Of a stretch of 64,000 nucleotides of DNA, positions 1-64,000 are shown piece after piece; position 1 is the first letter of the stretch, and each line of letters begins with the position of its first letter. This DNA is from Hyphomicrobium zavarzinii ATCC 27496 (GTDB lineage: Bacteria; Pseudomonadota; Alphaproteobacteria; Rhizobiales; Hyphomicrobiaceae), in contig NZ_KB911257.1 of the NCBI RefSeq assembly GCF_000383415.1, forward strand, positions 162,558 to 226,557. The letters run 5' to 3'. The notes beneath the pieces were generated by a model, which was not told the DNA's origin, did no database searches, and worked only from the letters and a program-made list of their open reading frames with translations. The translations under genes were made by a program, and so were the position numbers.

Positions 1-1047
1 GAAGATGGACTCTTGTACACCGATGGCGCCAAGAGAATGTCCCGTAAGTGACTTCGTTGCGGAAATCTTCGGGATGGTCTGGCCAGCGAAGACCTCGCGG
101 ATGGCCTCGATTTCCTTCTGATCGCCGACAGGCGTCGCCGTCGCATGCGGATTGATGTAATCGACCGCGTGCTTCAGGCCCTTGCCGTCCAGCCCCTTCA
201 TGGCGAGACGCATGCAGCGGGCCGCGCCTTCTCCGGAGGGCGCCACCATGTCGTGGCCATCCGAGGTCGCGCCGTAGCCCACCACCTCACCGTAGATCTT
301 GGCGCCGCGAGCCTTGGCGCGCTCCAGCTCCTCGAGAACGAGGACGCCTGCGCCGCCCGCGATCACGAAGCCATCGCGATTCTTGTCATAGGCGCGGCTC
401 GCCGTTGCGGGCGTGTCGTTGTAACGGGACGACATCGCGCCCATGGCGTCGAAGAGGACGGAGAGCGTCCAGTCCAGCTCCTCGCATCCTCCGGCGAAAA
501 TGACGTCCTGCTTGCCCCACTGAATCAGCTCCGCCGCATTGCCGATGCAATGAGCAGACGTGGCGCAGGCCGAGGAGATCGAATAGTTGACACCCTTGAT
601 CTGGAAGCTGGTGGCAAGCGCGGCGGACGGGCCCGAGCACATGGCTTTCGGAACCTCGAACGGCCCCACCTTCTTGGGATCTTTCTGGCGGGTGGTGTCC
701 GCGGCCCAGACGATGGCACGGGTGGACGGGCCGCCAGAGCCCATGATGATGCCGGTACGCTCGTTCACGACCTCGCCGGGCTCGAGGCCCGAGTCGCGGA
801 TCGCCTGATCCATAGCAATGTAGTTCCAGCCCACGCCGGCTTCCATGAAGCGTTTCGGCTTGCGCGGAACCTGAGATTCCCAATCGAGCTTGGGCTCCCC
901 GTGCACCTGGCACCGGAATCCGAGCTCGGCATACTTATCCGCCCGAACGATGCCCGATTTGCCTTCTCTCAGCGAGGCGAGCACCTCTTGAGTCGTGTTC
1001 CCGATCGAGGACACGATGCCCATGCCGGTGACGACCACTCGTCTCAT
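1..1047 (-). CDS. fabB: 3-oxoacyl-ACP synthase FabB (KAS I), partial at the left edge
   Basis: Condensing enzyme that elongates acyl chains on ACP in the cytoplasm and is needed for unsaturated fatty acids. Translating the minus strand from the ATG at 1047 gives 349 codons that run off the window; family members are about 405 residues, so the C-terminus is missing. The catalytic triad is visible: Cys in SSACATSAH near residue 159, His in NPHATATP and His in [10 protein letters not shown] close to the edge. It lies 57 bp downstream of fabA on the same strand, the usual fabA-fabB operon. Function is secure; only the 3' end is unseen. Confidence 0.95.
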
Positions 1048-1104
1048 CGACAAAACCCCTTCCTCGCCGCCCCAATGCAAGCCCCCGCCATCCAGCTCAA
1101 GGGC

Positions 1105-1641
1105 TCATCCGGCGGCCGGTGCTTCACCCGCCTCGAACAGGCCGACGCGCAGGTCGGTCGCTGTGTAAATGACTTGACCATCAGCCTTAAGGGTCCCGTC
1201 CGCAATCGCCAGCTTCAGGCGCCGCAGAATGACCCGCTTCAGATCCACTACGTACTCGACCTTCTTGACCGAAGGGAGAACCATGCCGGTGAACTTCACC
1301 TCGCCCACGCCGAGCGCCCGGCCACGTCCCGGGGCGCCCAGCCAGCCGAGGAAAAAGCCGGTCAGCTGCCAGAGGGCGTCCAGCCCGAGGCAACCCGGCA
1401 TCACCGGATCCCCCATGAAGTGGCACTTGAAGAACCAATCCAGCCGCTCGTTGCCCTCGACGGCAAGCTCCGCAACCACTTGGCCTTTATCATGGGCCCC
1501 CTGGCTGTCGGAGATATGGGCGATGCGGTCGAACATCAACATGGGTGGCAGAGGCAATTGTGCATTGCCCGGCCCGAACAACTCGCCGCGCCCGCACGCC
1601 AGCAAATCCTCGAAGTCATAGCTTGAACGGCGCTCGGCCAT
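1105..1641 (-). CDS. fabA: 3-hydroxydecanoyl-ACP dehydratase/isomerase FabA
   Basis: Dehydrates 3-hydroxydecanoyl-ACP and isomerises the trans-2 product to cis-3, the branch point to unsaturated fatty acids. The 178-residue protein has the hotdog-fold active-site segment [19 protein letters not shown], with catalytic His about residue 74 and Asp about residue 88. I start at the ATG at 1641 because the family begins with the [12 protein letters not shown] segment; an in-frame upstream start at 1671 would add ten unconserved residues. It is first in an operon with fabB and divergent from irr, an arrangement common in Hyphomicrobiales. Confidence 0.95.
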
Positions 1642-1914
1642 CGATCCGCTTCGTCCCTCTGTGACAAACATTTGACGTGCACAACTCCAGCAACGCCAGT
1701 CTTTGGCGGAAACGCCTCTGCGCCCGCTTTAAGCCGCGTTGTCCTAGCACATCCGACTGACGTTCAAACGGTAATCAGAGGCACCGTCAAGGGAGCGCAT
1801 GGAAAAGGTGACGTATTGTCCAGAGGTGCGCGTGAGGCGGGTCAGACGCGCTGGACGCATCCCCTCCCGGATTTGCGCGAAAAATCCCCCCTAAAACAGG
1901 GTGTTGGGGCCCGG

Positions 1915-1943
1915 TTGCAGTCCCTTCGCACTGCTTCTATACT
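1915..1943 (+). promoter_or_regulatory. Candidate sigma-70-type promoter for irr
   Basis: Within the 386-bp fabA-irr divergent region, TTGCAG (1915-1920) and TATACT (1938-1943) are separated by exactly 17 bp, with the -10 about 85 bp before the irr ATG. The -10 matches 5 of 6 consensus bases and the -35 matches 3 of 6. I saw no convincing Irr or Fur box in the rest of this intergenic stretch. Inferred from spacing and sequence only. Confidence 0.45.
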
Positions 1944-2027
1944 GACGTGGTTTGCAAAATCTGGCCTCGGGCGTGGCCATGCCTCCACTAGCGGGGCTGG
2001 TTGCTGATCTATTGAGTCGACCCGTTC

Positions 2028-2507
2028 ATGAACGAAGACGTCTCAGACGACCTGACTAACGCGATGAGCGAAGACGGCACGGCCGAAGCCGGCTTGCCGC
2101 CCGTGCACTCGGCGATCGCCGAACGGCTGCGCAAAGCGGGCCTGCGTCCGACGCGCCAACGCGTGGCGCTCGGCGCGCTTCTGTTCGCAGGCGAGGATCG
2201 CCACGTGTCCGCCGAGATTCTGCATGCAGAGGCGCTGACCAGCGGCGAGCAGGTCTCGCTCGCGACCGTCTACAACACGCTGCATCAGTTCACGGGCGCC
2301 GGCCTTCTGCGCGAGCTCGCGATCGACGGCGGCAAGGCCTACTTCGACACCAACACCTCGAACCATAATCACTTCTTCATCGAGGAGCAGGGCAAGCTGA
2401 TGGACATCCCGGGCGATTCGATCCGGGTGGACGGCCTGCCTGAGCCGCCGGCCGGCATGCGCGTGAGCCACATCGACGTGGTCGTCAGGCTGGTTCCCAA
2501 GACCTGA
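2028..2507 (+). CDS. irr: Iron response regulator Irr (Fur superfamily)
   Basis: Haem- and iron-status-dependent transcription factor that controls haem synthesis, iron uptake and iron storage in alphaproteobacteria. The 159-residue protein has the Fur winged-helix N-domain (LRKAGLRPTRQRVALG near residue 35, then LATVYNTLHQF) and the Irr-type HNHFFIEE metal/haem segment near residue 113. It lacks the N-terminal GCPWHD-like haem regulatory motif of Bradyrhizobium Irr, so it resembles the Rhizobium-type proteins. It is divergent from fabA-fabB and followed by a strong intrinsic terminator. Iron-uptake genes at 17-28 kb are plausible targets. Confidence 0.93.
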   Translation: MNEDVSDDLTNAMSEDGTAEAGLPPVHSAIAERLRKAGLRPTRQRVALGALLFAGEDRHVSAEILHAEALTSGEQVSLATVYNTLHQFTGAGLLRELAIDGGKAYFDTNTSNHNHFFIEEQGKLMDIPGDSIRVDGLPEPPAGMRVSHIDVVVRLVPKT

Positions 2508-2532
2508 TACGGGCGAAAAACACGCAACCGAG

Positions 2533-2569
2533 AAGGCGCATGCGGTCCCCCGCGATGCGCCTTTGTTAT
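2533..2569 (+). terminator. Intrinsic terminator after irr
   Basis: A 9-bp perfect stem, AAGGCGCAT (2533-2541) pairing with ATGCGCCTT (2555-2563), has a 13-nt GC-rich loop and is followed by TGTTATT. It begins 26 bp after the irr stop and overlaps the stop of the convergent SH3 gene, so it may serve both directions. Confidence 0.8.
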
Positions 2570-3141
2570 TTCACAACCTCGTTCTCGTAGACGCCCCAGA
2601 GCTGCTTCTGGAGCATGTATCCCCGGAACTGGTCGATGGTGACGCGGCACCAGCGGCCGTCGCAAGAATGGACATTGGCGATCACGCCCGCTTCGACGTT
2701 GACGACGGGGCGGGAGCTTTCGCTGTCGCTGTACCTCACCGCGATCTGCGGGGCAGGCTTGCCGGCTTTCACATCCCAAGGCGTGACCAGGGCCGTGCGC
2801 CGGCCCGACAACAGGGATTGGACGACCCAGCCGGTCGCACCCTCGGCGTCCCGCACCTGGCGCCAGCCCTCGAACTCGCTCACCACCTCGACAGGCAGCC
2901 CGGCCCGGCGGAACACCCAGGAGGTCGGATAGTCCGTGCCCGGCCCCGCACGCAGATTAACGCGATCCGCCTTGAGGCTCACGAAACGGGGGAGGGGCAA
3001 TCCGCTTTCGGAGGAACGGGCCGGGGCAACCGCCGCAGGCCCCTGGGGGGCGGCCGCGCCACCGGCCATCGCGGCCCCTCCCGAGGCCGCAAACACCGCA
3101 AATACCGCGCAAAACGTGCGGCCTCCGCATCTCATTCGCAT
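2566..3141 (-). CDS. Exported SH3-domain protein
   Basis: A 191-residue protein with an N-terminal hydrophobic signal-like segment (roughly residues 5-28, Ala-rich) and then a bacterial SH3 region containing SLKADRVNLRAGPGTDYPTSW and a second SH3-like half ending in a GYM-LQKQLWGVY segment. Bacterial SH3 domains of this kind bind peptidoglycan or other envelope ligands, so an envelope role is likely but unproven. I chose the ATG at 3141, which has GGAG six bases upstream; an in-frame GTG lies at 3156. It converges with irr and is divergent from the 2-hydroxyacid dehydrogenase gene, a pairing seen in related genomes. Confidence 0.85.
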   Translation of the reverse strand: MRMRCGGRTFCAVFAVFAASGGAAMAGGAAAPQGPAAVAPARSSESGLPLPRFVSLKADRVNLRAGPGTDYPTSWVFRRAGLPVEVVSEFEGWRQVRDAEGATGWVVQSLLSGRRTALVTPWDVKAGKPAPQIAVRYSDSESSRPVVNVEAGVIANVHSCDGRWCRVTIDQFRGYMLQKQLWGVYENEVVK

Positions 3142-3329
3142 CTCCCGCTCCCGCACATGGGCCGCGCGTCGTGGCCTCTACATCCATCCAGCGACTGGCA
3201 TCCAGCGCCTGGTCTGCCCGTGACGCCTTCGGCAGATCCTCCCCGGGCCTCGACCCCGACCAGGAGCGCCCTGCCGGGCCTCAGACAATCCATCACTTTG
3301 TCACGGGCATGACCTTCTGTTAGACACTC

Positions 3330-3600
3330 CCTGATCTTAGAGCAGGTTCACGTCGTCTCGACCCGAATGCCGCGCGAGCATGCTCCAAATCACACTAGAG
3401 ACTGATTTACGTTCTCGGCGCGAGCAAGATTGCTCGCTTCTCGCGCGATCAGGCTCTAAGTCACTGTTAAAGGGTCTGCGTTCAGGATCCGGGCGCGCGG
3501 CAACGCGGGCCTCACCTGAATCGAACAGGCTGACTTTCGTAGTGTCGCATTTTCTACGACGAACCGATCCACTTCGTCGGAAAGTGCTCTAGGCCGCCGG
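3330..3600. repeat. Palindrome-rich intergenic stretch, possible dispersed repeat element
   Basis: The 469 bp between the SH3 gene and the dehydrogenase contain no convincing gene. They hold a perfect 10-bp palindrome GAGCATGCTC (3376-3385), a perfect 8-bp-arm hairpin GCGAGCAA-GA-TTGCTCGC (3420-3437), and near the end GAACCGATCCACTTCGTCGG, a sequence type I associate with short repeats scattered between genes of Hyphomicrobiales. Calling it a dispersed repeat is inference; no second copy is obvious in this window. Confidence 0.4.
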
Positions 3601-3610
3601 TGGAAGACAA

Positions 3611-4609
3611 ATGCCCAATCCTCAGAAGAAGCCAGTCGTCATCGTCACGCGCAAGCTGCCCGATGTGGTCGAGACGCGGATGCGCGAGCTGTTCGACGCC
3701 CGTCTCAATGCAGACGACAAGCCCATGACGCAGGCGCAACTGGCGGAGGCCGCGAAGGTTGCCGACGTGCTGGTGCCCACCGTCACCGATCGCATCGATC
3801 GCGCCGTCATCTCGCAGGCAGGGCCGCAGTTGCGCCTGATCGCAAACTTCGGCACCGGCGTCGACAACATCGACCTCGACACCGCGCGCAACCGGGCGAT
3901 CACCGTCACCAACACGCCCGGCGTGCTGACCGAGGATACCGCCGACATGACGATGGCGCTGATCCTCGCCGTGCCGCGGCGGCTGCCGGAAGGCGCAGCC
4001 TACCTCAAGGATCCGAAGACCCGCTGGGCGGGCTGGTCGCCGACGTGGATGCTCGGCAACCGCATTTTCGGAAAGCGTCTCGGCATCGTCGGCATGGGCC
4101 GCATCGGACAGGCCGTGGCCCAGCGCGCGAAGGCGTTCGGCTTGCAGATCCACTATCACAACCGCAAGCGTGTCTCGCAGGCGATCGAGCAGGAGCTGGA
4201 GGCTACCTACTGGGAAAGCCTCGACCAGATGCTGAGCCGCATGGACATCGTCTCCATAAACTGCCCGCACACGCCTGCGACCTATCATCTGCTTTCGGCC
4301 CGGCGGCTCAAGCTGCTGAAGCCGACCGCCTACATCGTCAACACGGCGCGCGGCGAGGTGATCGACGAGAACGAGCTCGCGCGCATGATCGAAGCGGGCT
4401 CCATCGCGGGCGCGGGGCTCGACGTCTACGAGCACGAGCCTGCGATCAACCCCAAGCTGCTCGCCTCCGAGCGCGTGGTGGCGCTTCCGCACATGAGCTC
4501 TGCGACCATCGAAGGGCGCATCGACATGGGCGAGAAGGTGATCATCAACATCAAGGCGTTCCTCGACGGGCACGCCCCGCCGGACAAAGTTCATCCCGCG
4601 ATGTTCTAA
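3611..4609 (+). CDS. D-isomer-specific 2-hydroxyacid dehydrogenase (glyoxylate/hydroxypyruvate reductase or D-glycerate dehydrogenase type)
   Basis: NAD(P)-dependent cytoplasmic enzyme interconverting a 2-ketoacid and its D-2-hydroxyacid; glyoxylate or hydroxypyruvate are the likely substrates. The 332 residues show the Rossmann motif GIVGMGRIGQAVAQRAKAFG near residue 158, the substrate-binding FGTGVDNIDL near residue 83, the Arg in NTARGEVIDE, and the catalytic Glu and His in the LDVYEHEP and VALPHMSS segments. In a methylotroph with the serine cycle this activity would matter, but no serine-cycle neighbour is seen. A strong terminator follows. Confidence 0.9.
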   Translation: MPNPQKKPVVIVTRKLPDVVETRMRELFDARLNADDKPMTQAQLAEAAKVADVLVPTVTDRIDRAVISQAGPQLRLIANFGTGVDNIDLDTARNRAITVTNTPGVLTEDTADMTMALILAVPRRLPEGAAYLKDPKTRWAGWSPTWMLGNRIFGKRLGIVGMGRIGQAVAQRAKAFGLQIHYHNRKRVSQAIEQELEATYWESLDQMLSRMDIVSINCPHTPATYHLLSARRLKLLKPTAYIVNTARGEVIDENELARMIEAGSIAGAGLDVYEHEPAINPKLLASERVVALPHMSSATIEGRIDMGEKVIINIKAFLDGHAPPDKVHPAMF

Positions 4610-4611
4610 GC

Positions 4612-4641
4612 GAACGGCCTCTCAGGAGGCCGTTCTGCTTT
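4612..4641 (+). terminator. Intrinsic terminator after the 2-hydroxyacid dehydrogenase
   Basis: A 10-bp perfect stem, GAACGGCCTC (4612-4621) and GAGGCCGTTC (4626-4635), with a 4-nt loop and a TGCTTT tail, starts immediately after the stop codon. The convergent M50 protease gene ends 30 bp further on. Confidence 0.85.
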
Positions 4642-4670
4642 CTGGCGGCAGTGACAGGCGCGGCTGGCCG

Positions 4671-5870
4671 TCACGCGAGAAAGTGCGCGGCGGTGGCGAC
4701 GTAGAAGGCGACCGTCGCCAGATAGCCGGCGATGAGCCAGTTTCGGCCCGCATCCGAAATGGGCTCGATGGGACGCACCCGCTTCGAGGATGCGAGCAGC
4801 ACCGGCGCGGTCAGTACCAGCAGCGCCGTCAACACGTACCATTCGAGATAGACGGACACGCCTATCCCCACCATCAGCGCCAGCATGTTGATGATCGTCT
4901 TGAATTCTGGATCGGAGCTCGACAGCGCGGAATCGAGCACATGGCCGCCATCGAGCGGCAAAACGGGCGCGAGATTGATGCCATTCAGGATCGCGCTCAG
5001 GAATGCGAGCTGGGCGAATACCTCGTCTCCGGTCAGATAGGCGCCCGCCGCGAACGCCGCAGTCGTCACGAGGCTGAAGCCCGGCCCCATGAGCGCTACG
5101 AACCCGCGCTCCGCCTCGTTGCGGTGGGGCTCCGCGGATACCGCGACGCCGCCGAAGAAGGGAATGAAGAAAACGCCTTTCACCGGGAGACCGACCCATC
5201 GCATGGCGAGGGCGTGGCCGGCCTCGTGAATGATCAGGAGCGCGAGCAGGAGGGCTGCGAATTTCCAGTCGAACAGATAGATGAAGCTCGCGTAGGTGAG
5301 AATGCCGGTGACAGCGGCGGCTCGGAGCTTGCTGCCGGATGTCACGAGGCCCGCCGTGCCGGCCTGGGCTTCGCAATAGTCGCGGAGGCGGCGCGCGTTG
5401 AACCTCGCGCCCAGCGGAATGAGCACGCGGCTGAGAAAACTGCCGTGTGTCAACTCGTGCACGGTCGTCATCAATGTCTTTCCGGCGCGCTCCACTAAGG
5501 TGCAGGCGACGAAGTGATCGCGGCCCGGAGCCACGCTCGGATCGCTCCCTTCCGGCAGGATCTCGATCAGGAGGCCTTCGAGCGGACGGCTTTCAACCTC
5601 GCGGTAGGCCATCGGGACCACGCGGTCTCCGAAGCTCGCCGTGCCTTCGTAGATGTTGGTCGTGCCGGGGCGCAGGGCTGTCGCGATCTCGATGCGGGGC
5701 GGGCCCTCGAATACGATTTTCCGGGCCGACGCGGCGCTCCAGACGATATCGATAGGCGCGTTGATCTCGACGGAGGTGGCATAGCGCTGGCGGCGGCGCC
5801 CGAACACGGCGTCGCGCGTGGCCCGTATGAGGCACAACAGGATCTGCGCAAGATCGGCGATTATCGTCAT
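4671..5870 (-). CDS. M50-family site-2 protease with an N-terminal SRPBCC-like domain
   Basis: Membrane-embedded metalloprotease of about 399 residues. Residues about 185-400 form a multi-pass membrane domain with zinc motif HEAGH (215-219) and the second M50 motif NLAPVLPLDGGH. Residues about 28-165 are soluble; the start TSVEINAPIDIVWSA resembles a SRPBCC (START/cyclase-like) lipid-binding domain, so this looks like a fusion. I start at the ATG at 5870; a TTG at 5942 would add 24 unsupported residues. Substrate unknown. It converges with the dehydrogenase gene, and the ThiF-like gene lies upstream on the same strand. Confidence 0.83.
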   Translation of the reverse strand: MTIIADLAQILLCLIRATRDAVFGRRRQRYATSVEINAPIDIVWSAASARKIVFEGPPRIEIATALRPGTTNIYEGTASFGDRVVPMAYREVESRPLEGLLIEILPEGSDPSVAPGRDHFVACTLVERAGKTLMTTVHELTHGSFLSRVLIPLGARFNARRLRDYCEAQAGTAGLVTSGSKLRAAAVTGILTYASFIYLFDWKFAALLLALLIIHEAGHALAMRWVGLPVKGVFFIPFFGGVAVSAEPHRNEAERGFVALMGPGFSLVTTAAFAAGAYLTGDEVFAQLAFLSAILNGINLAPVLPLDGGHVLDSALSSSDPEFKTIINMLALMVGIGVSVYLEWYVLTALLVLTAPVLLASSKRVRPIEPISDAGRNWLIAGYLATVAFYVATAAHFLA

Positions 5871-5963
5871 GAATCTGGCTCGCGGAAACCCAAGCTCGCA
5901 GGCACGCGTGGATCGCCCGCGTCCCTTGAAACACTGTCTCAAGGCATGACCCAGGACCTTCGC

Positions 5964-6800
5964 TCAATCAGTTTCGGCGGGAACACCTTCGGGCGAAATC
6001 CGATGCACGGAGAGATCGAAGATTGCGGGCTCGAGGCCCGTCAGCGGATTTTCGGGATCCCAACCGACGCGAACCGTCTCGAAGCGCGGCTCCTTGGCAT
6101 CATAGAGCAGGATGCGGCCGGCCAAGCTATCGCCGACGCCGGTGATCTCCTTGATCACCTCCGTCGCCTGAAGCGTGCCGACGACGCCGACGACCGATCC
6201 GAGCACGCCCGCCTCCGAGCAGCTCGGCACGGTGCCTGGCGGAGGTGCCTCCGGGAACAGGCAGCGGTAGCTCGGATAGAGTGTGCCGTCCGCCGTCCGC
6301 GCGAACGGCTTCAGCGTCGTCAGATAACCGTCGAAGGGGCCGACTGCGGCGTGCACCAGCGTGCGGCCCGCGAAGAAGCACGCGTCCGACACGAGATAGC
6401 GGGTCGCGAAGTTGTCCGATCCATCGGCAACGATATCGAAGCGGGAGATGATATCGGCGGCATTGGCGGCATCGAGACGGACATCGAACGTCTCGACCGC
6501 CACATGGGGATTGAGATGCGCGATGGTCTCACGCGCGCTTTCGACCTTGTCCATGCCGATCGAGGCCGTCGTATGAATCACCTGACGCTGGAGATTGTCG
6601 AGTGAGACGGTGTCGTCGTCGATGATGCCGAGCGTTCCCACGCCTGCCGCGGCCAGATAGAGCAGGAGAGGGCTTCCGAGCCCGCCTGCGCCGACGACTA
6701 GCACGCGCGCAGCCTTGAGCTTGGCCTGCCCCTGTCCGCCAACGGCATGGAGAAGAAGGTGCCGCTTGTAGCGCTGGATTTCCTCTGGCGTGAGCGCCAT
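5964..6800 (-). CDS. ThiF/MoeB/HesA-family E1-like adenylyltransferase
   Basis: Adenylates the C-terminal glycine of a small sulfur-carrier protein, as in molybdopterin or thiamine synthesis. The 278 residues start MALTPEEIQRYKRHLLL, with the nucleotide-binding VVGAGGLGSP near residue 35 and the family motif DNLQRQVIH. The open frame extends upstream, but that part is out of family and shadows the AsmA gene. Oddity: the zinc CxxC that reads CYRC in classical MoeB is SYRC here, and the C-terminal CxxC pair is not visible, so this is a zinc-less variant. MoeB is the best guess; which carrier it serves is undecided. Confidence 0.85.
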   Translation of the reverse strand: MALTPEEIQRYKRHLLLHAVGGQGQAKLKAARVLVVGAGGLGSPLLLYLAAAGVGTLGIIDDDTVSLDNLQRQVIHTTASIGMDKVESARETIAHLNPHVAVETFDVRLDAANAADIISRFDIVADGSDNFATRYLVSDACFFAGRTLVHAAVGPFDGYLTTLKPFARTADGTLYPSYRCLFPEAPPPGTVPSCSEAGVLGSVVGVVGTLQATEVIKEITGVGDSLAGRILLYDAKEPRFETVRVGWDPENPLTGLEPAIFDLSVHRISPEGVPAETD

Positions 6801-6913
6801 GCCGTCTTTCTTTCTCGCCTGTGAAGCCGAAAGGTATTCTACACCATCGGGACGGCGAGACACCCCTTTGAACGCAATGGCCTTCGGACGCGAGCCTTCG
6901 GCGGCTAGGGCAA

Positions 6914-8743
6914 TCAGCCCCCGGGGTCTGCGCCAGAAACCTTGGTCTGGGCGGCTTTGCCGGGCTCGGCCGGGCTGATGCTGGGCGTGGCCCATGGCCC
7001 CTGAACCTTGAAGGTTCCAGTGGGGTCGGCCGCGGTCGCGGCGGCCGGCTTCTTTGCGACCGAGATCAGGAGATCGAGCGCACTCTTGTCGACATCGATG
7101 GTTCCGGTGACGCTGACGGCGCGGCCTTCGGCGACCGCCTTCACGGAGTCGGCGGTCAGAACCCCATTGAGCGCGGTGAAATGGGCCGAGAACTGGTTTA
7201 CCACCGTCGTTCCTGCGCCTGCAGGCCCCCATCCGCCAGATGCCGAGGTGGCGGAGGCGGCACGAGGAAGACCGTCGAGATCGATGCCGACGCGTCCGCC
7301 CTCTCCGATCTCTAGAGAAAGCGTGCCCGCGAGTGATTGAAGAATGGCAGCCTGGCTTGCACCGTGGGCGTTGAGATCGACGATAATGTCGCCCGACCCG
7401 TCGAGTGCCGCCGGGCCGAGACGGGCATTGGAAATCGTTTCGAGATCGATGTCGTCGAGATCCGCGCGAAGGGTGTAGAGCGGATCGTCTCCGGTCATAT
7501 CGACCGTGAACTGGCCCTCACCGGTTCCACCCTGCTCCAACTCCAGCTCCGCGATCTCGCCATAGAGCTTGCCGCCCTTCACCGAGAGGCTCGCCGCGCA
7601 CCGCCCGAGGCGATCGGAGCCGCTCATGACGTTGCCGGCTGAGATGCGGATGTCGGCGTCGATCTCCTTCAACAACGAGGGAGACGCGAGGCCCGGAATC
7701 TTGAGGCTCCCAAGCCAATCGGAGACGAGAGCCAGCGCATATGGCCGGGAGGGCGCAACATAGGGCGCAATATCAAAGGTGGGGAAGGCGAGGGTGCCTT
7801 CGATCGATGGGCGCTCCGGCCTGAAAGCGGCTACGAGGGCACCTGTCGCGGCGTTACCGTCGAGCGAGAACTGGGCGTTTTCGAAAGAGACCGCGCGATC
7901 GTCCAGCTTGAGCTGCCCCTTGGCGGAGAACGGACCTAGTCCAGGGCCGGTGGCCGGCCAGGAGATGCCGAGCCATCGGCCGGCGCCGCGGAGATCCGAG
8001 AACGAAAGCTCGGCGTTCTGCGCCGTGATCTGGCCCCGATCGCCCGGCGCGGCGCGGCCGTTGAACGAGGCCGCAATATACTTACCCTTGAGTTTCGCGC
8101 GGACGGTGATCGCGGCGTCGGGCTTGCTCGGCGGGGCGGTGAAGGCGAGATCGATCTCGATCGGCTCTCCGCGATAGTCGAAACGGCCGTTGACGTTCAC
8201 GAGGCCGTGGCGGTCCGTGGAGATTTCGGTGTTCACCCGCGAAAGTGTCTCGGTGGTGCCTTGCACCGTCTTGATCACGATCGAAGCGTCAATCAACGCA
8301 AGGCTGCGGAATTTGAAGCTCGACAGCGCGGAGACGATCGATCCCAGGACCTCGGGTGCCACGGCGCCAGCCGCGGCAGGAGCATCTGCCGGTTGAGCGG
8401 ATGCGGCTGTTCTATCGATCACCAGCTTGGCGCCATCCAGCACGATGTCCGCGCCGCCGCCTTGCACGAGCGTGCGCAAAACCGCTGCGACCCTGGTCTC
8501 TCCGGCCGCGGGTCCCACGAGCGCGACAGTCCCCTCTTCGAGCGTAATGGACGGAGAGGCTGACAGCGAGATCGGTGTGGTGATCTTGACGGTTTCGCCG
8601 GATGCAGCGCGGACGATGGTGCCCGGTATCGGCTCGCCACGACGTGCGCCGACAAGGACGGGCACGACGAGCGCTGCACCAATCGCGGCGAGCAACACGA
8701 CGGTAACGAATAGCGGGCGACGCTTGTCAGCTTTGCCGGTCAT
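6914..8743 (-). CDS. AsmA-family inner-membrane-anchored protein
   Basis: About 609 residues with one N-terminal membrane segment (residues about 9-29, LFVTVVLLAAIGAALVVPVL) followed by a long beta-rich, low-cysteine periplasmic region. The C-terminal third has the AsmA hallmark segments (VDLNAHGAS, LAGTLSLEIGEG, then the VNQFSAHFTALNGVL block). AsmA-like proteins are now linked to phospholipid transport or outer-membrane assembly. The start is uncertain: ATG 8743 sits right before the membrane helix, and an in-frame ATG at 8824 would add 27 residues. No operon partner is evident. Confidence 0.8.
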   Translation of the reverse strand: MTGKADKRRPLFVTVVLLAAIGAALVVPVLVGARRGEPIPGTIVRAASGETVKITTPISLSASPSITLEEGTVALVGPAAGETRVAAVLRTLVQGGGADIVLDGAKLVIDRTAASAQPADAPAAAGAVAPEVLGSIVSALSSFKFRSLALIDASIVIKTVQGTTETLSRVNTEISTDRHGLVNVNGRFDYRGEPIEIDLAFTAPPSKPDAAITVRAKLKGKYIAASFNGRAAPGDRGQITAQNAELSFSDLRGAGRWLGISWPATGPGLGPFSAKGQLKLDDRAVSFENAQFSLDGNAATGALVAAFRPERPSIEGTLAFPTFDIAPYVAPSRPYALALVSDWLGSLKIPGLASPSLLKEIDADIRISAGNVMSGSDRLGRCAASLSVKGGKLYGEIAELELEQGGTGEGQFTVDMTGDDPLYTLRADLDDIDLETISNARLGPAALDGSGDIIVDLNAHGASQAAILQSLAGTLSLEIGEGGRVGIDLDGLPRAASATSASGGWGPAGAGTTVVNQFSAHFTALNGVLTADSVKAVAEGRAVSVTGTIDVDKSALDLLISVAKKPAAATAADPTGTFKVQGPWATPSISPAEPGKAAQTKVSGADPGG

Positions 8744-8824
8744 AAGGCCGCTGTCCCGCACAGGAGTTCTACAGATCGAGAGATGATCGGAGCCCGCCGA
8801 CCAAGTCTCGAGCCGATCGGGCAT

Positions 8825-9046
8825 CTCTACTTACCTGAAGGCGACACGCGTGCGCAATACATCATGAGAGCCTAAATCGGCGCCATATGTGCAGAAAAAT
8901 TCATATCTTCAGATGCATAGCCCCTTACTCCCAAAAAACTAGATATTCAGACTAGTGAACATTTTCAGAACACGACGGACGCCACATTTTCGCGACGTGT
9001 CAATCACGCAAAATTCTACAGGCTCCACGCGTTTCCACGCATGACT
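8825..9046. other. AT-rich intergenic stretch upstream of the AsmA gene
   Basis: These 222 bp are clearly richer in A and T than their surroundings and hold no coding frame. They presumably contain the promoter of the AsmA gene, but I could not settle on -35/-10 boxes. Confidence 0.3.
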
Positions 9047-9319
9047 TCAATCAACGTTTGAATCACTAAAACCGCGGTTTCTGTGTGGGCGAGCGTCATG
9101 TGCCTGACGCTCCTTGACGAACACAATCTCGCCTCGAACATGACGATGCGGCTTTCCGGCGGACCAGTTCGCACGGTTCGTACACGGCCCCTTGGCGCAA
9201 TGTCCGAAGGCCGCCCGCCGGGCGTCTCCGTCGCGCCAGGGCAGGTCGTGCGCGTGCGCTGCTGTGGTGATGCCCACGATCAAGGCGGCCAGCGCCACAA
9301 TTCTCATCAAAGTTCGCAT
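9047..9319 (-). CDS. Small exported hypothetical protein
   Basis: A 90-residue protein with a clear signal peptide (MRTLMRIVALAALIVGITTA, cleavage likely after AHA) and a short, basic, His-containing mature part with two Cys (GHCAKGPCTNR). The ATG at 9319 is preceded by AAGGTGAG at a good distance, which supports translation. I do not recognise a family. It lies in a run of minus-strand genes for exported proteins downstream of the metal-efflux operon, so a periplasmic metal or envelope role is possible. Confidence 0.6.
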   Translation of the reverse strand: MRTLMRIVALAALIVGITTAAHAHDLPWRDGDARRAAFGHCAKGPCTNRANWSAGKPHRHVRGEIVFVKERQAHDARPHRNRGFSDSNVD

Positions 9320-9353
9320 AACTCACCTTCTCCGTTTGTGCTGCCGTTGATTT

Positions 9354-9983
9354 TCATGTCTGGGTGGGCCACGCGTCGCCGTGCACCATGCGGATGGTGA
9401 CCATCCGGCTCGAGCGCGTGAATTCGATGGTGGCCATGACGGGCGGCTGGCGCGACCGCTCGATCCAAAAGCGATCGACGTGGCGGTCCGGCCAGTCACG
9501 CTCGTCGTTGATCGCGGAGGCGAACGTGGCCTGGAATGCCGCCTTCACGTCCCGGTGCTGCGCGTCGCCTTCGAGCTGGGCGGTGAGCGAGCACACGTAG
9601 CCGTTGCGCGGCGCGCGAAACTCCGACTGGATGAGCGCGATGGCGCCGAGGCCCGACGAGAACGTCCAGCCGCCGACAAGCTTGGTGAAGTCATTCCGGT
9701 GGCGAGACAGTTCGCCATCAGCGACGGAGCGGCCACGGAACTGCTCGGCCCATTTCTGCAAATGACCGGGCGCGGCGCCATGAGCGAAGCATCCGTCCTT
9801 GGCGAACTGCATCAGCAGCGAGACCGGGCTGTTCTCGGCGATCTCGTGCTTGTCCAGCCCCGTCTGCCAAAGCATTGGCGCATGAGCCTGCGACGGCGCG
9901 TGGCGCGGCATGGCAGAAACACTGCCTTCGATCCCGGCAACGGCCGCCACCACGGCGATGCCTGCTCCCAACAATCCGATCAT
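9354..9983 (-). CDS. Exported hypothetical protein
   Basis: 209 residues starting with a short hydrophobic signal-like segment (MIGLLGAGIAVVAAVAG) and followed by a soluble region with two Cys (DGCFAHG and NGYVCSLTA). An AAGGGAA ribosome-binding site precedes the ATG. No family recognised and no catalytic motif visible. It is the third small exported product in the minus-strand series below the RND pump, separated by 66 bp from the next gene. Confidence 0.6.
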   Translation of the reverse strand: MIGLLGAGIAVVAAVAGIEGSVSAMPRHAPSQAHAPMLWQTGLDKHEIAENSPVSLLMQFAKDGCFAHGAAPGHLQKWAEQFRGRSVADGELSRHRNDFTKLVGGWTFSSGLGAIALIQSEFRAPRNGYVCSLTAQLEGDAQHRDVKAAFQATFASAINDERDWPDRHVDRFWIERSRQPPVMATIEFTRSSRMVTIRMVHGDAWPTQT

Positions 9984-10049
9984 GCACGTTTCCCTTCTCG
10001 AGCCTCGCGCCGGGGGACCGTGGCGCGCACGGCCCTCCGGTCTCGCCTC

Positions 10050-10433
10050 TCAATCGATCTTGAAACGGATCTGCTCTGTCTCATGGCCGGGCATGGTGAG
10101 GTTCACGACGACGGTCGTGCCCTTTCCGGCATCGAAGCCACCGGTGCCTTTGAGGCCGTTCTCGCCGGATGGCGCGAGGGTGACGACCTCGGTCTTTCCG
10201 CCCGCCAATACAGTGGCGGACGCCTTGGCGCCGCTGACGTCCTCGACCTTGCCGTCCTCGTGCCTGACGAAAAGCTCGAGGGTGTTGCCCTTTGCTACGA
10301 GCTCCAAGTGGTGATGTCCGTTGTGGACGAGGATGCCGCCATGCTTGGCCTCGTGGTCGTGGGCAACTTCGTCCGCCAAGGCGAGAGACGATCCGAGTGC
10401 GAGGACCGCAAGGCCAAGGAAAAGCTTCTTCAT
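10050..10433 (-). CDS. Periplasmic His-rich small protein linked to the RND pump
   Basis: A 127-residue protein with a typical signal peptide (MKKLFLGLAVLALGSSLALA) and a His-rich start to the mature chain (DEVAHDHEAKHGG, then NGHHHLEL). The rest looks like a small beta domain. It begins 31 bp after the CzcA-type gene on the same strand with AGGAG before the ATG, so it is very likely co-transcribed. The His clusters suggest binding of Zn, Co, Ni or Cu ions and delivery to, or sensing for, the pump. This is inference from composition and context. Confidence 0.78.
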   Translation of the reverse strand: MKKLFLGLAVLALGSSLALADEVAHDHEAKHGGILVHNGHHHLELVAKGNTLELFVRHEDGKVEDVSGAKASATVLAGGKTEVVTLAPSGENGLKGTGGFDAGKGTTVVVNLTMPGHETEQIRFKID

Positions 10434-10464
10434 GATGGTGTGCTCCTTGTTTTGAAGACCGTGA

Positions 10465-13400
10465 TCAAAAGGCTTCGGCGTGAACTGTCTGATCCTGCTC
10501 GTCGAGCAGCCGCTCGAGCGGCTTGCGCCCGAACATCAGGAACAGGACCGGGGTGAGGAAGGCGTCGAGGAGAGTGGCCGTGACGAGGCCGCCGAAAATG
10601 GTGATCGCCACGGGATGGAGGATTTCCTTTCCGGGCTCGTCCGCACCGATCATGAGGGGCACGAGCGCGATGCCTGCGGCGAGGGCGGTCATCAGCACGG
10701 GCGTCAACCGCTCCAGCGTTCCGCGCACGACCATCTCGCGGCCGAAGCGCTCGCCTTCGAACAGAACCAGATTGATGTAGTGGCTGATCTTCAGGATGCC
10801 GTTGCGCGTGGCGATGCCGGTCAGGGTGATGAACCCGATGGCGCTCGCAACCGAGAATGGCTGCCCCGCCAACCATAACGCCGCTACGCTTCCGATGAGT
10901 GCGAGCGGAACGTTGCCCATGATGATCAACGCGAGCGCCGTCGAGCGGTAGCGCGTGTAGAGCACGACGAAGATGAGGGCGAGCGAGACGAGCGACAGCA
11001 GCGCGATGAGGCGGGAGGCTTCCTCCTCCGCCTGGAATTGCCCTTCGAGATTGGTGAAGTAGCCTTGCGGAAGCGGCGCATCCGCCAGCTCCGCGCGGAC
11101 AGCGGCCACGATGCGGGCCATGTCCGAGCCGTCAGTGTTGGCGAGAACCGCGATGCGGCGCCGGCCGTTCTCCCGCAGGATCTGGTTGGGGCCGTCGGTC
11201 TCGATGACTTCGGCAACGCTGGACAGCGGAATGCGGCCGGCCGGGCTCTCGATCAGCATATCGCCGAGCGCGCGGGTCTTGCGATCCTCATCGGAGAGCC
11301 GCAGCACGACATCAAAGCGTCTCTGGCGATCTATGATCTCGGAAACGACGCGCCCATTGGACAGCGTCTCCAAAGACTGCGTGATGGTGCTGGGATTGAG
11401 GCCGTAGCGCTTGGCCTTCTCGTAATCGATGCGGACCTGAAGCTCCGGAATGCGAACCTGCTTCTCGGTTTGCAAATCCACGATGCCCGGGATGCTGCGG
11501 AGGCGCGTTTCGAGGCCCGCGGCGAGACTTCTCAGGGTGTCGTAGTCGTCGCCATAGATCTTGAGCGCGATCTGCGCCCGCACACCCGACAGCATGTGGT
11601 CGAGGCGGTGCGCGATTGGCTGCCCGACGGTGATGGACGCCGGCAACACCGTGAGGCGTGCGCGGATGTCCGCGAGCACGGTTTCGCGGCTGCGATCGGA
11701 TCGTTTGAGGTCGACGTCGAGCTCGCTCGTGTGGACGCCTTCGGCGTGCTCGTCGAGCTCAGCGCGTCCGGTCCTGCGGCCCACAGAGTGAACCTCCGGC
11801 ACCTCCGCCACGATCTTCTCGGCGAGCCGCCCGATGCGATCGGATTCGGCGAGGCTGACGCCAGGCTGGAGCGTCACGCTGACAAGCACGGTTCCTTCGT
11901 TGAAAGACGGGAGGAACGCGCGCGGCAGATAGGCTGCGGCCACGAGCGCGGCCGCAACAGCAATGACCGGCATGCCGACGACAAAAGTGGGACGTTCGAA
12001 ACACCACACAAGGCCGCGCCGCTGCCACCGCTTCAACACGCGAACGAGCCCGCTCTCGTGCTCCGACAAGTGCTTCATGCGCGGAAGAAGCCAATAGGCG
12101 AGGACAGGCGTCACCGTCATGGACACCAGAAGGCTCGCCAGGATCGAGACGATGAAGGCGATGCCGAGCGGCGCGAAGAGACGCCCCTCGATGCCCGACA
12201 ACGCGAACAGCGGGATGAACACCAGCACGATGATCGCGGTGGCGTAGAGAATGCCTGTGCGGACCTCGATCGAGGCCGCGGCGACCACTTCCGCGATGGA
12301 GCGCCGGTCGCGTCCGCCCGCTGCACGGTGGAGACCGAGACGGCGGTAGATGTTCTCGACGTCCACAACGGCGTCGTCGACGAGTGCGCCGATGGCGATG
12401 GCCAGACCGCCGAGCGTCATGGTGTTGATGGAAAGCCCCATCGCCTGAAACACGATGACGCTGGTGAGCACCGAGAGCGGGATCGCGAGCAGCGAGATGA
12501 GCGTGGTCTGCCAATTGAGGAGGAACGCGAACAGCACGACGGCAACCACGACAAGGGCCTCGACCAGCACCTTCTTCACGTTGGCGATGGAAGATTCGAT
12601 GAAGGTGGCCTGACGGAACTGGATATCGGTGACGCGCACACCTTCCGGCATCACGCGCTGCAACTCGGGCAGAACGCGCTCGATCTCCCGCGTGATCGTC
12701 ACGGTATCGGCATTGGGCTGCTTCTGAATCGCGAGAATGACGGCAGGCTTCGCGTTGAACCCGGCATCTCCGCGTTTGGTCCGCGCGGCGAAATCCACGC
12801 TCGCGACCTGGCTCAAGGTCACGGCCTGCCCGGATCGATAGGTAACGACGAGATTGCGCAGATCCTCGATGCGGGTGGAGCGGCCAATGTTGCGAATGAG
12901 GTACTCGCGCGTCTTCTGATCGACGAAGCCTCCGCCGGTGTTGGCGCCGAACGACTTGATGGCGTCCTCGATGGCATCGAAACCGATGTCGAGTCCGGCC
13001 ATGCGCCGGGGATCGGGAATGATGCGGTACTGGCGCACCTGCCCGCCGATTGGGATGACCTGGGACACTCCCGACACGGTGAGAAGCTGCGGGCGCAGCG
13101 TAAAATCGGCAAGCTCGCGCAGCGTCATGGGATCGGCCGTCTCGCTCGACATGGCGATCAGCATGATCTCGCCCATCACGGAGGAGATCGGCCCCATCTG
13201 CGCGCCTATGCCCGGCGGAAGCTGCTCGCGAACGAGTTGCAACCGCTCCGCAACCTGCTGGCGGGCGCGATAGATCTCGGTGGACCAATCGAACTCGACG
13301 TAGACGATGGAGAGGCCGACGCCGGAGACAGAGCGGACGCGGGTGACGCCCGGCATACCGTTCATGGCAGTCTCGATGGGGAAGGTCACTAGTTGCTCGA

Positions 13401-13581
13401 CCTCTTCCGGGGCGAGGCCTTCCGCTTCCGCCATGAGCGTGACGGTCGGCCTGTTGAGATCCGGAAACACGTCCACCGGCAGACGCGACAGCGTGACGAG
13501 GCCATAGATGCTCATCGCAACGGCGGCGACGAGGACGAGAATGCGGTTAGCGAGGCTTCCGCGAACGATTGCGTTGAACAT
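10465..13581 (-). CDS. CzcA/CusA-family heavy-metal efflux RND transporter
   Basis: Inner-membrane proton/metal antiporter of the HME-RND group, exporting cations from periplasm or cytoplasm through a tripartite pump. Its 1038 residues match the family length. It starts with the typical [20 protein letters not shown] helix and contains [14 protein letters not shown], the paired membrane blocks with [18 protein letters not shown], and [14 protein letters not shown]. The adaptor gene lies 11 bp upstream on the same strand. Metal specificity cannot be read with confidence; His-rich partners suggest a divalent cation. No outer-membrane OMF gene is visible nearby. Confidence 0.92.
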
Positions 13582-13592
13582 TCACGCCCCCA

Positions 13593-15326
13593 CTATCGGA
13601 TCTGATTGATCAGCTCGGCGCCCTGGACGACGACACGGTCGCCTTTGGCCAAGCCGTCAGTGACCAGGACGCTGCCTCCATCGAGCGGAGACGTGCGCAC
13701 CGCACGCGGCTCGAAGGTTTCCGGCGCCATCTTGATCCACACCTGCGGGAGACCGTTCGTGGAACGCACGACCGCGCCATCCGGCACGATGATGCCTTCG
13801 ACGGGTGTGCCCTTCTGAACCAGCACCCTCACGGTGGCTCCGATCGCGAGAGACGCGTGCGGATCCTCAACACGAAACAACATGGGCAGCGACTGCTGGC
13901 GCAGCGTCGGCGCGCGGCCGATGTAGGTGAGGGGGATGGCGTGACCTTGCCCATCGATGGCAGTCGCGGACGAGACGGCGCCGTCGTCCGCACCCATCAT
14001 GCCGATCGCCTCGATCCACAGACGCTTGGGGTCGACGATCTCGAACAGTGTGTCGCGTGCGCCGACGACCTGGCCCGCGCGCACGTTGGCAACGGAGATG
14101 ATGCCGGAGACCGGCGCCTTGAGCTCCAGCCGCTCGGCCGCCTTCGGTTCCAGAACGCGCTTCTGCTCGCGCAGCGACTCGATCTCGGTCTTTGTGTCGT
14201 CGATCTCACGCTGGGGGATGTAGTCGCCGGAAATGCGGGTGAGGCGCGCGAGCTTCTGTTCGGCGATCCGCAGCTTACCTTCGACCTCGGCGGTGAGCTG
14301 TTGCAGCGATCCGCGGTCGAAGACCGGCATGGCGGGCGCGAGCAGCGCGAGCACGTCGCCTGCGGCCACCTTCTCGCCGACGAACGAGATGCCGCCACCG
14401 GCCAGCTCAATCTGCCCCTCCATCGGAGCCTGCACGCGCCCTTCGTAGGCGGGATCGACGATGACGGTGCCGACAAGCTCGCTTCCCGGCTGGGCCTTGT
14501 CGGTTGCAGCCGGGGCCGTTCTTACCTTGAGAAGACGTTGCGTGGGCTTCGGCAGAAAGACCTCGCCCGTTGGAAGCTTGCCGGGGGTATTTCCGGCCGC
14601 CTGCACTGGCGCACCGTCTCCGCCGTGATCGTGACCTTCGTGCGCCCAGCCGCGCGAGGGCACGGAGGCGGCAAGTACAAGTGCCACAAGCACGATCTCG
14701 GCGGCCTGGCGCAAATGCCTCGCCAGCGGGGCTTCGGGCGTTGCAGGCTCGGGAGTTGCGGCGACGCGCGGCGTATCATCGGGCGGAAGGCGTAGCGGGC
14801 GGAAGGCAAATGCGAGGAAGAAGCCGCCGAGGCCGATCGCAACGGCGAACATCCAGAACTCCGGCCGCTGCAGTACGCTGCTCCAGGAGAACGGCTGGGC
14901 TGGCGGCTCCACGGCGGCCTCCGCCACCACGAGACGGCCCGCGAGCAGATCGGCAATCCCTTCAGCCATCACCGTGAAAGTGAGCGCGTTCGCGCCGGGC
15001 TCGTGCAGCCAATCGGCTTCGATCTCGTAGACGCCGTCGCCCAGTGCCTTCGCTTTCGCCGACGGAATGCCCTCTCCGTTCAGCTCGATCGTGGCGCCAT
15101 CCACGGGCTCGTTGGTCGCGATGCGGTCGAGATAGATCGTGAGCGTGTGGTCTTTCGCGACGGCCACCAGCTCGACATCGGAGCCTTCGCTCACGAGCCG
15201 AGGAATAGCGGCTGCGGAGGGCGCCTCCGCGCCTTGTCCTCCGTCTCCGTGGTCGTGGCCGGGACCGGCAAACGCGGAGCCGGCAAAAATGAGAACGGAA
15301 AAAAGCAGAGCGGCTAGACGAGTCAT
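13593..15326 (-). CDS. RND efflux periplasmic adaptor (membrane fusion protein) with an N-terminal membrane extension
   Basis: Links the CzcA-type pump to an outer-membrane channel. The 577 residues begin with a signal peptide (MTRLAALLFSVLIFAGSAFA), a His-rich patch (GPGHDHGDGG), a soluble domain, a membrane helix near residue 160 (FWMFAVAIGLGGFFLAFAF) and a second hydrophobic segment, then a second His patch HEGHDHGGDG. The classical adaptor part follows from about residue 275: lipoyl halves, a coiled-coil hairpin and a beta-barrel (VSGIISVANVRAGQVVGARD). The start at 15326 has GAGG nine bases upstream. The two membrane spans and two His patches before the adaptor domain are unusual. Confidence 0.9.
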   Translation of the reverse strand: MTRLAALLFSVLIFAGSAFAGPGHDHGDGGQGAEAPSAAAIPRLVSEGSDVELVAVAKDHTLTIYLDRIATNEPVDGATIELNGEGIPSAKAKALGDGVYEIEADWLHEPGANALTFTVMAEGIADLLAGRLVVAEAAVEPPAQPFSWSSVLQRPEFWMFAVAIGLGGFFLAFAFRPLRLPPDDTPRVAATPEPATPEAPLARHLRQAAEIVLVALVLAASVPSRGWAHEGHDHGGDGAPVQAAGNTPGKLPTGEVFLPKPTQRLLKVRTAPAATDKAQPGSELVGTVIVDPAYEGRVQAPMEGQIELAGGGISFVGEKVAAGDVLALLAPAMPVFDRGSLQQLTAEVEGKLRIAEQKLARLTRISGDYIPQREIDDTKTEIESLREQKRVLEPKAAERLELKAPVSGIISVANVRAGQVVGARDTLFEIVDPKRLWIEAIGMMGADDGAVSSATAIDGQGHAIPLTYIGRAPTLRQQSLPMLFRVEDPHASLAIGATVRVLVQKGTPVEGIIVPDGAVVRSTNGLPQVWIKMAPETFEPRAVRTSPLDGGSVLVTDGLAKGDRVVVQGAELINQIR

Positions 15327-15356
15327 GCTTCGAGCCTCGAGGACTTGAGGAACGTC

Positions 15357-15407
15357 GAGCATGCCCGCACCTTGCTGGGGGGTTACGCGCCGGGCGCGGG
15401 CATGCTC
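15357..15407 (-). promoter_or_regulatory. Long perfect inverted repeat in the leader of the RND operon
   Basis: GAGCATGCCCGC (15357-15368) and GCGGGCATGCTC (15396-15407) are 12-bp perfect arms around a 27-nt loop, 31 bp upstream of the adaptor start. No T-tract follows on the coding side, so a simple terminator is unlikely; it could be an operator, an RNA leader structure or an attenuator. The rest of 15327-15631 shows no gene. Confidence 0.5.
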
Positions 15408-15631
15408 TTCGCTCAGATCACGGAGCCGGATCCACGCGCTTTGCGTGCGTGGAGACACGCGCAAGCGACGGTCAGACTCCCGAGCGAACTCGACGGGTGC
15501 AGGATCGGAGTTTCGATCTGCGCGGACCCGAAATACGGGCTTCCAGCCACAGAGAAACTACGGAAACGGCGCCAATCGGCTGCTGGTCACGAAGCCTCGC
15601 AATCCGCAAAGCTGCGGATCAGGAGGCCGGA

Positions 15632-16036
15632 TCAGGCCGTGGCGCGGGGTGGGCGGAAAAGGGGATAGGAGTGTTGTCCGAGCGGCAGGTATGCGCCAGT
15701 GTCGAACTTAAGGACGCGGGACTGAAGGCTGAGCTTCAGGCCGCATTCGCCGGTAGGCACGGCCAACGACCCGCAGCAGCTCGCATGAACGTGCGTGCAG
15801 ACGTGGTTGACGTGCGAAGGCTCATCACAATCCGCGTCCGTGCAGGATTGGGCGTGGCCGTCGTGAGCATGAAGATCCTGACCACCCAGGTCATGGCCAT
15901 GATGCTGCATGGCCAGCGTGTCGTGAGCGCTTATGGCGAAAGCCGATTTGCTCACCAAATAGCCGTTAAGGCTGCTGGCGAAAACGGCCACAGCAACCAT
16001 GACAATTCGCAGGAACTGGCGCGTCATACGGCTCAT
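15632..16036 (-). CDS. Small exported His/Cys-rich protein, CopL-like in appearance
   Basis: About 134 residues: an N-terminal hydrophobic signal-like region (QFLRIVMVAVAVFASSL), then a dense metal-ligand stretch (QHHGHDLGG, HAHDGHAQSCTDADCDEP, HVCTHVHASCCG) and a short C-terminal tail. The composition recalls CopL-type copper-responsive proteins, but I would not assign that name firmly. It lies about 300 bp upstream of the RND adaptor on the same strand, so it probably belongs to the same metal-response locus. Start at ATG 16036 or 16027 chosen to give a normal signal peptide. Confidence 0.65.
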   Translation of the reverse strand: MSRMTRQFLRIVMVAVAVFASSLNGYLVSKSAFAISAHDTLAMQHHGHDLGGQDLHAHDGHAQSCTDADCDEPSHVNHVCTHVHASCCGSLAVPTGECGLKLSLQSRVLKFDTGAYLPLGQHSYPLFRPPRATA

Positions 16037-16241
16037 AACCTTAGGAAAGCCGGAAGATTCGAGATCGGTCAAGCCCAAACCTGGCACGTCTTCGTCGCAT
16101 ACGGGCTCGCGTGATCTCAACTCAACATCGCGATCATGGCCGGGCTCACAATCGTCGGCGACAACTGTGACCGAAACGAGATCGGCGTGGAGACTAGGCT
16201 TACGGCGCCACCAGTCGAGTGACGTTTGCCTGACGAAGCCC

Positions 16242-17033
16242 CTATTCGCCGCTCAGAATTTCGCGTGTGATCTCCCGGAGCACCGGAAGCGGGTGATGGC
16301 TGAGAGCTTCGACCACCTCAAGACGATAGGGCTCCGGCGCGTGTGCGTAAGACGTTCGCAACCAGCGGAGTCCGTCGTCGATCCGACCGGCCGTGACCAA
16401 ATGGCATCCATAGTGAAACTGGCCCCGCACGCAGCCGCCTTCAGCGGCCCACCTGAACCAGAGCGCCGCTGAGCGCGCCTTCTTCGCAGCGTCGCCCTGG
16501 CTCGCCTGCGCGGAGGCGCGCCAGCATCCCAGCATGTTCATGGCTTTTGCATTGCCACGGCGGGCCGCACGCACGAACAGCGTGAGCGCGGAGGCGATGT
16601 CGCGGGGCACGCCGCGACCTTCGGCGAGCAGGCAGCCGAGATTGAAGGCGGCCCAGGCGTGATCCTTGCCGGCGGCTTGGCGGAACCAGCGGGCGGCTTC
16701 CGCAAAATCCTGCGCGACACCCCAGCCGCGCTCATAGCAGCGGCCGACCATGTTGAGCGCTTCCGCGTCGCCGCTGCGCGCCGCGCGCTCGAACCAGAGA
16801 AGCGCGGCAGCGGGGTCGGGCTCCACACCGTGGCCTTCGAGCAGCCTGTGACCCCAGCCGATCTGAGCATCGACGCAGCCTGCCACCGCGCAGTCGCGCA
16901 CCTCCTCGGGCGGAAGCTCATGGCTCTGCTGCGGAGCCTCGCCTCCCACGACGCGGACGTAGAGCGTCTCGTACTTTGAGCCTTCGGCGACGGCTAGCGA
17001 GAAACCTTTCTGGATGCGGGCGTCCGAGCTCAT
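16242..17033 (-). CDS. Sel1-repeat (TPR-like) protein
   Basis: 263 residues with about four Sel1-like repeats between residues 55 and 215; typical units are AALLWFERAARSGDAEALN, GRCYERGWGVAQDFAEAARW and LAEGRGVPRDIASALTLF. There is no signal peptide or membrane segment, so it should be cytoplasmic. Sel1 proteins act as protein-protein scaffolds and no specific partner can be inferred. It stands between the metal-efflux locus and the first TonB operon, with no obvious co-transcribed partner. Confidence 0.82.
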   Translation of the reverse strand: MSSDARIQKGFSLAVAEGSKYETLYVRVVGGEAPQQSHELPPEEVRDCAVAGCVDAQIGWGHRLLEGHGVEPDPAAALLWFERAARSGDAEALNMVGRCYERGWGVAQDFAEAARWFRQAAGKDHAWAAFNLGCLLAEGRGVPRDIASALTLFVRAARRGNAKAMNMLGCWRASAQASQGDAAKKARSAALWFRWAAEGGCVRGQFHYGCHLVTAGRIDDGLRWLRTSYAHAPEPYRLEVVEALSHHPLPVLREITREILSGE

Positions 17034-17240
17034 GGCCGCACCTGGCCAGCGACAAGCTCACTGCGTCTCGCCATTGCGGACAAGCTGCACGCGCTTTCGT
17101 CGTTCATAATGATAGGAACATGCCTCAAAATTCGCGGCCCTGCGACGAAGGTCGGAAATATGACTTACAGCATCAAGATATAAGTCCGCTTTCCCTATAA
17201 GTACATCCGTATTGCTCCAAGCACGCGCAATGCGCGCGAG

Positions 17241-18047
17241 CTAGCGGATATTGAACTGGATGGGCAGCGACAGGCTCAAAGCCGCAGTCGACGACTGCTC
17301 GGGTGGTGCGGGAAGCGGATCGGCACGCTCGAGCATCGCGAGCGCTTCCTCATCGAGAAGCGGAGAGCCCGAGCCTTTCAGAATGCGCCGGTCGGTGATG
17401 TGCCCGGTGTGGTCGATCGAGAAGCTCACCGTGACCACGCCCTGCACCCGGCGATTGCGCGCCTCTCCGGGATAGCGCTTGTGCTTGCTCAGATGCAGAT
17501 GAAGCGCCCGCTGCCAGGACAGCTGGGCCTGGTTGGGCTTGTTGGAGGAGCCCTGATGGGGCGCCGCGGCCTTCGGCCCTTCCGCGGCCTCGATCTTCGG
17601 CGGCGCGGCGGCCTGAGAGGCGGCGACGGCCTGAGCCTGCACCATCTCTTGAGGCTTCTTGTCCTCCTTGACCTCTTCTTCCTCGACCGGCTTCACCTTT
17701 TCGAGCGCGACCTCGGGCTCGCGTACGAGCGGGGCTTCCTGAAGCTCGGGAATTTCCTCCTCGGGCTTGACGTCTTTCACCTCCTCTACCGGAGGCGTCG
17801 GCACGGAATCCTCGGCGGGCATTCCCAGCGCCAGATCCTGATGCTGATCGCGCGGCGCAACCGGCATGGGCGCAAGCTCAAGCATGAGCGCGCCTTGCGG
17901 CTCCTCGTCGGCCTCCTGCTCAGGCCATTCCCACAATGCCGCCATCGCCCCGCCGACGTGGAGCGCCACGATCAACATCCCAGCGCCGATCCAACGGCGC
18001 CAACGCCGCCCGGCTGGCTCCAGGATATCGATCGCCGAGATCGTCAT
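17241..18047 (-). CDS. tonB: TonB energy-transducing protein (system 1)
   Basis: Transmits proton-motive force from ExbB-ExbD to outer-membrane receptors. 268 residues: N-terminal membrane anchor near residues 17-40 (WIGAGMLIVALHVGGAMAAL), a long Glu/Pro/Lys/Val-rich spacer from about 45 to 165, and the C-terminal TonB domain with HLHLSKHKRYPGEARNRRV and VSFSIDHTGHITDRRI. It overlaps exbD by 4 bp, so translation is coupled. A second complete TonB set lies divergently 2-7 kb away. Confidence 0.92.
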   Translation of the reverse strand: MTISAIDILEPAGRRWRRWIGAGMLIVALHVGGAMAALWEWPEQEADEEPQGALMLELAPMPVAPRDQHQDLALGMPAEDSVPTPPVEEVKDVKPEEEIPELQEAPLVREPEVALEKVKPVEEEEVKEDKKPQEMVQAQAVAASQAAAPPKIEAAEGPKAAAPHQGSSNKPNQAQLSWQRALHLHLSKHKRYPGEARNRRVQGVVTVSFSIDHTGHITDRRILKGSGSPLLDEEALAMLERADPLPAPPEQSSTAALSLSLPIQFNIR

Positions 18048-18508
18048 GGGGTGCTGACTGCTCCTCCGGCCGGCGGCGCAGGAACGGGAGCGGGCGCCTC
18101 CTCGAGGCCGACCATCGCGACCTTGAGATAGCCTGCGGCGCGGAGCAGGTTCATGACGCGCATGACCTCTCCGTAGGGCACCGTCTTGTCCGCCCTCAGA
18201 AACACGCGCTGCTCGCGATCGCTGCTCGTTGCGCTGTCGAGCGCGCCGGCGAGCTGCGTGCTGGCGATCGTGTCGTTGCCGAGAGCCAGTGACAGGTCGG
18301 ATTTGACTGTCAGGAACAGCGGCTTGTTGGGCCGAGGTTGCGGCTTGGCGCTCGCGACCGGCAGATCAACGGGCACATCGACGGTGGAGAGCGGCGCCGC
18401 CACCATGAAGATGATCAGCAGCACCAGCATCACGTCGATGAACGGCGTGACGTTGATTTCGTGATTTTCGGCCAAGTCGCCGCTGCCGTCGTCAAGACGT
18501 CCAGCCAT
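18044..18508 (-). CDS. exbD: ExbD, biopolymer transport protein (system 1)
   Basis: 154-residue inner-membrane component of the ExbB-ExbD motor. It has the conserved membrane segment INVTPFIDVMLVLLIIFMVA (about residues 19-38), including the Asp that carries protons, and a periplasmic domain ending in a Pro/Ala-rich tail. It overlaps tonB (ATGA) and lies 20 bp after exbB. The paralogue at 22832 is closely similar in the membrane helix and differs mainly in the C-terminal tail. Confidence 0.93.
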   Translation of the reverse strand: MAGRLDDGSGDLAENHEINVTPFIDVMLVLLIIFMVAAPLSTVDVPVDLPVASAKPQPRPNKPLFLTVKSDLSLALGNDTIASTQLAGALDSATSSDREQRVFLRADKTVPYGEVMRVMNLLRAAGYLKVAMVGLEEAPAPVPAPPAGGAVSTP

Positions 18509-18528
18509 GTCTTACCCTCACTCCCCGA

Positions 18529-19680
18529 TCATTCCGCAGCGCGGGCAGGTCCCACTTTGTAGCCGCGATCGAGATCGCGCGAAACGAGACGCATGACCTC
18601 AGCCGAAGCCTCGGCGATGATCGCTCTGTAGCCGGCGATCGACCGCGCGAACTGGTTGTAGATGATGACGGCCGGGATGGCGGCGACGAGGCCGATGGCC
18701 GTTGCGAGAAGCGCCTCCGCGATGCCGGGCGCGACGATCGCAAGGTTGGTCGTCTGCGCTTCGGAAATGCCGATGAAGCTGTTCATGATGCCCCAGACGG
18801 TGCCGAACAGGCCGACGAACGGCGAGGTGGAGCCGATGGTGGCTAGGACGCCCGTTCCCCTGTTCATGTCGCGCCCGGCCGCAGCGGCCAATCCGTCGAG
18901 ACGGGAGGATACGCGCTCCTTGATGCCGGCCTTGTCGGACACATCGGCCGAGAGCCGCAATTCGATGGCGGCGAGATCGATCAGCCCGGACACGATGCCT
19001 TTCCGGCCGCCCAGGCGCTGAGCAGCTTCCGCGAGGCTGTGGGAGGCGTTGATCTCGGAGAATGCCTGAATGAGGCGCCGCTTCGCCCAAGTCAGCTCGA
19101 TGGACTTGGCGAGCCACACCGTCCACGTCACGACGGAGGCGAAGGCGAGGCCGATCATCACCGCTTTGACGACGATGTCGGCCGACATGAACATGTTCCA
19201 GGGCGAGAGGTCGCGCGGCAGATGCGCCGCATCGGTCGACTTCGCGACCGGCGCTGCGCCGGGGGCTGCCGCGTCCGCTCCATGATCGGCGTGCGCGGGC
19301 TGAAGCGCCTCCGGCTGGCCCGGCTCCGGCGCAGCGAGGGGCGTTGCGGGCGGCACATCGGCTGGCGCGGGCGCGGCGGGCGCCGCAGCCGGTGTCGCAT
19401 CGGCGGGAGCGGAAGCAGATGAAGGTGCGGCCTCCACGGCGGGTGGCGTCGGCTGCGCTTCAGCGGGTGCCGCAGCCGGAGCCGCTGGAGCAGGAGCCTC
19501 GCTCGCCGCTGCGGGCGGCTGCGTGGCCGCGCCCTGTTCCTGGGCCGGGGCAGGCGCAAGCTCCTGAGCACTCAGGGGCGGGGCAACGGCGGATGCGATC
19601 AGAGCGACCACTGACAGAAGGCGGACGGTCTGGACTGCGCGATGGCGCCAAGCCGGCATTACGGTGGAATACATCATCAT
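18529..19680 (-). CDS. exbB: ExbB, motor protein with an Ala/Pro-rich periplasmic extension (system 1)
   Basis: 383-residue MotA/TolQ/ExbB-family protein. Residues about 15-40 form a signal/anchor ending in LSAQ, residues about 40-150 are an Ala/Pro/Glu low-complexity linker, and the ExbB core follows from about 155 with three membrane helices: the first in [20 protein letters not shown], then [20 protein letters not shown] and [19 protein letters not shown]. This long extension is typical of alphaproteobacterial ExbB. First gene of exbB-exbD-tonB. Several in-frame ATGs occur at the start, so the exact N-terminus is uncertain. Confidence 0.92.
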   Translation of the reverse strand: MMMYSTVMPAWRHRAVQTVRLLSVVALIASAVAPPLSAQELAPAPAQEQGAATQPPAAASEAPAPAAPAAAPAEAQPTPPAVEAAPSSASAPADATPAAAPAAPAPADVPPATPLAAPEPGQPEALQPAHADHGADAAAPGAAPVAKSTDAAHLPRDLSPWNMFMSADIVVKAVMIGLAFASVVTWTVWLAKSIELTWAKRRLIQAFSEINASHSLAEAAQRLGGRKGIVSGLIDLAAIELRLSADVSDKAGIKERVSSRLDGLAAAAGRDMNRGTGVLATIGSTSPFVGLFGTVWGIMNSFIGISEAQTTNLAIVAPGIAEALLATAIGLVAAIPAVIIYNQFARSIAGYRAIIAEASAEVMRLVSRDLDRGYKVGPARAAE

Positions 19681-19745
19681 GATTTCAGCGAACCCGCTCT
19701 TGCGCGTCTCTTGCGACGATCGATTTCCGGGACATAGATTAAACT

Positions 19746-19774
19746 ATACTAGGCTCGTCAATAATAAGTCGCAA
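19746..19774 (-). promoter_or_regulatory. Candidate promoter of the exbB-exbD-tonB operon (system 1)
   Basis: On the minus strand, TTGCGA (19774-19769) and TAGTAT (19751-19746) are separated by 17 bp, each matching 4 of 6 consensus bases, about 65 bp upstream of exbB. The local AT-rich patch stands out in the 489-bp region 19681-20169, which otherwise holds no gene. I saw no clean Fur, Irr or RirA box. Confidence 0.35.
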
Positions 19775-19908
19775 CGGCACACACAACAGCCGCTCCCGAG
19801 GCGTGCGCAATAGTGTCGCGTGCCCCTCCTTACAGGGCCGATGGACCGTTTTCGAGGGAGGATTATCCGTCACACGGCGGAAGTCTTTGCCAGATCTCAA
19901 GTGACCAT

Positions 19909-19938
19909 GCCGCCAAGTGCTGGGCCGCCAAGTGCTGG
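19909..19938. repeat. 15-bp perfect tandem duplication
   Basis: The 15-mer GCCGCCAAGTGCTGG occurs twice in direct succession (19909-19923 and 19924-19938) in the non-coding region upstream of the Crp/Fnr gene. Likely a slippage duplication; no function can be read from it. Confidence 0.6.
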
Positions 19939-20169
19939 CCCTCACATCGGCGGACGTCTGGACGGGGCGCAACCCGCCTCCCATTATGGTCGGCACGCTC
20001 CGTCACAACAAATTGTCCTGAAACGGATTTTGTTCGTTGCTCGCGGGTTTCCGGCGAGGTCCGCTACCCGCTTACACCGGGAACCTTCCTGCCCGTTAGG
20101 TATTCGACACTGAGACGGCAGGTCGCACGCCGTCCAGAGCACGCCGTCGAGACCTGAGCCGAACAACGC

Positions 20170-20889
20170 ATGACCGTGTTTTCCGACTGGCCCCAGAACA
20201 GACTCCTCTTGGCATTGCCGAGCCGCATTCGCGGACAGATTCTCCCGAGCCTCGAGCCGATCAAGTGCGAGCGCGAGCAGGTGCTGCTGGATGCGGATTG
20301 CATGCTCGACCACGTCTACTTTCCTGATAGCGGCGTGATCTCGGTGGTAGCGGTCTATCCGGACGGCGCGATCATCGAAATGGCCACCATCGGCCGGGAA
20401 GGCGCGACCGGATTCCAGGCCGTGTTCGGAGCCAAGACATCCTCTGCGCGGCTTCTCGTCCAGCTTCCGGGCACGGCCGCAAAAATGCCTCGCGCGGCGT
20501 TTCTGCATTCCATGGAGACCATCCCCGCCTTCCGCAGTCTGATGCAGTGCCACGTGCACGCCTTCCTCGAGCAGGTGATGATCTCCGCTGGCTGCAACGG
20601 CACGCACAATCTCACGCAACGGCTGGCGCGCTGGCTGCTGATGATGCGGGACCGGGCTGACGACGACACCATGCTGCTGACGCAGGATCTGCTGGCGGAA
20701 ATGCTCGGCGTGCAGCGCCCCTCGATCACAAATTGCATTCACACGCTGCAACGCGCGAAGCTGATCGACTGCGGACGCAAGCGGATCACCATCCTCGACC
20801 GGAACGGGCTCATTCGCGCCTCCTGCGAATGCTATGCGCTCACGCGCGCGCGCATTGCCCAGCATCTGCCAAAAACTTATCCGAATTAG
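20170..20889 (+). CDS. Crp/Fnr-family transcriptional regulator
   Basis: 239 residues: an N-terminal cyclic-nucleotide-binding-like beta-roll (about 20-130, with HVYFPDSGVISVVAVYPDGA) and a C-terminal helix-turn-helix (about 160-225, LLTQDLLAEMLGVQRPSITN). There is no N-terminal four-cysteine cluster, so it is not an oxygen-sensing FNR, and the ligand is unknown. It lies between two divergent TonB operons, which suggests but does not prove control of them. Many alphaproteobacteria carry several members of this subgroup, often as stress regulators. Confidence 0.88.
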   Translation: MTVFSDWPQNRLLLALPSRIRGQILPSLEPIKCEREQVLLDADCMLDHVYFPDSGVISVVAVYPDGAIIEMATIGREGATGFQAVFGAKTSSARLLVQLPGTAAKMPRAAFLHSMETIPAFRSLMQCHVHAFLEQVMISAGCNGTHNLTQRLARWLLMMRDRADDDTMLLTQDLLAEMLGVQRPSITNCIHTLQRAKLIDCGRKRITILDRNGLIRASCECYALTRARIAQHLPKTYPN

Positions 20890-20991
20890 GGCTGTTCGGT
20901 CATTTACATGACCGACACGGGAGGCGGGTTTCGGTCAGATACCCGACGCAACCTCTTTGCCTGCGCCAGCTCCATCCGCGAAAGCACGACC

Positions 20992-21234
20992 ATGCCCATC
21001 CGCAAACTGATCGACAGCGCCTCTTTCGCACCGGAAACGCTCGACGTGATCTATCGCGCGTTCGATCTGGCCTGGGCCGAGGTTGCACCGCGGTTCGGCA
21101 ACGATCCGACTGCAATCGAGTTCGCGCGCAATCGTCTTGCTCAGATCGTGCTGGCGCAGTCGCCCCCCGAGCCCACAGATCCACTGCCGATCAAGACCGC
21201 CGCCGTCGCGGCTTTCGTCTCGGCCCTTCCGTAG
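20992..21234 (+). CDS. Small conserved-looking hypothetical protein
   Basis: 80 residues beginning MPIRKLIDSASFAPETLDVI, mostly helical with FDLAWAEVAPRFG in the middle. The style matches short proteins of unknown function found next to Crp/Fnr genes in Hyphomicrobiales. An in-frame ATG at 20908 would add 28 residues that look non-conserved, so I prefer 20992, though neither has a strong ribosome-binding site. The 259 bp that follow, up to exbB, contain no gene I can support. Confidence 0.55.
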   Translation: MPIRKLIDSASFAPETLDVIYRAFDLAWAEVAPRFGNDPTAIEFARNRLAQIVLAQSPPEPTDPLPIKTAAVAAFVSALP

Positions 21235-21493
21235 AAGACCTAGACGGCGCTCGCGGCCGTTCGACGCCTCCCCCTCTTCGGTCTCACGCAGGATCGACGC
21301 GTCCGCTGCGGCCCCGCGCGTGGAAAGACATTTCAAACAGCGCCTTTGCCACCGGCGGCTCGCACGCAGTGTTGCGCGCGTTCGGCGCTTTACGTTGGTA
21401 GCCGGGTGCCTTGCCGAGGCGATATGTTGAGGCTAGAAGTAGGGAAAGATTGGACATACCAGATAATTTCGTTCCTTTGAGGGGTCTCCGGGC

Positions 21494-22738
21494 TTGCATA
21501 CAACCTATTCGGTGCTTCTGGGCCAACCCATATCCGCTGTCTCTCCGCGCTCCTTGCGGCCTCGCTCCGTGGCGCAGCTTTTCGCGGTGACGGCGCTGAT
21601 CTCTTACGGCGCGTTCGCCCTCGCCCCGGCGCACGCTCAGGATGCGGCCCCGCCCGCGCCGGCCGCTTCCACGGCGCCCGAGGGCGCGCCGCCCGTCCCT
21701 GCTCCGACCTCCGAAGCATCTCCTACCGCAGCGGCCCCTGCGGCGGACGCACCGCCGGCGCCGACGGCCACTCCGGAGCCGGCAGCCGCATCTCCGCAAG
21801 CTCCGGCGTCTGTTGAAGCGCCTGCATCCGCTGAAGCTCCGGCTGGGGCCGCCGCCGTGCCCGCGCCTCAGACGCCTTCGACCACCACGCCGGAGACGGC
21901 CGCGCCCTCACCGGCCGCCGCGCCGGAGAGCACCCCGCCGACGACCGAAGCTCGCGAGACTGCTGCCGGAGAGGCATCGCCCGCCGCCGCGCCCTCGCCG
22001 CAGTTCCCCTCGTCGGCTCTCCCCCACGACCTCTCGCCGTGGGGCATGTTCATGGCGGCGGACATCGTCGTCAAAGCGGTGATGATTGGCCTCGCCTTCG
22101 CATGTTTCGTGACGTGGACGGTGTGGCTTGCCAAGACGATCGAGATTTGGGCGGCAAAGGCCAAGCTCCGCCGGGCCATCGCCCACATCGGCCAAGCCGC
22201 GAGCCTCGGCGACGCCGCTCAGGCGTTTGCCAAGATCGGCGGCGCGGGCAGCGTTCTCGTCCGCGAGGCGGTCGAAGAGGTGGAGCGCTCCTCGCGGGTG
22301 CTCGATCAGATCGACGGCCATGGCGTCAAAGAGCGTGTGACATCACGTTTGTCGCGCGTGGAAGCCGCCGCGCATCGGCGCATGACGCTCGGCACCGGCG
22401 TGCTCGCTACCATCGGCTCCACCGCACCCTTCGTCGGCCTGTTCGGCACCGTCTGGGGCATCATGAACAGCTTCATCGGCATCTCGAAGTCGCAGACCAC
22501 CAACCTCGCGATCGTCGCGCCGGGTATCGCCGAAGCGCTTCTCGCAACGGCCATCGGCCTCGTCGCGGCGATCCCGGCCGTCATCATCTATAACGTGTTC
22601 GCTCGCTCGCTCGCCGGCTACAAGCTGCTGCTCCAGGATGCCTCCGCAGGCGTGGAGCGGCTGGTCAGCCACGAGCTCGATCAGCGCAAGCTCTGGAAAA
22701 CATCAAAGCCTGGAAAGACGGCGACGGCGGCGGAATAG
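21494..22738 (+). CDS. exbB: ExbB, motor protein with a long Ala/Pro-rich extension (system 2)
   Basis: 414-residue paralogue of the ExbB at 18529-19680. A signal-like segment ends in APAHAQ near residue 50, then comes an Ala/Pro/Glu linker of about 120 residues, then the ExbB core from about 175 ([20 protein letters not shown], then [20 protein letters not shown]). The core is nearly identical to system 1, while the linker differs. The start is a TTG at 21494 preceded by GAGGGG nine bases upstream; no ATG occurs before the core. First gene of a second exbB-exbD-tonB set. Confidence 0.9.
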
Positions 22739-22831
22739 GCTCGGTCGCGAGCCTACGTTCCCGCGTCCGATGTCTCGTTCCCTGGATCGCGCTTCTCGCG
22801 CCCGCGCCCGAAAGCGTTTTTGGAGACTCCC

Positions 22832-23356
22832 ATGGCCGGCAGCCTGAACTCGCGTAGCGACAGTGACGATCTCGACGAGAACCACGAGATCAACGTCACG
22901 CCGTTCATCGATGTGATGCTGGTGCTGCTGATCATCTTCATGGTGGCGGCGCCGCTCTCGACGGTGGATGTTGCGGTGGATCTGCCAGCCTCCAACGCGC
23001 AACCCCAGCCCCGTCCCGCCGAGCCGATCTTCCTCACCGTAAAAAGCGATCTCACGCTCGCCTTCGGCAACGACACAGTGGGGCGCGATCAGCTCAAAGC
23101 CCGGCTCGACGAGAAGACGCACGGCAACACCGACGAGCGGGTGTTCGTGCGCGCGGACAAGTCGGTCGACTACGGCGATCTCATGGAAGTTCTCAATCTG
23201 CTGCGCACGACCGGCTATCTGAAAATCGGCCTCGTGGGGCTCGAGACGCTTCCTCCTGCGGGAGGTGTGGCTCCTGCGGGAGGTGTGGCTCCTCCGGGAG
23301 GCGTGGCTCCGGCCTCAGCGCCGCAGACGCCCTCTTCCGCGGCAGGAGGCCAATAG
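22832..23356 (+). CDS. exbD: ExbD (system 2)
   Basis: 174 residues from the ATG at 22832, which has GGAG eight bases upstream. The N-terminal membrane helix INVTPFIDVMLVLLIIFMVA is identical to that of system 1, followed by the periplasmic ExbD domain. The C-terminus is extended by a GGVAPA/GGVAPP repeat encoded by an 18-bp tandem repeat. It lies 93 bp after exbB and 2 bp before tonB. Confidence 0.92.
   Translation: MAGSLNSRSDSDDLDENHEINVTPFIDVMLVLLIIFMVAAPLSTVDVAVDLPASNAQPQPRPAEPIFLTVKSDLTLAFGNDTVGRDQLKARLDEKTHGNTDERVFVRADKSVDYGDLMEVLNLLRTTGYLKIGLVGLETLPPAGGVAPAGGVAPPGGVAPASAPQTPSSAAGGQ
23255..23308 (+). repeat. 18-bp tandem repeat in the exbD 3' end
   Basis: Three successive 18-bp units (23255-23272, 23273-23290, 23291-23308), the first two identical and the third with two substitutions, encode a Gly-Gly-Val-Ala-Pro-Ala-type hexapeptide repeat at the ExbD C-terminus. 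Such a repeat can change copy number by slippage without shifting the frame. Confidence 0.8.
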
Positions 23357-23358
23357 TC

Positions 23359-24219
23359 GTGTCCTCCGCCCGGTGGCTCCATCCGCAACGTGACGGCGAG
23401 TCGCTTCTGACATCGGCTTCCCGGTGGGCAGGGGCGGCACTCTGCGTTGCGGCCGTTCAGGGCGGATTGGTGTGGGCGGCGCTCAACTGGCCGCAGCCCA
23501 CCGAAAGCGCGGGTGAGCCTGCGGGCGCCATCATGATCGAGATCGCGCCGGTTCCGATCGCGCCCGACGTGCCGGCGCAAGAAGTGGCCGTAGGCCCGGA
23601 GCAGGCGCAGTCCGAGGAAAGCCAAGCGAACAAATCCGAGGAAAAGCCGGAGGAGGAAGTCGAGCCGGAGCCCGAGCCGCCCAAACCTCAACCGGAGCCC
23701 ATCGAAACGCCGAAAGTCGAGGAGCAACCGAAGGCCGAAGCGATCCTGCCGCAGCAGGTGGAGCAGCCGCCCGAGGAGAAGAAGCCGGACCCCGAGATCA
23801 AAGAGCCGGTCAAGGAAAAGAAGAGGATGCGCCGTCCGCCGCGCCAGCAGTCGGTCGCCTCGCAGGCTGCCGCACCGAAGCCGGTCGACAAGGCAGAGCG
23901 CGGCAAGACCAACGCAGCGCCTCGCGCCGGTACCTCGTCGTCGATGTCTGCTGCGACGTGGCGCGGGCGGCTCGTCGCCCATCTCAATCGCCACAAGCGC
24001 CATCCGGGCGGCAGTGCACGCGGCGTGTCCGCGATCACGTTCACGATCAGCCGCTCCGGAAACGTGACGGCGGTCAGCCTCGCGCGCTCGTCGGGCAATG
24101 CCGCTCTCGATCAGGCTGCGCTGTCTCTCGCACGGCGCGCGAGCCCGGTTCCGGCTCCGCCGGACAGTGTGCCGGGCGGCTCGATCACCATCTCGGTTCC
24201 CGTGCGTTTCACACGTTAG
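23359..24219 (+). CDS. tonB: TonB energy-transducing protein (system 2)
   Basis: 286 residues from a GTG at 23359 with AGGAGG nine bases upstream. An anchor helix lies near residues 22-45 (WAGAALCVAAVQGGLVWAAL). Next is a long Glu/Pro/Lys/Gln spacer (about 50-165) and a C-terminal TonB domain with HLNRHKRHPGGSARGVSAIT. The usual YP after KHKR is HP here, and the arginine-rich RNRRVQ loop of system 1 is missing, so the receptor-contact region differs between the two TonBs. Its stop overlaps that of the convergent oxidase gene. Confidence 0.9.
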   Translation: MSSARWLHPQRDGESLLTSASRWAGAALCVAAVQGGLVWAALNWPQPTESAGEPAGAIMIEIAPVPIAPDVPAQEVAVGPEQAQSEESQANKSEEKPEEEVEPEPEPPKPQPEPIETPKVEEQPKAEAILPQQVEQPPEEKKPDPEIKEPVKEKKRMRRPPRQQSVASQAAAPKPVDKAERGKTNAAPRAGTSSSMSAATWRGRLVAHLNRHKRHPGGSARGVSAITFTISRSGNVTAVSLARSSGNAALDQAALSLARRASPVPAPPDSVPGGSITISVPVRFTR

Positions 24220-25343
24220 CCTGCTTCGCTTGAATTCGCTCTCCAGGCCGTCGGCCAGAGCACATCCCGGTTGATGTCCGCGAGCGTGGCGCACCCGGTC
24301 AGCGCCATGGCGGCCTCGAATTCCGCCCGCAGGATGGTCATCAGATGTGCGACGCCGACAGGCCCCGCCACGGCCAGTGCATGCATGACCGGCTGGCCCA
24401 CCATCACCGCGCTCGCACCAAGCGCTAATGCCTTCAGCGCATCCGTTCCGCGCCGAATGCCTCCATCGAGGAGCAGGGGAACGCGGCCCTTCACACGCTC
24501 CGAAACAGCCTCCAGCGCATGGAGGCTCGCGGGCAGCGTATCGAGAGAGCGCCCGCCGTGGTTCGAAACCACGATGCCGTTCACGCCCGCTTCAATCGCG
24601 CGCTCGGCATCGGCGGGCGATACGATGCCCTTGAGAAGCAAGGGCAGCGCCGTCTCGCGGCGCAGCCAAGCGATATCGGCCCAGGTGGGGGCGCCGTCGA
24701 GCAGCCCCTTGAACACCGGGCTTTCGCCTGGACCTGCGCGGGAGGCCGGTTGCGGCAGGCCCTCGATATTCACCGGACGAACGTGAGGCGGCAGGCGAAA
24801 GCCCGCGCGCTGCTCATCGTTGCGCACGCCATTCACCGGCGCATCCACCGTGACCATGAGTGCGCGGTAGCCAGCCGCTTCGGCCCGGCGCACCAAGGCG
24901 AGCGTGTCTTCGCGACTTGCCTGCATGTAAAGCTGGAACCACAGGGTCGTGCCGGATTCCTTCGCGATCTCTTCGAGAGACGTGCCCGCAAGCGTGCTGA
25001 CCGTCATCCATGCCGACGCGGCCGAGGCGCCGAGCGCGGCGGCAAGCTCACCTTCGGGATGCACAAGCTTCTGATGGGCGACGGGCGCGAGAAGGATCGG
25101 ATAGGGAAGCGGTGCGCCGAACAGCGTGCTCTGGGTCGACGCCGCCCTCATGTCTGCGAGAACGCGGCCAACGAGCCTTCGCGTATCGAAGGCCTCGCGG
25201 TTCCAACGCTGCGTCAGGCCGTCGGCTCCCGCGCCAGCGACGTAGGCCCACACGTCGGCGGGCAGGCGTGCGCGGGCGTGGCGCTCGTAGTCGGCAGCCG
25301 ACACGCAATCGGCGGGGACGGGGCTGGTCGCGCCGCCAGTCAC
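24216..25343 (-). CDS. FMN-dependent alpha-hydroxyacid oxidase/dehydrogenase
   Basis: Oxidises an L-2-hydroxyacid (lactate, glycolate or a similar acid) to the 2-ketoacid with FMN. The 375 residues show the TIM-barrel family pattern: the YVAGAGADGLT segment near residue 35, LAPVAHQKLVHPEGE near 85, FQLYM with its active-site Tyr near 139, LLLKGIVSPADAERA with the flavin Lys, catalytic His in VSNHGGRSLD near 262, and LLDGGIRRGTDALKALALGA. The stop overlaps the convergent tonB stop by 4 bp. It is followed, in reading order, by nothing on its strand but preceded by the piuC-like gene 41 bp upstream. Confidence 0.88.
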   Translation of the reverse strand: MTGGATSPVPADCVSAADYERHARARLPADVWAYVAGAGADGLTQRWNREAFDTRRLVGRVLADMRAASTQSTLFGAPLPYPILLAPVAHQKLVHPEGELAAALGASAASAWMTVSTLAGTSLEEIAKESGTTLWFQLYMQASREDTLALVRRAEAAGYRALMVTVDAPVNGVRNDEQRAGFRLPPHVRPVNIEGLPQPASRAGPGESPVFKGLLDGAPTWADIAWLRRETALPLLLKGIVSPADAERAIEAGVNGIVVSNHGGRSLDTLPASLHALEAVSERVKGRVPLLLDGGIRRGTDALKALALGASAVMVGQPVMHALAVAGPVGVAHLMTILRAEFEAAMALTGCATLADINRDVLWPTAWRANSSEAG

Positions 25344-25383
25344 GCGGCACGCCCACTTTGCGCTTCGATACCGGAGAGCATCC

Positions 25384-26067
25384 TCATGTCTCCGACCACT
25401 GGCGGATGAGATTGTGGTAGTGCGCCGTCAGGCCGACCACCGCAGGGTCGTCATCCGGCAGCCGCTCCCGAATGCTCATGATGGACATGTCCAGATCGTA
25501 GAGCATGTGCCGCTTCCAGTCGTCCTTCACCATCGATTGCGTCCAGAAGAACGCGCCCCAGCGGCTGCCGCGCGTGACAGGTGTGACGCTGTGCATGCTG
25601 GTGGCGGGATAGACGACCATGTGACCGGCGGGCAGCTTCACGGAGTGGACGCCGTAGGTGTCGTGCACCACCAGCTCGCCGCCGTCGTAGTCTTCCGGCG
25701 GGGTGAGGAACAGGGTCGAGGACACATCCGTGCGCAAACGCTGGCCGGAGCCTGGCAGTGCGCGGATGGAGCCATCCACATGGGCACCGAATGTCATGCC
25801 CACGTCGTAGCGGTTGAACATCGGCGGGAGCACGCGAAGCGGCAAGGTGGCCGTGGTGAAGCGCGGATTGGCCGAAAGCGCGCGCAGGATGATCTGTCCC
25901 AGCTCCTGGGCCGCCGGCGACTCCAGGGGGACTTGAAGGTTGTGCTTCACCTTCGCGGCCTGATCTCCGGCCGTGGTCCGCCCATCCACCCACGACGTCG
26001 TCTCCAGCACCCGGCGAATGTGCGCCAGCTCATCGGGGCTCAGGACATCCGGAATGGTGACGAGCAT
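25384..26067 (-). CDS. piuC: PKHD-type Fe(II)/2-oxoglutarate hydroxylase, PiuC/YbiX family
   Basis: Non-haem iron dioxygenase of 227 residues. Iron ligands His96 and Asp98 are in AHVDGSIRA and the distal His159 in MHSVTPVTRGSRW, with the 2-oxoglutarate Arg nearby. I start at the ATG at 26067, which has AGGAG nine bases upstream, rather than the longer open frame to 26151. PiuC genes are typically next to a TonB-dependent catechol siderophore receptor, and here the receptor gene lies 109 bp upstream on the same strand. The true substrate of the family is still debated; a role in iron uptake is inferred from context. Confidence 0.9.
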   Translation of the reverse strand: MLVTIPDVLSPDELAHIRRVLETTSWVDGRTTAGDQAAKVKHNLQVPLESPAAQELGQIILRALSANPRFTTATLPLRVLPPMFNRYDVGMTFGAHVDGSIRALPGSGQRLRTDVSSTLFLTPPEDYDGGELVVHDTYGVHSVKLPAGHMVVYPATSMHSVTPVTRGSRWGAFFWTQSMVKDDWKRHMLYDLDMSIMSIRERLPDDDPAVVGLTAHYHNLIRQWSET

Positions 26068-26176
26068 GCTGACGGTCTCCTGAAGGCGTCTCAAACGCAG
26101 ATTGCCGGGCAAGCCCGGCAATCGCACGATCGGTGATTTCCAGGCGGGCAACGCGCCCGGCTGATTGATCCCGGCT

Positions 26177-28546
26177 TTAGAAGTCGATGCTCGTGCTCAG
26201 CCAGAATGTGCGGGGCGGACCGAGAGTGGCACGGCGAGCGCCCCAGTTCATCGATTGAGCGTACGTCTCGTCGAACACGTTGTCGACGTTGAAGCGCAGC
26301 TCGACGTTCTCCGTCAGATCATAGGACGTCATGAAGTTGACGAGGAAGTAGTCGGGCAGCTTGCCCTTGATGCCGTTCGGGATGATGCGCTCGGCATCGT
26401 CCGGACGGCCGGCCCACGACTCGCCGACGTACTGCACGCCACCGCCGATGGTGAAGGCGTCCGTTACATCATAAGTGGTCCAGAGGGTTGCGGTGACGTT
26501 CGGCGTGAAGGCAAGCTCGTCGCCGTTGGTCCTGAGATAAGGACCATAGTCGGCCGGGTTTGCCCGCCGGCGCACATCGTCGAGGTAAGCGCTGTGCTTA
26601 CGCTCGGTATCGATGAAGGCCGCGCCGCCGAACACCTTCCACTGATCCGTCAGATTGCCGGCAATGCCGAGCTCGAGACCCTGAGCGATCTGCTCGCCGT
26701 AGCCCTTCAGCGTCGTCACGGTCTCTCCGGGATCGCGCCCGGTGATCGCGACGTTGTGCTTCTCCGTGCGGAAGAGGGCCGCCGTCGTGGTCAGAGCCCC
26801 GCCGAACCAATCCCACTTGGTGCCGATCTCATAGTTATGCATCTCGACCGGCTTCGCCCCGTCCCTGAGGTTGGGGAAGCTGTTGTCGCCGCCGCGGGAA
26901 ATGTCCGAGGTGGACAGGTAGGAGCCGGGCGGCAGATGAGAGATGCCGAACGCACCGTAGAAGCTGCCGTTCTCAACCGGCTTGTAGACGAGACCAATGC
27001 GTCCGCCGAGGGTCGATTCCGAGTCCGAGAAGTTGTCGCCGATGCTGCCGCCCGTGTCGGTGATGTCGACCTGATAGTGCTCCGCCCGCAGGCCGCCGGT
27101 GATCTGCCACTGGCGGTTCAACTCGATGGTATCGAAGGCGTAGGCAGCAATGGTGTCGATCTCAATGTCGCTCTTCTCGGTGAAGCGGAACAGGCTCTGC
27201 TTCACGCGATCCGGATTGGGATCGTAGAGCGGGGTAGATCCGGGAGCTGGCAACGCGGCCGGCGTATTGCCTCCGCGCGATTCCTCGCGCGTGATCTCGA
27301 TGCCCGTCGAGACCGTGTGACGCCAGGAGCCCGTGCTGAAGCGGGTGGCGACATTGGTCTGGTTGGTGATGCTGGTGTTGTAACGGTCGTAAAGCTGCGT
27401 GGCCGTCGCGACGAGCGGGTTCGTGCCGCCGGGGAGTGTCGTGCTCTCCGGAGGATTCGGATGCGTGTACCGGGACTGGCGGTCCACCTCGGCCCAGCGC
27501 GTCTGATTGGTGACGGTGGTGTTGTCCGAGACGTCGTATTCGAAACGCGCCGTCACCGCATTGGTGCTCACGTCGTCAAAGTCGCTTCTGAGGCCATAGA
27601 ACGCGTCGCGCGGAGCGTTCTTGTAGCGCGGGTTGTAGTAGAGCGTGCCAGGGATCGTCTGGCCGGGAACGCCCCAATCCGGACGATCGTCGCGCTCCAG
27701 GTGCTCGTAGGAAAAGATCGCGCGGAAATCGGTGTTGAGGCCGAAGGCGATGGACGGCGCCAAGCCGTAGGCGTTGTTCTCGGCCATCTCGCGGCCTGCG
27801 ACGCCGCTGTCCTCGATCATGCCGTTCATGCGCACGGCAACGTTGCCCGAGTGCTGGTTGACGTCGATCGTCGCGCGGCGGCGCATCTCGGAATCGTACT
27901 GGTCGAAGCCGATGAGAGCCTCGCCTCTGACGAAGTTCTCCTGCTTCGGGGCCTTGGTGATCATGTTGATGTAGCCGCCGGCACCGCCGCGGCCGTTGTC
28001 AGACGCCGCGCCCTTCACGACCTCGACCTGCTCGATGTTGAAGGTGTCGCGGGCGTAGCTGCCGGAATCGCGCGCGCCGTCGATGAAGATGTTGGCGCTG
28101 CTGTCGAAGCCGCGAAGCTGGAAGTTGGTGGGCGAGGTGCCGAAGCCGTTCTCGCCTGCATTGAAGCTGATGCCCGGGGTGCTTCTCAGCGCCTCCGTCA
28201 GGTTTCTCGCGTTGGTCTGCTCGATGACCGTTCCGGAGATCACGGTGACGGTCTGCGGCATGTTGAGGAGCGGCGCCGTCATCTTCGGCGACGTGGAGAA
28301 GTCGGCCTTGAAGCTGCCGGGCGCCACGGGGCCGGCCTGGCCGGGGAGCGGCGGGGACGGAGGGGGAGTGGGCGCCGCCTGGGGGGCCGGGCCGCCGGCA
28401 TCCTGGTTCGAGTTGGCGTTATTGTTGCCGCCGCCACCGCCCACGGTGATTTCTTCGAGGGGCACGTTGGTGCTCTGGGCGTAGGCGGACGTCGAGAACG
28501 CCGCCGAGACCGCCAGCATGGGCAGAAGGCCAAGGGTGGTCTTCAT
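26177..28546 (-). CDS. TonB-dependent siderophore receptor, Fiu/PiuA-like
   Basis: Outer-membrane gated channel of about 789 residues. A signal peptide (MKTTLGLLPMLAVSAAFSTS) is followed by a TonB box-like PLEEITV, an unusual Gly/Asn then Pro-rich linker, a plug domain (VTVISGTVIEQTNARNLTEA, TPGISFNAGENG, RDTFNIEQVEVVKGA) and a 22-strand barrel ending in FWLSTSIDF with the terminal Phe. With the adjacent PiuC gene this fits catecholate siderophore uptake. An upstream ATG at 28624 has a good GGGGG site but would add 26 residues before the signal peptide; I prefer 28546. Confidence 0.92.
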   Translation of the reverse strand: MKTTLGLLPMLAVSAAFSTSAYAQSTNVPLEEITVGGGGGNNNANSNQDAGGPAPQAAPTPPPSPPLPGQAGPVAPGSFKADFSTSPKMTAPLLNMPQTVTVISGTVIEQTNARNLTEALRSTPGISFNAGENGFGTSPTNFQLRGFDSSANIFIDGARDSGSYARDTFNIEQVEVVKGAASDNGRGGAGGYINMITKAPKQENFVRGEALIGFDQYDSEMRRRATIDVNQHSGNVAVRMNGMIEDSGVAGREMAENNAYGLAPSIAFGLNTDFRAIFSYEHLERDDRPDWGVPGQTIPGTLYYNPRYKNAPRDAFYGLRSDFDDVSTNAVTARFEYDVSDNTTVTNQTRWAEVDRQSRYTHPNPPESTTLPGGTNPLVATATQLYDRYNTSITNQTNVATRFSTGSWRHTVSTGIEITREESRGGNTPAALPAPGSTPLYDPNPDRVKQSLFRFTEKSDIEIDTIAAYAFDTIELNRQWQITGGLRAEHYQVDITDTGGSIGDNFSDSESTLGGRIGLVYKPVENGSFYGAFGISHLPPGSYLSTSDISRGGDNSFPNLRDGAKPVEMHNYEIGTKWDWFGGALTTTAALFRTEKHNVAITGRDPGETVTTLKGYGEQIAQGLELGIAGNLTDQWKVFGGAAFIDTERKHSAYLDDVRRRANPADYGPYLRTNGDELAFTPNVTATLWTTYDVTDAFTIGGGVQYVGESWAGRPDDAERIIPNGIKGKLPDYFLVNFMTSYDLTENVELRFNVDNVFDETYAQSMNWGARRATLGPPRTFWLSTSIDF

Positions 28547-28624
28547 GGCAGCCGGTACGGAGATCTCGTTCCGGTCTGACGTTTCGCCTGGAAAATCGCC
28601 ACCCACGGTCTTGGCGCAAGTCAT

Positions 28625-28900
28625 TACGCATTCCCCCTAAGTAATTACGATCGCTTGAAAAACGAACGTGATGCTTCTGTCGCCCTGGCTAAAGCCCGGC
28701 ATCGCCGCTGAGCGGCAAGACAAGGGGAACGTGCGGAATCTATACCTCTGATGTCAACTATAAGGGGGTCGCAGTCCGCCCTTTCGCCGCGGAACTGCCA
28801 CATTTTTGTAACCTTCAGTAATAATACGGATACCCGCTGCGGCCGCTGCGACGTTAGTCCGGCTATATCTCTGATTTTATTGATAATATAGCGACTGCCA
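28625..28900. promoter_or_regulatory. AT-rich control region upstream of the siderophore receptor
   Basis: These 276 bp hold no gene. The stretch 28795-28895 is unusually AT-rich for this window and contains TATTGATAATATA, which is compatible with an iron-regulated promoter. I could not match it to a defined Fur, Irr or RirA consensus, so it is marked only as the likely control region. Confidence 0.35.
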
Positions 28901-29146
28901 CTAAGCGCCCTCGCTAATACCCTCATGGATCCTGCGGGCCAGCCAACGGGCGGGGAACACACTGAACAGGGATCCGAAAAGGCCGGCCGCTACGAGGCCC
29001 GGCACCCCATAGGGCGCCATTGCGGGAATTGCGATCGCGATAAACGCGCCGTTGATGGCGAAGGCTGGCGCCATCAGCGCGAGGCAAAAAAGGCGGAGCC
29101 CTAGCGGGATGTCGCTGGTGCGTGCGGGGGGATGCACTTTCTCCAT
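28901..29146 (-). CDS. Small membrane protein at the end of the nor operon
   Basis: 81 residues with two hydrophobic segments (LFCLALMAPAFAINGAFIAI and VPGLVAAGLFGSLFSVF). It starts 2 bp after the norF stop with GGGG in front, so it is almost certainly co-transcribed and translationally coupled. I do not recognise the family. Assembly or stability of nitric oxide reductase is a reasonable guess from position alone. Confidence 0.7.
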   Translation of the reverse strand: MEKVHPPARTSDIPLGLRLFCLALMAPAFAINGAFIAIAIPAMAPYGVPGLVAAGLFGSLFSVFPARWLARRIHEGISEGA

Positions 29147-29148
29147 GA

Positions 29149-29418
29149 TCACCCCTTCGATCCGAACGTGTAGAGGGCGAAGCTCAGGAGCAGAAACCCG
29201 CCGATGGCGAGCCCGAATGCGTTCATCCAGAAGTGTGAGCCCGCGAGACCGAGATAGCGGCCGAGGATCACGCGCGCCTTGAGCCCAGCCAGCAGCAGCA
29301 CGCCCCCGGCGACGATGGCGCGTCCCGCTCCCTCTGGATGCATCGTCGTGAGCGCGGCGGTCGCCGCGCTCAACACCAGCAGCGCGACCCAGGCTTCGAC
29401 GAGATAGCGCGCAGGCAT
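29149..29418 (-). CDS. norF: NorF-like small membrane protein
   Basis: 89 residues with three hydrophobic segments, similar to the NorF/cytochrome oxidase subunit IV-like proteins encoded after norE in Paracoccus-type nor operons. The conserved-looking ARVILGRYLGLAGSHFWMN loop lies between the second and third helix. It starts 4 bp after norE. NorF supports, but is not essential to, NO reductase activity in the systems where it was studied. Confidence 0.82.
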   Translation of the reverse strand: MPARYLVEAWVALLVLSAATAALTTMHPEGAGRAIVAGGVLLLAGLKARVILGRYLGLAGSHFWMNAFGLAIGGFLLLSFALYTFGSKG

Positions 29419-29422
29419 GGTG

Positions 29423-30001
29423 TCACCTCAACACGTAGATGATCGGAAACAGCAGCACCCACACGAGATCGACCATGTGCCAGAAGGCGACGGCTGCTTC
29501 CATGTTGCGCACGCTGTCAGCCCAAGCGACCAGCGCGAGGACGACTATGCCGGCTACGACGTGAAGCGCGTGGAACCCCGTGATCAGGTAGTAGAACGTG
29601 AAGAACTGGCTGGTCTCGATGCCGATGCCGAGGGATGCCTTGCTCGCATACTCGAAGCCCTTCACTATCAGGAAAACGATGCCGAGCGCACCCGCCGCGC
29701 CGAGCCAGAGGCGCGCCTTGCGTCTCTCCTCCCGCTCACGCGAGCGGACAGCGACAGCCGCGCAGAATCCGCTGGTGACGAGCACGAGTGTGTTGATGGC
29801 GCCCGCCGTCTGATCCAGCATGGCCTGATCGGCGGCGTATTTCACGGGATCGATCGCGCGCACCGCGAGGCATACGATGAGAGCTGCGCCGAACACGAGC
29901 AGCTCGCTCGCGATCAGCACCCACATCATCAGCTCTCCGGGAAGCTCCGAGAGGATGTCGCGCTCGCCTTCGGCGGGCCGTATCTCGAGATCGTCCCTCA
30001 T
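29423..30001 (-). CDS. norE: NorE, cytochrome c oxidase subunit III-like protein
   Basis: 192-residue membrane protein with five hydrophobic segments, of the heme-copper oxidase subunit III family (GELMMWVLIASELLVFGAA, then FYYLITGFHALHVVAGIVVL, then FWHMVDLVWVLLFPIIYV). NorE is an accessory gene of cNor operons that improves NO reductase activity. Its ATG overlaps the norD stop by 4 bp. Confidence 0.92.
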   Translation of the reverse strand: MRDDLEIRPAEGERDILSELPGELMMWVLIASELLVFGAALIVCLAVRAIDPVKYAADQAMLDQTAGAINTLVLVTSGFCAAVAVRSREREERRKARLWLGAAGALGIVFLIVKGFEYASKASLGIGIETSQFFTFYYLITGFHALHVVAGIVVLALVAWADSVRNMEAAVAFWHMVDLVWVLLFPIIYVLR

Positions 30002-31947
30002 CCGCTGACCAGATGGCGATAGAGCTGAGGAAGTGCGGCCGTGAGCTTCTCGGGATCGGGAATGACGACATACCCGCCCTTTCCGAAAATCCGGCTGAAG
30101 GTCGCCTGTGATTTGCTGTCGATGGTGACGCCGAACACGGTCTGGCCTTGGCGGCGCGCCTCCCTGACCGCCATGTGCGTATCCTCAATGCCGTGGCGTC
30201 CTTCGTAGTGGTCGAGATCGTTGGGCTTGCCGTCCGTCAGCACGAGCAGCAGGCGGCGTTGGCGCGGACGCTTGGCCAGTTGGTGCGAGACATGGCGAAT
30301 GGCGGCGCCAAGGCGCGTGTAATGACCGGGGCGCAATCCCGCGATGCGGGCCTCGACCTGAGGTCCCATCGCATCATCGAAGCTCTTGCATGTCTGGACG
30401 AAGACGCGGTCCCGTCTCAGGGACGAGAACGCATCGATGGACGTTTCGTCGCCGCAGGAGTCGAGGCCCCAGGCGAGAGCGATCAGAGCCTCGCGCTCGA
30501 TGTCGATGACCTGGCGGCCCGCCACGTAGCTCTCAGTCGAACGCGATGCGTCGAGCAGGATGGAGACGGCGAGATCGCGCTCCTGCGTGCGGCTCGCGAC
30601 ATAGACGCGGTCCGAGTGCTCGCCGGTCGCCGCAAGCTCGACGCGAGCCTCGATCGCCGCCTCGATGTCGATGTCGTGGCCTTCGATCTGGCGGGTGAGC
30701 TGAACACGCTTCGGCCGCAGCGCCTCAAACTGGCGGCGGACGTTGCGGATGCGCCGGTGTGTGCGCTCCCCATCCGGTGTTTCGGGAACGAGGGGCGCGG
30801 GTGTCGCCGCGCCAGCCAGCACGCGGCAATAGTCCGGCAGATAGGTCTTGGTGCGATGATCCCATTCCGGATAGACGTGCGTGCCCGCAAGCCGTTCGAA
30901 CTCCGCTTCCTCTGGGGAGAGATCTAGGTGGAGCCGCAACCGCGTGCGGGCACGTTGAGGAACCTGCGTGAGGCTGATTTCGTCCTGGTCGTCGGCGGCT
31001 TTCTTGGCGTTGTCCGGGTCGTCGTCATCGACACGGCGATTGAGGTTCAGAAACTCCGCCCACGAGAGGATGGCCTCGAACTTGTGCAGGATAAGGTTGT
31101 CTTTACGCGCCGCCTGGTCGGAGTTCTTCCGCGACGCCTTGAACGTGCCCTGCTCGGCGTTGGGAGGTGTCTCGGACTCGCCGTGGCTCTCCTCCTCACG
31201 CGCGATCTTGGCGCGCTCGGCGAGGGGATTGAGATCCGGCCAGAGCAGAACCGGCATGAAGGGGCGATAGCCGCGCGGCGCAGAGAACCGTGAGAGATCC
31301 TCCGCCTGGCCGCGGACGGCAGCCGAAATGGCGGCGGCAAGCTCGTCTCCGGGAGGCGCAGCGCCAAGCATGTGCCGAATTGTTGCTTCGACGGCCGCCT
31401 CGTAGCGCGGCAAGCTCCGCTCGGGCCGCTGCTCGCGGCTCGACAACACGAGGGCCGCGTGCACACGGCGCAGCCCGGGGCAGGCGGCCAGCGTGTCGCG
31501 CGTCATGCTTTGCGCGGCCTGAAGCATGCGGATGTCCGCCCGCAACGGATCGGTCTCCGGAACGGGGCGGCGGGCAAATACGACGGCGGCGGCGAGCCAG
31601 ACATAAAGCGCGATGTTGGCGTCGTGATCCGGGAAGGCCGCAATGCGATCCGGCAGGCGCAACGTCTCGCCGTCGAAGCTCGGCTCGGCCAAACGCTCGG
31701 CGCTTTGCCCGAGCGCACGGCGCCACGACAGCCGGTGATGCGACTCCTGAGCCGTTGCCGTCTTGATCTCCACATCGCGAGCCCCGCCAAGGCCCCGGAA
31801 GAGAACACCGAGGCGTCCGCGCGTTTCGTCGAGCGTGGCGGCGGCGTGATCGAACGTATCCGGTGCGTCGAGACCGCTGACAAGCGAATGCCACAGCTTC
31901 CCGACGCTTTCCTCCGGCTCCCAGGGCTCGAAATCGACGCCGCTCAT
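29998..31947 (-). CDS. norD: NorD, von Willebrand A-domain activator of NO reductase
   Basis: 649-residue cytoplasmic protein. The C-terminal third is a VWA domain with a MIDAS-like DASRS (VSILLDASRSTESYVAG), followed by LLLVLTDGKPNDLDHYEG and the EDTHMAVREARRQG helix. The N-terminal part is family-specific and helical. NorD works with the AAA+ ATPase NorQ to insert or activate the non-haem iron of NorB, as CbbO works with CbbQ. It overlaps norE and is 10 bp from norQ. Confidence 0.93.
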   Translation of the reverse strand: MSGVDFEPWEPEESVGKLWHSLVSGLDAPDTFDHAAATLDETRGRLGVLFRGLGGARDVEIKTATAQESHHRLSWRRALGQSAERLAEPSFDGETLRLPDRIAAFPDHDANIALYVWLAAAVVFARRPVPETDPLRADIRMLQAAQSMTRDTLAACPGLRRVHAALVLSSREQRPERSLPRYEAAVEATIRHMLGAAPPGDELAAAISAAVRGQAEDLSRFSAPRGYRPFMPVLLWPDLNPLAERAKIAREEESHGESETPPNAEQGTFKASRKNSDQAARKDNLILHKFEAILSWAEFLNLNRRVDDDDPDNAKKAADDQDEISLTQVPQRARTRLRLHLDLSPEEAEFERLAGTHVYPEWDHRTKTYLPDYCRVLAGAATPAPLVPETPDGERTHRRIRNVRRQFEALRPKRVQLTRQIEGHDIDIEAAIEARVELAATGEHSDRVYVASRTQERDLAVSILLDASRSTESYVAGRQVIDIEREALIALAWGLDSCGDETSIDAFSSLRRDRVFVQTCKSFDDAMGPQVEARIAGLRPGHYTRLGAAIRHVSHQLAKRPRQRRLLLVLTDGKPNDLDHYEGRHGIEDTHMAVREARRQGQTVFGVTIDSKSQATFSRIFGKGGYVVIPDPEKLTAALPQLYRHLVSG

Positions 31948-31957
31948 CTTGCTCCGC

Positions 31958-32761
31958 TCACCCGTAGACGGCCGTCACGAGATCGTTGAGGCCTTGCTTC
32001 ACATCCGGGTCGTCGCTCAGCGGCTCGATGAGAGCGGCACGAATGGCCCGCTCGATCGCCATGCCGCCATGAACGAGGCTCGCGCAATAAACGAGCAGGC
32101 GCGTCGAGACGCCTTCCTCGAGATCCTGCCCCTTCAAGGCGCGGAGCTTGCCCGCAAGGCGGACCAGCGGCGCGACGCGCTCCTTCGAAAGACCGCTTTC
32201 GCTCGCGACAATGTCGATCTCGCGCTGCGGAGCGGGGAAATCGAAGTCGATCGCGAGGAAGCGCTGCCGCGTCGACGGCTTCAGCGTCTTCAGGATGTTC
32301 TGATAGCCGGGGTTATAGGACGCGACGAGCATGAACTGCGGGCCGGCTTCCAGCGTCTCTCCCGTCCGCTCGATCGGCAGGATGCGCCGGTCGTCGGTCA
32401 AGGGATGGAGGACAACGGCGACGTCCTTTCGCGCTTCCACCACCTCGTCGAGGTAGCATATGGCGCCTTCGCGAACTGCCCGCGTCAAAGGACCGTCCAC
32501 CCACTCGGTCTCACCGCCCTTGAGCAGAAAGCGGCCGATGAGATCGGCAGCCGAGAGGTCGTCGTGACAGGCGACCGTGTAGAGCGGCCGGCCGAGAACC
32601 GCGGCCATATGGGCCACGAACCGCGTCTTGCCGCATCCGGTCGGTCCCTTGAGCAAGAGCGGCATCCGGTTGCGGTAGGCCGCCCGGAACACGTCGCACT
32701 CGTCTCCGTTGGGGAGGTAGAAGGGGGCAGATGCCCCCTCCGAGAGTTGAATGGCCGCCAT
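31958..32761 (-). CDS. norQ: NorQ, MoxR/CbbQ-type AAA+ ATPase
   Basis: 267 residues: Walker A LLLKGPTGCGKTRFVAHMA near residue 34, Walker B with AICYLDEVVEARKDV near 97, sensor 1 in FMLVASYNPGYQN, and a C-terminal CbbQ/NorQ helical domain. Acts with NorD to activate the catalytic subunit. It lies 4 bp after norB and 10 bp before norD in the usual CBQD order. Confidence 0.95.
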   Translation of the reverse strand: MAAIQLSEGASAPFYLPNGDECDVFRAAYRNRMPLLLKGPTGCGKTRFVAHMAAVLGRPLYTVACHDDLSAADLIGRFLLKGGETEWVDGPLTRAVREGAICYLDEVVEARKDVAVVLHPLTDDRRILPIERTGETLEAGPQFMLVASYNPGYQNILKTLKPSTRQRFLAIDFDFPAPQREIDIVASESGLSKERVAPLVRLAGKLRALKGQDLEEGVSTRLLVYCASLVHGGMAIERAIRAALIEPLSDDPDVKQGLNDLVTAVYG

Positions 32762-32765
32762 GCTT

Positions 32766-34139
32766 CTACTCCGCTGGGTTCAACGCGGTGGTCCGGCCGG
32801 CCGAGATGATCTCACGGCGCGGCACGAGTGTAGCGAAGACGAAGAGGAGCGCGCCGATCACGACCGCGACGCCCGCCCCGAAGCGCATGTAGTAGAAGAG
32901 CGCGAGCTGGTCCTGAACCTCCATGTAGTACTGGCCCAAGACCCGCTGCAGGTGCGTCTGGATCGTGCCTGCGAACGTCAGCACGAAGGTCATGAACGCC
33001 ATGCCGCCCGCCATCAGCCAGAAGCTCGCCATGTTGAGCACCTGGTTGTAGGGATCGCGGTTCTTCAGCATCGGGAACGCATACGTGAAGATCGCGAGAT
33101 TGAGAGAGACGTAGGCTCCGAAGAACGCGAGATGGCCGTGGGCCGCCGTGATCTGCGTGCCGTGGGTGTAGTAGTTCACCCCATGCAGCGTATGCAGGAA
33201 GCCCCACACGCCCGCGCCGAAGAACGCCAACACCGTGCAACCGAGCGACCACAGCAGGGCGGCCTTGTTGGGATGATCACGACGTCCCTTCCACACCATG
33301 ACGAAGCTGAACACCATCATGAGGAAGAACGGAATGATCTCGAGCGTCGAGAACACCGAGCCGATCCACTGCCAATAGCCGGGCGTGCCGATCCAATAGT
33401 AGTGGTGACCGGTTCCGAGAATGCCGGAGAACAGCGCCGTGCCGACGATGACGTAAAGCCACTTCTCGACGATCTCGCGATCGACACCCGTCAGCTTGAG
33501 CATGAGGTAGGCGAGGATCGACGCCATCACCAGCTCCCACACGCCCTCGACCCAGAGGTGGACGACGTACCACCAGTACATCTTGTCGAGGCTCAGGTTG
33601 TGCGGGTTGTAGAAGGCGAACAGGAAGAAGATCGCGATGCCCCAGAGGCCGATCAGAAGCACAGTGGTGATCGCCGTCTTCTTTCCGGCGAGAACCGTCA
33701 TAGAGATGTTGTAGAGGAACATGAGCGCCGCGACGACGATACCCATCTTCACCCACAAGGGCTGCTCGAGGAACTCTCGCCCGTCCTTGCCGAGCAGGAT
33801 GTTGCCCTGGAACAGATCGAAGACATAGGTGACCACAGCGCCGAGCGTGCCGAGCACCAGGATCGCGAGCTGATAGTAGGCGATTTTCGTCGAGTGGATC
33901 TCACGCCCGGCTTCTTCCGGAACGATGAAGTAGGCCGCGCCGAAGAAGCCGACCAGCAGCCACACGATCAACGCGTTCGTGTGAAGCATGCGGACAATAT
34001 TGAAGGGCAGGAGTTCCGACAGGGTGTTGGGCGAGATATAGATCCAGCCGGCCAGCAGCCCTCCCGAGACCTGCACGATAAACAGCAGCATCGCCGTTAG
34101 AAAGTAGGCGAAGGCGATCTTTTGACTTTCATATTTCAT
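32766..34139 (-). CDS. norB: Nitric oxide reductase large subunit NorB (cNor type)
   Basis: Reduces two NO to N2O in the inner membrane, taking electrons from NorC. 457 residues and about 12 membrane helices, the length of the cytochrome-c-dependent form without the qNor extension. Metal-site residues are in place: haem b His in MLHTNALIVW, the non-haem iron His plus catalytic Glu in VVHLWVEGVWELV, the HH pair in GTGHHYYWIG, and the haem His residues in TAAHGHLAFFG. Follows norC by 25 bp. Confidence 0.96.
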   Translation of the reverse strand: MKYESQKIAFAYFLTAMLLFIVQVSGGLLAGWIYISPNTLSELLPFNIVRMLHTNALIVWLLVGFFGAAYFIVPEEAGREIHSTKIAYYQLAILVLGTLGAVVTYVFDLFQGNILLGKDGREFLEQPLWVKMGIVVAALMFLYNISMTVLAGKKTAITTVLLIGLWGIAIFFLFAFYNPHNLSLDKMYWWYVVHLWVEGVWELVMASILAYLMLKLTGVDREIVEKWLYVIVGTALFSGILGTGHHYYWIGTPGYWQWIGSVFSTLEIIPFFLMMVFSFVMVWKGRRDHPNKAALLWSLGCTVLAFFGAGVWGFLHTLHGVNYYTHGTQITAAHGHLAFFGAYVSLNLAIFTYAFPMLKNRDPYNQVLNMASFWLMAGGMAFMTFVLTFAGTIQTHLQRVLGQYYMEVQDQLALFYYMRFGAGVAVVIGALLFVFATLVPRREIISAGRTTALNPAE

Positions 34140-34164
34140 CGCATTTTTCTCCGTGCATTCGTCT

Positions 34165-34617
34165 TCAGCCGGAATCCTTGGGGGGCCAGCCCTGGGTGTC
34201 GGTCTTGTCCGCCCAGATCAGGAAGTTGGTGAGGTCGCGGATCTCCTCATCGGTGAGGTGGAAGCGCGGCATCTGACGGCGGCCCGCGATCCCCGTGGGC
34301 TGCGCTTCGATCCATCCCTTGAGAGCAGCGAATGCATCGTCCGGAGATTCCGTCACACCCCAGCGGGTCATGACGTTGCCGACCTCAGGAGCGAAGTACG
34401 CTCCCTCGCCGTGCAGGCTGTGACAATTGATGCAAGCGTGCGTCTCCCAGACGCGCTTTCCGCGTGCGACCGAGTCCGTGAGCGGCATTGCCACCGTGGT
34501 TTTTGTGACGATCTGGTAGTGGCTGTGAGCTGTCAGCCCCAGAAAGATGATGATGAAGAAAAGCGACCCGCCAAAAAAAATGTTCCGGGCCATGGTTTTC
34601 GTCATGACTTCGCGCAT
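34165..34617 (-). CDS. norC: Nitric oxide reductase cytochrome c subunit NorC
   Basis: 150-residue membrane-anchored c-type cytochrome that delivers electrons to NorB. One N-terminal helix (FFGGSLFFIIIFLGLTAHSH) holds it in the membrane; the periplasmic domain has the haem motif CINCH (residues 62-66) and the axial Met in GRRQMPRFHLTD near 116. ATG 34617 is preceded by GGGAGG. First gene of norCBQDEF; an FNR-like box lies 66-79 bp upstream of the start. Confidence 0.95.
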   Translation of the reverse strand: MREVMTKTMARNIFFGGSLFFIIIFLGLTAHSHYQIVTKTTVAMPLTDSVARGKRVWETHACINCHSLHGEGAYFAPEVGNVMTRWGVTESPDDAFAALKGWIEAQPTGIAGRRQMPRFHLTDEEIRDLTNFLIWADKTDTQGWPPKDSG

Positions 34618-34682
34618 TGTAGACAGCCTCCCTTCGACGGCCCATGGGTGGCCAACACTGGCGCGAAGGGAACAGGCCTTAC

Positions 34683-34696
34683 TTGACGAAAGGCAA
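34683..34696. promoter_or_regulatory. FNR/NnrR-like box upstream of norC (one mismatch)
   Basis: TTGAC-GAAA-GGCAA matches the TTGAY-N4-RTCAA consensus of Crp/Fnr-type regulators except for one base in the right half. nor operons are classically activated by NnrR/DNR-type regulators at such sites. The rest of 34618-34871 holds no gene. Confidence 0.5.
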
Positions 34697-34871
34697 GAGT
34701 CTCGCCGTTTTCTGAACTGCGGACGGACACAAACGGCGCATGAGGCGCGTCGTGTTGCCTCAGCCGCGCAACACTATGATGAGGCTGTTCGGGCGCGACG
34801 ATCCGCGCATGATGGCGCACAACGTGAGCCCACCTTCGGGCTTGCGGCGCAGGCGCGATAGAGCTCGTCCG

Positions 34872-35168
34872 CTAGGACGCGTCGCCCGACGATGCCGGTT
34901 TTCTCTCCATCGGCCGGGCGGGCACCCGGCCGGGGCCGAGATCACGGGCGGCGGCGTTCTCGAGAGCCTGCATCTCCTTGCGAACGAGATCGAGATCCGC
35001 TTCGCGAACCGTGGCGTCGATCTGCTCGCGCAACGATGCGACCGTGCGTTTGGCCATGCCTGCGTATCGGCCAATCGTGCGTAAGAGAACCGGCAGATCC
35101 TTCGGACCCACAACGACCAACGCGACAAGCGCCACGATCAGGATCTCGCTCCAGCCGATCTCGAACAT
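34872..35168 (-). CDS. tatB: TatB, twin-arginine translocase subunit
   Basis: 98 residues with the TatB pattern: a short N-terminal helix (MFEIGWSEILIVALVALVVV), the GPKDLP hinge, and an amphipathic helix (LLRTIGRYAGMAKRTVASLR). It is shorter than enteric TatB. It follows tatA by 26 bp with GAGG before the ATG. No tatC lies nearby, so it must work with a TatC encoded elsewhere. Two proteins of the surrounding mau cluster, MauA and MauM, carry twin-arginine signals. Confidence 0.88.
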   Translation of the reverse strand: MFEIGWSEILIVALVALVVVGPKDLPVLLRTIGRYAGMAKRTVASLREQIDATVREADLDLVRKEMQALENAAARDLGPGRVPARPMERKPASSGDAS

Positions 35169-35194
35169 GGGTCACCTCACGGATTTCGAAGGAC

Positions 35195-35395
35195 CTAAAG
35201 GGCGTCTGCGGGCTTGCGGGCGGCTTCGTCCACGCCGATCTCCGGAAGAGGCGGGACGGCCTCGTCAGCAAGGCCTTTCTTGAAGCTCTTGATGCCCTTG
35301 GCGACGTCGCCCATGAGATCGGAGATCTTGCCTCGTCCGAACAGGAGCACGGCCGCGAGAAGGACCAGAAGGATGTGCGGTACGCTGAGACCCAT
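35195..35395 (-). CDS. tatA: TatA, twin-arginine translocase pore subunit
   Basis: 66 residues: N-terminal helix [20 protein letters not shown], then the conserved [12 protein letters not shown] hinge and an amphipathic helix ([15 protein letters not shown]), then a short acidic tail. Normal TatA size. The start at 35395 has GGAG six bases upstream; the open frame extends further but that part is a shadow of mauL. It lies between mauL (53 bp upstream) and tatB on the same strand. Confidence 0.9.
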
Positions 35396-35448
35396 TTCTC
35401 TCTCCAGTTTGGCTGCGTGCTCTTTGCTTGTGCCGCTCCGCCCGCAGG

Positions 35449-35796
35449 CTAGGGCTTCTGTGCGGCCGAGGCCGGGAGGATTTCGAACTCTGCCTTGATG
35501 ATGGGATGAATCCAGCAGCGCACCACCGCGGGTCCGGCCTGGCGAAGCGTGAGCTTCCGCTGCGTGCCCGGAACCTGTGTATCCAGGTTGTCGACCGTAC
35601 CATCGGGATAGGTGATGTAGAGATTGTGGGCCATGTCTGACTGATTGTCGAAGATGATCACATCGCCGACGTGCTTGACGCCCTCGATCGCTTGCAGCTC
35701 CATATGATGGATCACCACCCGATGCTCGGCAGCGTGAACCGCACCCGACACGAGCGCCATGAGGCACATCGCCCAGACCGCTCTCAGAAAGATCAT
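35449..35796 (-). CDS. mauL: MauL, cupredoxin-like mau accessory protein
   Basis: 115 residues with a signal peptide ([19 protein letters not shown]) and a plastocyanin-like fold. Copper-ligand-like residues are visible as His in DMAHNLYI (about 57) and Cys and His in [10 protein letters not shown] (about 94 and 97), but the axial Met of amicyanin is replaced by Ile. MauL occurs in some mau clusters and its function is unknown. I start at ATG 35796, preceded by GAGGA; an in-frame ATG at 35811 exists. It follows mauG by 53 bp. Confidence 0.82.
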
Positions 35797-35849
35797 CGCG
35801 CTTCCTCGCATTGTGCTTGCTCGTGTTGTTCTGGCTCGTGCCGTGCCTG

Positions 35850-36887
35850 TTACGGCAGCCGCGGAATGGCCGTCTCCAGAGGCTGTCCCTGGATCGTCTT
35901 CAGATAGGCGATCAAGTCGTCTCGCTCCTGCTTGGTCAACTTGATGGCTTTCATCTCGGGCGAGAGGCTCGGGCGTGCCTTGCCGCCATCCTCGTAGTGC
36001 GAGATCACCTCGCCGATCGTCTTCATGCTCCCGTCGTGCATGTAAGGACCGGTGAAACGGAGATCGCGCAGGGACGGCGTCTTGAAGGCGTGGCGCATGA
36101 TCACGACAGTCGGCGGCGCGAACTCGCCTCGGCCGATGTCCTCGGAGGCTAGGCCGATGTCGTGGAAGCTGTCGTCAGTGAAGCGCCAGCTCGAATGGCA
36201 TTTGTTGCAGCGCCCGGCCTCGTTGAAGACGACGAAACCGCGCTTCGCCTCTTCGGATATGGCGCTTTCGTCTCCTTCGATCCAGCGGTCGAACGGCGCG
36301 GGATTGGAGACGAGCGTCCGCTCGTAGGTAGCGAGCGCGGCGAGCGTGTTCTCGATGCCGATCTCCTGGCCGGGGAACGCAGCTTCGTAAAGCCGTGCGT
36401 AACCATCGATGCCCTTGAGACGCGTCACCATCTCATCAAGCGGCATTCCCATCTCGTGCTCGGCCGTGAGGGGGAGAGCGGCCTGCTGCTCGAGCGAACC
36501 AGCGCGTCCATCCCACATCAGGGCCGTGAGCCACGCCGCGTTGAGCACGGTCGGCGTCTTGCGCGGAAGCGGCACGCCTGTCACGCCGACGCCGCGCGGA
36601 AGACCGTCCGACCAGTCGAAGCCGGGGTTGTGGCAGGACGCGCACGAGATGGCGCCCGTGCGGGAGAGGCGTGGATCGAAGAAGAGATGCTTGCCGAGCT
36701 CCGCCTTCGCCGCGTCGAAGGGATTGCTCTTGGGAAACGGGGTCTCGGACGGGCGCCGATACTTCTCCTTGAGCTCACGCGATACCAGCACCGTCTCGGC
36801 CGCGTGAGCGGCGAGGCCCGCGAAAGCGCTGGCCAGCACGACGAGCGTGGCGGCGGCCATACGGAACGACAACATGTGCGCTGCCAT
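35850..36887 (-). CDS. mauG: MauG, di-haem enzyme forming the TTQ cofactor
   Basis: Periplasmic di-haem c protein that uses peroxide or oxygen to cross-link the two Trp residues of MauA into tryptophan tryptophylquinone. 345 residues with signal peptide ([16 protein letters not shown]) and haem motifs CASCH (about 82-86) and CNKCH (about 227-231). Trp in GFDWSD sits where the inter-haem Trp is expected. Tyr in VISHYEDGG (about 298) takes the place of the axial Met of bacterial cytochrome c peroxidases, the MauG signature. Start at 36887 has GAGGAG in front; it overlaps the mauJ end closely. Confidence 0.94.
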
Positions 36888-36899
36888 CTCGCTCCTCAC

Positions 36900-37835
36900 C
36901 TAGACCGGTCCGGAATTTTCGGGGATCTTGTCCTCGATGTCGGCGGCAACGGCGAAGTGGCCGCCCTCTCGCAGGCTCGCAAGAACGATGTCCCGCGCCA
37001 CCAGATCGACGAGGTTAGCGAGGGCCGCAAACGCGGCGTCCGACTGATAGCCACACGCGCCGATGCTTCCCTCCGCCTCGCTCCCCTTCTGGCCCAGCAA
37101 GCCCGCCAGAAGCGCCTTGCGTTTCGGCTCTATGCCGCTCGCAAACTCTCCGAGCGTCGCGCCGTTCAGCTCCGGCTGGAAAGCGAACACGCTACTTCTC
37201 ACCAGAAGGTCCGTCGTGATGACCGGATCGTCGTAGCCTTTGAGACGCGCGGTGAACGGCGAGCGGCCCGCCACCGCCGCATCCACGATGGCGCCGGCGC
37301 ATATGAAGCGCCACGCCGCGCTGGTCGTGCAGCGGGATTCGCGATAGAGGCGGAGGATCTCTCCATAGGCCGCAGGCACGGACTCGAGGCCTGCCTCCGC
37401 CAAGAGCGCGCTCGGCCGAAAGGGAACGCAGCGCCAGCGCGCGCCGTGGTCGATGTCGGCGACGCGCCAGCCCGAAATCTCGATCCCGCGCCCGTACTGA
37501 AGCGCCAACCGATCCAGCCTGGCGACGAGGTTCCTGTAGCAGGCGGAAAGTGCGGCGACCGCTCCGGTCGAGGAGAACGTGTAGACGATCTCCTCCAGCT
37601 TGCCGGAGGCGTTCGCACAGTCGTCGATGGTGCACTCCTTGCCGTCGAGGATGACCTGTCTGTGCCCGTCGCGCGCCGAGACGAGAATATCCGTCTCCGC
37701 CGTACGTGTGACGGGATTGCGCAGAAAGAATCCCACGACGAAGACGCGCTCGTCCTTCGCCGCCTCCGAAGCCTGGATGGTTGGCTTCGGCGTTTCGGCC
37801 TTCAACGGCGACAGCAGGTTATGAGGAATCCACAT
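36900..37835 (-). CDS. mauJ: MauJ, mau accessory protein
   Basis: 311-residue soluble protein without signal peptide or membrane helix. It has no known catalytic motif; assignment rests on its position between mauC and mauG, its length, and the general match to MauJ of methylotrophs. It contains several Cys (KECTIDDCANAS, RWRCVPF, AGACGYQ-like segments). Function is not known; in Methylobacterium it is not essential for growth on methylamine. Confidence 0.85.
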   Translation of the reverse strand: MWIPHNLLSPLKAETPKPTIQASEAAKDERVFVVGFFLRNPVTRTAETDILVSARDGHRQVILDGKECTIDDCANASGKLEEIVYTFSSTGAVAALSACYRNLVARLDRLALQYGRGIEISGWRVADIDHGARWRCVPFRPSALLAEAGLESVPAAYGEILRLYRESRCTTSAAWRFICAGAIVDAAVAGRSPFTARLKGYDDPVITTDLLVRSSVFAFQPELNGATLGEFASGIEPKRKALLAGLLGQKGSEAEGSIGACGYQSDAAFAALANLVDLVARDIVLASLREGGHFAVAADIEDKIPENSGPV

Positions 37836-37866
37836 TGTGCACCGGCTCGGATGACGGAGGGGGCTC

Positions 37867-38235
37867 TTACGATTTCGGCTTAACCGTCACTTTGCCCTTC
37901 ATGAAGGGGTGCGGCGTGCAGATGTATCCGTACTCTCCAGCCGTGTTGAATTTCAGCGATAGGGACTGGCCGGCGCGAAGCATGTCGCCCACAACCTTTA
38001 GTGGCTCCGACAAGAAGACGTTGTGGGGGACGGCGTCATGATTGGTCCAGGTCACGGTCGCGCCTTCCTCGACCTCAATGGCCGCGGGCGCGTATTTCAT
38101 CTTGGAGATGTCCACCTTGACGGCCTCCGCAGGTGCGGAGCCGGAATCGACCTTCTCGATCGCATCGGCGGCGAGCGCTGCATCGAAGGCTGCCGCCACG
38201 AAAACAAATAAGGAAAGAACAGTCCTGATCTTCAT
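37867..38235 (-). CDS. mauC: Amicyanin precursor (MauC), blue copper electron acceptor
   Basis: Periplasmic type-1 copper protein taking electrons from methylamine dehydrogenase and passing them to a c-type cytochrome. 122 residues: signal peptide (RTVLSLFVFVAAAFDAALA) and a cupredoxin fold with the four copper ligands His71 (AVPHNVFL), Cys106, His109 and Met112 (ICTPHPFM), the short ligand loop typical of amicyanin. Start at ATG 38235; an in-frame GTG lies at 38256. Between mauA and mauJ. Confidence 0.95.
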   Translation of the reverse strand: MKIRTVLSLFVFVAAAFDAALAADAIEKVDSGSAPAEAVKVDISKMKYAPAAIEVEEGATVTWTNHDAVPHNVFLSEPLKVVGDMLRAGQSLSLKFNTAGEYGYICTPHPFMKGKVTVKPKS

Positions 38236-38313
38236 CGTCTCACAGATCCTCTTCACGAATGGAGAACGGGCAGCAACGACGGCGGCCGTTGCTGCCCCAG
38301 TGACGGTGGGCGA

Positions 38314-38865
38314 TCAGCCCGCCTTACCCACGATGGGCGAGATCGTGCAGTGATAAGTCATCGCGTCATCCTCGGCGCCGAAGCACCAGATGATGTCGTT
38401 GGCGAATTCCGGACGGTAGACGGGAAGCTCGCCTTCAGTGTTGAGGCACGGGCAGGTGAGCGCGACGTTCTTGCCGCAGCAATCGCGGTAAGCGATGAGG
38501 TAGCTCTGCTTGTCGCCGGGGTTGTAGCAGCTCGCCACCCAGGAGCTCGGCGAGAGCTTGGTGCCCGGAGGGCAATCGGTGAGCGTGCCGCCGGCGCAGC
38601 CGCAGATGTAGCCGTCGAGCGAGCAGTGACGCCAGTAGTCGCACTGGTGGATATCCTGGTCCTGCGGATGCCAGCCTTCGCGGCTTCCGGCGCCTGCATG
38701 CGCGCGGCTCACGCGGCCGCTGCGATCGACCGGCAGAAGAGGCACGAGGGCAGCGCCGGCCACGGCGGTGCCAACGCGGCTGATGAAGCTACGGCGGCTG
38801 GTGCGCCCGGCGATGTGCCGGGAGAACTTTTCGACGAGGTCATCGAATTTGCTTCTGTTCGTCAT
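38314..38865 (-). CDS. mauA: Methylamine dehydrogenase light (beta) subunit precursor MauA
   Basis: Carries the catalytic tryptophan tryptophylquinone that converts methylamine to formaldehyde and ammonia in the periplasm. 183 residues: an N-terminal twin-arginine signal (TSRRSFISRVG, residues 22-32), then a small Cys-rich domain with 12 Cys, enough for six disulfides. TTQ precursor residues are Trp109 (SSWVASCYN) and Trp160 (IIWCFGAEDDAM), 51 apart as in Paracoccus. Very strongly conserved from residue 70 on. Needs MauG for maturation and MauD/E for disulfides. Confidence 0.97.
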   Translation of the reverse strand: MTNRSKFDDLVEKFSRHIAGRTSRRSFISRVGTAVAGAALVPLLPVDRSGRVSRAHAGAGSREGWHPQDQDIHQCDYWRHCSLDGYICGCAGGTLTDCPPGTKLSPSSWVASCYNPGDKQSYLIAYRDCCGKNVALTCPCLNTEGELPVYRPEFANDIIWCFGAEDDAMTYHCTISPIVGKAG

Positions 38866-38929
38866 TGTCGTTGTTCCATTGATTTTGAAAGTTGATCCCT
38901 AGACGTAGTCGCGACCCTGCGGCCCGCCC

Positions 38930-39562
38930 TCACATGGTGAGCGGAGGAGCAGAGTGCTCCGAGGGGGAGCCCTTCTTGGTCGCCATGTAGTCCTGCAGAG
39001 AGGCGTGGCCGGTGCGGCTCGCCTCGAGCAAACTTTCGAGGTGCTCGCGCGTGTTGCAGAGACCCTTGGCCTTGATCACGCCGGCTTCGTCGATCAGCAC
39101 GCCGTAAGGCACCTTGCCGACCTGGAAGCGCATGCCGATCTCGGCCGAGATCACGTAGGACAGGTTGTCGAGCTTGTGCTTTGCGAGGAACGCCTTGTGC
39201 TCCTCCTCGGCACCGTCGCTCACCAGCATCACGTTGATGCCTTCAGCGCGCGCCACGGACTTCACGATCGGCAGAAGCTTCTCGCAGGCGGGGCACGTGG
39301 GCGAGGTGAAGAGCAGCATGGTCTCGTGACCCGCCGGATCCACGCCGCCGATCTGACGGCGCTGACCCTTGACGTCGATGATGCTGAACGTCGGGGCCTT
39401 GTCGCCGATGCCGGGGCCGTGATCGGTGATCATGGCGCCAAGCGGCGCGGAGCGTTCGTGCAGGAGACCGACCTGCCGGGCAATGCCGAGGAGAACCAAT
39501 CCCCCGGCGCAGAGAGCGACCCACTGAAGGACGCTGGACGCGATTAAGAGCTCGTTTGTCAT
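38930..39562 (-). CDS. mauD: MauD, thioredoxin-like disulfide protein for MauA
   Basis: 210 residues with an N-terminal membrane anchor (SVLQWVALCAGGLVLLGIA) and a periplasmic thioredoxin fold with CPAC (about residues 90-93) and a cis-Pro in GKVPYGVLIDE. It is thought to form or shuffle the six disulfides of the MauA subunit; mutants lose MauA. The ATG at 39562 overlaps the mauE stop by one base and has AAGGAA in front. Confidence 0.94.
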   Translation of the reverse strand: MTNELLIASSVLQWVALCAGGLVLLGIARQVGLLHERSAPLGAMITDHGPGIGDKAPTFSIIDVKGQRRQIGGVDPAGHETMLLFTSPTCPACEKLLPIVKSVARAEGINVMLVSDGAEEEHKAFLAKHKLDNLSYVISAEIGMRFQVGKVPYGVLIDEAGVIKAKGLCNTREHLESLLEASRTGHASLQDYMATKKGSPSEHSAPPLTM

Positions 39563-40128
39563 CACAGTGTTCCTTCCTTGGCGATCGTACGCTTGCTCAA
39601 CGGAAGCTGGCGGAGCGACACCAGCTCATTTGCACAGAGGTAGATGAGCACCACGCTCGCCGCCGCGAGCGCGGCGATGATGAAGTCGTTGGCACTCACG
39701 GCCCGCGTCCACATCGGCTGCGCGGCGAGCCAGGCGGCTCCCCCAAAAAGCGCGATGTTGCGTGCCACCAGCGCCCAATTCAGGCGCTGGCGAAGTCCTT
39801 GGCGGAAGCATCCGCAGTCGATCTCCGTGCGGCCGCGAAGGATGTTGATCGCGATCGCGAGTGCAAAGACGACGAGGAGGGCTCCGGCGGCAGCGGCCGC
39901 GATGTGCGGCACGATGCCAAGGGCGAGGGCTGCAGCGATGACCAGCTCGATCCAGGGCAGAGCGAAGGCGAAGGCGCCATCGACGGCCCTGGGAAGCAGA
40001 CGGAAGTTGCGGACGACGCCGTGGAACTCGTCTGCGTTCTGGAGCTTGGAAATCGCCGCGCCTGCGAAGACCAGTGCCAGCAAGAAGCGCAGGAACAGGT
40101 CAATCATCGGGAACGACGATACCAACAT
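39562..40128 (-). CDS. mauE: MauE, membrane partner of MauD
   Basis: 188-residue inner-membrane protein with four or five helices (FLRFLLALVFAGAAISKLQN, LPWIELVIAAALALGIVPHI, AAAAGALLVVFALAIAINIL) and a Cys pair in TEIDCGCFRQG that may exchange electrons with MauD. Belongs to the MauE/DoxX-like group. Start at ATG 40128 with GAGG upstream. It lies 10 bp after mauB. Confidence 0.93.
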   Translation of the reverse strand: MLVSSFPMIDLFLRFLLALVFAGAAISKLQNADEFHGVVRNFRLLPRAVDGAFAFALPWIELVIAAALALGIVPHIAAAAAGALLVVFALAIAINILRGRTEIDCGCFRQGLRQRLNWALVARNIALFGGAAWLAAQPMWTRAVSANDFIIAALAAASVVLIYLCANELVSLRQLPLSKRTIAKEGTL

Positions 40129-40138
40129 GATCAAAGCC

Positions 40139-41332
40139 TCACTGATCGACAGTCGTCAGGACCAGCGGAACCGAGCCGAGCTGCTCGACCTTCGAGGTCT
40201 CCTTGCCGGTGGCGGCGTCGTAGATGTAGAGCGTGCGATCCACGGAGGAGAGACCGTAGAGCTGGGGCTCCTTGTCCGCGCTGACGCCGATCGAGTTCAC
40301 GTCGTGATTGAGCTCGATCTTGTTCAGGCGCTTGCCGGTTGCCGCGTCATAGACGAACACGAAACGGCTCGCGTACTTATGCGTCCACTGCGCGCGCTGA
40401 TCGGCGAGAAGGAAGATGCGGTTGCTTTCGCGATGGTAGGCAACCATGTTCCAGCCGCCCGGCGCCCACTTGTCGGCTTTCTCCTCCGGCGTGAAGGCCT
40501 CGAACGTATCGAGGAATTTCGCGTCTCCGGACGAGAAATCGACCTGGTACATGGTGCCGTCGTAGCTCGGCCACACGAGGCGCTTGGCCTTGGTGGAGTA
40601 AGCCGGCGTGTTGATGAGATGCTTGTTCTCCGGGTGGAGAATCTTGGTCTTCTCGTGCTTCAGGCTGCCATCCTTGCCGAAGGTGGCCTTGAGGAGGTGG
40701 CCTTCGCGGCAGTGCATGAAGAACGTGTCGCTGGCGGTCGGGAAGATGTGATAGCAGTCCGGAACGTCCATCACCTTCACGAACTTCTTCGCTTCGAGAT
40801 CGACAAGGCCGACGCCCGGGCTCGGCGAGAACTGATAGAGCAGCAGCGACTTGTCGTCGGGCGTCAGCGCCGTCATCCACTGGTAGGTGTTCACCAGCAG
40901 GCGGATCTCGGGGATGTCGATGTCGGCGATGACGTTGTGCGTCTGCGCGTCAAGCACCTCGACGTAATCGTCGCGCTTGCCCTTCGAGATGCGCGAGAAC
41001 ACCGTGCTCGCGTGGGCGAAGAACTTTCCGTCCGAAGAGACGATCGGGTTGGGAACGAGGCCCGTGTCGCTCTGTGCCAGCAGCTTCGCGTTGTTGCCGT
41101 CGACCGTGATGATGCGGGTCGCGACGGCGAAGTCGGCCGGATCGGTCACGTAGACGCGGCGCGCGTCGCTCGGAGGCGCGGACAGGATCTTGGGATCGTC
41201 CTCGAGCTGCGAGGTCACTTCCTTGGAGACGTGCTGCGGAATCGCAGCGCCGCCGGCGAGCGCGTATGAGCTGACAACCGCAATCGCCAAGGCCGAACAA
41301 GCGGCTGTAAGCGTGGGCGACGAAAACTTCAT
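40139..41332 (-). CDS. mauB: Methylamine dehydrogenase heavy (alpha) subunit MauB
   Basis: 397-residue periplasmic beta-propeller that forms the alpha2-beta2 enzyme with MauA and docks amicyanin. Signal peptide near residues 5-28 (TAACSALAIAVVSSYALAGG); propeller blades show as repeats such as RRVYVTDPADFAVATR, VVSSDGKFFAHA-like and TLYIYDAATGKE. Start at 41332 with AGGAGG in an ideal position; the longer frame to 41443 is not supported. mauF is 137 bp upstream. Confidence 0.96.
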   Translation of the reverse strand: MKFSSPTLTAACSALAIAVVSSYALAGGAAIPQHVSKEVTSQLEDDPKILSAPPSDARRVYVTDPADFAVATRIITVDGNNAKLLAQSDTGLVPNPIVSSDGKFFAHASTVFSRISKGKRDDYVEVLDAQTHNVIADIDIPEIRLLVNTYQWMTALTPDDKSLLLYQFSPSPGVGLVDLEAKKFVKVMDVPDCYHIFPTASDTFFMHCREGHLLKATFGKDGSLKHEKTKILHPENKHLINTPAYSTKAKRLVWPSYDGTMYQVDFSSGDAKFLDTFEAFTPEEKADKWAPGGWNMVAYHRESNRIFLLADQRAQWTHKYASRFVFVYDAATGKRLNKIELNHDVNSIGVSADKEPQLYGLSSVDRTLYIYDAATGKETSKVEQLGSVPLVLTTVDQ

Positions 41333-41469
41333 GTCTTTCCTCCTATTGGATGGACTACGAGCGTTTTTATTGGGGCCGTGAAAAGGACGACGGAGGGGGA
41401 GCGGGCCCGCGTCGCCGCAGCCCACCTCCGAAATTCGTGACAAAGGGATTTGCCGTTTGGCCTAGGGGA

Positions 41470-42312
41470 TCAGGCGATCAGCATCGCCGCGATCGCGAAG
41501 CCGGAGCCCACGAGGAGCATGCCATCCAGGAGCGCCGCGTTCTCCTGATTGCGTGCTAGCCAGCCGGTGATCGACGCGTCCGTCAGCGGAAGCGCGTTGA
41601 GCACGAGCGGCAGGAAGCGGCCAAGATTGAACACCAGGAAGACGCCGACGGCGAATGTCACGGAGCCTGAGAAGAGCGCGGCCCCCGTGACGGCATAGAG
41701 CAAGGGCGTCTGCACGTAGGTGAGATAGTTGAGGCCGAGCGAGAAGCCGTACAGGAGGCCGATCACCCACTTCGGGAAGCGCTGGCGGGCGTCATGCGGC
41801 ACCTGGCAGCGGCGCTGCGGATAGGGCACCTTCACGAAGCCGAACTGATGGGCGCCGTAAGCAACGAGCAGGGCGGCAAAGGCCGGAATGGCGTAGGCGT
41901 GTACGCTTTCGAGACCGAGCACGGCGCCCGTTACGCCAAGCGCACCGCCGAGGACAAGCGCGCCGAGCGCATAGCCGATGGCGTGCGCGACGAGCGTAGG
42001 CGACCAGGCCACGACCGAGCGCAGCGAATACTTTCCGCTGGGGCGCAGCAGGCAGACGCTCGAATATCCACACGGAGACCACGTGGAGAGCAGGCCGCCA
42101 GCGAACGCGACTGCAACGAGCAGCCACGTCAGCGACGCTTCCATCGGCACGCCGGCCGCGAGGAGGTGAACAGCGGCGACACCCGACACGGCACTCATCG
42201 CCATCAGGATCGCACGCGTCGCCCGCGAACGCGGCGCAGCGAAGATCTCCGCGTCGGGGATGCGTTCAGCGCTGCCGGAACCGGCGACAAGAACAGCCGT
42301 CTGCTCTGCCAT
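41470..42312 (-). CDS. mauF: MauF, membrane protein required for methylamine dehydrogenase assembly
   Basis: 280 residues with six or more hydrophobic segments and the characteristic LSTWSPCGYSSVCLLRPSGK segment near residue 78, plus a Cys in RRCQVPHDARQ. It is in the CcdA/DsbD-like membrane protein group, and a role in moving reducing or oxidising equivalents across the membrane is likely. First gene of the mauFBEDACJGL run; GGAGG precedes the ATG. Confidence 0.94.
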   Translation of the reverse strand: MAEQTAVLVAGSGSAERIPDAEIFAAPRSRATRAILMAMSAVSGVAAVHLLAAGVPMEASLTWLLVAVAFAGGLLSTWSPCGYSSVCLLRPSGKYSLRSVVAWSPTLVAHAIGYALGALVLGGALGVTGAVLGLESVHAYAIPAFAALLVAYGAHQFGFVKVPYPQRRCQVPHDARQRFPKWVIGLLYGFSLGLNYLTYVQTPLLYAVTGAALFSGSVTFAVGVFLVFNLGRFLPLVLNALPLTDASITGWLARNQENAALLDGMLLVGSGFAIAAMLIA

Positions 42313-42647
42313 AAGAAGCCTCCAATTCGTATTCGTGCGTTTCCAATTTTGTTTCTTGCCGGCGGCGGCCCATTCGCAAGGCCGTCACCGGAGGAGCAAA
42401 TCTTTTCCGTTGCCTCGCAAGGATGCGCACCCTCACGAGAGCCACGTCTTTTCTTCTTTCTGCCCGCCGTCGAACGGCAGGGCCGTCGTGTCCTTCCCGG
42501 AGCGACCGCTCAGGCAGTTGCGGCGGGCACAGAGCGGATGGTTCGCACCGGACCCGCCTGCATCTGCGTTGTCGCGCTAAGGAGGAAACGACATCACGCT
42601 CGGCAGAATGCGGGATCATTCTTTCAAGCGCCTCGAAGCACCCTTAC

Positions 42648-42669
42648 AAATTTGACAGGAATCAAATTT
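42648..42669. promoter_or_regulatory. Perfect FNR-type box inside a 22-bp palindrome upstream of mauF
   Basis: AAATTTGA (42648-42655) and TCAAATTT (42662-42669) are perfect 8-bp arms around a 6-bp centre. The core TTGACAGGAATCAA (42652-42665) matches TTGAY-N4-RTCAA exactly. It sits in the 368-bp region 42313-42680 between the sensor kinase stop and mauF, about 340 bp before the mauF ATG; the rest of that region has no gene I can support. Confidence 0.6.
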
Positions 42670-42680
42670 CGTCCGCGCAC

Positions 42681-44123
42681 TTAGCGCCGGACGTGCCGCA
42701 CGCGGTAACCGGAGCGCATGCGCAGTTGAGCTTGCGGCGTCACTCTGACGGGGCGAGCCGGGAAATGAATGAGGACCTTGAGACCGGGATTGTTGTCACA
42801 AAGCTCAACCACCGCGCGATGAAGCTCACCGATGGCGACGGCAAAAGGAATTCCCAGGCCATGGCCCGGCTTCGCGCGTGACGTCTCAAGCCGATAGAAG
42901 CGCTGAAACAAATTGCGCATCTCATCGGGGGGAACACCAGCGCCGTTGTCGGCAATTATGATGTCCGTGCCACCCCGCACCTGGTCGATGCCGATGCGAA
43001 TGGTGGTTCCGGCCGGGCAGTACTGAATTGCGTTCTCAACGAAATTGACGATCATTTCGAGAAGCAGCTCACGGTCGCCCTGCACGGCGGGGATCGGCCC
43101 CTCCGGCAAGGCCGCCTCAAGATGGAGATCGTGGTCGGATATGATCGGCTCGTAGACATCAATGACGTGAGACACCAGCGCGACCAGATCGACATCGACA
43201 AAGCGCGATCGCCAATTTCCCGACTGCAACTGGCCGATATTCAAAAGCGCTTCGAAGATCGCGATGAGGGAATCGATATCCTGAATGTTCTCCTCGATCT
43301 TGCGCTTGAACTCGTCCTGACTGAGCACACCAGTGCTGACGAGCTCGAGACGCTGGCGCAGGCGCGTCATCGGCTTCTTCAAATTATGCGCAATATCGGT
43401 GGAGGTCTGGTTCAGCGTCTGAATGAGATTGCGCGAATAGTCGAGCGACGTATTGATGGCATAGGCGAGCTCGGACAGTGCATCTGTGCCGCCTTGGAAG
43501 ATAATTCGCCTGTCGATGTCGCCTGACGAGAATGCGGCCAACGTGGTGTTCATGACGTCGATACGCTGGCGCGAGCGGCGTGACAGGAAGGCCCACGTGG
43601 CAAATGCCAGGGCCAACACCGATCCATTGACCGCCACAAACGCGGCGAGCAATTCCGTGCGCTTCTCGAACGCCTTTACATCCGTCTGGCCGACGAGAAG
43701 GCGTCCGGCGGAGAACGGCGCGGCCGCTACATAAAAGCGATTGCTCGAAAAGCCGGTGCCTACGCGCGCGGAGTGGATCGACAGGTTTTCCGCCTGCCAT
43801 GCCTGACGCGCCGAAATCTCCGAGGAGGTGTGAATAATGACGTCGCCGTTCCGATCCTTGATCGAGACGAACACCGCATCATCCTCATCCCAGGCACCCT
43901 TCGCGCCAACGAAGCTGACGAGCTGCGGGAAGCCGTGACTGTTCTCGTATGCGACGAGGGATGCCAGGATGCGATCGACACGCTCCTGGATGCGAGACGC
44001 AATCTCGGCCTGGGACTCGAGGCAAAGCCCTGCGAACGCGAAACTCGAGACGATCAGGAGAATCACGGCAACGCAACCCGCCACCTGCAGGTTGTAGCGC
44101 GTCAGGAAGATCTCATTCTTCAT
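42681..44123 (-). CDS. Membrane sensor histidine kinase of the mau-linked two-component system
   Basis: 480 residues: N-terminal helix (about 13-33), a periplasmic domain of about 120 residues (with VSIKDRNGDVIIHTS), a second helix (about 160-180), HAMP, then dimerisation and kinase domains. Phospho-acceptor His is in TDIAHNLKKPMTRL (about 246); N box NFVENAIQYCP, G1 DNGAGVP, G2 GHGLGIP. It overlaps the response regulator gene by 11 bp and sits directly upstream of mauF on the same strand. The ligand is unknown; amine or redox sensing is inferred from place only. Confidence 0.9.
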   Translation of the reverse strand: MKNEIFLTRYNLQVAGCVAVILLIVSSFAFAGLCLESQAEIASRIQERVDRILASLVAYENSHGFPQLVSFVGAKGAWDEDDAVFVSIKDRNGDVIIHTSSEISARQAWQAENLSIHSARVGTGFSSNRFYVAAAPFSAGRLLVGQTDVKAFEKRTELLAAFVAVNGSVLALAFATWAFLSRRSRQRIDVMNTTLAAFSSGDIDRRIIFQGGTDALSELAYAINTSLDYSRNLIQTLNQTSTDIAHNLKKPMTRLRQRLELVSTGVLSQDEFKRKIEENIQDIDSLIAIFEALLNIGQLQSGNWRSRFVDVDLVALVSHVIDVYEPIISDHDLHLEAALPEGPIPAVQGDRELLLEMIVNFVENAIQYCPAGTTIRIGIDQVRGGTDIIIADNGAGVPPDEMRNLFQRFYRLETSRAKPGHGLGIPFAVAIGELHRAVVELCDNNPGLKVLIHFPARPVRVTPQAQLRMRSGYRVRHVRR

Positions 44124-44787
44124 ATATGGAGTAGCCGCAGCCGCGCACGGTATGGATCAAGGCCGTCTTGAACGGCTTGTCGACCTTGGCTCTTAGTCGA
44201 GAGATATAGGTCTCGACGACGCTGGTCTTCGGCTCGAAGCGGAAGCCCCACACGCGCTCCAGCAGCATGGTGCGGAGCACGACACGCCCCTTGCTGCGCA
44301 GCAAGATCTCGAGAAGCAGGCACTCCCTGGGAAGCAGGTTGAGCTGCCTGCCGCCGCGCGTCACGATCCGGTGGGCGACATCCATCTCGAGATCACCCAC
44401 CACGAGCTTTTCATGCTCGTTGCGCATCGGCGACCTGCGGCCGAGCGCGTTGACGCGCGCCAAAAGCTCGGAAAAAGCAAAAGGCTTTACGACATAGTCG
44501 TCGCCGCCGACCTCTAACCCCTGAACACGATCGTTGATGCCGCCGAGCGCAGTCAGAAACAGGATCGGAACGGCACGCCCGCTGCTTCTCAGCGTGCGCG
44601 CGACGGCGAGGCCATCCAGGCCCGGAAGCATCCGGTCCAGGATCACAAGATCGTAGTCTTCCTGGATACCCAGCAGCACGCCGTCCTTGCCGTTACCAAC
44701 GGAATCCACGGTGTGGCCTGCCTGCCGCAACCCATTCCCGACAAAGGAGCAGGTTTCCGGATCGTCTTCGATCACCAAAATGCGCAT
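44113..44787 (-). CDS. OmpR/PhoB-family response regulator of the mau-linked two-component system
   Basis: 224 residues: receiver domain with acidic pair EDD at 7-9, phospho-acceptor Asp51 (DLVILDRMLPGLDG) and Lys in VVKPFAFSELLARV, then a winged-helix DNA-binding domain (LLPRECLLLEILLRSKGRVV, VETYISRLRAKVDKPF). It is translationally coupled to the kinase. Two palindromes in its upstream region (44824-44842 and 44984-44998) are candidate binding sites. Target genes may be mau. Confidence 0.92.
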   Translation of the reverse strand: MRILVIEDDPETCSFVGNGLRQAGHTVDSVGNGKDGVLLGIQEDYDLVILDRMLPGLDGLAVARTLRSSGRAVPILFLTALGGINDRVQGLEVGGDDYVVKPFAFSELLARVNALGRRSPMRNEHEKLVVGDLEMDVAHRIVTRGGRQLNLLPRECLLLEILLRSKGRVVLRTMLLERVWGFRFEPKTSVVETYISRLRAKVDKPFKTALIHTVRGCGYSIYEE

Positions 44788-44823
44788 AACCGAAGCCTCG
44801 CTGCGTCAGTAGCGTCACTTCTT

Positions 44824-44842
44824 GGAAATAAATTTTATTTCC
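44824..44842. promoter_or_regulatory. 19-bp perfect palindrome upstream of the response regulator gene
   Basis: GGAAATAAA-T-TTTATTTCC, 9-bp arms around one base, 37 bp before the response regulator ATG and in the divergent region shared with mauM. Its symmetry and AT-richness in a GC-rich genome suggest an operator, perhaps for autoregulation. Confidence 0.5.
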
Positions 44843-44983
44843 TATTACTCACAAACCTGCAGCGACGCAACATCGCACTGCGACTCTTCGAGCCTACCAT
44901 CGCAGGGTCTCGAAGACGATCGGAGAGCGAGGATATTTTCTTCTCTCTTACCGTCGGAACCCGCGCTGAAAACGGATCGAAAT

Positions 44984-44998
44984 TTACATTGCGTGTAA
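44984..44998. promoter_or_regulatory. Second inverted repeat in the response regulator-mauM divergent region
   Basis: TTACA-TTGCG-TGTAA, 5-bp perfect arms, 176 bp before mauM. The 386-bp region 44788-45173 has no coding frame I can support. Function inferred only from symmetry. Confidence 0.35.
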
Positions 44999-45173
44999 GG
45001 TTTCTGTTTTGATTGCCGACCGTAAACCTTCTCGTCAAACTGAACGGCGTGACAGAGCGCATATTCGCGCGTCACGCGGGTTTTTGTCGGCGGTCTGCTG
45101 CTGACGCGCGCCTCGTGCATTCCAGCCGACGACGCTTTCGACGCACGTATTTCAACCGCGCAAGAGTGGTTTC

Positions 45174-45965
45174 ATGAAAGACGGACGCACTGGCGATGGC
45201 AGCGGAGAGAGCGCGCTCCGCAACGGGGACAGAGACAAGACGCAGGAACGGCCCGCAGCCCGGACGCCGGCACGCGCCAGCTCCAACAGAGTGTCCCGTC
45301 GCGATTTCATAGGAAACGTCGCCAAATCGGCCGGCGTCGCCTGCCTCGCAGCCGTCGCCCTCGACCAATACATCCGGACCGCCCGCGCAACTGATGCGAA
45401 AGCGCTGCGGCCACCCGGTGCCATCAAGGAAGAGGAGTTCCTGGCCGCCTGCGTCCGATGCGGGCTCTGCGTGCGGGCCTGCCCCTACGACACGTTGAAG
45501 CTCGCGACCATGGGCGAGGAGACTGCCCTCGGCACGCCCTACTTCGTAGCCCGCGACGTACCCTGCTTCATGTGCGATGACGTTCCCTGCGCTAAGGCCT
45601 GCCCCACCGGCGCACTCGATCGCGAGATCCCCAACATCCGCCATGCCGACATGGGGATTGCCGTGCTCGTCGACCACGAGACGTGCCTCAACTACAAGGG
45701 CATGCATTGCAGTATCTGCTATCGTGTCTGCCCCATTCGCGACGAAGCCATCACGCTCGAGAAGCAGACCATTCGCGGGCGGCAGATGATCATTCCGACC
45801 GTACATTCCTCGAAGTGCACCGGCTGCGGTACCTGCGAGAAGCAATGCGTGCTCGAGGAAGCGGCCATCCGCGTGCTGCCGCGTCCGCTCGGCCAAGGCA
45901 AGGCCGGCCGCAATCACGCGGGGCGGCCCGTGACTGGACACGGAACGCTGAAGCGAGATCTCTAG
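45174..45965 (+). CDS. mauM: MauM, periplasmic ferredoxin-type protein
   Basis: 263 residues of the MauM/NapG family. An N-terminal twin-arginine signal (VSRRDFIGNVAKSAG, about 41-55) exports the folded protein. Iron-sulfur ligands for about four 4Fe-4S clusters are visible: CVRCGLCVRACP, CFMCDDVPCAKACP, CSICYRVCP and CTGCGTCEKQC. Together with MauN it may pass electrons in the mau system, although mauM/N are not always essential. It lies apart from mauFBEDACJGL on the opposite strand, beyond the two-component system. Confidence 0.94.
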   Translation: MKDGRTGDGSGESALRNGDRDKTQERPAARTPARASSNRVSRRDFIGNVAKSAGVACLAAVALDQYIRTARATDAKALRPPGAIKEEEFLAACVRCGLCVRACPYDTLKLATMGEETALGTPYFVARDVPCFMCDDVPCAKACPTGALDREIPNIRHADMGIAVLVDHETCLNYKGMHCSICYRVCPIRDEAITLEKQTIRGRQMIIPTVHSSKCTGCGTCEKQCVLEEAAIRVLPRPLGQGKAGRNHAGRPVTGHGTLKRDL

Positions 45966-45966
45966 G

Positions 45967-46908
45967 ATGGGTGCCCTCAAGCCGTATATCGAGCGCATGA
46001 CGTCGGACGCGAGATCCTACGCGGCGGCGCGGCGGGGCTGGCTGTTCGCTCATCGTTTCTGGCTTATCCGGCGAATCTCGCAACTCGCCGTGCTCGGTAT
46101 CTTCCTCACCGGCCCGTGGCTCGGCATCTGGATCGCGCGCGGCAACTTCGCTTCGAGCGAGATCGTCGGCGTTCTGCCGCTCGCGGACCCTTTCATCTTC
46201 CTGCAATCGCTTGCAGCCTGGCACAAGCCCATCGCGCTCGCCGTGATCGGCGTAGCGTTCATTTCGGCGTTCTATTTTCTCGTCGGCGGACGGGCGTATT
46301 GCAGCTGGGTCTGTCCGGTCAACGTCGTGACGGACACCGCCTATTGGCTGCGCGAGAAGCTGGGCCTGACGCGCGACCGCAAGCTCGACAAGCGCACGCG
46401 CATCTGGGTGATGGTGGCGGCCCTCCTCGCGTCTGCGTTGAGCGGAACGATCGCATGGGAGTTCGTCAACCCGGTGAGCCTGCTTCAGCGCGGCCTCATC
46501 TTCGGCATGGGTGCGGGATGGGGCGTCATCGCCGCCGTTTTCATGCTCGACCTTTTCGTGACGCGGCGCGGCTGGTGCAGCCACCTGTGTCCTGTCGGCG
46601 CCTTCTACGGGCTGATCGGATCCAAGAGCGTGGTACGGGTGAGTGCCATCAACAGATCCGCCTGCACGGATTGCGGTGCCTGCTTCAAGGCGTGCCCGGA
46701 GCCTCACGTCATCACGCCCGCCCTCAAGGGAGCGGGCACACACCTGATCCTGTCCGGCGATTGCACGAACTGCGCGGCCTGCATCGACTCCTGCTACATT
46801 GATGTCTTCCAGTATGGAAACCGCTTTGCGGCCAAGCACGACCCGAGCCGATTCCTCATCGAGCCGCATGGGGTGCCGGCCTCTCAACGGCGCGAGACCG
46901 CCGCCTGA
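45967..46908 (+). CDS. mauN: MauN, membrane ferredoxin-type protein
   Basis: 313-residue NapH-family membrane protein with four or more helices (LAVLGIFLTGPWLGIWIAR, LAVIGVAFISAFYFLVGG). It has two cytoplasmic CxxxCP motifs (CSWVCPVN, CSHLCPVG) and a C-terminal dicluster ferredoxin part (CTDCGACFKACPEP, CTNCAACIDSC). The NapGH-like pairing with MauM suggests electron transfer from the quinol pool to the periplasm or the reverse. It starts 1 bp after the mauM stop and converges with the receiver gene 14 bp on. Confidence 0.94.
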   Translation: MGALKPYIERMTSDARSYAAARRGWLFAHRFWLIRRISQLAVLGIFLTGPWLGIWIARGNFASSEIVGVLPLADPFIFLQSLAAWHKPIALAVIGVAFISAFYFLVGGRAYCSWVCPVNVVTDTAYWLREKLGLTRDRKLDKRTRIWVMVAALLASALSGTIAWEFVNPVSLLQRGLIFGMGAGWGVIAAVFMLDLFVTRRGWCSHLCPVGAFYGLIGSKSVVRVSAINRSACTDCGACFKACPEPHVITPALKGAGTHLILSGDCTNCAACIDSCYIDVFQYGNRFAAKHDPSRFLIEPHGVPASQRRETAA

Positions 46909-46922
46909 CCCTAACGCTTGCC

Positions 46923-47282
46923 TCACATGCACTTGCGCAGCGTCTCGCAGATCTTGTGGGCATCGTAGGGCTTGTCGACACGGAGCTTGTCGCGATCCTC
47001 GAAGCGCAAGGCGCTGGCGCCGTATCCCGTCGCAAAGATGTAGGGAATGTCGCGCTCGTTCAGAACGTCCGCGACGGGCGCAGAGGTCTGGCCAGAGCCG
47101 AGGTTCACGTCCAGCACCGCCGCGTCGATCGAATTGAGAGAGATGCATTCGAGGGCCTGGCGCGTGTCGTAGGCTGGGCCGACGACGATGCATCCCGCAT
47201 CCTGCAGGATGTCCGCGAGCACGATCGCGATGAGAGGCTCGTCCTCCACCACCAGGATGCGCTTACCGTTCAGCGGATCCAT
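46923..47282 (-). CDS. Single-domain response regulator
   Basis: 119 residues that form only a receiver: acidic residues in VVEDEP, phospho-acceptor Asp58 (AAVLDVNLGSG), Thr in FATGYGA and Lys in RVDKPYDAHK. There is no output domain, so it acts by protein contact or as a phosphate sink. It overlaps the end of the upstream HWE kinase gene within a few bases and is the last gene of the signalling operon. The start at 47282 is chosen over a longer frame to 47315. Confidence 0.88.
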   Translation of the reverse strand: MDPLNGKRILVVEDEPLIAIVLADILQDAGCIVVGPAYDTRQALECISLNSIDAAVLDVNLGSGQTSAPVADVLNERDIPYIFATGYGASALRFEDRDKLRVDKPYDAHKICETLRKCM

Positions 47283-47286
47283 GTCA

Positions 47287-48717
47287 TTACCCGTCGATCG
47301 GAAGGAATAGTTCACACGAAATACCTCTGTCAGTAAACTCGCAGGCGTATTCGCCGTTCGATTGCGCAGCCAAGGACTTCAAGAGGCGCGTGCCGAAGCC
47401 GACGTGGCTCGGCTCGACGGCCGGCGGCCCGCCGTTCTCCTTCCACCTGAAATGCAGCCGCTGCTTCTGCGGCGCGGGGTCGACGCTCCAGGAGATGGCG
47501 ATCTTTCCGTCGGGCACGGAGTAGGCCCCATATTTGACCGCATTGGTGAGAAGCTCGTGGATGGCCAGGGTGACGGATATGGCATCACGGGAAGACAGCA
47601 CCACGTCCTCGCCATCGCGAAGGAGACGCGGTGTCTCGTCGCGATAAGGCGCGAACAGCGCATCGAGCACGTCGACCAGGCGCGCGCCGTTCCATTGGCT
47701 CTGGGTCAGAAGATTGTGGCCGGTGGCCAAGGCGTGGATGCGAGACAGGAAGCGGTCCTTCTGCTCGCCCTGCGCGCCCATCATGCTCTGCAAGGCAATG
47801 GACTGCACCGTGGCCAGCATGTTCTTGACACGATGATTGAGCTCGTCGATCAGCAGCGAGCGGGCTTCCTCGGCCTGCTTTCTTTCGGTTATGTCGAGCG
47901 CGAGCCCCGTCAGGGAGCCTGGCAGACCATTGACGCCGGGAACGTAGTGGCCCTGCTCACGCAGCCACCGGATCGTGCCGTCGCTGTGCTTCACGCGCAG
48001 CTCGGCCTCATAGGCGCCACGCGTGACGATGGCCTTTTGCCATGCTTCCGTGACGGCGCCCACGTCCTGCTCATGTATCCTCTTCAGCCACTCGTCCGTC
48101 GGGCACGTGCTGTCCTCGGGAGGAAGCCCGAGAATCACGTTCAGGCTTTCGTCCCACTGGCTCATGCGATTACTGAGATCATGCCGCCACGTTCCCATCT
48201 TCGCTGCGGCGAGGGCCTGGCGGAAACGTTCCTCGCTCTTGCTCAGACGCGCCGTGGAGGCCTCCAGCTCCGACGTTCGTTCCGCCACGCTCCGCTCGAG
48301 GTTTGCGGCGAGGCGCTCGAGCTCGCGCGCCTTGCGGTAAAGCTCGATGAAGACTTTCACCTTGGCACGCAGGATCTGCGGAACGACCGGGACCGGGACG
48401 TAGTCCACCGCGCCGAACTCGTATCCGCGGATGCGATCGAGATCAGAGAGAAGAACAGCGGAGATGAAGATCACGGCGATGTTCTGAAAGCGGGGATGCT
48501 CGCGAATGAGCTGAACGAGCTCGAATCCATCGAGATCCGGCATGCAGACGTCCACGAGAACGACGGCGACATCCGTCTTCAGGAGAACTGCCAGGGCCTC
48601 GTTTGCCGAGTTGGCGGAGATCAGATTTTCTCCCAGGTCACGCAGGATCACCTCGTAGCTCAGGAGCTTCGAAGGTTGATCGTCCACGAGCAGGATGTTC
48701 ACTGCTTCCGGCAGCAC
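47287..48717 (-). CDS. Response regulator-PAS-HWE histidine kinase
   Basis: 476 residues: an N-terminal receiver (Asp56 in VVLVDVCMPDLDG), a coiled coil (about 125-160), one PAS domain with PAC (about 162-280, ending LDITERKQAEEA), then an HWE-family kinase with phospho-acceptor His295 (LIDELNHRVKNMLATVQS) and the LHFRWKENGGPP signature. HWE kinases are common in alphaproteobacteria, often feeding the general stress response. It has no membrane segment. It lies 10 bp after the giant hybrid kinase gene and can plausibly receive phosphate from it. Confidence 0.92.
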   Translation of the reverse strand: MLPEAVNILLVDDQPSKLLSYEVILRDLGENLISANSANEALAVLLKTDVAVVLVDVCMPDLDGFELVQLIREHPRFQNIAVIFISAVLLSDLDRIRGYEFGAVDYVPVPVVPQILRAKVKVFIELYRKARELERLAANLERSVAERTSELEASTARLSKSEERFRQALAAAKMGTWRHDLSNRMSQWDESLNVILGLPPEDSTCPTDEWLKRIHEQDVGAVTEAWQKAIVTRGAYEAELRVKHSDGTIRWLREQGHYVPGVNGLPGSLTGLALDITERKQAEEARSLLIDELNHRVKNMLATVQSIALQSMMGAQGEQKDRFLSRIHALATGHNLLTQSQWNGARLVDVLDALFAPYRDETPRLLRDGEDVVLSSRDAISVTLAIHELLTNAVKYGAYSVPDGKIAISWSVDPAPQKQRLHFRWKENGGPPAVEPSHVGFGTRLLKSLAAQSNGEYACEFTDRGISCELFLPIDG

Positions 48718-48727
48718 GTCGTCCCTC

Positions 48728-51700
48728 CTAGCGGTGCAGCCACATGCGCAACGAGGCCAGCAACTGCTCCGTGTTGACGGGTTTCGCCAAGTAGTCCGAA
48801 GCTCCCGCTTCCAGACATTTCTCCCGGTCGCCCTTCATGGCTTTCGCCGTCAGGGCGATGATCGGCAGCCGCCTCCATTTCCCTTCGGCGCGAATGGCCT
48901 GCATGGTTTCATAGCCATCCATCTCAGGCATCATGATGTCCATGAGAACGATGGAAATCTCAGGGCTTTCCCGCAAACACTCGATCGCCTCGGCGCCGTT
49001 TGTCGCGGTCAAGACGTTCATTCCCCGCCGTTCGAGCACACTGCTCAGCGCGAAAATGTTGCGGGCGTCGTCATCCACCAGAAGCGCCGAACGGCCCACC
49101 AGCGCGTCGTCCGAGCGATGGAGGCGCTCGAGCATGCGCTGCTTCTCAGGCGGCAGATCGGGCACGACGCGATGCAGGAAGAGCGCGGTCTCATCCAGGA
49201 GACGCTCCGGCGATTCCACACCCTTGACGACGACACTGCGCGCCATGGAATGCAGCTTTTGATCGTCTTCCGCAGACAGCTCGCGGCCCGTGAATACGAC
49301 CACGGGAATGCTGGACAGCTCGGCGTCGTCGCCCAACGTCTCCAGGATCTCGAAGCCCGTCATGTCGGGAAGCTTGAGATCGAGCACGACGCAATCAACG
49401 GGTGTCACGCGTAGATAGCTCAAGCACTCGGCGCCGTTCGAAACCGTGTCGATGTCGATGTCCTCGTGGCTCAGCAGCTCCCTGATGCCCATCTGCTCGG
49501 CCGGATTGTCCTCCACTACGAGAAGTCGGCGGCGCCGGTTCGCGCTGAACTCCTTGATGCGCTCCAGCGCCTCGCGAAGGACTTCAGTCGTTGCCGGCTT
49601 GGTGAGGAAGGCGAACGCGCCCTGAGCCAGTCCGTGCTGACGATCCTCGTCCAGTGTGACGAGTTGCACCGGAATGTGACGTGTGGCCGGGTTCTGCTTG
49701 AGCTGACTCAGTACGCTCCACCCCAGCATGTCCGGCAGGAAGACGTCGAGTGAGATGGCGTTGGGATTGAACTCGTTGGCGAGCGCCAGCGCGTCGGCTC
49801 CCCTCTGCGTGATAACGACCTTGAAGCCGCTGTCCTTGGCGAGGTCGGCGACGATGCGTGCGTAGTGCGGATCGTCCTCGACGACCAGAAGGACAGCATC
49901 GCCGGACGCGATGTCGTCCCGATCGTCCTCAACGGTTTCCACCACGCGCTCCGGTAAACGGAGCACCGGCGGCTCGAGACGCGTCCTGTTCCGGGCCACG
50001 GTCTCCGCATCCGCGACCACGCTCACCGGCGCCGAATATTTCTGCGGCAGGAAAAGGGTGAACGTGCTGCCCTTGCCGGGCGCGCTGTGCAACTGGATCT
50101 CGCCGCCGAGAAGGCTCGACAGCTCGCGGCTGATCGCGAGGCCCAATCCCGTGCCGCCGTACTTTCTGCTGGTGCTGGCATCCGCCTGCTGGAAGGCCTC
50201 AAAAATGATCTTCTGCTTCTCCGGCAGAATGCCGATGCCGGTATCCGTCACCTCGAAGGCGATCACGGACGGCGCGCCATTGAGCGTTGGATGGTCATAG
50301 CTCCAGCCGCCGGTCGCCGACGAGACCGTGAGCTTGACGCCGCCGCTCTCGGTGAACTTGAAGGCGTTCGAAAGAAGGTTCTTGAGCACCTGCTGAAGCC
50401 GTTTCGCGTCGGTGACGATGCTGCGGCCCAGCGTCGGACTGAGGTCCACATCGAACGACAGACTGCGGTTCTCGGCCTCGTGGCGGAACGGGCGCGCGAT
50501 GGAGTCGAGCAGGCTCGGCAGATGCAGCTCTTCCGCATCGACGGACACTGTTCCGGATTCGATCTTGGATAGATCGAGGATGTCGCTGATGAGGTTCAAC
50601 AGATCGCTTCCGGCTCCGTGAATGGTACGGGCAAACTCCACCTGCCTGTCGGAGAGGTTTCCGTCTGCGTTCTCGCTCAACTGTTGGCCCAGAATAAGGA
50701 TGCTATTGAGCGGCGTTCTGAGCTCATGGGACATGTTCGCCAGGAATTCGGACTTGTACTTCGACGTGAGCGCGAGCTCGGTCGCCTTCTCTTCGAGCGC
50801 TCGGCGGGCGTGCTCGATCTCCTGATTCTTGGCCTCCACCTCGACGTTGCGCTCGGCAAGCTGCTGTGCCTTCTGGCCGAGCTGATCGTTCGTCGTCTGC
50901 AGCTCCTTCTTCTGCTCCTGCAGCTCCTGGGCGAGCTTCTGGCTCTGCTTCAGAAGCGCTTCGGTCTGCATGGTGGCTTCGATGCTGTTGAGAACGATGC
51001 CGATGCTGGCGGTCAACTGCTCGAGGAAGGTGAGGTGGGCCTTGTCGAACTCGTAGAGCGACGCGATGCCGAGCACGGCCTTGAGCTGCTCTTCGAAGAC
51101 CACGGGCAGCACGACGATGCTGCGCGGCCGGGTTTCCAGCAACCCCGCGCCCACCGGAACCACGTCCTCGGGTATGTCGGTCACGAGAATGCGCTGCTTC
51201 TCGACAGCGCACTGGCCGATGAACCCCTTGCCCAGCTCCACGGTCTGAGGATAGCCGCGATCGGGATGATCGGCGTACTTGCCGAGAAGCTTGAGCTTCT
51301 GATTGTCGTCGGGGCTCATCTGATAGATGACGCCTTGCTGGCCGCGCACGAGCGGCACCAGCTCGGAAAGAAGCCTGCTGCCAACCGTGGTCAGATCACG
51401 CTGGCCCTGCAGCATGCCAGTGAAGCGCGCGAGGTTGGTCTTCAGCCAGTCCTGATCCGTGTTCCGCTCGGTGGTGAGGCGGAGATTGTCGATCATGGTG
51501 TTGATGTAGTCTTTCAGCTCCGCCACCTCTCCGCGGGCGTCCACCTGAATCGAGCGGGTCAAGTCTCCCTCGGTCACAGCGGTCGCCACCTCGGCGATGG
51601 CGCGAACCTGGTTCGTGAGATTGTCGGCAAGCAGGTTGACGTTGCCGGTGAGATCCTTCCACGTTCCGGCAGCGCCCGGCACGTTGGCCTGTCCGCCGAG

Positions 51701-54700
51701 GCGGCCCTCGACGCCCACTTCGCGCGCCACCGTCGTCACCTGATCGGCAAAGATGGCCAGCGTGTCCGTCATGTCATTGATGGTCTCAGCGAGGGCAGCG
51801 ACCTCGCCCTTCGAATTCACGGTGAGGCGCTGCTTGAGATCTCCGCCCGCGACGGCATTCACCACCTTGACGATGCCACGCACCTGCTCCGTGAGGTTGG
51901 CCGCCATCACGTTCACGGTGTCGGTCAGATCCTTCCACGTACCGGCGACGCCAGGAACCTGAGCCTGGCCGCCCAACTTGCCCTCCGTGCCGACCTCGCG
52001 GGCGACGCGCGTCACTTCGGAGGCGAAGGCATTGAGCTGATCCACCATCGTGTTGATGGTGTTCTTGAGCTCCAGGATCTCGCCCTTCACGTCCACCGTG
52101 ATCTTGCGCGAGAGGTCACCTCGCGCCACCGCCGTCGTCACCTCGGCGATGTTACGCACCTGGGCCGTGAGGTTTCCGGCCATCGAATTCACGCTGTCGG
52201 TGAGATCTTTCCAGGTGCCTGCCACCACACCAGGCACGACGGCCTGCCCGCCGAGGCGGCCTTCGGTGCCGACCTCACGGGCGACGCGTGTCACCTCCGC
52301 CGCGAACGAGCGGAGCTGCTCCACCATCGTATTGAGCGTTTCCTTGAGCGATAGGATCTCGCCGCGCACGTCCACCGAGATCTTCTTCGAGAGATCGCCC
52401 TGGGCGATGGCGGTTGCGACCTCTGCGATGTTGCGCACCTGGGCGGTGAGGTTTGACGCCATGAAGTTGACGCTGTCGGTGAGGTCCTTCCAAGTTCCGG
52501 CGACGCCCGGCACCTGCGCCTGTCCGCCGAGCTTGCCTTCCGTTCCGACCTCGCGCGCCACGCGGGTCACCTCGCCCGCGAAAGCGTTCAACTGATCCAC
52601 CATGGTGTTGATGGTGGCCTTCAGCTCGAGAATTTCGCCGCGCACATCCACCGTGATCTTGCGCGAGAGATCGCCCCGCGCCACGGCGGTCGTGACGTCG
52701 GCGATGTTGCGCACCTGCGTCGTGAGGTTTGCCGCGAGCAGGTTGACGTTGTCGGTCAGATCCTTCCACGTGCCCGCGACACCCGGGACATTGGCCTGCC
52801 CGCCGAGACGGCCTTCCGTACCCACCTCACGCGCCACGCGCGTCACCTCTCCCGCGAAGCGGTTGAGCTGATCCACCATCGTGTTCAGCGTTTCCTTGAG
52901 CTGCAGGATCTCGCCGCGCACATCGACCGTGATCTTGCGCGAAAGGTCTCCGTTGGCGATCGCGGTTGCAACGTCGGCGATGTTGCGCACCTGATTGGTG
53001 AGGTTGGAGGCCATGGAATTGACGCTGTCGGTCAAATCTTTCCAGGTGCCCGCGACGCCCGGCACCTGGGCCTGCCCCCCGAGCTTGCCTTCGGTGCCGA
53101 CCTCACGGGCGACGCGCGTCACCTCGGCGGCGAAGGCGTTGAGCTGATCCACCATGGTGTTGATGGTCTCGGCAAGCTGAAGGATCTCGCCGCTGACGTT
53201 GACGGTGATCTTCTTGGACAAGTCTCCGAGCGCCACGGCGGTGGCGACCTCGGCGATGTTGCGCACCTGCCCGGTGAGATTCGACGCCATGGAATTGACG
53301 CTGTCGGTGAGATCCTTCCAAGTGCCCGCGACGCCGCGCACCACGGCTTGGCCGCCGAGCTTGCCTTCGGTGCCGACCTCACGGGCGACGCGTGTCACCT
53401 CGCCCGCGAAGGCGTTGAGCTGATCGACCATCGTATTGATGGTTTCCTTCAGCTCCAGCACCTCGCCGCGCACGTCCACCGCGATCTTCTTCGAAAGGTC
53501 TCCGTTGGCGATGGCCGTGGACACCTCGGCGATGTTGCGCACCTGGGTCGTCAGGTTGCTCGCCATCGAGTTCACACTGTCGGTGAGGTCCTTCCAGGTG
53601 CCCGCAACGCCGCGCACATCCGCCTGGCCACCGAGGCGGCCTTCGGTGCCCACCTCACGCGCCACGCGCGTCACCTCGAAGGCGAAGGCGTTGAGCTGAT
53701 CGACCATCGTGTTGATGGTCTCCTTGAGCTGAAGGATCTCGCCGCTGACGTTGACGGTGATCTTCTTCGAGAGGTCCCCGCCGGCGATGGCGGTGGCGAC
53801 CTCCGCGATGTTGCGCACCTGGTTGGTGAGGTTGCCAGCCATCGAGTTGACGTTGTCGGTGAGATCCTTCCAGGTACCGGCGACGCCCGGAACCTGTGCC
53901 TGGCCGCCGAGACGGCCTTCGGTGCCCACTTCACGCGCGACGCGCGTCACCTCGGAGGCAAAGGCATTGAGCTGGTCCACCATGGTGTTGATGGTGTTCT
54001 TCAGCTCCAGGATCTCGCCCTTCACGTCCACCGTGATCTTGCGCGAGAGATCGCCGCGCGCCACGGCCGTCGTCACCTCAGCGATATTGCGCACCTGCGT
54101 CGTGAGGTTCGCCGCCAGCAGGTTCACGTTGTCGGTCAGGTCTTTCCAGGTGCCTGCGACGCCCGGCACGACAGCCTGGCCGCCGAGACGGCCTTCCGTG
54201 CCGACCTCGCGGGCGACACGTGTCACCTCCGCCGCGAACGAGCGGAGCTGATCCACCATGGTGTTGATGGCTTCCTTGAGCTGGAGGATCTCTCCGCGCA
54301 CGTCCACCGTGATCTTCTTCGAAAGGTCGCCGTTGGCGACTGCGATGGTGACGTCGGCGATGTTGCGCACCTGGGCCGTGAGGTTCGAAGCCATCGAGTT
54401 CACGCTTTCGGTGAGGTCTTTCCAGACGCCCGTCACCTCGCTCACCTGGGCCTGACCGCCGAGCTTTCCGTCCGTGCCCACCTCACGCGCCACGCGCGTC
54501 ACCTCGGAGGTAAAGATCGAGAGCTGGTTGATCATCGTGTTGACGATGGTGGCCGAGCGCAGGAAGTCGCCGGCGAGCGGGCGGCCGTCGACATCGAGAC
54601 GCATCTTCTGCAGCAGGTCTCCCTGCGCGACCGCGCGAATGGTGCGCGTGACTTCCGCCGTCGGCCACAAGAGGTCGTCGATCAGGGAGTTGATGGAGGA

Positions 54701-55021
54701 TTCCATTTCGCCCCAGGCACCGGCCGGAGTGCCGATGCGCACGCGCAGCTTGGTCTTTCCCTCGCGCCCGACCACCTCTCCGACGCGATCGAGCTGCTGG
54801 GCCATGCGCTCGTTCGTCGAGACGATCTCGTTGAAGGCATCGGCCACCCGCCCCCACAGATCAGGCCAATCGCCCGGCAGCCTCACAGAGAAGTCACCCT
54901 GACGCATGGCCTGGAGATTGTACAAAAGCTCGCCGAGGTGGCCGCTCATGTCCCGGCCGTTCGCGGGCTTTGCGAGGGGGACTTCCTCTGAGGACGCTAC
55001 GCCTGTGCCTAAGTCGGTCAT
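48728..55021 (-). CDS. Giant cytoplasmic poly-HAMP hybrid histidine kinase with three receivers
   Basis: 2097 residues and no membrane helix. Residues 1-123: unit with degenerate HAMP features. 124-1138: eleven tandem units of about 92 residues (each ending WKDLTDSVN...NLT-Q), plus a partial twelfth to about 1190. 1195-1350: GAF domain. 1355-1420: coiled coil. Kinase: His1432 ([17 protein letters not shown]), N box [13 protein letters not shown] boxes DTGIGI and GGTGLGL. Receivers: Asp1759, Asp1881, Asp2028. There is no Hpt. The layout recalls Nik1/Os-1-type osmosensing kinases, here with more repeats. Upstream small membrane proteins and the EcfG-like promoter suggest a stress role. Confidence 0.93.
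51608..54652 (-). repeat. Eleven tandem ~276-bp coding repeats (poly-HAMP array)
   Basis: Protein repeats of 92 residues, numbered from the N-terminus: unit 1 is 94 residues and the most divergent; units 2-8 are exactly 92; unit 9 has one extra Val (VPGVVAGTW); units 10 and 11 are 92. Units 2-10 are nearly identical in protein sequence ([33 protein letters not shown] motifs recur), so the DNA is prone to recombination and assembly error. Confidence 0.9.
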
Positions 55022-55084
55022 CTAGTTGCTCCGAACGAGATACGTATCGGTTGCGTTAAGCGTGGACGAGAGCACGTGCCGTCA

Positions 55085-55357
55085 CTATCCCCGTCGGGGC
55101 TTGTTCTTCAGAACGATTGCGAAGACGATGAGAAAAAACGTGAGGAGCCGCACGAAGTAGTAGACCGGCTCATGCTCCTCCAACGACGGATTGACGCCGA
55201 GATAGAAGCGGCCGATGCCGTCGACACCGAAAGCGACGGCGAACAACAGAAAAAATACGTCCCGCGTCTGCCGCCAGAACTTGAGGAAGAAAAGCGAGGC
55301 CATCAGAGAGGCCATCGCCACGGCACCGAGCAGAACGGAGTTGACCTGATCGTTCAT
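55085..55357 (-). CDS. Small membrane protein, DUF5985-like (second of pair)
   Basis: 90 residues with three hydrophobic segments (SVLLGAVAMASLMASLFFLK, FFLLFAVAFGVDGIGRF, LLTFFLIVFAIVLKN), the last followed by a basic tail. It resembles DUF5985 proteins and the gene just upstream. The start at 55357 overlaps the preceding stop (ATGA). Function unknown; its fixed place before a giant soluble hybrid kinase suggests a membrane partner or anchor for signalling. Confidence 0.78.
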   Translation of the reverse strand: MNDQVNSVLLGAVAMASLMASLFFLKFWRQTRDVFFLLFAVAFGVDGIGRFYLGVNPSLEEHEPVYYFVRLLTFFLIVFAIVLKNKPRRG

Positions 55358-55614
55358 TCCGAATCCCACACCAAGCCATAGAGGAGGATCATCATCGCGC
55401 CGAGCGCGCTCGCCGTGCGCCACAACGAAAGGTCACCATCGGGAATGACAAGCTTGTCGATCACCAGCAGAAGATTGTTGATGGTGAGGCCCGCGAAGCA
55501 AAGTCCGCTCCAGAGCAGCAGGCGGTAGCCGCTCTTCGCGTAAGCATTCAGCAAGAGGTACGTGCACAAGAGGGCCGTCATGGCACAGAGGCTGTAGATG
55601 GTCGCGACGATCAT
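55354..55614 (-). CDS. Small membrane protein, DUF5985-like (first of pair)
   Basis: 86 residues, three hydrophobic segments (TIYSLCAMTALLCTYLLLN, LLLWSGLCFAGLTINNLLLV, TASALGAMMILLYGLVW). Start overlaps the stop of the winged-helix gene and stop overlaps the next DUF5985-like gene, so three genes are translationally coupled. The two small proteins could form a heteromeric membrane unit; this is inference from pairing alone. Confidence 0.78.
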   Translation of the reverse strand: MIVATIYSLCAMTALLCTYLLLNAYAKSGYRLLLWSGLCFAGLTINNLLLVIDKLVIPDGDLSLWRTASALGAMMILLYGLVWDSE

Positions 55615-55991
55615 CCACGGTCCTTTCTCAGTTTGAACGCATTGGCGAACTCCCGAATTCGGCGCGGCTTCGAGTGGATTATGTTGGTAACGGCGATGAG
55701 GTTGCTCTTGTAGGTCTCGGCCAGACGCGCCACCATTTGCTCAATCTCCGGAGAACGAGGGGCATACCGGTATATTCCGTCCCCGCACGCGAGCAGTCCG
55801 TCGTTGCACAGATTGGCAAGGATCTCCTCCGTGCTCTGCTCTGAGATATAGAGTCGTCTGGCCGTGGAGGTGACATCCCAAACCTCTTCCTCGTGGCGGC
55901 GTAGAAGAAGCAGAGCCTCTATCTGGGCGATCGAATCGATGTGCCTCAGGATGAAGTCCTGAAGATCCAGAGGTACTGGGCTCTCCGACAT
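55611..55991 (-). CDS. Winged-helix-like regulatory protein at the head of the signalling operon
   Basis: 126 residues, helical, with a winged-helix-like region: LQDFILRHIDSIAQIEALLLL, then VWDVTSTARRLYISEQSTEEILANLCNDGLLACG, resembling a MarR/transcription factor-type fold. It lacks any catalytic motif. First gene of an operon with two small membrane proteins and the poly-HAMP kinase. I start at ATG 55991; the open frame runs further up but that part looks non-coding and contains the promoter-like element. Confidence 0.75.
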   Translation of the reverse strand: MSESPVPLDLQDFILRHIDSIAQIEALLLLRRHEEEVWDVTSTARRLYISEQSTEEILANLCNDGLLACGDGIYRYAPRSPEIEQMVARLAETYKSNLIAVTNIIHSKPRRIREFANAFKLRKDRG

Positions 55992-56013
55992 TGCTCTTCT
56001 GGACTCACCCCTT

Positions 56014-56045
56014 TGTGCTGCGTGATAGGTGTGCTGCGTGATAGG
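56014..56045. repeat. 16-bp perfect tandem duplication in the operon leader
   Basis: TGTGCTGCGTGATAGG occurs twice in succession (56014-56029 and 56030-56045), 23-54 bp before the winged-helix gene start. It falls in the probable untranslated leader downstream of the EcfG-like promoter and may alter leader structure. Confidence 0.7.
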
Positions 56046-56147
56046 CAAACTGCGCCAGCCGATGTGACAGTCATCGGCCAGGCTCAGCGGACGGATCGAC
56101 AAAAAAAGTCTTGCTCTCGTGCACCCCGATAGCGGCGAACTCAGCAA

Positions 56148-56172
56148 AACGCGGCACGGGCGCGAAGGTTCC
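56148..56172 (-). promoter_or_regulatory. EcfG (general stress sigma factor) type promoter
   Basis: On the minus strand GGAAC (56172-56168), a 16-bp spacer, and CGTT (56151-56148) match the alphaproteobacterial EcfG consensus GGAAC-N16/17-CGTT exactly, about 157 bp upstream of the first gene of the signalling operon. The remaining part of 55992-56374 holds no gene. Confidence 0.65.
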
Positions 56173-56374
56173 CATCTGAGGCCGAAGAAAATTGGAGCCG
56201 CCGGCGGCGGTGCTACGAGGCCGTCATCTTGACCTCTGCTGGAGCACTCTTTCGCCAGATCCTGGCCTCTAACGGATGATTGCAAAACGCAGCGAGCCCG
56301 CCACCCCAAAGGGGTGCTGGCTCACTGATCGTGACGTCTTTGAAAAGGGTGCGCGGGGCCGGACGCGGAATGCT

Positions 56375-57106
56375 CTAGAAGAGATCCATCCAGCGGTTCA
56401 CTACGCGCTCACCAAACGCGCGCTGAGCAGCGTCGAACTGCGCGAACTCGCGGTCCATCCTCGCAGCCATGTCCGCGATCTCCGCCTCGGAATGGCCGGT
56501 CTCGGACGAGAGTTCCCTGCGAAGCCAGATGTCCACGACCTCGCGCTCGGCTTCGAAGTGGCACTGGAAGCCATAGGTCTTCGCACCCACGCGATACACC
56601 TGATTTGGAATATTGTCGCCGTGCATCAGGTGAACGGCCCCCGGCGGTAACGCCAGCGTGTCGTTGTGCATCTCAAAAAGCGGAATGCTCTCGGGTGTAT
56701 CGTGGAGCAGCGCATCCGATGCGGCTTCGGGCTTTACCCTGAGCTCCGTGAACCCGAACTCGAAGAAGCCTTGCGGCATCGCACCGCCGCCCAATGCGCA
56801 AGCGATGCTTTGCGCGCCGAGGCAGGATCCGAATACCGGCTTTTCGTCCTCGTGAAACGCGCGGATCGTCCGGAACAGGCCGTCGAAATAATCTGCATAG
56901 CGCGGATCGTGAGCACCGATCTCGCCGCCGAACACGATCAGCCCGTCAAACTGCTTCGTTTGTTCGGGGAGCGCGTCGCCCTTCAACCTGAACGACCAGT
57001 GGAGGTCGGCCCCCCGATCCTGCACGACTTTTCCGATGCATCCTGTTTCTTCGACACCGGCCATGCCGCCGGGCATGATGGCGAGAATCTTCACGGGAAC
57101 GGTCAC
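56375..57106 (-). CDS. Class-I glutamine amidotransferase-like hydrolase
   Basis: 243 residues of the GATase1 fold with the catalytic triad: nucleophile Cys95 (FGSCLGAQSIACALGG), His183 and Glu185 (FQCHFEAE). No synthetase domain is attached. Stand-alone relatives include hydrolases that cleave gamma-glutamyl amides (PuuD, IpuF, and the AtdA2/TdnT-type proteins of aniline clusters). Co-location with a glutamine-synthetase-like ligase 2 kb away makes that role plausible; GMP synthase-like annotation is the cautious alternative. Last gene of this minus-strand cluster. Confidence 0.85.
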   Translation of the reverse strand: MTVPVKILAIMPGGMAGVEETGCIGKVVQDRGADLHWSFRLKGDALPEQTKQFDGLIVFGGEIGAHDPRYADYFDGLFRTIRAFHEDEKPVFGSCLGAQSIACALGGGAMPQGFFEFGFTELRVKPEAASDALLHDTPESIPLFEMHNDTLALPPGAVHLMHGDNIPNQVYRVGAKTYGFQCHFEAEREVVDIWLRRELSSETGHSEAEIADMAARMDREFAQFDAAQRAFGERVVNRWMDLF

Positions 57107-57158
57107 CAGGGTCTTCCAGCTCTCGAATGAAGGATCGCCTCTCGGCGACGCGTGGTCT

Positions 57159-57947
57159 CTACTTTTTCGATTTCGCGGGCTTCGGCATGAGGTTGTACAA
57201 ACTCACGCGCGTCGCCTCGATGTGCATTTTCATGCGCTGCGCGGCAAGCTCACTGTTCTGGCTCTCGATCGCCGCGTAGATACCCTGATGATGATCGTTC
57301 GCGCGATCCTCCAGGCGGTTGAACACCTTTCCGACGGGCAGGAACATCGCCGCGCGCGATTGCTCGACCGCCTCGAAAAGAAAATGGTTCATGGACGCTT
57401 CGGCGATGGCGAGATGAAACTCGGAGTCGCAGGCGAAGAAGCGTGCGATGTTGGAGATGTTCGCGCGGCTTTCCTTGTTCGCACACAGCGCATCCATTTC
57501 GGTGAGCGCGCTGCGCAGGCGGGCGAGATGCTTCTTGTCGCGCCGCACGGCCGCGAGCGAAGCTGCAGCGCATTCGTTCGCCAGCCTGTATTCGAAGAGG
57601 CTGTCGAGAAGACCCCTCTGGGTCTCCATGTAGGCCTCGATCTCCGCATTGTTCAGCCGGTTCTGGCCGAGCACGATGAGACCTCCCGCAGCGCCGCGCT
57701 TGACCGCGAGCAATCCCTCGCCTTCGAGTACGCGGATCGCCTCGCGGATCGTCGTTCTAGATACGAGCATCTGCGTGGCCAAATCCCGCTCGGGAGGGAG
57801 CTTGTCTCCCGGCATGAAGCGGCCGAGGAAAATTGCCTTGCGAAGCTGCTCGACGACCAGCTCGTAAGTCGCTGTGGCCCTGATGGAGCCGATCGAATGA
57901 TCCGGCTGTTTAACGGGAGCAGAGGGGTTCACGTGTTTTGCTCTCAT
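57159..57947 (-). CDS. GntR/FadR-family (FCD) transcriptional regulator
   Basis: 262 residues: an N-terminal winged helix (LRKAIFLGRFMPGDKLPPER, SRTTIREAIRVLEGEGLL) followed by an FCD ligand-binding domain (about 115-240) with the helical metal-site pattern (ACDSEFHLAIAEAS, NHFLFEAV, DDHHQGIYAAIE-type His residues). It likely represses the neighbouring catabolic genes until an acidic metabolite binds. A near-perfect 19-bp palindrome lies 46 bp upstream of the ATG. Confidence 0.9.
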   Translation of the reverse strand: MRAKHVNPSAPVKQPDHSIGSIRATATYELVVEQLRKAIFLGRFMPGDKLPPERDLATQMLVSRTTIREAIRVLEGEGLLAVKRGAAGGLIVLGQNRLNNAEIEAYMETQRGLLDSLFEYRLANECAAASLAAVRRDKKHLARLRSALTEMDALCANKESRANISNIARFFACDSEFHLAIAEASMNHFLFEAVEQSRAAMFLPVGKVFNRLEDRANDHHQGIYAAIESQNSELAAQRMKMHIEATRVSLYNLMPKPAKSKK

Positions 57948-57992
57948 TGTCTATGCGCGCGCTTTGTGCACATGCACAATGATATAGCACCT

Positions 57993-58011
57993 ATTGGACC
58001 AATGGTCTAAT
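57993..58011. promoter_or_regulatory. Candidate operator of the GntR-family regulator
   Basis: ATT-g-GACCA-A-TGGTC-t-AAT, an imperfect 19-bp palindrome with an 11-bp perfect core GACCAATGGTC (57997-58007). Size, symmetry and position fit sites bound by FadR/VanR-type GntR proteins. Confidence 0.5.
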
Positions 58012-58107
58012 GATTGATTGGTTGCTCTTAGCCTGTGACGATGTGCCCATTGAGGTCAATCAGTTTCGAAAAGCAATTCAAGTTTTTTGCTAAGAGAAAG
58101 AGAAACG

Positions 58108-58134
58108 GCATCAGGCGGATTTTCCGCCTAATGC
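58108..58134 (-). terminator. Hairpin overlapping the hydrolase stop codon
   Basis: GCATTAGGCGGA and TCCGCCTGATGC, 12-bp arms with one mismatch, loop AAA, enclose the last codons and the TGA of the alpha/beta hydrolase gene. A T/C-rich stretch follows (CGTTTCTCTTTCTC). It probably ends the liv-GS-hydrolase transcript, separating it from the GntR gene. Confidence 0.6.
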
Positions 58135-59058
58135 TTCGGCCATATGACGGGCGCACTCGCCGAGCGCCGCGTCTGCTTCCGGCAAAAGACCGCGAAGCGA
58201 AACGAAGCCATGGATCATGTCCTCGTAGCATTTGTGCTTCACCTCGACACCGCTTGCCGCGAGCTTGCGAGCGAAGTCCTGACCCTCATCACGCAGGGGA
58301 TCGAAACCGGCGGTGATGACCAGGGCTTGCGGCAGCCGCGATAGATCTTTCGCGAGCAGCGGAGAGGCCAGCTCGTTGCCTCCGTCACCGTTGGGGCCAA
58401 GGTAGCTCGCGATATAGAAGGGCATGCTGTTCAGGAGGTAGCCCTTCGAGTAGAGGCGCTTCGACTCGTTCTGGCTCGTGAGGTCCGTCACCGGGTAGAT
58501 GAGAAGCTGATACCTGATTTTCGGGCCGCCTTTGTCCCGGGCCTGGAGGCAGGCCGCGATTGCAACGTTGCCGCCCGCGCTGTCGCCGCCGACTGCGATC
58601 CGATCCGGATCGACGCCGAAGGCGGCTGCGTTGGCGCTCATGTATTCAGCGACCGCGTAGGCATCGTGTGCTGCCGCGGGGAAGGGGTTTTCCGGGGCCA
58701 GCCGATAGGCCGGCGACACGACGAGACAGCCGGCCTTGCTGGCGAGAACCCGGCAAATGGAATCGTGCGTGTCGATGTCGCCGCGGATGAAGCCGCCACC
58801 GTGGTAGTAGATCAGAAGGGGGCGCTTTTCACCGACGAGCCCCTCCGGCTGATAGGCCCGCGCGGGGATGGATCCTGCGGGGCCTGGTATTTCGAATTCC
58901 CAGACGCGCCCCATATGGGGGGCCGGCGCATCCACGCCCGCCATATCTCCCTTCCACTCTTTTCTCGCCTCGTTCGGATCCTGCACCTCCACCGGAACGG
59001 CATTGGGGTTTTCAGGCTGAGACAGGATGTTTTTCAGGGTGGGGTGCAATTCGCTCAT
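58111..59058 (-). CDS. Alpha/beta hydrolase, hormone-sensitive-lipase family
   Basis: 315 residues with oxyanion-hole motif HGGGF (86-90), nucleophile Ser160 in GGDSAGGNVA, Asp in AGFDPLRDEG and His in MIHGFVSL. Cytoplasmic esterase or amidase of unknown substrate. The real start is ATG 59058; the frame continues upstream only as a shadow of the GS-like gene. It ends the operon of liv, the Cys-rich protein and the GS-like gene, so it probably acts on an intermediate of that pathway. Confidence 0.88.
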   Translation of the reverse strand: MSELHPTLKNILSQPENPNAVPVEVQDPNEARKEWKGDMAGVDAPAPHMGRVWEFEIPGPAGSIPARAYQPEGLVGEKRPLLIYYHGGGFIRGDIDTHDSICRVLASKAGCLVVSPAYRLAPENPFPAAAHDAYAVAEYMSANAAAFGVDPDRIAVGGDSAGGNVAIAACLQARDKGGPKIRYQLLIYPVTDLTSQNESKRLYSKGYLLNSMPFYIASYLGPNGDGGNELASPLLAKDLSRLPQALVITAGFDPLRDEGQDFARKLAASGVEVKHKCYEDMIHGFVSLRGLLPEADAALGECARHMAEALGGKSA

Positions 59059-59111
59059 AAGGGGACCACGTAGATTGTCGTTGAAGGAAACTGAAAGCGA
59101 GAAACGCGGGC

Positions 59112-60473
59112 TCAAACCGTCTTGAAGTAGCGCTTCAGCTCGTACGGCGTGACCTGCTCGGCCTGCCACGCCAGCCAGTGCTGCCACTCGATGTCCCGAG
59201 AGGCCGCGTAGTGCTCGACGAAGGCGCTGCCCAGGTAATCCTTGGCGATCTCGGAATTGCGGAACATCTCGGTCGCTTCGGGCAAGGAGGACGGCAGGCG
59301 CGCCCAATTGGGATCGAGCGCGGCATTGCCTTCCGCGCCTGCGAGCGGCGCGAGCTTGCTCGTCAGTCCCAGGTGACCGCCGGCGAGCATGGCCGCAAGG
59401 ACCAGATACATATTGGTATCGGCGCCCGGCACGCGATGCTCGAAACGGAAAGCGTTGCGGCCCGGCTGGCGGATGGCGCGCAGCGCGGCACTCCGGTTGT
59501 CGTAACCCCAGGATGCATTCTCCGGCGACCAGGACTTGTAGTCGAACCGGCGGTACGAGTTGACGTTCGGCCGGAACAGGATCGAGAACTCCGGCATCGT
59601 CTTGATGAGGCCGGCCGCGTAGCTCAGCGCCGGGTCCGACATTGTGGTCCGCGCGGGATCGAAGAACGCGTTCTGCCCGTTCTGCCAAAGGCTCTGGTGC
59701 ACATGGCCGCCGGACCCGGACTCGCCGATCTTCCATTTGGCCATGAACGTCGCGACCAAGCCACGCTCCGCACAGAGCGCGCGGAAATAGGATTTGGCGC
59801 GCGTTGCATTGTCGGCTGCTGCGACAGCCCCGGCAGGCGCGAGCGCGAACTCCAAGGCGCCGAACCCGAGCTCGGTGTGGAACGCTTCCACCTCCACGCC
59901 CGCGCCGCGCATCCGCTGCATGAAAGCGCATGCCAGCTCGCGCACGCCGTCCGATTCCGCAAGCCGATAGGCATTGTGCATGGCGCCGAGGGGCTTCATC
60001 TCGTGATGGCGGCCTTCCGCCATAAGCCCCTCGTCCGCATGCATGACGAATGCTTCGAACTCGATGCCGAACATGGGTTCGTAGCCCGTCTCCTGGAAGC
60101 GGGACGCCACCTTCTTCAGGACGGACCTCGGCGCGAGCGGATAAGGCGAGCCGTCGGGATTGTACATGTCGTAAATGACGGCGGCGGTGTTCTCGCGCCA
60201 ATTGAGGGGCACGGCCGTGTCCGGATCCGGACGGGCCTTCATGTCGGGGAAGCCGTTGTCGAAGGAGCTGTGCCTCGTCACCCAGACGTCGTCGACCGGC
60301 GTAAACTGATAAACGATGGTGCAGAAAGCGCCTTGCGAATCCGGCTTCACCTTCGCGGCCGGCAGGAACTTGCCGCGGAGCGCGCCGTCTAGATCGACGG
60401 TCTCCATCTGCACGAACTCTATTCCCTGCTCCGGCAGGCTTCCCAAATCCAGTCGCTTGGCTGGCGCGGCCAT
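59112..60473 (-). CDS. Glutamine synthetase-like ligase (probable gamma-glutamyl-amine synthetase)
   Basis: 453 residues of the GS fold, ATP-dependent ligation of glutamate to an amine. Visible: the Glu/metal segment GIEFEAFVMH near residue 140, GGHVHQSLW near 260, the ATP-site segment NVNSYRRFDYKSWSPENASW and the FRFEHRVPGADTNMYLVLAA block near 345. It lacks the adenylylation-loop context of a housekeeping GlnA and sits in a catabolic operon with an amidotransferase-like hydrolase. This points to gamma-glutamylation of an amine, as in PuuA, IpuC and AtdA1. The amine is unknown. Confidence 0.87.
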   Translation of the reverse strand: MAAPAKRLDLGSLPEQGIEFVQMETVDLDGALRGKFLPAAKVKPDSQGAFCTIVYQFTPVDDVWVTRHSSFDNGFPDMKARPDPDTAVPLNWRENTAAVIYDMYNPDGSPYPLAPRSVLKKVASRFQETGYEPMFGIEFEAFVMHADEGLMAEGRHHEMKPLGAMHNAYRLAESDGVRELACAFMQRMRGAGVEVEAFHTELGFGALEFALAPAGAVAAADNATRAKSYFRALCAERGLVATFMAKWKIGESGSGGHVHQSLWQNGQNAFFDPARTTMSDPALSYAAGLIKTMPEFSILFRPNVNSYRRFDYKSWSPENASWGYDNRSAALRAIRQPGRNAFRFEHRVPGADTNMYLVLAAMLAGGHLGLTSKLAPLAGAEGNAALDPNWARLPSSLPEATEMFRNSEIAKDYLGSAFVEHYAASRDIEWQHWLAWQAEQVTPYELKRYFKTV

Positions 60474-60495
60474 TCTTGATCCCAGCTTTCCGTTT

Positions 60496-61569
60496 CTATT
60501 TCTTCTGTGCGGCGCCGCCGATATGGGCGGGTTTCGTCATGCCTACCCGCTCGTAAATCGACTGCGGCACCAGCTTCGGATCCTTGTAGACGTACCAGGT
60601 GCACTTCCCGCCGGCTTTGGCATCAGGCCACGTGGGCGGATCGACGACACGCGTCGGATAGCCGAACCTGCGCATCGGCATGCGCTCGTTCAGCGCGCAA
60701 CAGTGAACGCAGTAGAGGCACACGCCCTTCTTGTTCCAGGCCCACTCGTGCTCGGATGTGGTGACACCGAAGCCGTAAGGCGGCTCCATGCGCGGCGGCA
60801 GGCCGGTGTCCGGATCATCGCGATAGGTGCGCCCGCCGGAGCCGCACGGATCGAAGCGCATCCCCCAGCGGTCCTCCTCCTCGAACACTTCGATGGTGCC
60901 GAGGCGTCCGGGCCCGCTCAGGTGCCCCCGCAGGCCTTCGAGCGCATAGTGCATCAGAAGGTCGAACGAGCGCGGCCAGGGATTGTTGTCCACGTCGTAA
61001 CGCACATAGTAGGCGTACATCGGCGCCATGAGCGCATCCCACAGCTCACCGATACAGCTTTCTCCGATCTGCTTGGCCGCGACGTCGACAAGGCCGTAGA
61101 CCCAATCGCATTTTCTATCGTGGGTGTCGCGCCAGAGCTGGCGTGCCTGCTCGAGTTCGGCGCTCGCCTGATCGGCATGACCCGCCACGCACGACGACGC
61201 GCACGCTTCGATCAGCGCGTTGTAGCGCGCCCAGCCGGCCTCGGGATCGAACTCCGTGCCGTCGGCGTTCTTCACCAGATCGCGGATGCGGCGCTCCTCG
61301 GCGTCGATCACCTGGGTCGCGACACCGCGCGCTTCGAGAAACGCCCGTATCTCGACGATCCAATCCCGATAGAGCTCGTGCGCCTCGACCGCCTCGCGGA
61401 TGGTATAGCGCGCAAGCTCGGCCGCGTCCTGGAAGCGACCTTCGGCGAGAGCCTTGTCAGCCAGCACGTACGTAGAGGCCGCGTGATCCAGATATCCGCC
61501 TCGACGGATCTCGTAGCCGATGGCTTCGTGATGAACCAGCGGCGAGGCGCTTTCCCGGCTTCCTGTCAT
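60496..61569 (-). CDS. Unrecognised Cys-rich protein in the GS-like/liv operon
   Basis: 357 residues, no signal peptide and no membrane segment. The N-terminal two thirds are helical (RDWIVEIRAFLEARGVATQ and similar). Residues 235-330 form a Cys-rich part: FDPCGSGGRT (Cys242), then CLYCVHCC (Cys284, 287, 290, 291) and KCTWYVY (Cys323), suggesting a bound zinc or iron-sulfur centre. I do not recognise a family with a known activity. It overlaps livM by 4 bp and precedes the GS-like gene by 22 bp, so it belongs to the same pathway; an enzyme acting on the imported compound is possible. Confidence 0.8.
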   Translation of the reverse strand: MTGSRESASPLVHHEAIGYEIRRGGYLDHAASTYVLADKALAEGRFQDAAELARYTIREAVEAHELYRDWIVEIRAFLEARGVATQVIDAEERRIRDLVKNADGTEFDPEAGWARYNALIEACASSCVAGHADQASAELEQARQLWRDTHDRKCDWVYGLVDVAAKQIGESCIGELWDALMAPMYAYYVRYDVDNNPWPRSFDLLMHYALEGLRGHLSGPGRLGTIEVFEEEDRWGMRFDPCGSGGRTYRDDPDTGLPPRMEPPYGFGVTTSEHEWAWNKKGVCLYCVHCCALNERMPMRRFGYPTRVVDPPTWPDAKAGGKCTWYVYKDPKLVPQSIYERVGMTKPAHIGGAAQKK

Positions 61570-62612
61570 GATACATCTCCGCCGGCGGCACGATCCTGGC
61601 TCCGGCGACGCCAGATCTCATCGATTTCGTCACCGCCGACCAGTCCGTGCGGCCGCAGGATCATGCACAGCACAATGGTGACGCCCAGGAAGACGCCGGT
61701 AAGGCCGAACATCTCGGGCAGCTTGATGCCTGCGAGCGACGGTCCGTTCTCGAGATAGCGCGTGATCTCGAAGCCCACCGTCATGACAACGGAGCCGATC
61801 ACCGCCCCGCTCACGCTGTAGACGCCGCCGACCACGAGCATCGCGAGCGTGAGGAAGGTAAGATCGAAGTAGAAGCTTCTCGGGCTGATGGTGCCCACAA
61901 ACAGCGAGAAGAGGACGCCCGCGACGCCGAGCAGCGCCGCGCTCAGAACCCATGCCGCCAATCGCAGCCGCTTGATGCGAACGCCCATGGCGCTCGCAGC
62001 GGCGATATTCTCGCTGGCGGCGCGCAGCTGAAGGCCCCATCGGGAGTCTCTGAACAGGCGCGCCACAAAAATCGCGGCGATGGCGCAGAACGCGGCCCAC
62101 CCCAATGTGGCCTTAACGGGAACGCCGTATATGGCGCGGGGGCCGCGCGTGAGATCCACCCAGTTCATGATCACAACATGCACGATGACGAGCAGCGCAA
62201 GCGTTGCGATAGACGCCGGGGTTCCGGTCTGCCGCACCAGCATCGAGCCCACCAGAAAGGCGATCACGACGGTCACCAGCAGGGCGATGGCGACGCTGGT
62301 CCAGATCCCGAACTCCATGCCCGCGAGCCCGAACGGCGCGTTGGCGAGCGCGGTCTTCTTGATCGCAATGGGCGTCACGAGAATGGCAACCGTGTAGGCT
62401 GCGATCCCCATGAACGCGATGTGTCCGTAGTTCGTGATCCCGGCATTGCCCATGAACACCTGCAGACCGATCACGGCGATCAGGTTCACCATGAAGATGA
62501 AGACGATGCGCTGATAGAACGGCTCGGCGAAGAGCGTGGCCGCCACCGCGATAAGCGCGACGATGGCCCCGAGCAGAAGGGCGCCTTTGGCCGATTGAAC
62601 GAGGTTGCTCAA
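61566..62612 (-). CDS. livM: Branched-chain-type ABC transporter permease LivM
   Basis: 348 residues and about ten hydrophobic segments of the LivM family, with MGNAGITNYGHIAFMGIAAY near residue 54 and MGVRIKRLRLAAWVLSAALLG near 210 as the cytoplasmic coupling region. It imports an amino acid, amide or urea-like compound with LivH, LivF and an unseen LivG and binding protein. It overlaps livH and the Cys-rich gene by 4 bp each. Confidence 0.92.
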   Translation of the reverse strand: MSNLVQSAKGALLLGAIVALIAVAATLFAEPFYQRIVFIFMVNLIAVIGLQVFMGNAGITNYGHIAFMGIAAYTVAILVTPIAIKKTALANAPFGLAGMEFGIWTSVAIALLVTVVIAFLVGSMLVRQTGTPASIATLALLVIVHVVIMNWVDLTRGPRAIYGVPVKATLGWAAFCAIAAIFVARLFRDSRWGLQLRAASENIAAASAMGVRIKRLRLAAWVLSAALLGVAGVLFSLFVGTISPRSFYFDLTFLTLAMLVVGGVYSVSGAVIGSVVMTVGFEITRYLENGPSLAGIKLPEMFGLTGVFLGVTIVLCMILRPHGLVGGDEIDEIWRRRSQDRAAGGDVS

Positions 62613-63508
62613 GACTTTTCTCCGAAATCCGGACGCTCGCCGAGAATGCCCTGAGGCCGGAACACCAGAACCACGCCGATCAGGAAGAACACGATCGCGT
62701 CTCTGAACCCTGCGATCTCCTGGGGCAGCACAACCTGGAGCGTGACCTCCGCGATGCCGAGGGCGAAGCCGCCCACGACGGCGCCCGGCAGGCTGCCGAA
62801 GCCACCCAGCACAGCAGCAACGAATGCCTTGAGCACCGGCGCAAAGCCCATGAAGGGGTCAACGGCGCCGCGCCGCGCCAGAATGAAGATTCCCGCGAGG
62901 CCCGCGAGAAATCCCGAGATTGCGAATGCGGTCAAAATCACGCGATCCGCCTTGATGCCCATGAGGCGAACAGTCGGTACGTCCTTGGCGGCCGCCCGCA
63001 TGGCCAATCCGACGGTCGTGTAACGCAGCAACGCCACGAGCCCGATGATGGCCGCGATGGTGACGCCCGTTTCGAGCACCTGGACGATGGGAATCTGGAC
63101 GGAGCCGAGGGAGATCGAGGACGCGATCCAGTCGGCAGTCGGAACGGCCTTCGGCCTGCTTCCGCCGAAGATGAGGGCGATGTTCTGGATGACGATGCTC
63201 GCGCCGAACGCCGTCAACATGCCGGTGGTCGGTGAGGCGTTTCGCACGGGCTTGAAGGCGATCCGCTCCAGCAGGAGCGCGGCCGCAACCGTCATCAGAA
63301 CGCCGAAGGGAAGAACGAGGAGGGGGTCGCGCACACCGAACATGAGCAAGAGGAACATCGCGTAGCCGCCGACGGTGATCATGTCACCATGGGCAAAATT
63401 GACGAGGTTCATCACGCTGAACACGATGGCAAGGCCGAGCGCCAACAGCGCATACTCGCCGCCGACGCTGAGGGCATTGAATGCCTGTTGGAGAATGTAA
63501 TCCGACAC
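62609..63508 (-). CDS. livH: Branched-chain-type ABC transporter permease LivH
   Basis: 299 residues, eight or so helices, with the family signatures ALSVGGEYALLALGLAIVFS near the N-terminus, NLVNFAHGDMITVGGYAMF, and the coupling segment MRAAAKDVPTVRLMGIKADR near 170. It pairs with LivM and starts 2 bp after livF. The liv family includes amide, urea and aromatic-acid carriers, so the name does not define the substrate. Confidence 0.92.
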   Translation of the reverse strand: MSDYILQQAFNALSVGGEYALLALGLAIVFSVMNLVNFAHGDMITVGGYAMFLLLMFGVRDPLLVLPFGVLMTVAAALLLERIAFKPVRNASPTTGMLTAFGASIVIQNIALIFGGSRPKAVPTADWIASSISLGSVQIPIVQVLETGVTIAAIIGLVALLRYTTVGLAMRAAAKDVPTVRLMGIKADRVILTAFAISGFLAGLAGIFILARRGAVDPFMGFAPVLKAFVAAVLGGFGSLPGAVVGGFALGIAEVTLQVVLPQEIAGFRDAIVFFLIGVVLVFRPQGILGERPDFGEKS

Positions 63509-63510
63509 GA

Positions 63511-64000
<490 letters not shown>

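Follow-up and report, generated by a model that had tools for sequence, protein, structure and literature searches.

To our knowledge the cues sensed by the PhyR-EcfG system are largely open in most alphaproteobacteria, and a direct handle on sensing would be provided by a sensor operon which is controlled by the sigma factor of this very response and which carries a kinase and a receiver akin to those encoded beside phyR. Such an operon appears to be present in the window, that is, the whole stretch of 64,000 nucleotides of Hyphomicrobium zavarzinii DNA analyzed here. The locus raises two questions: whether the operon is transcribed from an EcfG-type promoter, and what its products contribute to the general stress response. 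The best reading, based upon sequence, is that the operon would encode, for this response, a sensor and phosphorelay module induced by stress, resembling the SigT-controlled lovK-lovR genes.

Genes of the operon

The operon is composed of six genes on the minus strand; genes 1 and 2, and genes 2 and 3, overlap by 4 nt, and the gaps which follow measure 63, 10 and 4 nt. A preliminary description had listed a hybrid kinase, an HWE kinase, a lone receiver and two small membrane proteins, all of which are borne out by domain matches. To this list we add that the structure model of the gene 1 product is that of a winged-helix protein, that both membrane proteins belong to DUF5985, that the HWE kinase also carries receiver and PAS domains, and that the receiver is of the FATGYG kind. 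Genes 1 to 3 (window 55085–55991) form a three-gene cassette which is present in records of several phyla.

Gene 1 (55611–55991, minus strand) is predicted to specify a winged-helix protein of 126 amino acids. The best PDB neighbours of its structure model (pLDDT 88) are MarR- and ArsR-type regulators [E about 0.001], and its one Pfam match, DUF4423, falls below the cut-off. Its ATG at 55991 and its sequence are retained in two congeners possessing the same operon (G001 and G003), and the alignment with relatives starts at this codon; the open frame itself extends further upstream. Gene 2 (55354–55614, minus strand) encodes a small membrane protein identified through Pfam as DUF5985, the modelled fold of which, with three predicted helices, gave no match in the PDB at E≤0.001. 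Gene 3 (55085–55357, minus strand) specifies a second small membrane protein matched by Pfam DUF5985.

Gene 4 (48728–55021, minus strand) encodes a poly-HAMP hybrid kinase of 2097 amino acids, identified through its Pfam domains: each of two HAMP models matches 11 times, and GAF, HisKA and HATPase domains as well as three receivers are present. Inspection of the sequence by eye suggests no transmembrane part. With its HAMP array, histidine kinase and receivers gene 4 has the predicted layout of a group III (poly-HAMP) hybrid kinase, a class known elsewhere for osmotic and drug responses. It shares the long poly-HAMP array, the histidine kinase and several receivers with the group III proteins AskA and AskB of Myxococcus and fungal NIK1, as these are presented in PMC7643160. 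The HAMP region of gene 4 also matches SpoIIID and HTH_6, and the same matches are reported there for AskA/AskB. Unlike these proteins, gene 4 lies behind an EcfG-type promoter and shares its operon with the genes of an HWE kinase and of a FATGUY receiver. HmrA, which possesses one HAMP only (PMC11481889), is of a different kind.

Gene 5 (47287–48717, minus strand) was identified through Pfam as a receiver-PAS-HWE histidine kinase. Its HWE_HK domain is matched at E 2e-20, the candidate phospho-accepting histidine lies in LNHRVKN, and the best PDB match is a blue-light-activated histidine kinase [6ph4]. Gene 6 (46923–47282, minus strand, with an alternative start GTG at 47315) specifies a single-domain receiver of the FATGUY type (IFATGYG), for which the best PDB match is SdrG [5ieb, E 2e-19]. 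The motif reads IPYIFATGYG in the window, IPFIFATGYG in G001 and IPFMFATGYG in G003. Compared with the printed consensus PFXFATG(G/Y), which both congeners match, the protein of the window (PYIFATGY) has Y for F once.

Core stress-response genes

The preliminary description had tied the operon to the PhyR-NepR-EcfG system, and had named the absence of these genes from the genome as one outcome that would speak against such a tie. We found phyR, nepR and ecfG all present. The core locus reads, on one strand, nepR, ecfG, phyR, a single-domain receiver with a FATGHG motif and an HWE kinase, and exact motifs precede both phyR and nepR-ecfG. Throughout the genus nepR was found in 8/8 genomes, each time behind an exact motif, and the same holds for phyR at 7/7 readable loci. 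Most of the computational tests applied support the link: these core genes with their exact motifs, the recurrence of the motif in the genus, either in place with one mismatch or shifted to the kinase itself, and its presence at 12 of 38 poly-HAMP kinases (see below). The drift of the site in the closest congeners and the 26 kinases of the 38 with no exact site speak against it.

The putative promoter and its placement

The sequence GGAACCTTCGCGCCCGTGCCGCGTT occupies positions 56172–56148 of the minus strand, with a -35 element GGAAC at 56172–56168, a spacer of 16 nt and a -10 element CGTT at 56151–56148. The exact GGAAC-N16-CGTT had been described beforehand, and both sequence and place agree. 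It is the very consensus of the EcfG regulon promoters of R. etli as printed in PMC3892343. The distance between this promoter and the ATG of gene 1 is 156 nt. It had further been claimed that nothing else lies between the motif and the first gene, which is likewise the case: the only same-strand reading frame found here is the upstream extension of gene 1 itself, no Rfam family matched 46000–57200 at gathering scores, and no sigma-70-like site was found on the minus strand of 46800–56700, a region in which terminator-like matches are at shuffle level.

The 5' leader (55992–56147, minus strand) is long, at about 150 nt, whereas the EcfG sites of S. melonis mostly lie closer to the gene, at least in that part of PMC6599016 which was available. 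It contains two copies of a 16-nt repeat at 56014–56045 (plus strand, TGTGCTGCGTGATAGG).

Two exact matches to the motif are found in the 64-kb window (shuffle mean 0.30; two or more in 7 of 100 shuffles). The second, at 32686 on the plus strand, lies within a called gene of the opposite strand (31958–32761). The flanks of the two sites were compared by means of a model trained on 13 nepR and phyR sites from seven other genomes of the genus. While the second match ranks only 58th of 83, the promoter of the window ranks 7th, directly followed at 8 by the nepR site of this genome. Its score exceeds the 90th percentile obtained with random flanks but not the 95th, and the leave-one-out scores scatter widely; we regard the rank as supporting evidence only.

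The motif in the genome

Might the site be a chance match, the operon being read from an unrecognised promoter? The genome scanned comprises 4.65 Mb in 15 contigs, in which GGAAC-N16/17-CGTT occurs 84 times, versus 74 times for the reversed motif, our control. These figures fit a chance origin, and because of them a sequence match alone proves nothing. Genes were called by a home-made simple codon model, and sites lying no more than 300 nt before a same-strand gene were considered upstream. On this basis 83 of the 84 motif sites could be classified (the one on C11 was left out) and 50 of the 74 reversed controls; 25/83 motif sites are upstream compared with 11/104 pooled controls (reversed motif 5/50, wrong spacing 6/54; one-sided Fisher p=0.0007). 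A genome scan had been proposed as a check, and its outcome is divided: the motif is enriched upstream of genes but shows no global excess. By the control rate of 11/104, about one in three of the upstream sites would be there by chance. The site of the window is itself outside the 25, because the gene caller truncated gene 1. Sites with its N16 spacing are weakly enriched upstream (13/60, p=0.046). Sites with N17 show a stronger enrichment (12/23, p=3e-5), which makes up most of the signal.

The Pfam scan covered 17 of the 25 head genes behind upstream sites. They include phyR, nepR-ecfG, two PRC-barrel proteins, DUF892, DJ-1/PfpI, PspC, PepSY and a ClpP-like protease, among others; some of these are of kinds expected in a general stress response. 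PRC-barrel also occurs in the S. melonis EcfG table (PMC6599016), where the variants GGTT, CATT, GCAAC and GGGAC are likewise listed as putative sites, each belonging to genes that depend on EcfG. Within the examined DNA of the present genome, and with small numbers, these variants stand upstream of genes in 3/9 (GGTT), 2/3 (CATT), 1/13 (GCAAC) and 1/8 (GGGAC) instances; GCAAC and GGGAC are not enriched upstream, and GGTT and CATT make a better showing.

Conservation in the genus and family

The strongest support for the promoter reading is comparative. The two nearest congeners, which possess the same operon, have GGAAC-N16-GGTT at -160 (G001) and GGGAC-N17-CGTT at -155 (G003); that each carries a mismatch again fits a chance match. 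A member of another genus (G014), which has the cassette and no such kinase in 13 kb, shows GCAAC-N16-CGTT at -183. One-mismatch sites between -130 and -212, an interval picked after the sites had been seen, are thereby present in 3/8 family relatives possessing gene 1, a number reached by 0/2000 shuffle sets. The other five (G077, G082, G090, G092 and G106) have no site with up to one mismatch in the 350 nt upstream of gene 1, nor does a ninth, weak relative (G097) which was left out of the eight. Locus L155, at which an exact site is located at the kinase, seems to belong to G077.

The informative cases are three congeners (G005, G006 and G007) which lack gene 1, and lack the cassette at the kinase, and here the site stands at the kinase itself: in G007 an exact site precedes its GTG by 38 nt, in G005 an exact site with N17 spacing precedes it by 45 nt, and in G006 GGAAC-N16-CATT, with one mismatch, lies 20 nt before the longest kinase frame. 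Strict orthology of these kinases is unsure, since their N-termini are only 51 to 54% identical to that of the window. At L155 (Hyphomicrobium sp. CS1BSMeth3) an exact N17 site is found between the second DUF5985 gene and the kinase, and at two further loci (L161 and L167) the cassette is preceded by an exact N17 site, the poly-HAMP kinase being on the other strand. Taken together, the sites at the kinase in G005–G007 and L155, and at the cassette in L161 and L167, suggest that the promoter follows the poly-HAMP kinase module though the gene order changes. Among six readable genomes of the genus the operon or kinase site is exact in three (the window, G005 and G007) and carries one mismatch in three (G001, G003 and G006); it drifts more within the genus than do the nepR and phyR sites.

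The arrangement at L155 bears upon a second alternative, namely that the promoter at 56148–56172 serves the DUF5985 cassette only and that the kinases have their own promoter, located within the cassette or in the 63 nt between it and gene 4. We consider this unlikely: no other two genes of the operon are as far apart as these 63 nt, and L155 has its exact site at just this position, yet the 600 nt upstream of the N-terminal domain of the window kinase contain no exact or one-mismatch EcfG site, and the lack of sigma-70-like sites and the shuffle-level terminator matches noted above also speak against it.

Two observations were made in passing. In G006 (L042/L048) the poly-HAMP kinase match is broken by a TGA, and the promoter-like site is retained. 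In two congeners without the cassette (L047 8775–10175 and L052 1048–2451) a related protein of about 466 amino acids, by eye of the outer-membrane beta-barrel type, is encoded just upstream of the kinase.

Putative promoters of poly-HAMP kinases in the class

Kinases were also drawn by their 178 N-terminal residues, promoters being disregarded, from 22/385 and 24/398 genomes, of which four, the window's own among them, were shared. The N-termini were anchored by tblastn and the 600 nt upstream of each were searched. An exact same-strand site was present at 12/38 alphaproteobacterial loci (window excluded), belonging to 5/21 genera, with 10 of the 12 coming from three genera. In 400 shuffles the mean was 0.25 and the maximum 3; on the opposite strand 5/38 exact sites were found, and for the reversed motif 0/38. 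None of the 12 is within the kinase frame, their distance to its farthest start being 73 to 177 nt. In the genus labelled f27g53, 5/9 loci have an exact site; spacers differ there, and what is retained is the motif with some of the flank downstream of it. Allowing for one mismatch, the counts are 23 on the same strand, 17 on the opposite strand and 5 for the reversed motif, so that only exact sites discriminate by strand. Because of these counts, and of the poor showing of GCAAC and GGGAC, that part of the conservation argument which depends upon one-mismatch sites is weakened. The exact site is absent from the 600 nt upstream of 26/38 kinases, and EcfG-type control of poly-HAMP kinases thus appears to be recurrent, not universal. 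Kinases from outside the class, used as control, gave 0/5 exact sites, a sample too small to count.

This independent draw, the flank rank of the window site and the return of the motif within the genus, in part directly before the kinase, make a chance match decidedly improbable, and we consider it very likely that the promoter is EcfG-dependent. The recurrence at poly-HAMP kinases, together with the FATGUY motif of the receiver, provides a stronger argument than those of the preliminary description, in which both were absent; that description was right on sequence and is probably right on meaning. Since several other members of the class carry the same site before kinases akin to this one, the stress programme would probably replenish the sensors on which it depends, and the recurrence in several genera gives a choice of hosts.

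A putative stress-induced phosphorelay

The mechanism which we propose starts from a working EcfG promoter, from which one six-gene operon would be transcribed from about 56141 to 46923, the genes presumably being co-transcribed. Under stress PhyR would become active and EcfG be freed, with the consequence that more of a signalling module is made: the winged-helix protein, two DUF5985 proteins, the cytoplasmic poly-HAMP kinase of group III type, the HWE kinase and the FATGUY receiver. These last two, which are related to the kinase and receiver encoded beside phyR, might then exchange phosphate with the PhyR pathway, through which the operon would reset the gain of the stress response in one direction or the other, and the poly-HAMP kinase could bring in a further cue, perhaps an osmotic one. 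What the sequence shows is the motif with its placement and partial conservation, the presence of the core genes, and how the proteins are related by domain and family; transcription, the joining of all six genes in one transcript, phosphotransfer, the cue and the sign of a feedback are inferred from it. As a whole, from EcfG promoter through six-gene operon to a module feeding back on the PhyR pathway, we hold this explanation to be likely; for the feedback on PhyR taken by itself the chances are roughly even.

The nearest known system is lovK-lovR of Caulobacter crescentus which, as described in PMC5964349, likewise consists of a kinase and a single-domain receiver under the stress sigma factor and is able to feed back on the PhyR pathway. 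In the operon of the window, by comparison, a receiver-PAS-HWE kinase and a FATGUY receiver stand behind a poly-HAMP kinase and a DUF5985 cassette. According to the same source several kinases of Caulobacter load MrrA, and the SigT-controlled LovK-LovR can drain it; in Sphingomonas, according to PMC5898713, kinases load the FATGUY receiver SdrG and PhyT hands phosphate to PhyR. By the logic of these two organisms the pair encoded by the operon would either add a stress-induced input or act as a sink. Gene 6 shares with SdrG and MrrA the FATGYG motif and an HWE kinase as neighbour, and SdrG is its best PDB match; it differs in that its genome encodes at least one more receiver of this kind (FATGHG), located at the phyR locus.

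A third alternative accepts the operon as an EcfG target and makes it output only, its kinases signalling not to PhyR but to unrelated regulators, for example in osmotic adaptation or attachment. We give this reading somewhat less than an even chance. The cassette and the group III kinase do occur together outside the Alphaproteobacteria, group III-like kinase sequence being found within 3 kb at 19/80 of the best 80 of 140 cassette loci, and the poly-HAMP kinases AskA and AskB of Myxococcus act on development (PMC7643160). Against it stands the kinship of the HWE kinase and receiver to the pair beside phyR: the two receivers are 50% identical over 100 residues, and the two kinases are similar over their receiver (29%) and kinase (32%) parts. 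Moreover FATGUY receivers act in the general stress response in three species, a fourth being untested in the source (PMC5964349). If the preferred reading is correct, the operon is of a known kind in that a co-regulated kinase and receiver are controlled by the stress response; what is new is its build around a group III kinase. No paper linking general-stress sigma control with a group III kinase was found in the open-access literature searched.

The DUF5985 cassette

In the open-access literature searched no paper contains the word DUF5985, and the operon would provide the first regulatory context for these proteins. Among the best 80 of 140 cassette loci a second DUF5985 gene is present in 77/80 and gene 1 in 76/80. 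Since the cassette is also found outside the Alphaproteobacteria, where EcfG is not expected, its basic job is not tied to the stress response. Nor do we favour the cassette as a conserved EcfG target: among the best 80 of 140 loci an exact same-strand site was found at 2/24 alphaproteobacterial loci (L161 and L167) and 0/52 others, the class being taken from record titles, with four doubtful loci (L143, L144, L149 and L156) set aside and L159, titled Frankia and without a site, counted as alphaproteobacterial on a guess.

The nearest long frames encode a HATPase in 9/72 cases upstream of the cassette and 5/71 downstream, with no dominant partner (L141, L142, L185, L201, L203 and L208 were left out of this survey, as were a few loci without a suitable frame). 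Glycosyltransferase family 20, which includes trehalose-6-phosphate synthase, equals the kinases among the downstream neighbours (5/71, L143–L220); such neighbours would fit an osmotic role.

Other sequences were noted upstream of gene 1 or its relatives. At three loci (L233, L234 and L235) a gene distantly related to gene 1 is preceded, at about 86–102 nt, by exact EcfG motifs on the opposite strand, which possibly belong to divergent general-stress genes. The Peristeroidobacter and Steroidobacter loci (L218 and L220) have in common GGAACTTTC...CATT 88 nt before gene 1, perhaps the site of another ECF sigma factor.
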